From IMG/VR virus record IMGVR_UViG_3300023174_000497, positions 1 to 29,773 of that record: a stretch of 29,773 nucleotides of DNA, one strand, 5' to 3'. This stretch comes from a virus. Below are positions 1 through 29,773 of this stretch, piece by piece; the first letter of the stretch is position 1, and every line of letters begins with the position of its first letter. A program made the translations under genes and the position numbers. The notes under the pieces were generated by a model. The model made no database searches and was not told the origin of the DNA. It saw only the letters and a program-made list of their open reading frames with translations.

Positions 1-868
1 GTTTTTGCAAATTTTCTATGAATTGGTCAAACCAATATGGATTATTCTTTTTTTGAACAATAATTTTTACATACTTTCCAGCAATATTAGAGGCGTCTTG
101 CTGAAGCAAATCGTCTAGTGTGGTATCAGAATCGTCGTAATAAATCTTAGTAAAAATCTCTAAGTGATTTGGAATGAATGTTAATTCCAGAGTTTCGGTA
201 TCTAGTACATGAAACCCTCTAGGACAATTATAATCTCCCCACATCATTGGATACGGAGCGCCCAGATAGTGGATTCCACCAAGGGAAGACTTTTGGTGAA
301 AGTGTCCGGTAAGAGTCATGTAGAACTTATCAAAGATATCGGCTCTAAGACCTTTATCCACGTTCAGGTGCCCCGCATACATCTCAAACCCAATCAGCTC
401 AAGGTGTCCCATACAAACTTTAGCTGTAGAGCTTTTAATGGCTTCTAGGGTTTTGAGTGCGTTGTCTTCACAAATCCATGGGAGGAAAAGCACTTTCATA
501 TTATCTACCATGACCTCACTGGGATCAATGTAGACATTAAACTTGTGGTAGGATTTTAGAAGCTCGGTAACGCTGTTTACTGCGTTTGTATTCTTAAAAT
601 AAGTGTCATGGTTTCCGACAATAATATCAACTCTATCCACTATCTCATGCAATGGACCAAACACTCGGTTCTGCCAGGTATGAAAGGTATTAAAATTGAT
701 ATATTTTCGTCTATCAAACACATCGCCCAAGTGCAAGACGGTCTTGATGTTATTATCTTTTAGGTATGGAAAGAGTATGTCCTCATAGAATTTAAGGAAA
801 TATTCATTAAAAGATGTGTTATCGTTTCCAGCACCACAGTGCGTATCAGTTATAATTGCGACTTTCAT
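1..868 (-). CDS. 47: Recombination endonuclease subunit gp47 (Mre11/SbcD-like), C terminus cut by window edge
   Basis: The first 289 residues of a calcineurin-like metallophosphoesterase are visible. The family's metal-binding motifs appear in order: DTHCG near residue 8, LGDVFD near 48, GNHD near 85, a GHLE motif, and TGHFH in the second half. In T4, gp47 pairs with gp46 (an SbcC/Rad50-like ATPase) to resect DNA ends for recombination-dependent replication. T4 gp47 is about 339 residues, so about 50 are missing and gp46 is expected just beyond base 1. The ATG at 866-868 is the first in frame, 18 bases after the preceding stop; I see no strong Shine-Dalgarno. Neighbouring uvsY, uvsW and gene 55 match the recombination/late-transcription cluster of T4 relatives. 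The motifs leave little doubt about the family. Confidence 0.93.
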   Translation of the reverse strand, partial: MKVAIITDTHCGAGNDNTSFNEYFLKFYEDILFPYLKDNNIKTVLHLGDVFDRRKYINFNTFHTWQNRVFGPLHEIVDRVDIIVGNHDTYFKNTNAVNSVTELLKSYHKFNVYIDPSEVMVDNMKVLFLPWICEDNALKTLEAIKSSTAKVCMGHLELIGFEMYAGHLNVDKGLRADIFDKFYMTLTGHFHQKSSLGGIHYLGAPYPMMWGDYNCPRGFHVLDTETLELTFIPNHLEIFTKIYYDDSDTTLDDLLQQDASNIAGKYVKIIVQKKNNPYWFDQFIENLQK

Positions 869-886
869 AGAGTATTATGCGGTTTC

Positions 887-1105
887 TTAAAGCATTTCAC
901 GAAGAATGTGTCTAACTGCGTCACCTATAGATGTAAATTTTCCAGAGTCTACTAATTTTTGTAGGCTGTCTACAACATCTGCGCTCAACTCAAACTCCAG
1001 GTTCTCACAATGAGACGCCATTTTTTCATAATAGTGTCCATTAACGTGAATGTAATTTGGCGCTGTTGTTTTAGGCTTCGATTTTGTCTTCTTAGATTTT
1101 GTCAT
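887..1105 (-). CDS. Small protein with a ribbon-helix-helix-like C terminus
   Basis: This 72-residue protein has a very basic N terminus (MTKSKKTKSKPK) and a C-terminal half shaped like a ribbon-helix-helix DNA-binding domain: a short strand (EFELS), a helix (ADVVDSLQKLVDSG), a turn, then a second helix (SIGDAVRHILREML). That pattern is typical of CopG/Arc-type repressors, which bind DNA as dimers. No function is recognised with certainty. The start directly follows the stop of the upstream gene (TAA at 1106-1108, then ATG), which implies translational coupling within the gene 55 - gene 47 operon. It could be a small transcriptional regulator or just a basic nucleic-acid-binding protein; the fold is inferred from the residue pattern only. 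Confidence 0.7.
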   Translation of the reverse strand: MTKSKKTKSKPKTTAPNYIHVNGHYYEKMASHCENLEFELSADVVDSLQKLVDSGKFTSIGDAVRHILREML

Positions 1106-1384
1106 TTATGGGCTATTCCACTCGTACATCTTTCCAGTGCTCTCTGTCACTTCTGTTGTCTTAGGAAAGAATATATCATAAAGTTTATTAATTGTAAACT
1201 CTAAATTTTTTCCAGTAAGTTTATATTCTCGAATAAGTTCTAGAGCAGATTTTTCTAGCTCGATGGGAGGAACCACCGCCATATCTTTTTGAATCTTCAA
1301 GTAAATTTCTTTTGATGTTGCGCTTCTACACTTGCAATGTGTGTACAAACTATCAAGTAAAATTTGTTTTCTTATAGCATTCAT
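1106..1384 (-). CDS. Hypothetical protein between gene 55 and the RHH-like gene
   Basis: I do not recognise this 92-residue protein. It has two cysteines close together (HCKC near residue 17) and a mainly helical middle (KSALELIREYKL). The open frame extends upstream into gene 55, but I place the start at the ATG at 1382-1384. That ATG lies five bases after the gene 55 stop and has AGGT a few bases upstream, whereas the longer reading would be a lysine/arginine-rich shadow of gene 55. T4 late transcription also needs the small co-activator gp33. The size and the position beside gene 55 raise that possibility, but I see no convincing gp33 signature such as a hydrophobic clamp-binding C terminus; it ends in EWNSP. 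A gp33 role would be a guess. Confidence 0.65.
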   Translation of the reverse strand: MNAIRKQILLDSLYTHCKCRSATSKEIYLKIQKDMAVVPPIELEKSALELIREYKLTGKNLEFTINKLYDIFFPKTTEVTESTGKMYEWNSP

Positions 1385-1388
1385 ATAC

Positions 1389-1958
1389 CTATTTTTGCAG
1401 GAGCTTATCAAATCCTGTCTTCTTGTTTTGCTTTGCTTTCTTTGCTTTCTGTTTCTTTTCGTTCTGTCCCTTTTCAAAATTATGAAGGAACTCATGCATA
1501 TTTATGTCTGCATAATCACTTCCATATCTCTGGACTGGTGATGCACCATCATCGCTGGTATCGTTTAGCATTGCCTCTTCAACTGCTCTATACTTTGTGT
1601 ATAAGTGCTTCTTTTCTTTTTGAATTCTTCGAACAAATGCAAAGTAAATGATTTGAGTGAAGTATGCAAAAGGGTTCTTTGATTTCTTAGGATTAAAATT
1701 ATTCAAATACTGTAAGCTGTTTTCTATACCATCAGAAATCATTTCCTCTCTGAAAGGATAGTTCATAAAATTCGGCTTGTTTGCAAGCTTGTGTGCAATA
1801 TTAACTATGCATTGTCCAATAAAATCTGACACTTTAGGTACAGGTTTCTTATCCTTCTTTGCCCGTTTTACATCACGGATATGGTCCTTCATATGCTCGT
1901 AAAACTCAGCATTGTTGACGTAATGTTGTTTAGAGGTGTCGTCTTCTTTTTGTGCCAT
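1389..1958 (-). CDS. 55: Late-transcription sigma factor gp55
   Basis: This 189-residue protein is the highly diverged sigma-70 family factor that directs host RNA polymerase to late promoters of the TATAAATA type, acting together with gp33 and the sliding clamp in T4. The diagnostic region lies around residues 85-120: a FNPKKSKNPFAYFTQI core followed by a basic helix (FVRRIQKEKK), as in gp55 proteins throughout the T4 superfamily and related to sigma region 2. T4 gp55 is 185 residues, a close length match. The C terminus is a lysine-rich tail. The ATG at 1956-1958 follows a 630-base non-coding region and lacks an obvious Shine-Dalgarno. Many matching late promoter boxes occur elsewhere in this window. 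Confidence 0.94.
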   Translation of the reverse strand: MAQKEDDTSKQHYVNNAEFYEHMKDHIRDVKRAKKDKKPVPKVSDFIGQCIVNIAHKLANKPNFMNYPFREEMISDGIENSLQYLNNFNPKKSKNPFAYFTQIIYFAFVRRIQKEKKHLYTKYRAVEEAMLNDTSDDGASPVQRYGSDYADINMHEFLHNFEKGQNEKKQKAKKAKQNKKTGFDKLLQK

Positions 1959-2591
1959 AAAACTAATGTAGCATAGTAAAATTAAATGTAAATTTTTATT
2001 TTAAGAAAATCTTTTAGGGGTATTTTTCTTGGTTCTTTCCCAACCGCAGAATGTTTCAGAAGATTACAGAAATTCTTTATAAGAACTAATAGATCTAATA
2101 AGTTATAGAACAGTTTTAAAGATCTAAAAGACTCAAAAAATCACTTAAAGAACTAACGAAGTTGTTCATGAAAGGAACGAAGTGACTGGAATGAACTTGT
2201 ATTGGTTCTAGAAAGGGGGTTGTTAAGGGGGGGAATAATGTATTATGTAACTTTATAAAACCCCTCTGTCAAGAGATTTTTTTATTACTAATAAATCTGT
2301 AATAAAACTAATATGTTACTAGCCTTAAAATTGCATGTAAAAACAGGGTGTTATAACAGGCATCTAATGGTTTTTTGTGCCTCGCACCTCCCTTCGGGAG
2401 AGCCCTACAAGAAATGTAGTTGAAATTAAAATTGGAATTCTGGTATTAAAAAGATATTAAAATTATTGTTGAACCCGCTACACTCGTATGTATGATTCCA
2501 AGAATAAAAATCTACATTGTTACAACAACTTTTTTCTGATCGAATTATAAGATGTTGATTTTATAGAAACTGACACATAAATTATTTTGTG
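1959..2591. other. 633-base non-coding region upstream of gene 55
   Basis: This is the longest gene-free stretch in a very compact genome. It is AT-rich and has no ORF of useful size on either strand. It holds a copy of a recurring 14-base motif (2014-2027), two G-runs (2215-2219 and 2227-2233), an AT-rich inverted repeat around 2282-2306 (TTTATTAC/GTAATAAA arms), three abutting compact hairpins at 2377-2419, and a hairpin next to the stop of the upstream gene. No tRNA cloverleaf or known riboswitch is recognisable. It may serve as the gene 55 leader, encode a small RNA, or act as a replication or recombination site. Confidence 0.75.
2377..2419. other. Three consecutive compact hairpins (candidate structured RNA)
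   Basis: Three perfect stem-loops lie almost end to end: GTGC-CTC-GCAC (2377-2387), CTCCC-TTC-GGGAG (2388-2400) and CTACA-AGAAA-TGTAG (2405-2419). The first two abut without a spacer and the third follows after four bases. They are far more GC-rich than the surrounding AT-rich sequence. A T-run precedes them on the plus strand (an A-run follows on the minus strand), so this is not a standard intrinsic terminator in either direction. The strand that is transcribed, if any, is unknown; the gene direction suggests minus. Confidence 0.6.
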
Positions 2592-2595
2592 TCAT
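2570..2595 (-). terminator. Weak hairpin at the stop of the 132-residue ORF
   Basis: A TGACACA/TGTGTCA inverted repeat with a ten-base AT loop surrounds the TGA stop at 2592-2594. On the minus strand it is followed by GTTTCTAT rather than a clean U-tract, so it may be a weak terminator or an RNA 3'-end stabiliser. Confidence 0.35.
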
Positions 2596-2990
2596 TGCAT
2601 ATCATCGTCATCAAAGTTGTGTTTCTTTAGCATTTTTTTGTATTCGTTTTTCTTCTTATCATCTTCGTCTTCTGCAATCTCACCTGTAAGAAGCATCACA
2701 TCACAATAATGTTGTTCCAGCTCTGGCATTGCATTTCCAAGTGTTAATACATTCTGCTTGTCAATTGGTAATATATCATCTTCAACTGATGGAAACCAAT
2801 CTTGTAAAAACAATGCATGTGCTTGCTTTTCTTTGCTGTATTCAGATACAACTTTCATTGCACCTCTAACAAAAAACAGGTGTGATATTGTTGTTGAACC
2901 ACCTGCTTCTGCTTGGTCCATTCCATCATAAACAACGCCTATGATTTCTTCGCCACTTGTAAGTTTTAAGACTTTAATAGATGGAGTCAT
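2592..2990 (-). CDS. Hypothetical protein with Sm-like N terminus and acidic tail
   Basis: This 132-residue protein opens with KVLKLTSGEEIIGVV, a strand-turn-strand pattern (hydrophobic strand, S/N-G-E turn, strand) like the start of Sm/Hfq-fold proteins. It ends in a charged segment (EDEDDKKK, then DDDDMQ). Small proteins of this appearance occur in T4-like marine phages, but I know of no assigned role. The ATG at 2988-2990 has a strong AGAGGTG ribosome-binding site six bases upstream. A late-promoter-like TCTAAATA overlaps the uvsW stop just upstream, so expression may be late. The Sm-like fold is inferred from pattern only; an RNA-binding role is one possibility, a structural role another. 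Confidence 0.75.
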   Translation of the reverse strand: MTPSIKVLKLTSGEEIIGVVYDGMDQAEAGGSTTISHLFFVRGAMKVVSEYSKEKQAHALFLQDWFPSVEDDILPIDKQNVLTLGNAMPELEQHYCDVMLLTGEIAEDEDDKKKNEYKKMLKKHNFDDDDMQ

Positions 2991-3004
2991 ACGTTCACCT
3001 CTTA

Positions 3005-4492
3005 CTATTTAGAATTTTCAAAAAGATTGATTTTGTGTAGCTTGTATGTGAACTTCTCCTCATTATAGATTTTGATTCTTTCCAAGAAATGCTTTATGGC
3101 AAAATTCTTGTATGTCTTATCAGACAAATCATCCACAATATCCCACAATACTGCCTTATCTGAGTTATCTCCAATTCTTAACGTCCTTCCGATTGATTGC
3201 AGCGTTTTGATTCTAGATTTTGTTGGAGACGCAAAAATGATATGTTCCAAGTTTCGCACATTCACACCCGTACTAAAAACTCCACTTGATGCGACGATAA
3301 TTGCGTTTTTTTCTTTATCAACTATTTGACGGATATCCTCACGAACTTCCGCTTCTGTTTCTCCTGAGATGAAAAACACCTTTCGGTTTGGGTCTAGCCT
3401 TTCAGCCTTTTCTTTAATGATCTCATACAGAACCTTTCCATGAGATTCAACAAACTGAAACAACACTAAGCAATTGCTTTTTGTGTTTACTGCCAAGTTT
3501 TTAATAAACGCATTTCGTTTTTCGTTTTCAACAAGCATCTTGATTTCATCATGATACTTTGTCTTCTTAGCTTTCTTACAAAACTCATCGTCATACTTTA
3601 AAACCAAGCACTCAATCTTTAAATCCGCAAGCTGCTTGTCGTCCATTAACTTCTTGGTGGTAGTAACTGGCAACACCTTTCCGAACAATCCTTCCAAAAC
3701 CAATTTGTGTGTCTGTGTTCCGTCCAATGTTCCGGTAGTACCAAAACGATATTTCGCATTGTGTAGACACGTCATGATTCCGGTTAATGACTTAGCCTTA
3801 AACAAATGTACCTCATCGCCAATCACCACTTCAAATTGCTCAAACCAATGCTTGGGTTGTTTGTAAATTGACTGCCAGGTAGAGATCACTATCATCTTAC
3901 TTGCGTCTTTATCCTTACCACCCCAGATAGGCTTACACTGCTTATCCACAGAAAAGGAAGAATCATTCTTGGCATATTGCTTAAAGTCAGCCAGCATCTG
4001 AGACACAAGGCTTATGGTAGGCACTATAATCAACGTCTTCTTCTTATAGTACCGAGTCAGGGCATATATCATTAAGCTCTTTCCAGAGCCTGTAGGAGAC
4101 AATAGGAGCGTTCTATTGGTGTTTATGGCATGCAGTATAGCCGTCTTCTGGTAATCCCTAACCTCAAAAGGCAACTCTAAAGATTCCAAAAATACCCCTA
4201 AAGTTTCCTGAGTAACCTGTTTTCCAACTTTAATTTTTGAATCTAGCTCTACCTCATACCCACGAGTTTTACAGAAATCTAACAAATACTCCAAAAGACC
4301 CCCATAGAGGGTTTGTCCCATAAGATTGAATAGGTATATCTTCCCATTCCACATACGCATCTTATAGGCAGGCATGAATTGGTATCCAGGAACTTGGAAT
4401 GAGAAATACTCATTCAACTCTTTGGCTATAGAGGAATCGGCGTCTATTTTGAGGTAAACCTCGTTTAGTTTGGTTATAGCAACTTTTTCCAT
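3005..4492 (-). CDS. uvsW: UvsW-type recombination DNA/RNA helicase
   Basis: This is a superfamily-2 helicase of about 495 residues (T4 UvsW is 503). Walker A is SPTGSGK near residue 135, the DExH-type motif II is GDEVH near 227, and motif III is TGT near 255. The second RecA-like lobe contains VLFQFVESHGK and the motif VI region QSIGRTLRIG. The N-terminal segment matches the small DNA-binding domain of UvsW. In T4, UvsW unwinds R-loops at origins, promotes branch migration and helps switch replication to the recombination mode. I prefer the ATG at 4490-4492 over the in-frame TTG six bases upstream; neither has a textbook Shine-Dalgarno. A late-type box (CCTAAATA, 4524-4531) lies 32 bases upstream. 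In T4 too, uvsW is a late gene and sits near uvsY. Confidence 0.94.
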   Translation of the reverse strand: MEKVAITKLNEVYLKIDADSSIAKELNEYFSFQVPGYQFMPAYKMRMWNGKIYLFNLMGQTLYGGLLEYLLDFCKTRGYEVELDSKIKVGKQVTQETLGVFLESLELPFEVRDYQKTAILHAINTNRTLLLSPTGSGKSLMIYALTRYYKKKTLIIVPTISLVSQMLADFKQYAKNDSSFSVDKQCKPIWGGKDKDASKMIVISTWQSIYKQPKHWFEQFEVVIGDEVHLFKAKSLTGIMTCLHNAKYRFGTTGTLDGTQTHKLVLEGLFGKVLPVTTTKKLMDDKQLADLKIECLVLKYDDEFCKKAKKTKYHDEIKMLVENEKRNAFIKNLAVNTKSNCLVLFQFVESHGKVLYEIIKEKAERLDPNRKVFFISGETEAEVREDIRQIVDKEKNAIIVASSGVFSTGVNVRNLEHIIFASPTKSRIKTLQSIGRTLRIGDNSDKAVLWDIVDDLSDKTYKNFAIKHFLERIKIYNEEKFTYKLHKINLFENSK

Positions 4493-4523
4493 TCCCAAAA
4501 TACGTCTTTATTCATACTAGAAG

Positions 4524-4531
4524 TATTTAGG
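4524..4531 (-). promoter_or_regulatory. Late promoter box upstream of uvsW (CCTAAATA)
   Basis: The minus strand reads CCTAAATA 32 bases before the uvsW ATG, one of the NCTAAATA/TATAAATA boxes in this window. It overlaps the recurring 14-base motif and lies beside a G-rich tract. Confidence 0.5.
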
Positions 4532-4582
4532 GGTATTTTTTGGGGGGGGTCTGGGGGGCTCTATACGGCCCGTGGCGGCATT

Positions 4583-4846
4583 TTAGGTGGGCTTCCTATC
4601 TATCCACATGTATAAGCCATCGTATGCGTCTATTGTAACCATAATGTCTTGATATGTGGCTTTTATATGGGCGGATAGAAGATCTTTGGTTTTGGGGGAA
4701 GTATGCTCATTGAACCTAATAACCAAAAATGGCTGGTATCCCACACATGATGGCCTTTCTTTGGAATGCTTTAATTGGTAGAACCAGGCTATCAGTTTCG
4801 CATCTTGGGCCTGTTCCAGTTGTGTGACTAAGTTTTGTAAGTCCAT
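4583..4846 (-). CDS. Hypothetical protein, sister of the 81-residue ORF upstream
   Basis: This 87-residue protein has no recognised family. Its second half (FNEHTSPKTKDLLSAHIK, then a Y) shares a spaced pattern with the neighbouring ORF at 4847-5092: FN..T....K..L.AHIK..Y at matching positions, which suggests an old tandem duplication. The start ATG directly follows the stop codon of that neighbour (TAA then ATG), so the two are probably translationally coupled. They sit between uvsY and uvsW, where T4 also has small uncharacterised ORFs (uvsY.-1, uvsY.-2). A role in recombination would be a guess from position. Confidence 0.75.
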   Translation of the reverse strand: MDLQNLVTQLEQAQDAKLIAWFYQLKHSKERPSCVGYQPFLVIRFNEHTSPKTKDLLSAHIKATYQDIMVTIDAYDGLYMWIDRKPT

Positions 4847-5092
4847 TTACCGCAAAGAAACTACCAAGGTGCTTTTATTGAAAGAAAGGGATGAGAAATA
4901 ACCATATTGAGTCTTAATGTGGGCGGCAAGTCTGGTTTTTATTGCATTGTCTGTGTCGGAATTGAAAGATATGTATATGCATTCGCTATAACCATTTTGC
5001 ATTATACGATATCCACGAATAAGACCAGAGACGTATGCTTTACAGATCTGTTTTATAAGCTGGTGCTCTGTTTCCGAAAACTGGGGTTGCAT
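4847..5092 (-). CDS. Hypothetical protein, sister of the 87-residue ORF downstream
   Basis: This 81-residue protein has no recognised family. It has two short helical segments (EHQLIKQICKAYVSGLI), then strands (ECIYISF), and the block FNSDTDNAIKTRLAAHIK followed by a Y, which matches the equivalent block of the next ORF. The ATG overlaps the uvsY stop codon (TAATG), so translation is coupled to uvsY. The position between uvsY and uvsW matches that of the small ORFs in T4. It could be an accessory of the recombination machinery, but nothing in the sequence shows this directly. Confidence 0.75.
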   Translation of the reverse strand: MQPQFSETEHQLIKQICKAYVSGLIRGYRIMQNGYSECIYISFNSDTDNAIKTRLAAHIKTQYGYFSSLSFNKSTLVVSLR

Positions 5093-5523
5093 TAGTTTCC
5101 AGAAGTAAATCGAATGAAGTCTACGGCACTCTTAATTAAGAAACCTCTATTGTTAAGAGTCTTAATTATATCTTCAAGGTATTGAACCTTATCTCTTTGA
5201 ACTTGTAGCTTAAGTAAACGGTCTGATAGTTCTTTGTCTGCTTCTAGGTAGATGCTAATGTCATTCTTTAATACAAATTGGAATGGTTCCCAACCATACT
5301 CATCAAGGTCTGCTTTTGATAGCTTACCTGTGTAGTATTCGTGTTTGATTTTATAGAATGCTTTATAGTCCTGTTCCTCGGACTTTAGCTGGAACTTTTC
5401 CTTTAAGTACATCTTATAGTACTTGTTATGCAAAAACGGAATCTTAATGCTTTCCGCATCAAGTTCTGTTCTGTCCATTTTTACATCTTGTTCCCAGAGG
5501 TTTATAATCTCTTCAAGTTTCAT
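5092..5523 (-). CDS. uvsY: UvsY recombination mediator protein
   Basis: This 143-residue protein (T4 UvsY is 137) has the family's layout. It opens with a short N-terminal helix (MKLEEIINLWEQDV), followed by an acidic/hydrophobic stretch, a central YYTGKL motif like the YYSGR of T4 UvsY, and a C-terminal RGFLIKSAVDFIRF segment that mirrors the RGFAIKHIQDMRAF of T4. UvsY is a ring-forming mediator that loads the UvsX recombinase onto gp32-coated single-stranded DNA. Its neighbour uvsW and the nearby gene 47 act in the same recombination-dependent replication pathway. No uvsX is present in the window. The ATG at 5521-5523 lies one base after the stop of the preceding ORF. Confidence 0.9.
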   Translation of the reverse strand: MKLEEIINLWEQDVKMDRTELDAESIKIPFLHNKYYKMYLKEKFQLKSEEQDYKAFYKIKHEYYTGKLSKADLDEYGWEPFQFVLKNDISIYLEADKELSDRLLKLQVQRDKVQYLEDIIKTLNNRGFLIKSAVDFIRFTSGN

Positions 5524-5524
5524 A

Positions 5525-5779
5525 TTATGTTACGGGGTATGCATACCAAGTACTTTGGCCAACTCCGTTCCTATCATAATCATCGTATAATAAATCTTCT
5601 TCTTTTGCAATATTATTCCACGTATACCGAATAGTAATAGTTCCAAATAGATTTAAATCATTACTTGGATAGTTCTCTATTATCTCTGCAAATATAGTAG
5701 AGCCTGTATAGGGAAAGCAGATGACTAACTCATCCCCAGGCGCTAAATCTTGTACCCAATATGGAACACTATTGTTCAT
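5525..5779 (-). CDS. Hypothetical protein
   Basis: I do not recognise this 84-residue protein. It is rich in aromatic and acidic residues and looks all-beta (GDELVICFPYTGSTIFAEII, then GTITIRYTW), ending in a Tyr/Trp-rich tail. Its start overlaps the end of the HExxH ORF by 11 bases, and its stop lies one base before the uvsY ATG, so it sits inside a tightly packed operon. A small beta-barrel or virion-associated protein is possible but unsupported. Confidence 0.7.
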   Translation of the reverse strand: MNNSVPYWVQDLAPGDELVICFPYTGSTIFAEIIENYPSNDLNLFGTITIRYTWNNIAKEEDLLYDDYDRNGVGQSTWYAYPVT

Positions 5780-6122
5780 CTTTTTTTGTGTTTTGTAATA
5801 GCCACTCTAGGAATTGTGGATTATCATTAAACACAGTCTGAAGACCATTTGCCATCTTTCGTACAACTCTTTCCTCATCACGAGCGTTTCTAAAGTTGAT
5901 GTCAAACATGTATACTACACCATGCAACATCTCGTGAATGATGGTATTAACCAACTCAGTCTTCTTCTGAGTACAATCAAATATAATCTTTTGATCTTCA
6001 GGAACACACATACCACATGCCTTATGGCGTATGCCCCAAGACTTAGACCGTGGTATAATCTTAAAAGTTGAGTACCCAATCTTGACTCTTTTTGGCGTCT
6101 TTCGTCTTATTTGCTTTGCCAT
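5769..6122 (-). CDS. Small HExxH zinc-metallopeptidase-like protein
   Basis: This 117-residue protein has a zincin active-site motif, HEMLH, at residues 63-67 inside a hydrophobic helix (NTIIHEMLHGVVYMF). A DEER segment follows near residues 82-85 and could give the third zinc ligand and the helix that supports it. The N terminus is highly basic (AKQIRRKTPKR). Two cysteines (CGMC near 36-39) precede a strand-like IIFDC segment. The layout recalls SprT-like or phage-encoded minimal metallopeptidases, but the exact family is not certain. The start is supported by AGGAG upstream of the ATG. It is placed between the tail completion gene and uvsY, and its target is unknown. Confidence 0.8.
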   Translation of the reverse strand: MAKQIRRKTPKRVKIGYSTFKIIPRSKSWGIRHKACGMCVPEDQKIIFDCTQKKTELVNTIIHEMLHGVVYMFDINFRNARDEERVVRKMANGLQTVFNDNPQFLEWLLQNTKKDEQ

Positions 6123-6129
6123 ACAACTC

Positions 6130-6696
6130 CTACTTAACCTTTTCTACGGTAAAATAATCATATCTAAAATTTACTCGTGATGATATGTGCGGTGTGTCTG
6201 TGTTTGTTGAATCAAACTGAACCTCACTTAAAGCCACCGGGTGAATATCTACAAAAGATATGGAAAGGTGTGGGTTATTTTTGCTGCTATTAACCATGAG
6301 GGTTGCTTGACCAAATACCTTCTGTATTCCGGGCCTGTTGTTTGGTATTTTTGGAAGCTCCCCATCTAAGTTCTTAAGCTGTCCTCTATACAAAGCACCA
6401 AACTGTGCCTGGCTTTCTGGGAACGATATAGCTTGCATCCAGGAAAAAATCTCATACCAATTGCGCATCTCTTCATCTACCTTAAACTCCACCACAAGCT
6501 CACCAAATCGCATGTGGTCTCCAGTCCAGTTGACACGAACAAATGGGTTAGTACCAGCATTAGTAGCCGGACTTAAGGCTACAGTGGGAAGAGTCACTTT
6601 CTGTACGAAGAAGTTGAAGTCGGGCAAACGGTCTACACTGAAGTTAAAATTCAGAGGAGTTTGAAAGTTTCTGTTTTTAACTTCGTTAATAGCCAT
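6130..6696 (-). CDS. 3: Tail-tube-fold protein, probably tail completion protein gp3
   Basis: This 188-residue protein shares the layout of the gp19 tail tube encoded at 12856-13479: an N-terminal strand, a Leu-Pro/Val-Ala-rich loop (VQKVTLPTVAL), a W-x-G/D strand, and an acidic DEE...W helix ending in a WM motif (EIFSWMQ). It closes with a paired-strand FRYDYFTVEKV. In T4 relatives the protein between gene 23 and uvsY is often gp3, which caps the head-proximal end of the tail tube and stabilises the sheath. That context, plus the 176-residue length of T4 gp3, supports gp3 over a second tube gene. A late box (CATAAATA) lies 30 bases upstream. The tube-like fold is fairly sure; the gp3 name is less so. 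Confidence 0.75.
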   Translation of the reverse strand: MAINEVKNRNFQTPLNFNFSVDRLPDFNFFVQKVTLPTVALSPATNAGTNPFVRVNWTGDHMRFGELVVEFKVDEEMRNWYEIFSWMQAISFPESQAQFGALYRGQLKNLDGELPKIPNNRPGIQKVFGQATLMVNSSKNNPHLSISFVDIHPVALSEVQFDSTNTDTPHISSRVNFRYDYFTVEKVK

Positions 6697-6725
6697 ATTG
6701 TGGTATAAGTTTTGCTGGTGTCATA

Positions 6726-6733
6726 TATTTATG
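6726..6733 (-). promoter_or_regulatory. Late promoter box upstream of the gp3-like gene (CATAAATA)
   Basis: The minus strand reads CATAAATA 30 bases upstream of the ATG of the gp3-like gene, just after the terminator that follows gene 23. It would restart transcription for the tail completion/uvsY block. Confidence 0.55.
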
Positions 6734-6800
6734 GTATAAGGGTTAAATCCAAAAATCAATAAAAAAATGTTTTTTAAATATATTTTGGATTTTTGGCAAT

Positions 6801-6829
6801 AAAAAAGGGGGCTTAGAGCCCCCTTTTTT
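6801..6829. terminator. Strong bidirectional intrinsic terminator after gene 23
   Basis: A perfect seven-base GC-rich stem (GGGGGCT, 6807-6813; AGCCCCC, 6817-6823) with a three-base loop is flanked by six A's on one side and six T's on the other, so it works as a Rho-independent terminator in both directions. It lies 20 bases after the gene 23 stop and is the clearest terminator in the window, isolating the very highly expressed capsid gene. Confidence 0.92.
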
Positions 6830-6848
6830 GGTTTATTTGGAGTTTATA

Positions 6849-8132
6849 TTAAGCTCCAACATCAGTAACCTTGATCTTACGGTAGTAAACGTTGGTGTTA
6901 GCAACGAGCGAACCGTCAGAATCTCCGTTAAGATTCGAGAAAGGATTTGCAACCATTCCGTAACGGGTTTTGAAACCTATCTTCGGCTGGAAGCTGTCCT
7001 GTCCAACTGCACGAACCATCTGGAGTGGAACGTATGGGCAGTAGAACAATCCCGCATCATACTGATTTGATCCCTTAAATCCTACAACCACAAAGTTTGC
7101 ACCAAGTGGAGCGTATGGATCAACGTAAACCTTGAAACGTCCGTTAAGAACGCCAACAAAGGTGTTTCCAGTATCGTCAACATTAAGGTTATCCTTAAGG
7201 TTTGTTCCGATATCAAGAAGTCCTGCAACAGAAAGCTGACTAGCAGTGTCGCTATCGCAGATGATGAAATTACCACGACCACGACGTGTCTGCTTGGCAA
7301 TCGCATTTGCTTCCTTCTCGATCTGGAGCATAAGCCCCTTAATGCGTTCTACTGACCAGCGACCGTCTCCATCACGTTGAAGGTCGAAAGTACCAGCAAC
7401 TGAAGTATTATCAGCTCCTGTTACTGCTGTGTTGTAGATAGTGCGAACAACTTCACGATTGATCTCTGCAAGAATCTCTGAAGAGAGAATATTTGCAAGC
7501 TCAGTCTCAGCATCAAGACCATGAACAGCACGAAGGTCTTGAGCAAGCTCCATCGTGTATTCAGCCTTGAGAGCACGAGTCTTAGCAGTTACAGTCACCT
7601 TGTCGATGCTGAATGCCATCTCTGCAAACTGTCCATCGGCTGGCTGCGCAGTTCCACCAAGCTTCTCGCCTGTGGCTGTTGTGCGACCAGTACCATGAGT
7701 TGCAGAAAATGGATCTGCTGGGTCCATAGCTTCGTGAGTTCCTGTACCCGAATGAGCTGTATCAGCCTCACGGAAAAGGGCCTCATCTCCACCCTGACTA
7801 GAGTATTTACTCTTCATAGCAAAGATAAGTCCTGTAGGAGCCTTGAGGGGCTGAACACCACAGATATCGAATGCCATGAGGTTTGGAAGAGCACGACGGA
7901 TAAGAGAAATCAATACTGGGTCATAACCCTTAAGATTTGCATTTCCGTTTGGAAATCCGGCAGCAGAGTTTGCAGGACCAGCCTCAGTAAGAATCTGCTT
8001 CTTAGCCTCAGCTTCTTGGTTCTCAAGAAGTACAGTAAGAACAGCTCTCTTATGAGTATCTTTTACCTCGGGCAACTCAGGATGATTAAGAACTTTTTCC
8101 CATTTCTTTTGAAGTTCATCAGTGAGATACAT
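6849..8132 (-). CDS. 23: Major capsid protein gp23
   Basis: This is the 427-residue precursor of the T4-type hexameric shell protein (HK97-like fold). Diagnostic stretches include LISLIRRALPNLMAFDICGVQPL near residue 75, the GEKLGGTAQPA region, the E-loop/P-domain run with YTMELAQDLRAVHGLDAE, and the C-terminal YDAGLFYCPYVPLQ and GFKTRYGMVANPF. Residues 48-52 read LTEAG and match the gp21 protease site (hydrophobic-x-Glu, then Ala), so the first 50 residues are probably removed during head maturation. The ATG follows AAGGAG. A GATAAATA late box lies about 46 bases upstream and a strong terminator follows. No gp24 vertex paralogue is adjacent, unlike coliphage T4. Confidence 0.97.
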   Translation of the reverse strand: MYLTDELQKKWEKVLNHPELPEVKDTHKRAVLTVLLENQEAEAKKQILTEAGPANSAAGFPNGNANLKGYDPVLISLIRRALPNLMAFDICGVQPLKAPTGLIFAMKSKYSSQGGDEALFREADTAHSGTGTHEAMDPADPFSATHGTGRTTATGEKLGGTAQPADGQFAEMAFSIDKVTVTAKTRALKAEYTMELAQDLRAVHGLDAETELANILSSEILAEINREVVRTIYNTAVTGADNTSVAGTFDLQRDGDGRWSVERIKGLMLQIEKEANAIAKQTRRGRGNFIICDSDTASQLSVAGLLDIGTNLKDNLNVDDTGNTFVGVLNGRFKVYVDPYAPLGANFVVVGFKGSNQYDAGLFYCPYVPLQMVRAVGQDSFQPKIGFKTRYGMVANPFSNLNGDSDGSLVANTNVYYRKIKVTDVGA

Positions 8133-8177
8133 TTGTTTCTCCTTATTAATTAAATTTGGAACTTTATCCCTAAAAAC

Positions 8178-8185
8178 TATTTATC
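8178..8185 (-). promoter_or_regulatory. Late promoter box upstream of gene 23 (GATAAATA)
   Basis: The minus strand reads GATAAATA about 46 bases before the gene 23 ATG, in the 57-base gap after gene 22. It matches seven of eight bases of the T4 late box. Confidence 0.6.
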
Positions 8186-8189
8186 AATA

Positions 8190-9371
8190 TTATCTTTTCA
8201 CCATTCTCGAAATGGCTTCAGCATAAACATCAACCTCAGTCATAGACTGTGCTGTATCCTCATGCGCAATGCCACCCTCAATCAATAAAGAAGCGTCCAA
8301 ATCACCAGAGCATTTAGGGTTTTTTGGAAAATATGTTTCCTTTATAACCTTGAGCTTCTGGCTGAAAGTTTCTACAGAGTCGAAAGACACTCCTTCACAG
8401 AGTTCCTTAAACTTTGCTGTATCACTAACAGTCAATCCTTCAGTATGCTTCTTAACAAGTGCGTCTTTCTTAAGTTGGATATTTTCTTTACGAATCTCTA
8501 CGCTCTTAGCAAGTTCTTCGTTAAGATCCTTCTCAAGTTTAGCAATCGTAGACTCCTGCAAAGCAAGCACATCGGCTTTCTCGGCTGGAACTTCCACATA
8601 GTGACTTTCGAAAAGACCTTTCAAACCAACAATAAACTTTTCAGTTATTTCTGATCTGAGAGAGCCTTCTATAGCCACCTCATTTTCTTTCATCCACTCT
8701 TCGACAACATAATCAAGATAACCATCCACTTTGTCGATGAGAGTTTCTGAAATTTCTGATGTGTTTTCTGTAAGCTTTTTATTGTAGGTTTCTACAAGCT
8801 TCTTGGTGTGAAGATTAACTCTCTTTTTAGCTGTGCGTTTTACAGCAGCTTCAAAAATAGTAGCAATCTTTTCTTTAAATGCTTCTGGAAGGTTTTCCTC
8901 AGAAGTAAGGGCATTTACGCTTTCTTTCATGTCCTCTTCTTCTTCGTCAGACAACTTATCTTCCTCTTCTGCGGTGAGTGAAATGTCTGCCTCAGACATC
9001 TCTTTCTTCTCATCCTTCTTGTCTTCTTTCTCTTCGTCAGAGTGAGAGCTTTCAGACATTTCCATGTCGTCTTCGTCAGCCTCTTTCTCATCTTCTTCTT
9101 TAAGCTTATCTGGAATTTGTGCAGCAGCATCAGATGGATGTACTGGAAGATCAGCAGCAGCGTCTTCAGCAACTGCTTCAGTCTCTTCATGAGCTGCTTT
9201 CTTAGCAACAACTCCAGCCTTAGTACCATCTACTTCTGGTTTTACTGGACGTGCTCCGGTCTTTCCGGCAAGAGTATCTGGAAGCTCTGCTGATGCATCA
9301 GATGGATGCGTCGGAAGTGCAGCAGAATGATCTTCTCGAATGTTCTTCAAAAGTTTTTTTGTCGTTGACAT
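8190..9371 (-). CDS. 22: Prohead core scaffolding protein gp22
   Basis: This 393-residue acidic, coiled-coil-rich protein sits directly upstream of gene 23. The gp22-like core is around residues 160-300, with a helical EAFKEKIATIFEAAVK segment, KVDGYLDYVVEEWMKEN, and FIVGLKGLFESHYV, which recur in gp22 proteins of this superfamily. The first 150 residues form an extra, low-complexity acidic region (runs such as DEEEEDM), longer than in the 269-residue T4 protein. It includes a repeated element, LPTHPSDASAELPD near residue 19 and LPVHPSDAAAQIPD near 75. The scaffold core is degraded by gp21 during maturation. A TATAAATA box lies about 45 bases upstream. Confidence 0.9.
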   Translation of the reverse strand: MSTTKKLLKNIREDHSAALPTHPSDASAELPDTLAGKTGARPVKPEVDGTKAGVVAKKAAHEETEAVAEDAAADLPVHPSDAAAQIPDKLKEEDEKEADEDDMEMSESSHSDEEKEDKKDEKKEMSEADISLTAEEEDKLSDEEEEDMKESVNALTSEENLPEAFKEKIATIFEAAVKRTAKKRVNLHTKKLVETYNKKLTENTSEISETLIDKVDGYLDYVVEEWMKENEVAIEGSLRSEITEKFIVGLKGLFESHYVEVPAEKADVLALQESTIAKLEKDLNEELAKSVEIRKENIQLKKDALVKKHTEGLTVSDTAKFKELCEGVSFDSVETFSQKLKVIKETYFPKNPKCSGDLDASLLIEGGIAHEDTAQSMTEVDVYAEAISRMVKR

Positions 9372-9415
9372 TGTATAACGCTCCGAAAAATTAAAAATTC
9401 AACATAACGTAAATT

Positions 9416-9423
9416 TATTTATA
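9416..9423 (-). promoter_or_regulatory. Late promoter box upstream of gene 22 (TATAAATA)
   Basis: A perfect T4-type TATAAATA on the minus strand, 45 bases upstream of the gene 22 start, in the gap after the 115-residue ORF. Confidence 0.75.
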
Positions 9424-9434
9424 TTTTTTTTATC

Positions 9435-9782
9435 TTACCGTTCTTGGACCCTAATATATAGCTCTTCTTCCAACTTTGCCCCATTATCAAAAGTAACCCT
9501 TACAGTCACCTGATAGTCATATCCAGAAATCCCACCTTTAACCTGAACCCTAACTTTACAGTTATTTGGTGCAAGAATTTGTGGGGTAGAAGAATCCAAA
9601 AACTCACTTGTTGCATCTTCTGGGCTATCTGGGCTAGTTCTTTTCCACTTTTTGGCCAAAGCTACAGATGCAACAATCTCTTTGGCTCCTCGTGGAAGAA
9701 CGGTCAAAGATCCAAAATTCACATCTATGGGCAACTGCTCAAACGGCTGTTTGGTATAGGTGTTTCTAAGATCATTGACCAT
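9435..9782 (-). CDS. Phage fibre-tail adaptor-like protein
   Basis: This 115-residue beta-rich protein resembles small phage adaptor proteins. It has an N-terminal Leu-Pro/Gly strand region (SLTVLPRGAKEIVASVAL), a central STPQILAPNN strand, and a C-terminal GGISGYDYQVTVRVTFDNG hairpin ending in ELYIRVQER. The combination of a G-x-x-G-x-D-Y-x-V-T-x-R-V-T hairpin and a terminal I-R-V-x-E-R is what I remember from the family annotated as phage fibre-tail adaptor proteins in podo- and siphophages. Here it lies between head genes 21 and 22, paired with the next ORF, so it may build a head or neck appendage instead. The family call is from memory of the pattern. Confidence 0.7.
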   Translation of the reverse strand: MVNDLRNTYTKQPFEQLPIDVNFGSLTVLPRGAKEIVASVALAKKWKRTSPDSPEDATSEFLDSSTPQILAPNNCKVRVQVKGGISGYDYQVTVRVTFDNGAKLEEELYIRVQER

Positions 9783-9791
9783 AATTTTGGA

Positions 9792-10199
9792 TTACAGCTT
9801 AAATATTTTATTTGCGCCGTTGTCCCATTGTACTGTTGTGCTTGCTCCATTTCCTGTAAATGGGAGTCCAGCAGCAGTATCAATATAAGCAACCAATTTT
9901 GAGGATGCTTCATCCAAATTTTCTTGATATACAACAAGGGCCTTTACAACTCTTCCGTTTTGAACAACGTCAAAAGTCACGTCAGTTGCATCAGCAACTC
10001 CAGCACTTGTGGTTTTATTGGTCAAATCTGTGGATTTAACAATTTGGGAACTTAGGGGAATATCAGTAAGAAACTCGTCAGAGGCCAAATCAACCTCATA
10101 TGAATCATCTACAAGAACCACTCGAATGGTGTCGTCAGACCAAGAGAGGCTTCCTTTCAGGAATGCTTCTCTAGCCTTATCATATAATCCATTTGCCAT
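9792..10199 (-). CDS. Phage structural protein of the 'MANGLYDKAREAFL' family
   Basis: This 135-residue protein begins MANGLYDKAREAFLKG, continues with a SWSDDTIRVVLVDDS strand, and ends in a WDNGANKIFKL tail. Short proteins with this opening are common in phage genomes beside fibre-adaptor genes. Their function is not established, but they are probably virion components. It precedes the adaptor-like ORF by nine bases and has its own TATAAATA box about 60 bases upstream, so the two form a small late unit inside the head gene cluster. The start ATG is preceded by a weak AGGCAT sequence. Confidence 0.78.
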   Translation of the reverse strand: MANGLYDKAREAFLKGSLSWSDDTIRVVLVDDSYEVDLASDEFLTDIPLSSQIVKSTDLTNKTTSAGVADATDVTFDVVQNGRVVKALVVYQENLDEASSKLVAYIDTAAGLPFTGNGASTTVQWDNGANKIFKL

Positions 10200-10258
10200 A
10201 TGCCTATTCCTAAAAAATACACAATACTAAAAATCAAAACAATCATCAGCTAGTATTT

Positions 10259-10266
10259 TATTTATA
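10259..10266 (-). promoter_or_regulatory. Late promoter box upstream of the two inserted virion genes (TATAAATA)
   Basis: A perfect TATAAATA on the minus strand in the gap between gene 21 and the 135-residue ORF, about 60 bases before its start codon. Confidence 0.72.
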
Positions 10267-10278
10267 CCAGACAAAAAA

Positions 10279-10938
10279 TTACTTATTTTCTAGCTTTCTT
10301 AAAAATGCCTCAAAAGCTTCTACGGTAACTTTCTTGAGGTCTTTTTGGTGAGCTTTAAGTATGGTTTTCTTAATAGATTCAACATCTTTCTCACGAAGGA
10401 TGCCATTTTGCCAAACCCACTCCTTACCTTCCATAATTCCATTTACAAAAGCATCTGGAGCAGACGGGTCAGCCACAATATCTGCTGCGGTGGCAAGATA
10501 AAAGTCATCCTGTACAACTTGTACATCAATACCTTCAGTTCGAATAGAACCCATACCACGAGACGAAACGCCCAGACGGGCACCCTCGTCAATAAGTGCT
10601 TTAACAATGTTTCCATTTGGTGTACTTAAAATTTTGGCTTTCCCATAAAAGTTGGTGCCATCCATACGAAGCTCAGTTATCATGTGAGATACCCGATCAA
10701 GATTAATTGTGGGTCCATCAGGATGACCTAATTCCCCAAACGCACGATTCTTTTCCACATATTCGGTCCTGTACCTTTCAATTTCACGATTGAGCATTTC
10801 TTGTGGGTACATACGACCATTCCGATTTTTAATCTCGGCTTGCATAAAAACGCCTTGGATGTGATAACTTTTTGGTTCGTTATCAACACCCTCTTTAATA
10901 ATTTTGATTTCTTCGGTGACTTCGCAAATCAGTTTCAT
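10279..10938 (-). CDS. 21: Prohead core protease gp21
   Basis: This 219-residue serine protease is of the T4 gp21/herpesvirus-assemblin type (T4 gp21 is 212). It has the catalytic His in FGELGHPDG (residue 72) and the catalytic Ser in LGVSSRGMG (residue 125 or 126). The early NRNGRMYP and the later DIVADPSAPDAFVNG segments are also typical of this protease family. It digests scaffold gp22 and trims capsid gp23 at hydrophobic-x-Glu sites; such a site is visible in the gp23 encoded here. The start lies two bases after the stop of the 59-codon gene upstream, so the pair is coupled. The order 20 - small gene - 21 is that of T4. Confidence 0.95.
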   Translation of the reverse strand: MKLICEVTEEIKIIKEGVDNEPKSYHIQGVFMQAEIKNRNGRMYPQEMLNREIERYRTEYVEKNRAFGELGHPDGPTINLDRVSHMITELRMDGTNFYGKAKILSTPNGNIVKALIDEGARLGVSSRGMGSIRTEGIDVQVVQDDFYLATAADIVADPSAPDAFVNGIMEGKEWVWQNGILREKDVESIKKTILKAHQKDLKKVTVEAFEAFLRKLENK

Positions 10939-10940
10939 AT

Positions 10941-11120
10941 CTACTCTTTCTTAGTTGGAATGTTGGAAAAAAATGTCCTAGAAACTTCCTTTTCTTTTTC
11001 AACAAGGCGTCCACGCACTTTAGCTAGGATAGCCTCCTTAACAGAATCACGAACCACCTTAGCATCTCCAGACCGGATAGCCATAATTGCATTTTTAAGA
11101 ATGTCTCTAACGTTTGACAT
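10941..11120 (-). CDS. Small (59-residue) head-core protein candidate between genes 20 and 21
   Basis: This short gene encodes a basic, helical protein beginning MSNVRDILKNAIMAIRSGDAK and ending FFSNIPTKKE. A clear GGAG ribosome-binding site lies upstream of the ATG at 11118-11120, and a late box (ACTAAATA) sits just before that. In T4, genes 67 and 68, which encode prohead core proteins, occupy the interval between genes 20 and 21, so a core role is likely by position. The sequence is too short and diverged for me to claim homology to gp67 or gp68. The stop lies two bases before the gp21 ATG. Confidence 0.82.
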   Translation of the reverse strand: MSNVRDILKNAIMAIRSGDAKVVRDSVKEAILAKVRGRLVEKEKEVSRTFFSNIPTKKE

Positions 11121-11143
11121 AGTTATCTCCTATTAATCAAAAT

Positions 11144-11151
11144 TATTTAGT
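11144..11151 (-). promoter_or_regulatory. Late promoter box overlapping the gene 20 stop (ACTAAATA)
   Basis: ACTAAATA on the minus strand contains the TAA stop codon of gene 20 (11147-11149). It sits 24 bases before the ATG of the 59-codon gene, ahead of its GGAG site. Confidence 0.5.
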
Positions 11152-12790
11152 TATATTTGGAATTTTCACCCTCATCCCCATCCGCATCCTCTTCTTTGGA
11201 TTTGCTTTTCTTTTTGGATTTTTCATTAGACCTTTCAGGGGTATTTTTGGATGCAGAATCCAAATTTGGATCTTCAGGTGGCATTGTAAGGGCAAGTTTT
11301 GCTTGCTCCTCTTCAATCTCCCTATCAATCTGCTCTTGCTCATCCATAGTTTGCTTGAGGATGTTCTCACGAATCCACTTAACAGAGTAATATCTGTTTG
11401 TGTATGGGTCGAGGCTAGAAAGGATGTCGAGTCTGTTTTTAATAATCTCGGCATTCTTAAGCTCGGCATAATGATTGTCATTATTAAATTCGTAACGAAC
11501 ATGCTCCTTGATAGTATCCCACTCATCTGCACTGATGATGTTCTTCAGAATAAGTTGCTTCTTCAACAACTCATCAAACAAGTGTGCAAATCTAATTCGA
11601 ATACGACCAATAAACTTTGAGAACTTAACTTCATCTCGGGTAATCTCAGCAGATCTTCCTAATTGAAAGCTCGTCTGAGAATCAAGACGAGAAATTGGAA
11701 CGTTAAGTGCTCTGTAGACTTTCTTCTGGAAATATTCTACGTCAGACATTTCGCCGAGGTTTTCACCACCAGGAAGTGTTTCAATAGAAGTTCCTTGAGA
11801 ACCTTCTCGTCTAGGAAGCCAATAGTCTTCCAACATAGACATAAATCGTTTTTCATCTTTCATCTCACCAGTTTCAATGTTGTATTGAAGCTTGTTTCGA
11901 TGCCTTTGCATTACAGTGCGCAAGTAGTCGTCAGCCTTTGACTTAGGAAGATTTCCCACATCCACGTAGAAAATTCTTCGTTCAGGAGCACGGGCAATAC
12001 GATATATTACCATCGCATCTTCCATCATTTTAAGCTGATTTATGGGCTTAATTGCTTTGTGTAAATGGGACAATACAGAAGCTGAGTATTTGTCTACAAT
12101 ACCAGAATGGACATAGCAGACACAATCTTCTTGAATTTTCACACCACCAACTGAACCAAGATGGTTGTATGATGTGGTGTTGTTGTAAGAAATACCCCTC
12201 GTGTTGTACATGTAATACTCATCTATTACACGCACTAAATCGGCACCAGTAGCCTCGTCTGGTGTTCGCTCTACCTCTCTTATTTTTCTAATTTGTCTAG
12301 GATCAATGTAGCGAAGTTCTTTGATTCCATCTTTTGGTCGTTTTGGATCGATGATAATGTGAAAAAAAAGCCTACCATCTATGTACCACTTCTTAGCAAT
12401 CTCGTATGCTTGATTCCCCCAATCTAATAGAGAGATGACTGTATCATACTCATCTTGGATTGCTTTTTTGACAGATGTTGGGAGCTTTGATGCCGCAAGG
12501 TTTAGTTTGATTGGAGAGTTTTCACCATCAACTACAATCATTTCATTAATGATGTCGTCAATAGCAAAGTCCACTTCTGGCAAGAGGGACATTTCTCTGT
12601 AACGAGTTACTAGCTCAAATTCATTTTTTACAGTCGCATCAAAATCAATATATGCGCCGTATGACCCAGCAACGCCTTCTACAGTTACTGCGCCGTCTTC
12701 GTTATCTGGTAATACAAATGACTGAGCGTTCTTTTGTTCTAGCTCTTTTTTAGACTTCTTAAAAGTCCAGCCAAAGAAATTAAATTCCAT
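11147..12790 (-). CDS. 20: Portal vertex protein gp20
   Basis: This is a portal protein of about 547 residues (T4 gp20 is 524). The N-terminal MEFNFFGW, the PEVDFAIDDIINEMIV segment, the GRLFFHIIIDPKRPKDGI strand pair, the LKMMEDAMVIYRIARAPERRIFYVDVGNLPK core and the LGRSAEITRDEVKFSKFIGRIR region are characteristic of T4-type portals. The dodecameric portal starts prohead assembly, anchors the terminase motor (gene 17, upstream here) and later joins the neck (genes 13 and 14). The C-terminal 50 residues are a charged, disordered tail. I chose the ATG at 12788-12790 because AGGTG lies five bases upstream; a GTG two codons earlier is less likely. A TATAAATA box lies 47 bases upstream. Confidence 0.96.
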   Translation of the reverse strand: MEFNFFGWTFKKSKKELEQKNAQSFVLPDNEDGAVTVEGVAGSYGAYIDFDATVKNEFELVTRYREMSLLPEVDFAIDDIINEMIVVDGENSPIKLNLAASKLPTSVKKAIQDEYDTVISLLDWGNQAYEIAKKWYIDGRLFFHIIIDPKRPKDGIKELRYIDPRQIRKIREVERTPDEATGADLVRVIDEYYMYNTRGISYNNTTSYNHLGSVGGVKIQEDCVCYVHSGIVDKYSASVLSHLHKAIKPINQLKMMEDAMVIYRIARAPERRIFYVDVGNLPKSKADDYLRTVMQRHRNKLQYNIETGEMKDEKRFMSMLEDYWLPRREGSQGTSIETLPGGENLGEMSDVEYFQKKVYRALNVPISRLDSQTSFQLGRSAEITRDEVKFSKFIGRIRIRFAHLFDELLKKQLILKNIISADEWDTIKEHVRYEFNNDNHYAELKNAEIIKNRLDILSSLDPYTNRYYSVKWIRENILKQTMDEQEQIDREIEEEQAKLALTMPPEDPNLDSASKNTPERSNEKSKKKSKSKEEDADGDEGENSKYN

Positions 12791-12836
12791 TATCACCTCG
12801 TAATAGTATAAATGCCAACCTAATCAACATTTATAC

Positions 12837-12844
12837 TATTTATA
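12837..12844 (-). promoter_or_regulatory. Late promoter box upstream of gene 20 (TATAAATA)
   Basis: A perfect TATAAATA on the minus strand, in the 65-base gap between genes 19 and 20, 47 bases before the portal ATG. Confidence 0.75.
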
Positions 12845-12855
12845 GAGGTTAATTA

Positions 12856-13479
12856 TTAAGTATTTTTGTTACCTTCTGGATCTGATACGTCACCGTTAGT
12901 TTCAACTTCCCAGTAATCGTATTCCAAAGTAACGTCAAAAGTTTCAATCTTATCAGTGTCTTCCCAAGCAAGCTTGATTTCACTGATTTCAGTTGGGAAC
13001 ACATTTACAAAGTGATATACACGAATTGCTTGCTCAACTGGACCTTTGCTGTAGTGTTTTACACGAGCTGAGGTCTGATATGATTGTGGTCCGGCATTTG
13101 CACCAGAATTTCTAACGTTTGTTGCATGGCCGTTAATTGAAGCCATCCAATGCTCAAACGCCTTACGGATCAAGAAATCCTCGTCATTCAAAATGGTGAT
13201 ACGCCAAGGCTCATCAAAGCTACGATTTCCAGCAACCTTCACCTTTCTACCGAAGTAAGGTACTGTAATCATTCCTAATTTGCTTGCTGGAATGCTTGCT
13301 GCGTTACAGAGGAATGAAATCTTATCATTAACTCCAGCACCAGCAAGTCCCTGACCATCAACACCGTTGTTGGCCCCATCAATAATATTAGACGGAAGAC
13401 CCATCTCTACTTGGAAGAGAGATGGGCGAGCGCCACCATAAACCAATTTGTTCTTAAAGTCTTGAATTTTAAAAGGCAT
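12856..13479 (-). CDS. 19: Tail tube protein gp19
   Basis: This 207-residue protein directly follows the sheath gene, as in T4 (gp19 163 residues). It has the gp19 pattern: a FQVEMGLP-like strand, SFLCNAASIPASKLG, a VPYFGRKVKVAGNRSFD strand, WRITILNDEDFLIRKAFEHWM, and a C-terminal YDYWEVE strand. Copies of gp19 stack as hexameric rings to form the inner tube inside the contractile sheath. The extra length is mostly in the glycine/asparagine-rich loop near residues 32-52 and in the C-terminal tail. GGAG precedes the ATG, and an ACTAAATA box overlaps the end of gene 18 just upstream. Confidence 0.92.
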   Translation of the reverse strand: MPFKIQDFKNKLVYGGARPSLFQVEMGLPSNIIDGANNGVDGQGLAGAGVNDKISFLCNAASIPASKLGMITVPYFGRKVKVAGNRSFDEPWRITILNDEDFLIRKAFEHWMASINGHATNVRNSGANAGPQSYQTSARVKHYSKGPVEQAIRVYHFVNVFPTEISEIKLAWEDTDKIETFDVTLEYDYWEVETNGDVSDPEGNKNT

Positions 13480-13500
13480 ACTTTAATCTCCGTTTAAGCT

Positions 13501-13508
13501 TATTTAGT
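13501..13508 (-). promoter_or_regulatory. Late promoter box at the gene 18 stop (ACTAAATA)
   Basis: ACTAAATA on the minus strand begins in the last base of the gene 18 TAA stop and lies 22 bases before the gene 19 ATG, with a GGAG site between. Confidence 0.5.
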
Positions 13509-15661
13509 TACACCTTTCCAACTACCTCAGAGAACTCAACTCCGGTGCGAACCGCAACAAACTTAAGCTCAATAAAGTTAATAGAACGGGCTGGTTTAAT
13601 GTAAATGTCACCTCTAAACTCATTTCGGTCAATTACTTCTCCAGTGTTATTTGTGCGGTCACAAACTACACGGAAATCGTAAATTCCTCGACGAGCTTGA
13701 ATATCTCTCAAATATGGCTCAACCAAACTTCTGAATTGCTGACGAGTGAACTCATCGTTAAACTCGAACAACATGTATTTGGCATACTTAGCAATAGACT
13801 TCTCCAACACAATGAACAAACGACGAACGTTAATTCTGTCAAATGCACTTGGTTTTGAAAGAAGGGTCTTATCGCCGAACAAAATTGTTCCTTGACCTTG
13901 CTGAGAAATGACTGGATTTACTCCACCCAAGTAGAGGTCGTCTCTTTGTGACTTAAATGGGCTGTATGCCAACTTAAGAACGTTTTTAACATTTCCTCTA
14001 TTGTATCCAGCAGGAGACCACCAAGAGTCTTGCTGTGTATCGGTTCTAACACACAATCCAGCAATATCTCCGTTAAGTGGAACCCAACGTGCTACGTCAT
14101 TGTACTTGTCGTACTGATACTTCCAGCCACTGTCCATAACAGCATATGATGTTGATGGAAGAAGATTTCTGAAGGTAAGAGTATCTTCTACTTCGCTACC
14201 ATCGTTATCAATTACAGCAGCTCTAGGTGGCGAAATGAACGCCATGCAATCCTTACGAGACTCACAGATGTTGTTAATTACGTGAATTACAACGTTAGCT
14301 TCTGCGTCTCCAAGCATCACAAGAGAAATATCAACCAACTCTGGATTTCTGAAGAGATCGTATCCCTTAATTAATCCAGCATCTACGGCTGGGAACAAGT
14401 CCTTGTCGTTAGAATCTTTACCACCAGCAAGAGTTACTGTGTATGGCTTTTTAGGAGCATCATACGCATCAACATCTTGAGCACGAGTGCCCCAGTTGGT
14501 TGCCGTAGGAAGGTGATCTGTCCAGCGAGCGTATTTTGAACGACTGTTCAATACGTTGGCATAGTAAGAAGAAGAACCATCTTCAGTCTTTGCATCAGAT
14601 GCTTTAGACATGAAAGTGTGGCGCTCAAGAATGGTGCCCTTGGTTCCAGAAATCTTACCATCAGCATCTACAACCACAACATGAAGCTCATCGTCAGATG
14701 CGCCTTTGTTTTGTGCAAATGCAGAAGAATCTGGCTTAATTCCAACAGAATCAGCAAACTCCCACTTAGCAGAAAGTTTTGCATCTGCAAGAGTTGGAGA
14801 GAAAGCAGCATTAACTGTCATTGTGGTATTATTGGCAATCGAAAGAACCATTCTTTCTTGACCAGAAACAGGATCTTTAATGATAGATCCAGGAGCAAGC
14901 TCTTCTGTAAACTTAGTCAATGTTCCAGTAACCACACGAGACCCTGCAACAGTAGAAACCGCTCCAGAAAGCTCTGGGTTCTTAAACGCAAGAGAACTTG
15001 GGCACATAGAAACTTTGATGCTATTTCCAAGCTCTCCAGCATGTTTTGCGGCAAAAGGGCCACAATCAGCAGAGCCGTTAGCAAAGTTTTCTAGGTAGTG
15101 ATTGTCATTTTTAATCAAAACTCCGACGCCTTTCTCACCACTTCCAGTCATAGACTCAGCAGTTGCATTAAGACATCCAATGTAGTTTTTGATAATAACA
15201 GTCTCGTCGGTAAGATCAGTATCAAAAGCCTCTTCTAAAAGAAGTTCTGTGTCACTAATTACACGAGCTACAGAAATCTCTCGTCCTTCGTGGCTAACCA
15301 AATCTCCGGCACGAACTTTATGCTCTCCAGAACGAAGACCTTCAGTAATAAGAGTGGTTCCTTCGGTGGATGCGGTAAGCTCAAGGTTTACCCGGGAAAG
15401 GGTATCTGCGCAGCGAACAAGACGGAGCTTGTTACCATACGCCAAGAAATTTGCTGCGGTAAAGAAAGACACAGCAGTTGCGTTATCTGGTGTTCCAAAC
15501 TCTCGTGCAAGCTGAAGCTCATCTCCTACTAAAACTATTTCCTCTAATGGACCCCATCGGAAAACCCCTGCATACGCACCATCAGTTGTCGATACTGCGG
15601 GAACGATCCCGGTCATATCAACTTCTGTAACGTTTACTCCTGGTGATATTTGAAATCCCAT
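13508..15661 (-). CDS. 18: Contractile tail sheath protein gp18
   Basis: This 717-residue protein is the sheath subunit (T4 gp18 is 659). The N terminus (QISPGVNVTEVDMT, then GAYAGVFRWGP) and the C-terminal half carry family hallmarks, including PPRAAVIDND, a SWWSPAGYNRG stretch, FGDKTLLSKPSAFDRINVRRLF and the final strand region (SINFIELKFVAVRTG). The middle (roughly residues 90-330) is the variable, surface-exposed insertion typical of gp18. Sheath contraction drives the tube through the host envelope. AGGAGAG precedes the ATG, and a TATAAATA box lies about 77 bases upstream in a 108-base gap after gene 17. That promoter could allow strong sheath expression independent of the interrupted terminase gene. 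Confidence 0.96.
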   Translation of the reverse strand: MGFQISPGVNVTEVDMTGIVPAVSTTDGAYAGVFRWGPLEEIVLVGDELQLAREFGTPDNATAVSFFTAANFLAYGNKLRLVRCADTLSRVNLELTASTEGTTLITEGLRSGEHKVRAGDLVSHEGREISVARVISDTELLLEEAFDTDLTDETVIIKNYIGCLNATAESMTGSGEKGVGVLIKNDNHYLENFANGSADCGPFAAKHAGELGNSIKVSMCPSSLAFKNPELSGAVSTVAGSRVVTGTLTKFTEELAPGSIIKDPVSGQERMVLSIANNTTMTVNAAFSPTLADAKLSAKWEFADSVGIKPDSSAFAQNKGASDDELHVVVVDADGKISGTKGTILERHTFMSKASDAKTEDGSSSYYANVLNSRSKYARWTDHLPTATNWGTRAQDVDAYDAPKKPYTVTLAGGKDSNDKDLFPAVDAGLIKGYDLFRNPELVDISLVMLGDAEANVVIHVINNICESRKDCMAFISPPRAAVIDNDGSEVEDTLTFRNLLPSTSYAVMDSGWKYQYDKYNDVARWVPLNGDIAGLCVRTDTQQDSWWSPAGYNRGNVKNVLKLAYSPFKSQRDDLYLGGVNPVISQQGQGTILFGDKTLLSKPSAFDRINVRRLFIVLEKSIAKYAKYMLFEFNDEFTRQQFRSLVEPYLRDIQARRGIYDFRVVCDRTNNTGEVIDRNEFRGDIYIKPARSINFIELKFVAVRTGVEFSEVVGKV

Positions 15662-15737
15662 GTCTCTCTCCTTGTGTTAAAGCTTGAAAATCACAATAGG
15701 CATTCAGCCAGTATGGTAATATGACAATTCTTCTAGG

Positions 15738-15745
15738 TATTTATA
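15738..15745 (-). promoter_or_regulatory. Late promoter box upstream of gene 18 (TATAAATA)
   Basis: A perfect TATAAATA on the minus strand in the gap between the gene 17 C-terminal ORF and gene 18, about 77 bases before the sheath ATG. Confidence 0.72.
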
Positions 15746-15769
15746 ATTTTGGGTTTTTTTACGGGAGGG

Positions 15770-16960
15770 CTAAAAGTCGTCGTCCGACTCGTTATTATTG
15801 TATGAGCCGTTTCCAAAACCATAATTAAATTTGGATTCTGCGGTTTCCCAAATATCACCCTGCTCGTCCACAAAAATCTCTGGAACATCCCCTCCAGCAT
15901 CAATCACCCCAAAGGGGAGAAGTTGCTCACTTTCGTGTTGAACCCTCTCGTCAAAGATTTTCTTTCGAACGTCGGTATCGGTAAGCTCTTTAAAGGCGGG
16001 TTGGGCCACTAGCCAAGAAAACAAAACCAGAGTCATAACTAAGTCATCGTTACATCCAGGCTCGGCGGCAAAGGATGGCCCGGTGGCTACAAAAGATGTT
16101 AGTTCAGATATAATGTCAAAATCTTGAATGATAAGCTTGCTGTTTTCAATCAGCCCTTTTAAGTTGGAACACCCAATAGCTTTAATTTGGCTAGTCATCT
16201 TAATTCCAAACTTAGAGTTTTTAGAAAACCCTTGGGAGATTCTTTGCCCACCTCTACCTAAGTTTGTTGTAGAAAAAATATTCTCGTATTCCAGATCATT
16301 GTACAATCCGTCCACAACTTGAGAACCAATCGAATTACTTTCCACAAGGCAATACGCAAAATTGTATTTTACAGCCACGTTGTATATTACGTTTGGGTAG
16401 ACTAGAGGAGTTATTTTATTGTCATAGTACTTAGCCACTACTTTATATGGAGTTTGAGAACAGTCTATTACGGTAAAGGCAGAATAATCTAAACTCTGTC
16501 CCTCAGAGGTATCCACTGCAATAACGTACAAATGTCCCTGTTTTGGGTGCTCATATATGTGCAAATTACCAATTCTTTCTATTGGAGGAGCCCAAGCAAG
16601 AGTGCTTAGTTTGGCACCTGATATAAGGGTATTTGTTGAGCCAAGAAATTCACAGTTGTGGCTCAATACTCCATTTGTATAATATACGTTTTTGTTTGTT
16701 CTTAACGCATCATATAGCCAAATGTCCTTGTTTATACGACGTTTGTATTTTAAAAAAATGCCCCCAGTATCACTGTATATTTCATTCTTGGTGGTTAAAT
16801 TTTTAGCAAGCACAATCCCATTATAAGTCATAAATGGGTGATTTTCAGAACACTCTAAAGTTTTACCATTAGTAAAAAAGCACTTATAGTAACAAGAGTA
16901 CTTTGATCGCCTAATTCCGGCGTATGGTGATATACCACTGGGAGTTTTAATAAAACTCAT
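15770..16960 (-). CDS. 17: Split large terminase gp17, C-terminal part: C-intein plus nuclease domain
   Basis: This 396-residue protein has two parts. Residues 1-102 are a C-intein. It contains a block-B-like CSENHPF (His at residue 41) and a C-terminal splice block YYTNGVLSHN ending in the catalytic His-Asn. Cys103, the +1 nucleophile, begins the extein (CEFLGS). The remainder is the gp17 RNase-H-like nuclease: AVDTSEG (Asp near residue 150), LVESNSIG (Glu near 207) and CNDDLVM (Asp near 305), matching the D-E-D triad of T4 gp17. I start at the ATG at 16958-16960. It has AGGTG six bases upstream and overlaps the stop of the preceding ORF as ATGA, so the two halves are translationally coupled. 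An upstream in-frame TTG is less likely. Splicing to the N part would give a terminase of about 568 residues (T4 gp17 is 610). Confidence 0.93.
   Translation of the reverse strand: MSFIKTPSGISPYAGIRRSKYSCYYKCFFTNGKTLECSENHPFMTYNGIVLAKNLTTKNEIYSDTGGIFLKYKRRINKDIWLYDALRTNKNVYYTNGVLSHNCEFLGSTNTLISGAKLSTLAWAPPIERIGNLHIYEHPKQGHLYVIAVDTSEGQSLDYSAFTVIDCSQTPYKVVAKYYDNKITPLVYPNVIYNVAVKYNFAYCLVESNSIGSQVVDGLYNDLEYENIFSTTNLGRGGQRISQGFSKNSKFGIKMTSQIKAIGCSNLKGLIENSKLIIQDFDIISELTSFVATGPSFAAEPGCNDDLVMTLVLFSWLVAQPAFKELTDTDVRKKIFDERVQHESEQLLPFGVIDAGGDVPEIFVDEQGDIWETAESKFNYGFGNGSYNNNESDDDF
16655..16960 (-). other. C-intein (about 102 residues) of the gp17 split intein
   Basis: Residues 1-102 of the C-terminal ORF. 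Besides the HN end and +1 Cys, the segment starts SFIKTPSGISPYAGI, contains CSENHPF and LYDALRTNKNVYYTNG, and is much longer than a canonical C-intein (about 35-50 residues), because block B lies here rather than in the N half. From memory this layout matches the AceL-TerL C-intein (about 104 residues), which sits in the same host protein before the same CEF extein start. Confidence 0.9.
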
Positions 16961-17574
16961 GATAACACCTTTTTGCAAATAATATTATAGATGCTTGCGG
17001 AACATACGTTGTATTTTTTGTAAACTAGATTTGAAAACTGTCTTTCTATAGACAATTGCCTTCCATTCTTTGATACAGACTCTTTTAGGGTATTTTTTAC
17101 TTCTTCAAACTCTTTTCTTACAGCAGCATAATCAACTTTTAATTTGCTGTGAATTTTACCCTTTCTGTTTTGCGACCATTTAAATCTAGTTTCTGCTGAT
17201 GGCTTTCTACCCTTTCCTGGAGCACCAAGCCGTTTTACTCGTGCTTTTGCAGACTGGGACATTTTTTGTTTCGATTCTGTGGAATACTTATACCCTAGAG
17301 TAGTAAAATTTGGAGCGTGGTGGTTCCCTTTCCCATCTAAAGATTCATTTAATCCAGTATTATATGAGTCATAGTATTGGATGTAATGTGCCTCTTTTAC
17401 ATCAATGTATTCTTTTGATGTGGACTCTTCAAGTATTTCAAAAGTAAATTCGTATCCTTTAAATCTGGCACTGTTGTTATGTTGAGATAATCTATTATTA
17501 ATTCTATCTTTGATTGTTGTGCCAATATAAATTTTTTGATCATCCCGAGTTATTTTATACACAACATAAATTCG
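16957..17574 (-). mobile_element. GIY-YIG homing endonuclease with NUMOD3-like motifs, fused to the N-intein
   Basis: Residues 300-504 of the N-terminal ORF. The GIY-YIG core reads VVYKIT (303-308) and KIYIGTT (313-319), with Arg323/Arg327, a His-Asn at 331-332, the catalytic Glu likely at 360 (KEAHYIQYYDSY), and a closing YNTGLN. DNA-binding repeats follow, resembling NUMOD3: YSTESKQKMSQSAKAR (396-411) and KPSAETRFKWSQNRKGK (423-439). A possible helix-turn-helix end (ERQFSNLVYKKYNVCSASIYNII) completes it. There is no methionine between the N-intein and residue 404, so it should be made as part of the terminase precursor and released by splicing. Confidence 0.88.
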
Positions 17575-18471
17575 TGTTGCTTGGTTGAATACAGACTCAA
17601 TTGTTTGCTGGCCATGTTGTGTTGTTATCAAGGTATTTCCAGACACACAACCAAACTCTTGATTGAACTTCTCTTCACCAAGTTGTTTTCTTTGGTCTTC
17701 TGCCCATGCTTCATCTCGTCCGGGAACATCAGAATAATGTGCCTCAATAGGAACATATAGATTTCGTTTATTTACTGCGTCAGTCCAGTATTTGTAGAAC
17801 AGGTTCATTCCGTTTGGTGTGGAGACCATGATGACCTTGGTGGTCTTACCGGACGAAATAGTGGGATATACGGAAGTAATAAACTCTTCTGCGATATTTT
17901 TTGGCACGAAGGCAAATTCGTCCAAAAACAAAATGGAATATGTATTTCCACGAGCCGCACTAGACGCAGTAGCAGCAGCAATAACTTTTGATCCGTTTTC
18001 TAATTCAATAGAACCTTTATTCCACTGAGCAATTCCTTGCTGCATCCATAATGGAATATGTTCATACGCAAGTTGAAGTTTTGAAAGAATGTCTCTTGCG
18101 GTCGCTGCTTTATTCGCAAGAATTGCAATATTTTGCATTGGACCAAACAGCACAGTCCACATTAAATATCCAATGGTTACAGTACTTTTTCCACATTGTC
18201 TCGAAAGTTTGGCAATTGTGAAACGATTATTAATGTACGAGTTTAATAATTTCTTTTGAAAGTCATATAATTTAAACGGCACAAGTCCACGGTCTATGTG
18301 AACAATTTTCATGTATTTTTCAATGAAGTAGATTGGGTCTTGCGAGCACCTAATGCGCTCTTCAATCTGTTCTTTAGTGAAGACAAATGAAACCCCCTCA
18401 CCTTTAAGACAGGGATTATTTTTATAGAACCGCATTCCATTGGGCACTATCTGATTAAACTCATCACTCAT
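16957..18471 (-). CDS. 17: Split large terminase gp17, N-terminal part: ATPase + N-intein + GIY-YIG endonuclease
   Basis: This 504-residue precursor has three parts. Residues 1-274 are the packaging ATPase: Walker A SRQCGKST (90-97), Walker B ILFLDE (180-185), and the coupling motif VSTPNG (216-221). Residues 275-299 are an N-intein starting at Cys275 right after the extein QEFG, with the block A pattern CVSGNTLITT. Residues 300-504 are a GIY-YIG endonuclease with NUMOD3-like motifs. The ORF ends in TGA, which overlaps the ATG of the C-terminal part. The terminase motor packages DNA through the portal, so trans-splicing should be essential. The ATG follows gene 16 closely. Before splicing, this half has no nuclease domain. 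Confidence 0.95.
   Translation of the reverse strand: MSDEFNQIVPNGMRFYKNNPCLKGEGVSFVFTKEQIEERIRCSQDPIYFIEKYMKIVHIDRGLVPFKLYDFQKKLLNSYINNRFTIAKLSRQCGKSTVTIGYLMWTVLFGPMQNIAILANKAATARDILSKLQLAYEHIPLWMQQGIAQWNKGSIELENGSKVIAAATASSAARGNTYSILFLDEFAFVPKNIAEEFITSVYPTISSGKTTKVIMVSTPNGMNLFYKYWTDAVNKRNLYVPIEAHYSDVPGRDEAWAEDQRKQLGEEKFNQEFGCVSGNTLITTQHGQQTIESVFNQATRIYVVYKITRDDQKIYIGTTIKDRINNRLSQHNNSARFKGYEFTFEILEESTSKEYIDVKEAHYIQYYDSYNTGLNESLDGKGNHHAPNFTTLGYKYSTESKQKMSQSAKARVKRLGAPGKGRKPSAETRFKWSQNRKGKIHSKLKVDYAAVRKEFEEVKNTLKESVSKNGRQLSIERQFSNLVYKKYNVCSASIYNIICKKVLS
17575..17649 (-). other. N-intein (about 25 residues) of the gp17 split intein
   Basis: Residues 275-299 of the N-terminal ORF: Cys1, then VSGNTLITTQHGQQTIESVF and a few more residues before the GIY-YIG domain begins. 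Only block A is present. Canonical N-inteins are about 90-120 residues and include block B. The length and position agree with the atypical AceL-TerL class (25-residue N-intein in the same protein, from memory). The exact C-terminal boundary with the endonuclease is uncertain by a few residues. Confidence 0.88.
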
Positions 18472-18477
18472 ATAAGT

Positions 18478-19026
18478 TTATTCACTATCATCTTTTGGTT
18501 TAGTCATCTTCTTAATAATCTCGTCCAACTGAGCTGTGTTTCCCACAAACAAGTTATTGTTAATTACATCAGGTTGATTCTTTGCCACAATCCCTTCAAT
18601 TTTGGCTTTCTGTTGGTGGATTGTCATCAAATCCTTCTGGGCGCTCGCAATAGTATTAACCAAAAGAGCCACAACCTCATAAGCCCTTGGATGTTGGCTT
18701 TGGTCTGCTATTTGAGCCAGATTAGTTAAAGCTTCCACAGAACGCTCTGTAATAGCGTAGAGGTTGGTTCGCACATACTGATAGTCTGTAGCCAAATCGT
18801 CCTGTGGAGCCTTTTCTGGGCTATTAGAAGGGGTAATATCAACGGTAGGGGGTGGGGTAGGAAAAAATGCCCCTGAAAGGGCTTTGGATTCCCCGGAAAC
18901 TTCTTTTGAATCGTTTTCCAAACTCTGAGGTAAGTCTTTTTGGGACTTTTTGGAGATATTTTTTATCTCGTCGTCAGATGGAATAAACTTGTTTTGTTCA
19001 AGAAACTTAAAATCATCGTCAGCCAT
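18478..19026 (-). CDS. 16: Small terminase subunit gp16
   Basis: This 182-residue protein lies directly before gene 17, as in T4 (gp16 is 164). The first 80 residues look disordered and acidic/proline-rich (FFPTPPPTVDITP). The helical core at about residues 85-140 (DYQYVRTNLYAITERSVEALTNLAQIA, then HPRAYEVVALLVNTI) is typical of gp16, which forms oligomeric rings that recognise concatemeric DNA and regulate the gp17 motor. The C-terminal helix (AQLDEIIKKM) is a candidate gp17 contact. The gene ends six bases before the gene 17 ATG. The long N-terminal linker is unusual compared with T4. Confidence 0.92.
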   Translation of the reverse strand: MADDDFKFLEQNKFIPSDDEIKNISKKSQKDLPQSLENDSKEVSGESKALSGAFFPTPPPTVDITPSNSPEKAPQDDLATDYQYVRTNLYAITERSVEALTNLAQIADQSQHPRAYEVVALLVNTIASAQKDLMTIHQQKAKIEGIVAKNQPDVINNNLFVGNTAQLDEIIKKMTKPKDDSE

Positions 19027-19035
19027 ATTAGTAAT

Positions 19036-19929
19036 TTATACTAACTTGGCCTTACCTATTTTCTCTTTAGTGGTAACTGACGATACGCCAACAGTGTAAC
19101 TAGCTGGAACGTCTATGCCTAAGACTGGATCATGTCTCATTCCATCATCAAAATATTGTACCGTGTCCGTATATCCGTAATCATCTGAGGGACTTGCGTG
19201 AGGATCTACGGTAGTGGTTATTCGTATGTTTCTTGGAATTGAGTTTCTTTCTGATAGGTTATCCACGTTTGCCATGACAGACGTTGCCAAAATATCGGTC
19301 TGAACTGTAGTGATAAGTTTCTTGTCTTTGATTGGTCCGTAGAAGTGTGTGCGGATTTCAAAAGACAAGTTCCACACAACATCACGCCTAATCTCATACA
19401 TTGAATCGTAGTTGTCAGAAAGAGTGATGGATTTTAAAGTAATGGGAATATCATCTTTGTATTCCATTCCAGGGATAGTGTTTACTGTAACCGTATAGCT
19501 AGGAGTAAACCACGGAAGGATTTGCTCTAGAATTTGGTTGGCGTCGTCTATATTCTTGGATAAAAGACTTAGATTCACTTTAATTGTATATGGAACACCC
19601 TGGTATTGAACAGCAACTTTTGTGTTTTCGCCGCCAATAACCATTGAGTTGGTGCGTATGGTGTTTAGCTTTCTAGAACCATCGTAGTCTACGGAAGTAA
19701 TTTCAAAACTCATTCTAGGAAGTTTAATGGCATAGTTTAAACCAGCATCAGGATCTTGCTGCGTTTTTATGAGGTATTTTTGAGCAGGGCCGTAGGCTAA
19801 TGGAACCTTTAGGCGTTCTTTTTCATTTCCATTGGCATGTCTTCGAATGACGTATACGTTACAAAAAATAGCCCCGAAGGTCGCCATCATTTTTCTTAAC
19901 GTTGCATGATAGAATGGATTTCCAAACAT
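19036..19929 (-). CDS. 15: Tail sheath stabiliser/connector gp15
   Basis: This 297-residue protein (T4 gp15 is 272) starts MFGNPFYHATLRKMMATFGAIF, matching the MFG-x-x-Y/F-x-x-S/T-x-R-x-x-x-x-G pattern of gp15. It also has LKVPLAYGPAQKYL, LPRMSFEI, the IDDANQILEQILPWFTPSYTVTVN segment, and WNLSFEIRTHFYGPI. In T4, gp15 hexamers cap the tail at the head-proximal end and join it to the neck. The gene lies between 14 and 16, the T4 order, three bases after the gene 14 stop. It is one of the more conserved proteins here. Confidence 0.94.
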   Translation of the reverse strand: MFGNPFYHATLRKMMATFGAIFCNVYVIRRHANGNEKERLKVPLAYGPAQKYLIKTQQDPDAGLNYAIKLPRMSFEITSVDYDGSRKLNTIRTNSMVIGGENTKVAVQYQGVPYTIKVNLSLLSKNIDDANQILEQILPWFTPSYTVTVNTIPGMEYKDDIPITLKSITLSDNYDSMYEIRRDVVWNLSFEIRTHFYGPIKDKKLITTVQTDILATSVMANVDNLSERNSIPRNIRITTTVDPHASPSDDYGYTDTVQYFDDGMRHDPVLGIDVPASYTVGVSSVTTKEKIGKAKLV

Positions 19930-19931
19930 AA

Positions 19932-20789
19932 TTACAGATCATCCTCAGAAAATGGATTCCATTCAGTAAAGTCAATAAAAGCATCTTTAGGTATGTCGGT
20001 GTTTTGAGCACCAAAATCATTAACAATCTGTCCGGCGTCAATAATTTTAAGTGCATATGAAGCAGAACTCTTCTCGCCCTTTAATGTTCCATACTCTAAT
20101 TTAAACTCATTAAAGACATCCTTAACCACCAAGTCTCCATTTGGTTTAATACCAACTATTGTGGCCTTGGCATCTGCTCCTAATACAGAAGGCCCTTGGT
20201 ATACAGTTTCTCCCATTAAAAATGTCCCCAAACCTCCAGCAACATTTACAAGAATGACTTGAGACCCTTCATTAGCAATAGAATCAATCTCTGGAATGCC
20301 AGTTTTGATGTTCTCGTCTTGGAATGCAAACTGTTCGCAGCGAACGTCGTAGAGATAGAACTCTCCAAGGTTATAGAAAACACTTCTGTTTGTTACGTGC
20401 CTAATTTCATAGAGACCATCAGCACTGCTGAGAGGAATGTATATTAAATCTCCCTCATTTGGTCGAATCAACTCTTTACCAACCACTTTTGCAAAGGTTG
20501 CTCTAGAAATAGAAAATGTGATTTGATTCTTGATGTCTAGACCAAACTTAGTAAAAAGCTCGCCATCACCTTCAAATCCATCCACAGTTTTGATATACAT
20601 CTCCATGTGGTAGTAATCATTAAAATAGGAAAGTGGGTCTTCTCTATAGATTGTATCTACTTTTTGATGTTGTCGTGGTAAATAAACAGCATCAATACCA
20701 TGTATTTTGATGCACTCAGTGATCAAATCTTGCACCAGATTTTGCTCTTGTCTTTGTTTATATGTGTTAATGTATTTGTTTGTTGCCAC
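19932..20789 (-). CDS. 14: Neck protein gp14
   Basis: This 285-residue protein resembles the neck protein gp14 of cyanophage-type T4 relatives (T4 gp14 is 256): an N-terminal QNLVQDLITECIKIHGIDAVYLPR segment, DPLSYFNDYYHMEMYI, and a GDLIYIPLSSADGLYEIRHV beta region. gp13 and gp14 form the gate that closes the filled head and connects it to the tail. The start is a GTG (20787-20789) with AGGAG at good spacing upstream; no ATG is better placed. It lies between genes 13 and 15 as in T4. Confidence 0.9.
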   Translation of the reverse strand: MATNKYINTYKQRQEQNLVQDLITECIKIHGIDAVYLPRQHQKVDTIYREDPLSYFNDYYHMEMYIKTVDGFEGDGELFTKFGLDIKNQITFSISRATFAKVVGKELIRPNEGDLIYIPLSSADGLYEIRHVTNRSVFYNLGEFYLYDVRCEQFAFQDENIKTGIPEIDSIANEGSQVILVNVAGGLGTFLMGETVYQGPSVLGADAKATIVGIKPNGDLVVKDVFNEFKLEYGTLKGEKSSASYALKIIDAGQIVNDFGAQNTDIPKDAFIDFTEWNPFSEDDL

Positions 20790-20803
20790 AAATCTCCTAC
20801 TTA

Positions 20804-22039
20804 TTATCCAACAATAAAATCTGGTGGCAACTCAAACTCTTTTCGCACTCTTTCTCTAAGCTTTTCCAATTCAAGTGAAGCTTCGTCGTAAATTTGTTGA
20901 CCATTTAAAGACACGTTACCTGGAAGTTGAATACCAGAGTATTTCTTTAAATTTGCGCCCCATTGCTGTTTTAGCAATGAAAATGCATATTCTCTAACAA
21001 ATTCATCAGTATAAACTTCTTCGTAGGTGTTTGGGTCTAGCGCAACCCAAGCTTCTAACACAACCCATTGGTCTACAGTCCAATCCAACAAGTCAACTTG
21101 AACTCGATCTGTTTTTCTATTAAATCGAATTCCTTTTTGGCCCCTAAACATGAACTCCCAGGTGGACATATATCTTTGATATATGTCATAGGTAACAAGA
21201 TCAGTAGAAGCAAGATTGAACATATTATGCAAAGCAAATTGATACTGGAAGTCAAACATCCCTCCCATGTTTCCGCCAATCGTGCTTCTTTCTTGAGGTA
21301 AAATGTTAGTGATGCTAATTACTTTTTTACTTAGAGGAATAGATTTGGTGTCAATATCTCCAATAAAAACTGAAGATGCCCCGGCCATAATTTGAAAAGT
21401 TTGTTGTGAAGGTTCGTGACGAACTATTTCTCCAGGAACAAATTTTCCGCCTTGTGTTTTATATCTTATTGTTTTTGAGTCAACAGACTTATCATACACA
21501 TAGGCTGTAGCACCACTGATTAGACCCGTGAGGATGTCATTTTTTGTAATGTCTTGTGTAAATGGTTGCTCTAAGGTTAAACTGGAAGCTGTGATTTGGT
21601 GGGATAGATAACATCTTTCAACACCATCAAAATGATAGTCTCTGAAGTAAAAAAGAGCTTCGTCAATCCTATCTTCTATCTGATCATCATCTAAATTGAC
21701 TTCGATGACAGGCGCACCCAATTTTCTAAGACACCAATGAATTAATTGTCGCCTCCCAGCCAAAGATGTCTCACCGTCTACTGGAACTTCGGTTTGAATC
21801 ACTCTTTCGTAAAAATAATTTACAAGAATTAAATCGTCTGATTTAGGAGCAACGGCAAATGTAATGGTGGTATCAAGAATGACATAATCATTATCGGCAC
21901 CAGAATTTTGCAACAATCCGTTTAAGAATACCTGCTCACTTCCTGGGATTGGTGTGTTGGCTATGGTAAAAGCCTTATTGGTCCCACCCAAAGTTCCGGT
22001 TGGGATCTCTCTGCATATAAAAGTTTGTGTGACTGCCAT
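20804..22039 (-). CDS. 13: Neck protein gp13 with an extra N-terminal fibre-type domain
   Basis: The protein has 411 residues against 309 in T4. From about residue 85 on it is gp13: LAGRRQLIHWCLRKLGAPVIEVN, DDDQIEDRIDEALFYFRDYH, a Phe/Met/Gly-rich middle (STIGGNMGGMFDFQYQFALHNMF), YDIYQRYMSTWEFMFRG and a C-terminal YDEASLELEKLRERVRKEF. The first 75 residues are something else: a beta domain with CREIPTGTLGGTNKAFTI, GSEQVFLNGLLQNSG, NDYVI and a closing TITFAVAPKSDDLILVNY. Four copies of this domain occur in this window, the other three in the fibre proteins. The fusion suggests the neck carries a fibre-docking or decoration domain. gp13 forms the neck with gp14. The gene ends 15 bases before gene 14. 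Confidence 0.93.
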   Translation of the reverse strand: MAVTQTFICREIPTGTLGGTNKAFTIANTPIPGSEQVFLNGLLQNSGADNDYVILDTTITFAVAPKSDDLILVNYFYERVIQTEVPVDGETSLAGRRQLIHWCLRKLGAPVIEVNLDDDQIEDRIDEALFYFRDYHFDGVERCYLSHQITASSLTLEQPFTQDITKNDILTGLISGATAYVYDKSVDSKTIRYKTQGGKFVPGEIVRHEPSQQTFQIMAGASSVFIGDIDTKSIPLSKKVISITNILPQERSTIGGNMGGMFDFQYQFALHNMFNLASTDLVTYDIYQRYMSTWEFMFRGQKGIRFNRKTDRVQVDLLDWTVDQWVVLEAWVALDPNTYEEVYTDEFVREYAFSLLKQQWGANLKKYSGIQLPGNVSLNGQQIYDEASLELEKLRERVRKEFELPPDFIVG

Positions 22040-22042
22040 ACA

Positions 22043-22525
22043 CTAATCTTTTTTTGGTTTGGTTGGTTTTGGTGGCAGTCGCCTCTCTCTTTCGTTAGAA
22101 AATATAAGTATTAAATCTTTAAGAACAGATTGATTGCTCATTCTGTCCATGTTTTCCAAAATTGATTTCATCTCCGTTAAAGCTATGAAACCAGACACAA
22201 TACTTTCTACTGGAAAGTCGAAGCCTACCAGCAAGTATTTATGTACAACGTAAGTTACAATTATGGTTGTGCAATAAACAAAGGTTTTGGCTATTGTTCT
22301 AGACATAGCAGAACTTGTGATTCTTTGCTTTTCCTTTAAAGAAGCCAAAATTCCAGTTATTAAATCCACAAATATTAAGAATATTACGGCAAAAATTACC
22401 GTAGCAATTGGAGCCAAAAATGCTGCAATCAGTAGTGCTATACTTTTAAGTGCGCCAGAAAATGAAAAACCATTTGCGACAGACTGTGTGTGGTCTTTGA
22501 GTATGTCGTACAGATGGTGTTTCAT
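22043..22525 (-). CDS. Phage holin-family membrane protein
   Basis: This 160-residue protein has two or three hydrophobic helices: IALLIAAFLAPIATVIFAVIF (about residues 29-49, running on into LIFVDLITGIL), FVYCTTIIVTYVV (about 87-99), and a third amphipathic one. The FVDLITGILASLKEK, TSSAMSRTIAKTF and FIALTEMKSILENM pattern fits the Phage_holin_4 (TcdE/Cph1-like) family, which opens the inner membrane to release endolysin. The tail is proline/lysine-rich and cytoplasmic. It abuts gene 13 and follows the LamG gene. No endolysin gene is visible, so the lysis partner must lie elsewhere. A non-lytic role in the virion is a less likely alternative. Confidence 0.82.
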   Translation of the reverse strand: MKHHLYDILKDHTQSVANGFSFSGALKSIALLIAAFLAPIATVIFAVIFLIFVDLITGILASLKEKQRITSSAMSRTIAKTFVYCTTIIVTYVVHKYLLVGFDFPVESIVSGFIALTEMKSILENMDRMSNQSVLKDLILIFSNERERRLPPKPTKPKKD

Positions 22526-22570
22526 ATCTTATGTTGTAGGTAAAAATATATTAGTTGTTCAAAAATTATC

Positions 22571-23305
22571 CTATAGACCAAACGCAGATTTTGTTGCATT
22601 GTAGTTTACTAAAACATCAGCCGCAGATAGTGCCTGTGTATAATATCTAAGCTGACCAAAGTTACCATTTCCATAAAGTGCTGGTCCAGAGCTGTAATAT
22701 GCTCCAAATCTTAATATATTTGGTGCTGCGATATACGCAGCTTGAGTCTGCTCTTGAGTCAATCCAGCATCCACACCATTTACATATGCCTTCTTGACAA
22801 AGGTTGTGTGGTTGTATGTAATCACAACATGGTACCAAACATTTGCGGGGTAGCTATTTGCTGGCATATTTTTAGATACGTCATTATTCATCATTCCGAA
22901 TAAGAATGTTCTGGAAGTTTGTGGTTGCCATAGTAGATGAAGACCCGAACTGGTCGGCGTGGAGCCGTGTCCAAAGAATGAAAAGTTTGTTGATATATTT
23001 GGGCGCACCCAACACTCTAAGGTAAAGTTCTGTCGAAGATCCACGTTGCTGTTTGTATTAACAGTGTCGTTTGTTCCGTCAAGAACAATATATCCACCAG
23101 AAACAGAAGCACCATTTGTCAGGGTGCAGTTTAGTCCATTACCACTAAGGTCTGTCAGAGTTGTGCCCGAACCGGAGTAACAAGATGCATTAGATGGATC
23201 TAACCACAATGCCAGCGAGCTAGTAACACCAGCAAACACAGGCGCAGAAGCCCCTGGTGTAGCTTTAAAAATAGAACCCTTTCCAAACCCAAAACTTAAT
23301 GGCAT
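22571..23305 (-). CDS. LamG/concanavalin-like lectin domain protein
   Basis: This is a protein of about 244 residues. After a short glycine-rich lead comes one LamG-like jelly-roll domain: LALWLDPSNASCYSG, LTDLSGNGLNCTLTNGA, YIVLDGTNDTV, FTLECWVRPN, NVWYHVVITYN, KAYVNGVDAG and LRYYTQALSAADVLVNYNAT. This sequence of motifs is the standard Laminin_G_3 type found in phage adhesins and tail-associated proteins, where it probably binds surface glycans. I place the start at the ATG at 23303-23305 because AAAGGA lies upstream. An earlier in-frame ATG (23338) lies within a hairpin and is less likely. It sits between the fibre genes and the holin and could be the distal receptor-binding part. Confidence 0.88.
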   Translation of the reverse strand: MPLSFGFGKGSIFKATPGASAPVFAGVTSSLALWLDPSNASCYSGSGTTLTDLSGNGLNCTLTNGASVSGGYIVLDGTNDTVNTNSNVDLRQNFTLECWVRPNISTNFSFFGHGSTPTSSGLHLLWQPQTSRTFLFGMMNNDVSKNMPANSYPANVWYHVVITYNHTTFVKKAYVNGVDAGLTQEQTQAAYIAAPNILRFGAYYSSGPALYGNGNFGQLRYYTQALSAADVLVNYNATKSAFGL

Positions 23306-23323
23306 ACAAAATTCCTTTGATAA

Positions 23324-23354
23324 GGGTGAGTGATACACTAAGTATCACCCACCC
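23324..23354. terminator. Hairpin between fibre and LamG genes
   Basis: A perfect seven-base stem, GTGATAC/GTATCAC, with a five-base loop is extended by GGGTG/CACCC after one mismatch. Neither side has a full U-tract (the plus strand continues ATCTTTT), so it is more likely an attenuator or mRNA stabiliser than a strong terminator for the minus-strand fibre transcript. Confidence 0.55.
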
Positions 23355-23366
23355 ATCTTTTACAAA

Positions 23367-25670
23367 CTAGCTAAAGTTGGTTGTTGCAGAACCAAACACC
23401 TTAACTGTGCCAGCACTGTCTTTAACTATGACAAATGTAATGATGTCTGTACCAGCAGTTGCAGTTGGCGCAGAACCTCCGCTCCACATAATTCCGTTAG
23501 TAACAGCAGAGCCGTTTACAGAACACGCATCGCCGTATGTGTACGATGCGTTACCAGCAAGTACAGCAGTTACAGTAGTAACTTTGCTATTGTCTGTAGG
23601 TACGTTTGTAAACGCCCAAGTTGTTACAGCAGCACTAAGAGCACCAAGCACAGCATTTCCTGTCGATGTATCAACAGTGAGTGTTCCAGATGACGGAGCG
23701 AGTGATGTGTTAAACGCATTTGCTACTGTTTCTGTGTAACGTTTAGCATGAAGTGTGTTTGCAATAGCTATGTTACCAGAGCTATCACCAGTCATACGAG
23801 ATGCACCACCAAATCGAATGTCCATGCAACTATCGGCAGCAGATGCGCTAACTCCGATGGCTAATGCACTGCTTCCTGTACAGGCCGCACCCCAACCGAT
23901 TGCAATTTGACTTGAACCATAGGTTGTGTTGGCTTGTTGAGCATTGTATCCAATAATGACGTTTTTGCTCTGGTGAAATCCTTGCTGTGCTGCGGAATTT
24001 CCAATATATACGTTTTGATTTTCTTGGTTTGTCATGTTTTTACCACACTCAAACCCAATCGCCACGTTGTTATATCCGTTTTTGTGTGCGGATACTCCAA
24101 TACCTACGCTATAGGACATATCAGTTCCAACAGCTCCACAACTTGCTCCAATAAAGACGGCATTAGTTGTGTTGTTAGCAGCAAGTCCTGCTTGTCCTCC
24201 AACAAATGTGTTACCACCGGAAGTTGTTAATGCTGTTCCAGCATCTTTACCAATCAGAGTGTTCCACGTTGCAGTAGTAACTGCATTACCAGCAAGATGT
24301 CCAACCATAGTGTTGGCGAACGCCGATGTCATGTATGCTCCAGCATAGTAACCAACAGCAGTGTTTCGATATGCGGTACTGTTTGCAGCACCCATAGCAC
24401 TCTTACCAACAGCTACGTTTTCGTAACCAGAAGTGTTATATTGAGCAGCTTCAAAACCGACAGCAGTATTGTCTTGATATGTAGCAGCGTTGCTTGCGCC
24501 GGATCTTTCACCGAGGAACGTATTTCGATTTGCGTTTCTATATCCAATGTAAATGTTATTTACATACCCGAGATACGTGTTTAACAATCCAGAAGAGCTA
24601 ACGTATGTAAGCACAGTGCCGGAGCTATTCTGAGTCTCGAAAAGGTTCGCAGATTGAGAAGCTGCTCCTTTCAAGATCAGTGGTTTAACAGCCGCAGCAG
24701 AAGCCTCAATAGTGTTCGTGTTCACAAACGAGGTGCCGTTGTGAGCTACTATCTGTCCCTTACTTGCCGAGGTAATAACAACGTCGCTAAGACCATCAAG
24801 GTCTGATGCGCCAGCAGCCGGTTTATTAGTAAGATCATTATACGAACCACTTGTTGCTACAGTTGCAAGAGATGGTGTACCAGTGACATCAGCATATGCA
24901 ACAGCAGAGTTTATCCATGCCGTGCCATTGTACTTCAAAAATTGTCCAGAAGCAGGAGTTGTTAATGTTGCAAAACTAGCAAGTGTAGGCTTGTTGCTAA
25001 GGTCAGCATACGATCCACTTGTTGCTACAGTTGTAAGAGATGGTGCACCAGTCAAACTTGAATAAGCACCATCAAACAATGAAGGCTTACCAGTAAGATC
25101 TGCATACACTCCACTGAATGTGCTATCAGCAGAATTTACCCATCCAAGACCATCATACTTGAGCACTTGTCCAGACGATGGTGTAGTAATAGTAACTTCA
25201 CCTAAATCAGACAGATTTGGTGCAGCAGCTCCTTGAAGAGATGCAACATCAGCTTCAACAGCAGTAACACGATCGTCTAGGTCAGAAACGTCTGAAGCAA
25301 CAGCACCAATTTGTCCAGCTACAGTTGCAGAAAAGTTTTCATCAGCACCAAGAGCATCTGAAAGTTCTTTGAGTGTGTCCAATGTTGCAGGTGCGCTATT
25401 AACAACAGCAGCTACAGCAGTATCAACGTATGTCTGACTTGCAAGACCAACAACACTAGGTATTGATGGCTTATCTGAGAGATCGTTATACGAACCACTT
25501 GTTGCTACTGATGCAAGATTTCCTGCGTCAGCTTTTGCAGCAACGTCTGTTTGAAGAGTTGCAACATCGCTCTGGAGAGTGTCGAGAACACCAGACACTT
25601 CTGGTGCTAAGTCTACGAGTTCAACCGAGCCGTCTTTTAATTGTTTTCCTGAAACTTCTGTCTTTGACAT
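23367..25670 (-). CDS. Tail fibre protein with YadA-like head
   Basis: This 767-residue fibre has several parts. Residues 1-60 are an N-terminal attachment region (SGKQLKDGSVELVDLAP) and a short coiled coil. About residues 60-330 hold repeats of the Y-x-D-L-x-x-K-P-S/T type (YNDLSDKPS, YADLTGKPS, YADLSNKPT, YNDLTNKPA), the GQVLKYDGLGWVNS motif and an LDTLKELSDALG segment shared with the upstream fibre. From about 370 to 615 there are left-handed beta-roll repeats such as NTAVGYYAGAYMTS, NTLIGKDAGTALT, NVAIGFECGKN and SALAIGVSAS, typical of trimeric autotransporter (YadA/Hep_Hag) heads. A C-terminal threonine/glycine-rich beta domain ends it. It is probably a trimeric receptor-binding fibre. 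The start has good sequence context and an AATAAATA box 34 bases upstream. Confidence 0.9.
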   Translation of the reverse strand: MSKTEVSGKQLKDGSVELVDLAPEVSGVLDTLQSDVATLQTDVAAKADAGNLASVATSGSYNDLSDKPSIPSVVGLASQTYVDTAVAAVVNSAPATLDTLKELSDALGADENFSATVAGQIGAVASDVSDLDDRVTAVEADVASLQGAAAPNLSDLGEVTITTPSSGQVLKYDGLGWVNSADSTFSGVYADLTGKPSLFDGAYSSLTGAPSLTTVATSGSYADLSNKPTLASFATLTTPASGQFLKYNGTAWINSAVAYADVTGTPSLATVATSGSYNDLTNKPAAGASDLDGLSDVVITSASKGQIVAHNGTSFVNTNTIEASAAAVKPLILKGAASQSANLFETQNSSGTVLTYVSSSGLLNTYLGYVNNIYIGYRNANRNTFLGERSGASNAATYQDNTAVGFEAAQYNTSGYENVAVGKSAMGAANSTAYRNTAVGYYAGAYMTSAFANTMVGHLAGNAVTTATWNTLIGKDAGTALTTSGGNTFVGGQAGLAANNTTNAVFIGASCGAVGTDMSYSVGIGVSAHKNGYNNVAIGFECGKNMTNQENQNVYIGNSAAQQGFHQSKNVIIGYNAQQANTTYGSSQIAIGWGAACTGSSALAIGVSASAADSCMDIRFGGASRMTGDSSGNIAIANTLHAKRYTETVANAFNTSLAPSSGTLTVDTSTGNAVLGALSAAVTTWAFTNVPTDNSKVTTVTAVLAGNASYTYGDACSVNGSAVTNGIMWSGGSAPTATAGTDIITFVIVKDSAGTVKVFGSATTNFS

Positions 25671-25703
25671 GATAGTTATCCTATTTTACCTAAAATCTTA
25701 AAC

Positions 25704-25711
25704 TATTTATT
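25704..25711 (-). promoter_or_regulatory. Late promoter box upstream of the 767-residue fibre gene (AATAAATA)
   Basis: AATAAATA on the minus strand, 34 bases before the fibre ATG, in the short gap after the preceding fibre gene. It matches seven of eight bases of TATAAATA. Confidence 0.5.
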
Positions 25712-25717
25712 AAAGTC

Positions 25718-27724
25718 TTATTGTTTTACTAAACCACGAATCTGTCGAGAACCAGCACCACAATTAAATAACACCAGTCTGATTGTATTAGCATTTACGA
25801 TTTCTACCAGGTGGCCGACATAATCTGCCCAACCATTAGTCGCAAAATGATCTGGAATATTAACCCATCCTGTTGCCGAAGCTCCAAAATCACCTTGAGA
25901 TGCATATGCCTGTACTACAACTGTTGGATACAGAGTGTTCAAATTGTGTGTAATAGTATATGCAACTTTTGATGTTCCAGATTGTTGTGCATGAGTAAAC
26001 TCTGCTATTTGATAATTAGCAGAACTAGCATTATTGCCAGAACCCGCAGGAGCTACTGTGTAACTTCCTGTTGCATAGTTTACAAACAATTTCCAACCAG
26101 AATCAGGAGCAGTAACAAAAGTAATTGTGTCTCCCGAAATTGTATAGTCGTTTCCAACACCTTCGTGCTGTAACATACCGTTTAAGAATACTTGCTCAGT
26201 TCCAGATACTGGCACATTTGCAAGAGTGAATACTGCGTTAGATCCGTTTACAGAGCCACTTGGTATTTCTCGTGTAACAAATGCAGCAGACTCAATATCA
26301 ACAAGTCGTGATTCATGATCTGCAATATCACCTTCAACAGAAGTTAAATCTGGTATTGAAGGTGTATTAGTAAGATCACCATAATCTCCACTAAAGAGTG
26401 ATGGCTTGTTAGTAAGATCGTTATACGAACCACCAAATAGAGTCGGCTTACCAGTCAAACTTGAATATGGAATGTTTTGTATATCTCTTCCATCAATGTT
26501 GATTCGTTTGCCTGGACCAAGATTTGTCCAATACAATGCACTTGAAGTTGGCATACTCTCATTTTCGTAATTTGCAACGTAAATGTTTCCGTTGTCGTAT
26601 ACGATGTCACCAATCAAATATCTTGTGCCATCAGCTATTGTGTGATTAGCAGACCATTGGTGAGCAGCTAATGCTATAGTTGGTTTGTTAGAAAGATCGT
26701 TATAATCGCCACTAAACAAACTAGGCTTATCTGTAAGATTGTTATACGAAGTTACAGGCGCTGGAGCATTTTCAAGATTAGTAACACGAGAACTAAGAGC
26801 ACTATCAGCACTTGTTCTTGCAGATGTTTCAGCTTGAAGTCCATCTTCAATAACACCAACACGAAGATCCATAGCAACATCAGCAGCTTCAAGAGCAGTG
26901 ATGTCACCTTCAGTAGCAGTAACTCTATTTCCAATAGAAGTGATGCTAGTTTGAACTGATGTTACTGTGGTGCTAAGAGCACTATCAGCAGCAGCACGAG
27001 TCGATGCCTCAGATGATAATCCAGATTGAAGTGTGCTAACACTTGACTGAAGAGAAGATACACTTGCTTCAACAGCAACAACGTCACCCTCAACGGTAGT
27101 GATATTACCTTCGGCTGAAGTTAAACGAGCATTTACACCAGCTAAATCACTATCAAGAGACGTGATATCACCTTGTGCAGTAAATAACTCATTCTCGGTA
27201 GTTGTTAATCGAGAATTAAACTGATTAAGAGTGTTTGTTATGTCTAAGCTAACTACAACAGCATCAGTAACATAGTTTACAAGCACTACATCTCCACTCT
27301 GTGGAGCAAGAGTAAACGTAATGGTTGAACCATCAACAACGTAATCCGAGTTTGCTCCAGCATTAAGAAGCGAACCGTTTATGAATACTTGCTCAGTACC
27401 AAGATTTGGTGTACTAGAAAGCGTAAAGTTTGTGTTTGTTCCATTGATTGTGCCAGATGGAATTTCTCTAGTGATTGTAGTACCACTAGAAATAGCATCA
27501 AGATCAACTTTACGAACAGCGTCGTTGTCGTCTATAGGCGCACCAACATTTTTAATTTGATTGCTATTAAAGTCAAAGTCGCCAGTTGCAACTACCGAAC
27601 CATCTCTTTTTAAGAGTTCTGATCCGTCTTTGAGTTTGTTGAGTTCGATTGATCCATCGGTGATTTGTTCGTTCCCGATGGTGATATTTTTGATTTGTTT
27701 ATTACCACGAATCTGTGTTGACAT
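25718..27724 (-). CDS. Tail fibre/collar protein with two REIPSG-type domains and coiled coil
   Basis: This 668-residue protein opens with an attachment-type stretch (RGNKQIKNITIGNEQITDGSIELNKL, similar in style to the next fibre). It then has a beta domain (REIPSGTINGTNTNFTL ... DYVVDGSTITFTLAP ... VVLVNY, about residues 82-152) and a long heptad coiled coil (about 160-310, ASVSSLQSSVSTLQSGLSSE). YNDLTDKPSLFSG-type repeats follow, then a carbohydrate-module-like piece (HQWSANHTIADGTRYLIGDIVYDNGNIYVA) and a second REIPSG domain (about 480-552). It ends in a distinct C-terminal domain with VKQ at the end. It is probably a trimeric, elongated fibre connector. The paired domain is the same as in gp13. 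Confidence 0.85.
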   Translation of the reverse strand: MSTQIRGNKQIKNITIGNEQITDGSIELNKLKDGSELLKRDGSVVATGDFDFNSNQIKNVGAPIDDNDAVRKVDLDAISSGTTITREIPSGTINGTNTNFTLSSTPNLGTEQVFINGSLLNAGANSDYVVDGSTITFTLAPQSGDVVLVNYVTDAVVVSLDITNTLNQFNSRLTTTENELFTAQGDITSLDSDLAGVNARLTSAEGNITTVEGDVVAVEASVSSLQSSVSTLQSGLSSEASTRAAADSALSTTVTSVQTSITSIGNRVTATEGDITALEAADVAMDLRVGVIEDGLQAETSARTSADSALSSRVTNLENAPAPVTSYNNLTDKPSLFSGDYNDLSNKPTIALAAHQWSANHTIADGTRYLIGDIVYDNGNIYVANYENESMPTSSALYWTNLGPGKRINIDGRDIQNIPYSSLTGKPTLFGGSYNDLTNKPSLFSGDYGDLTNTPSIPDLTSVEGDIADHESRLVDIESAAFVTREIPSGSVNGSNAVFTLANVPVSGTEQVFLNGMLQHEGVGNDYTISGDTITFVTAPDSGWKLFVNYATGSYTVAPAGSGNNASSANYQIAEFTHAQQSGTSKVAYTITHNLNTLYPTVVVQAYASQGDFGASATGWVNIPDHFATNGWADYVGHLVEIVNANTIRLVLFNCGAGSRQIRGLVKQ

Positions 27725-27863
27725 GTTCGTTGTTCCGTTAAGTAAAGTTCGTTTCTAAAAATTTGTTTGGTAATATTATATTTTTACACTGTAAGAAGTG
27801 TAAGGGTGGTGCCCCACTAGGTAGGACACCACACTTTTTTTAGTATTTAACTACTAAGATCAA
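27725..27863. other. 139-base intergenic region with hairpins between two fibre genes
   Basis: This region holds a TTACACT/AGTGTAA hairpin near 27784-27803 and a GTGGTG/CACCAC stem at 27806-27832 followed on the plus strand by seven T's (27835-27841). On the minus strand (the gene direction) the A-run comes before the stem and no U-tract follows, so the second hairpin would terminate antisense rather than sense transcripts. A GTTAAATA near 27843 and a TATAAT at 27775-27780 on the minus strand are weak promoter candidates. Confidence 0.5.
27806..27841 (+). terminator. Intrinsic-terminator-like hairpin reading on the plus strand
   Basis: The GTGGTG/CACCAC stem, with two further C-G pairs after one mismatch, is followed by AC and seven T's. 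It is oriented against the genes, so it could block transcription entering from the plus strand. Confidence 0.5.
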
Positions 27864-29773
27864 TTAAGCCTTCATGTAGCTAACACGAATACGATCTCCA
27901 CTCACAGGAGCGACAGCAAATGTTACTGTTCCACCAGAGATAGAGTAGTCGTTTCCAACGCCAGGCTCTTGTAAGAGACCGTTCAGATACACATGCTCAC
28001 TGCCCAACACAGGAGTAAATGCAAGTGAGAAGTCTGCATTACTTCCATTGATCGAACCACTTGGAGACTCACGAGTAATGACATTTGCAACGTAGAGTAC
28101 AGTTGACTCAAGCGCAGCAATATCAGACTCAGCAGTATCCATGCGGCCTTCAAGAGCAGACACATCAGATGCAAGTCCAGCTTCAGCAGCCATAGCTCTC
28201 GACTCTTCTGCGTCGATATTACCTTGGAGGGTAGCATCAGCAGCAGTACGAGCAGCAGCTTCAGCACTAACAGCAGCAGCACGAGCAGCCTCTTCAGCAG
28301 CAAGGTCAGCAGCAACATCAGAAATGTCTGATGCAAGAGCGGCGTCACCAGCAATACGAGCAGTTGCCTCAGCACTCACAGCAGTAGCACGAGCAGCTTC
28401 TTCTGCGTCAATCTCAGCTTGAAGAGCAGCCTCAGCAGCCATTGCACGAGTCTCTTCTGCATCAACGTCAGCAGCACGATTGGTTACTTCTGATGCAAGA
28501 TCAGCAGCAACGTCGGAGATATCAGATGCAAGTCCAGCTTCAGCAGCCATAGCTCTCGACTCTTCATCGGAGATATCAGATGCAAGTCCAGCTTCAGCAG
28601 CCATAGCTCTCGACTCTTCTGCGTCGATATTACCTTGGAGGGTAACGTCAGCAGCAGCACGAGCAGCTTCTTCAGCATCAATCTCAGCTTGAATAGCAGC
28701 TTCAGCACCCATTGCACGAGTCTCTTCTGCATCAATATTACCTTGGAGGGTAACGTCAGCAGCAGCTCTAGCAACTTCTTCTGCATCAACTTCAGCTTGA
28801 ACAGCAGCCTCAGCAGCCATTGCACGAGCTTCTTCAGCAGCAAGGTCAGCAGCCACAGCACCAATTTGACTCGCTACAGTTGTAGCAAAATTGGCGTCTC
28901 CAGCTAAAGCATCACTGAGTTCCTTGAGAGTATCAAGTACAGCAGGAGCACTGTTTACAAGAGCAGCAATCTCAGCATCTGTGTAGCTATTAGCACTTGC
29001 AAGTACAACAGCATCAGCAGCCAAGTAATCAGTCTCGATAGCGTCAATGTTGCCTTGAAGAACAATGTCAGCAGCAGCACGAGCAGCTTCTTCAGCATCA
29101 ACTTCAGCTTGAACACCCGCTACAGCAGTAATGCGAGCAGACTCTTCAGTAGAAATATCAGCAGCCAGAGAAGCCTCAGCAGCAAGAGCACGAGACTCTT
29201 CTGCATCAACGTCAGCAGCACGAGCAGCAGCTTCTGCAGCAAGGTCAGCAGCTACGTCAGCAAGATCAGATGCGAGAGCGGCGTCACCAGCAATGCGAGC
29301 AGACTCTTCGTCAGCAAGATCACTAGCAAGTGCAACCTCAGCAGCCTCAGCACGAGCTTGTTCAGCATTTACATCAGCAATACGAGCAGCAGTCTCAGCA
29401 GCAAGGTCAGCAGCAACATCAGAAATGTCTGATGCAAGAGCGGCGTCACTAGCAATACGAGCAGACTCTTCGTCGGAAAGGTCAGCAGCAAGAGCGGCGT
29501 CGCCAGCAATGCGAGCAGACTCTTCGTCAGCAAGATCACTAGCAAGTGCAACCTCAGCAGCCTCAGCACGAGCTTGTTCAGCATCAATCTCAGCTTGAAG
29601 AGTAGCTTCAGCAGCCATCGCACGAGTTACCTCAGCAGCAAGGTCAGATTGAAGTTCAGCAACATCAGCTTCAACAGCAGTTGCGCGTCCTTCAAGAGCG
29701 TCGATGTCAAACTCTGCACCGTTCAAACGACTTGTGTGAGTTGCATCAGCAGCTACACGAGCAGTTGTCTCAG
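27864..29773 (-). CDS. Alanine-rich coiled-coil fibre protein, N terminus beyond the window
   Basis: The frame stays open to the window's right edge; codons upstream of the TTG at 29724-29726 (..ARVAADATHTSR) continue the same coiled-coil register, so that TTG is not the true start. At least 636 residues are present. The main body is a heptad-rich repeat of about 18 residues (SDLADEESARIAGDAALA, AEEARAMAAEAAVQAEVDAE), interrupted once by the LDTLKELSDALA segment also found in the 767-residue fibre. The C terminus (about the last 75 residues) is a REIPSG-type beta domain (TRESPSGSINGSNADFSL ... VYLNGLLQEPG ... VRVSY-like end). It probably forms a long trimeric shaft (a proximal fibre or whisker) with the terminal domain as a docking cap. 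Confidence 0.85.
   Translation of the reverse strand, partial: ETTARVAADATHTSRLNGAEFDIDALEGRATAVEADVAELQSDLAAEVTRAMAAEATLQAEIDAEQARAEAAEVALASDLADEESARIAGDAALAADLSDEESARIASDAALASDISDVAADLAAETAARIADVNAEQARAEAAEVALASDLADEESARIAGDAALASDLADVAADLAAEAAARAADVDAEESRALAAEASLAADISTEESARITAVAGVQAEVDAEEAARAAADIVLQGNIDAIETDYLAADAVVLASANSYTDAEIAALVNSAPAVLDTLKELSDALAGDANFATTVASQIGAVAADLAAEEARAMAAEAAVQAEVDAEEVARAAADVTLQGNIDAEETRAMGAEAAIQAEIDAEEAARAAADVTLQGNIDAEESRAMAAEAGLASDISDEESRAMAAEAGLASDISDVAADLASEVTNRAADVDAEETRAMAAEAALQAEIDAEEAARATAVSAEATARIAGDAALASDISDVAADLAAEEAARAAAVSAEAAARTAADATLQGNIDAEESRAMAAEAGLASDVSALEGRMDTAESDIAALESTVLYVANVITRESPSGSINGSNADFSLAFTPVLGSEHVYLNGLLQEPGVGNDYSISGGTVTFAVAPVSGDRIRVSYMKA
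28513..28619 (-). repeat. 54-base tandem repeat in the fibre coiled coil
   Basis: A 53-base block starting TCGGAGATATCAGATGCAAG recurs exactly with a 54-base period, encoding the 18-residue unit ISDEESRAMAAEAGLASD twice. It is a very recent duplication within a longer array of diverged 18-residue units. Confidence 0.85.
29281..29585 (-). repeat. Near-identical 88-base direct repeats 216 bases apart in the fibre gene
   Basis: The blocks 29281-29368 and 29497-29584 match with about one difference. The offset is 216 bases, or 72 codons and four 18-residue units, so the duplication kept both frame and coiled-coil phase. Confidence 0.75.

What the first reader, a model, noticed from the sequence alone, without database searches (positions are those of the whole stretch)
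16655..17649. Atypical split intein with an ultra-short N half in the large terminase
gp17 is divided into two ORFs. The first carries only intein block A (Cys275 plus about 24 residues) after the extein QEFG. The second starts with a C-intein of about 102 residues that contains block B (CSENHPF) and the HN end, followed by Cys and the rest of gp17. Canonical split inteins break after block B. From memory, the known exception class is AceL-TerL/VidaL, which sits at the same TerL position. This one looks like a new member with its own sequence.
Basis: partly seen in the sequence, partly recalled or inferred. Interest (0 to 1): 0.9.

Follow-up and report, generated by a model that had tools for sequence, protein, structure and literature searches.

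The report
Split intein carrying its own endonuclease
A phage's DNA-packaging motor gene is broken into two overlapping genes that a self-removing protein element should stitch together, and, unlike the described relatives, the short first half of that element is fused to a DNA-cutting enzyme that would be released by the stitching and could spread the element to other phages.

Summary
In detail: terL (gp17) is split across two ORFs by an atypically split intein, and the intein boundaries (17649/16655) are exact. ORF1 does not end after about 25 intein residues. It continues in frame for 204 residues as a GIY-YIG homing endonuclease (Pfam 1.5e-6, above cut-off; invariant Y/Y-x-G/R/H/E/N residues). 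ORF2 starts on the ORF1 stop codon (ATGA) behind a Shine-Dalgarno sequence and carries a 102-aa C-intein plus the C-extein. A C-intein profile built without this class hits at 4.8e-29, and the predicted fold matches CatC (6dsl). Precise empty alleles exist. The usual architecture in relatives of AceL/GOS-TerL is three ORFs (IntN stop / free endonuclease / IntC). The window's IntN-endonuclease fusion recurs in 3 other IMG/VR contigs and in cultured Vibrio phages; a parallel fusion with another nuclease at another terL site occurs in E. coli phages (phiS, kaaroe, JK32) and Shewanella phage Thanatos-2. PX29 has the mirror fusion, already noted in its record. I found no description of the N-fusion in the papers held. 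Verdict: a real new variant of a known kind. Splicing and homing are inferred, not shown.

The parts
16957..18471 (-). ORF1, 504 aa: TerL N-extein + N-intein + GIY-YIG endonuclease in one frame
17650..18471 (-). TerL N-extein (residues 1-274), ATPase domain
   Evidence: Pfam Terminase_6N 8.4e-21; 81-90% identical to intein-free homologues L085-L099
17572..17649 (-). N-intein (IntN), about 26 residues, CVSGNTLITTQHGQQTIESVFNQATR; Cys275 is the predicted first nucleophile
   Evidence: independent IntN profile E 0.0018, alignment starts at Cys275; TIGR01445 intein_Nterm starts there, below cut-off; strand-strand-helix in the model
16960..17571 (-). GIY-YIG homing endonuclease, residues 301-504, fused in frame to IntN; NUMOD3-like and C-terminal DNA-binding-like region
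   Evidence: Pfam GIY-YIG 1.5e-6, NUMOD3 0.045; phrog_314 homing endonuclease 3.7e-18; TIGR01453 4.6e-9 but below cut-off; Y305, Y315, G317, R327, H331, E360, N375 invariant in the fused set; free-endonuclease profile 7e-48
16966..16972 (-). Shine-Dalgarno sequence (AAAGGTG) for ORF2, inside the end of ORF1
   Evidence: AAAAAGG conserved just upstream of the ATG in L082 and L083
16957..16960 (-). ATGA stop/start overlap between ORF1 and ORF2
   Evidence: same overlap in L082 and L083; start adjacent to the stop in L084
15770..16960 (-). ORF2, 396 aa: C-intein + TerL C-extein
16655..16960 (-). C-intein (IntC), 102 residues: block B CSENHPF (His41), blocks F/G ending SHN; His101-Asn102
   Evidence: CatC 6dsl_B; model pLDDT 90.5; G9, H41, D84, H101, N102 invariant in 46 relatives
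15773..16654 (-). TerL C-extein starting with Cys+1 (CEFLGS...), nuclease domain
   Evidence: Pfam Terminase_6C 2.6e-11

Best explanation
This is a two-gene mobile intein in the T4-type large terminase. ORF1 is TerL(1-274)-IntN-GIY-YIG endonuclease. ORF2 is translated from an ATG overlapping the ORF1 stop with its own Shine-Dalgarno sequence and is IntC-TerL(C). IntN docks into IntC to complete a HINT domain. A class 1 reaction (Cys275, branched ester on Cys+1, cyclisation of Asn102 helped by His101) joins the exteins into a 568-aa terminase. It also releases a 230-aa IntN-endonuclease, probably still bound to IntC. The freed endonuclease cuts intein-less terL in co-infecting phages at QEFG|C(D/E)FLGS and repair copies the 995-bp element. 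Shown by computation: anatomy, exact empty site, fold family, intact catalytic residues, purifying selection, recurrence. Inferred from known families: trans-splicing, release, cleavage and homing.
For: Domain and profile matches for all three pieces. The IntC model hits CatC first. Catalytic residues are conserved. Exact empty alleles exist in metagenomic relatives and in cultured Vibrio phages: K440/D507 read KQEME|CSFRGS where K469 carries the element. The same architecture is found in L082, L083, L084 (168-kb contig), VP-1, K469-type and 1.244.A phages. The ATGA overlap and AAAAAGG are kept in L082 and L083 at about 60% endonuclease identity. All five segments are under purifying selection (pN/pS 0.12-0.56, synonymous sites near saturation). 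No RNA-family match at gathering scores, so no group I intron.
Against: No splicing, cleavage or homing data. IntN is short and by itself only weakly supported (E 0.0018). The foldseek search with the IntN-endonuclease model gave no significant PDB hit, so the endonuclease call rests on sequence profiles and conserved residues. The full assembled intein was not modelled because joined halves are not accepted by the tool. The fused class is rare: 4 IMG/VR contigs including the window.
Confidence: 0.83

Rival explanations
1. A -1 ribosomal frameshift at C AAA AAG near the end of ORF1 makes one contiguous precursor (TerL N - IntN - endonuclease - IntC - TerL C) that splices in cis; the intein is not really split.
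For: ORF2 is in the -1 frame and AAA AAG occurs just before the ORF1 stop in the window, L082 and L083.
Against: AAAAAGG serves equally as the Shine-Dalgarno sequence at the right spacing. L084 lacks the slippery codons and has ATG directly after the stop. In the Vibrio and E. coli phages the relative frame is different (+1) and the likely ORF2 start lies 10-20 nt inside ORF1, in the two best Vibrio cases behind a good Shine-Dalgarno sequence. Most relatives have separate ORFs.
Confidence: 0.06
2. Gene in pieces without splicing: the endonuclease broke terL and the two polypeptides work as a non-covalent terminase, as reported for a phage ribonucleotide reductase.
For: There is precedent for a split gene that keeps function after homing-endonuclease insertion (stated in PMC10448857).
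Against: Conserved HINT residues (Cys1, block B His, His-Asn, Cys+1), IntC conserved and under selection, contiguous inteins at the same site in relatives, precise empty site.
Confidence: 0.05
3. The interruption is a group I intron with a GIY-YIG ORF, removed at the RNA level.
For: The endonuclease resembles group I intron endonucleases (TIGR01453, below cut-off).
Against: No Rfam match; the 995 nt are fully accounted for by IntN, endonuclease and IntC coding sequence; IntC is clearly intein.
Confidence: 0.01
4. Assembly or sequencing artefact: a frameshift error in a normal contiguous intein.
For: The ORF junction lies next to an A5 run in a metagenomic contig.
Against: The same break is seen in three other contigs at 50-61% endonuclease identity, with conserved Shine-Dalgarno sequence and ATG in L082 and L083, and an equivalent break in cultured phage genomes.
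Confidence: 0.01

Closest known systems
Atypically split TerL inteins AceL-TerL / GOS-TerL (consensus Cat, PDB 6dsl)
   Same: IntN-type block A of about 25-30 residues, about 100-residue IntC with block B, inserted in terL; IntC and IntN homologous to CatC and CatN (descriptions in PMC11766414)
   Different: Described with a stand-alone short IntN; here IntN is fused to a 204-aa GIY-YIG endonuclease and the element is two overlapping ORFs instead of three
Fractured genes (split intein halves with an intervening endonuclease gene; Dassa et al. 2009, cited in PMC10448857; AceL NrdHF in PMC7891396)
   Same: Host gene broken by a split intein with an endonuclease between the halves; GIY-YIG in AceL NrdHF
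   Different: Endonuclease is a separate gene there and the split in AceL NrdHF is at the typical position; here it is fused to IntN and the split is atypical
Aeromonas phage PX29 gp17A/gp17B (GU396103)
   Same: terL split by N-intein and C-intein with a GIY-YIG/NUMOD3 domain
   Different: Mirror image: the endonuclease is fused to the front of IntC; already noted by the depositors
Vibrio phages VP-1, K469-type, 1.244.A
   Same: Same site, IntN-GIY-YIG fusion, overlapping IntC ORF
   Different: Longer IntN (about 34 aa), about 30% identity in IntN-endonuclease and 24-31% in IntC, in K469-type and 1.244.A longer endonuclease tails, relative frame +1; annotated only as terminase, hypothetical or coil protein
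E. coli Krischvirus phiS, kaaroe, JK32 and Shewanella Thanatos-2
   Same: IntN fused to a nuclease in ORF1, overlapping ORF2 with a long IntC
   Different: Different terL site (IDE|C) and different nuclease (TnsA/Endo I-like, Pfam)
I-TevI and T4 GIY-YIG endonucleases
   Same: GIY-YIG catalytic core plus NUMOD3-like linker
   Different: I-TevI lives in a group I intron; this one is fused to an intein half

Membership tests
Class 1 intein | Cys/Ser1, block B His, penultimate His and terminal Asn, Cys/Ser/Thr+1 | tested here: met
   Cys275; SENH with His41; His101-Asn102; Cys+1
Class 1 intein | HINT fold | tested here: met
   IntC model pLDDT 90.5; first hit 6dsl CatC E 1.3e-7, then gp41-1 and others; full joined domain not modelled
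Class 1 intein | Precise insertion with intact intein-free alleles | tested here: met
   QEFG|C(D/E)FLGS in empties; K440 vs K469
Class 1 intein | Protein splicing activity | not testable with these tools
   no wet-lab data
Atypically (S1) split intein, AceL/GOS-TerL group | Break between block A and block B, long IntC | tested here: met
   26-residue IntN, 102-residue IntC
Atypically (S1) split intein, AceL/GOS-TerL group | Homology of both halves to Cat (AceL/GOS consensus) | tested here: met
   IntC vs CatC 1.3e-10; family IntN profile vs CatN 1.5e-13; window IntN alone 0.0018 against relatives
Atypically (S1) split intein, AceL/GOS-TerL group | Stand-alone short IntN precursor (stop directly after IntN) | tested here: not met
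   ORF1 continues 204 aa as endonuclease
Fractured gene (three-gene layout) | Separate endonuclease ORF between the halves | tested here: not met
   endonuclease fused to IntN
GIY-YIG homing endonuclease | GIY-YIG domain with catalytic Y, Y, R, H, E, N | tested here: met
   Pfam 28.8 bits vs cut-off 22.6; invariant residues
GIY-YIG homing endonuclease | Cleaves the empty site and homes | not testable with these tools
   only presence/absence polymorphism seen
VidaL-type intein | Same TerL insertion site | not tested
   only sequence/fold similarity to 6vgv seen

The most novel reading that the evidence does not exclude
The atypical S1 split is a consequence of endonuclease invasion. GIY-YIG (and, separately, TnsA/Endo I-like) nucleases entered contiguous mini-inteins at the loop after block A. 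Their free C-terminal DNA-binding tails cannot sit inside a continuous intein, so the gene was broken right behind or around them. The result is a two-polypeptide mobile element in which trans-splicing both repairs the terminase and releases the endonuclease. The state has arisen more than once.
Probability: 0.45. Interest if true: 0.72.

Novelty: new variant of a known kind. Interest (0 to 1): 0.6.

Why it matters
Atypically split inteins are prized tools, but why nature splits them after about 25 residues is, as far as I know, unexplained. Here the split site coincides with an endonuclease in several arrangements at one terL site: free between the halves, fused to IntN, fused to IntC (PX29), or absent, plus contiguous mini-inteins and empty alleles. 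That makes the origin of the split testable, and in cultured phages; the parallel fusion at another terL site is in phages that infect E. coli K-12. It also shows that the native partner of a short IntN can be a large folded C-terminal domain, which constrains models in which IntN has to thread into IntC.

Tried and rejected
Group I intron (Rfam at gathering score and permissive: nothing relevant). Assembly frameshift (same break in independent contigs and cultured genomes). A conserved programmed frameshift (frame and motif not conserved). Single origin of the fusion: the endonuclease tree needs two changes, but one clade is not rejected (p-AU 0.36), so the number of origins is left open; the IntC tree is poorly resolved. 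Foldseek of the IntN-endonuclease model: no significant hit. Own-C-extein versus operator alignment scored locus by locus is mostly not above random; only the fixed register and the composite box with TATAAAT stand out. Several key papers (Dassa 2009, Bachmann 2015, Stevens 2018) were asked for and are not held, and Thiel 2014 was seen only as a citation, so novelty of the N-fusion is judged from the papers I could read and from record annotations.

Full report
OBSERVATION. On the minus strand, ORF1 (16957-18471, 504 aa) and ORF2 (ATG at 16960, 15770-16960, 396 aa) together encode a T4-type large terminase, between gp16 (18478-19026) and gp18 (13508-15661). Intein-free homologues, 81-90% identical over the N-extein, read QEFG|C(D/E)FLGS at that point, so the boundary is exact.

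WHAT WAS MISSED. ORF1 does not stop after the short N-intein. Residues 301-504 are a GIY-YIG endonuclease: Pfam 1.5e-6 above its cut-off, NUMOD3 weakly (0.045), phrog_314 homing endonuclease 3.7e-18. The AlphaFold2 model of IntN+endonuclease has a strand-strand-helix IntN followed by a high-confidence core (pLDDT about 96) and helices that fit a DNA-binding tail. Foldseek gave no significant PDB hit for it, so this assignment rests on profiles and on the invariant Y305, Y315, G317, R327, H331, E360 and N375.

INDEPENDENT TEST. Profiles built from relatives that do not have this architecture were run over all 624 open frames of the window. The IntC profile hits ORF2 at 4.8e-29, the free-endonuclease profile hits ORF1 at 7e-48, and the IntN profile hits ORF1 at 0.0018 starting at Cys275; nothing else passes. 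By profile, IntC hits CatC (6dsl_B) at 4.4e-30 and VidaL (6vgv) at 4.8e-7. The IntC model (pLDDT 90.5) finds 6dsl first. Codon comparison with L082, L083 and L084 shows purifying selection on all five segments (pN/pS 0.12-0.56 with synonymous sites near saturation).

ARCHITECTURES AT THIS SITE. About 135 loci with an intein at the same terL site were classified: free GIY-YIG ORF between IntN and IntC (53), split without a recognised GIY-YIG (53), contiguous mini-intein (8, plus L049), N side not seen (15 as counted, L049 among them), and the fused form. Some of these loci are near-duplicates. The fused form occurs in the window, L082, L083, L084 (a 168-kb contig), Vibrio phage VP-1, K469 and six near-identical phages, and 1.244.A/1.255.O. 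Aeromonas phage PX29 has the mirror fusion, endonuclease-IntC, and its record says so. At another terL site, E. coli phages phiS, kaaroe and JK32 and Shewanella phage Thanatos-2 carry IntN fused to a TnsA/Endo I-like nuclease, again with an overlapping IntC ORF. In L281 a GIY-YIG-looking tail is fused to IntN at that other site (read by eye).

TRANSLATION. The ORF2 start overlaps the ORF1 stop as ATGA in the window, L082 and L083, with AAAAAGG just upstream; L084 has ATG right after the stop; K469, 1.244.A and the E. coli phages start ORF2 10-20 nt inside ORF1, in K469 and 1.244.A behind GGAG; the VP-1 start is not clear. The relative frame differs between lineages. This favours separate initiation over frameshifting.

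TREES. The endonucleases of the fused form fall in two supported groups (window group 100/99; Vibrio group 98/95) among free ones. Two changes are needed, but a single clade is not rejected (p-AU 0.36). The IntC tree is weak but also separates them.

MECHANISM. Shown: anatomy, empty site, fold family, residues, selection, recurrence. Inferred from class 1 inteins and GIY-YIG homing enzymes: trans-splicing to a 568-aa TerL, release of a 230-aa IntN-endonuclease, cutting of intein-less terL and repair copying of the 995 bp. A plausible reason for the break (inference): an I-TevI-like enzyme has its DNA-binding tail far from its N-terminus and cannot easily be an internal domain of a HINT fold, but it can hang from IntN if the polypeptide ends after it. 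Natural presence/absence in close cultured relatives (K469 with, K440 and D507 without) fits a mobile element.

A RELATED FINDING IN THE THREE-ORF LOCI. Directly behind IntN, overlapping or next to its stop, lies a copy of the first 15 or so bases of the C-extein followed by TATAAATA (TGTGAGTTTTTTGGATTATAAATA), then the free endonuclease ORF. The composite box is found in 28 of 53 such loci and nowhere else in 2.0 Mb of fetched sequence. TATAAATA marks late promoters in this phage group: four copies in the window, all on the coding strand, 48-84 nt before late genes, and a gp55-like late sigma factor is encoded. I-TevI represses itself through a homing-site-like operator overlapping its late promoter with 15/20 identity (PMC2988022). 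The box looks like the same device. Caveat: many of the 28 loci are close relatives, and alignment scores locus by locus are mostly not above random. The fused loci, the window included, lack it, so their endonuclease is tied to terminase expression.

NOVELTY. Atypical split TerL inteins, intervening GIY-YIG genes and the PX29 mirror fusion are known. I found no description of IntN-endonuclease fusions in the papers I could read, but several key papers are not held. I file it as a new variant of a known kind.

Noticed in passing
L046-L081, L231-L239 (e.g. L060:1666-1690): Three-ORF (AceL/GOS-like) loci carry, right behind IntN, a copy of the C-extein start fused to a T4 late promoter (TGTGAGTTTTTTGGATTATAAATA) in front of the free endonuclease: a likely I-TevI-style homing-site-mimic operator. 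28 of 53 such loci, none elsewhere in 2.0 Mb.
   Followed up: partly
L281:2608-8016: terL appears split into four ORFs by three split inteins at three different sites, one IntN carrying a GIY-YIG-looking tail; three trans-splicing events would be needed for one terminase.
   Followed up: partly
L054 vs L078 (and L074); L052 vs L066 and L070: Near-identical IntC in a split, endonuclease-bearing form and in a contiguous mini-intein form: recent conversion between the two states.
   Followed up: partly
L006-L010, L016, L053, L162 (VP-1), L169 (KpS110): A second, related intein at the Walker A motif of terL in many of these phages, sometimes split as well.
   Followed up: no
L028, L029, L032, L038, L044 between IntN and IntC: About 1.1 kb between the halves without a recognised GIY-YIG domain; probably another endonuclease type.
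   Followed up: no
window 13508-15661: Tail sheath gp18 is enlarged (717 aa) and contains a stretch (about 233-300) matching tail fibre families.
   Followed up: no
window 6130-6696 and 12856-13479: Two different tail tube (gp19-like, phrog_45) genes in one structural module.
   Followed up: no
MH363700, OZ195916, MG592609, MN850574, PP449093: Public records annotate these split terminases as separate terminase, hypothetical, DNA packaging enzyme or coil proteins without naming intein or endonuclease in the product name.
   Followed up: yes
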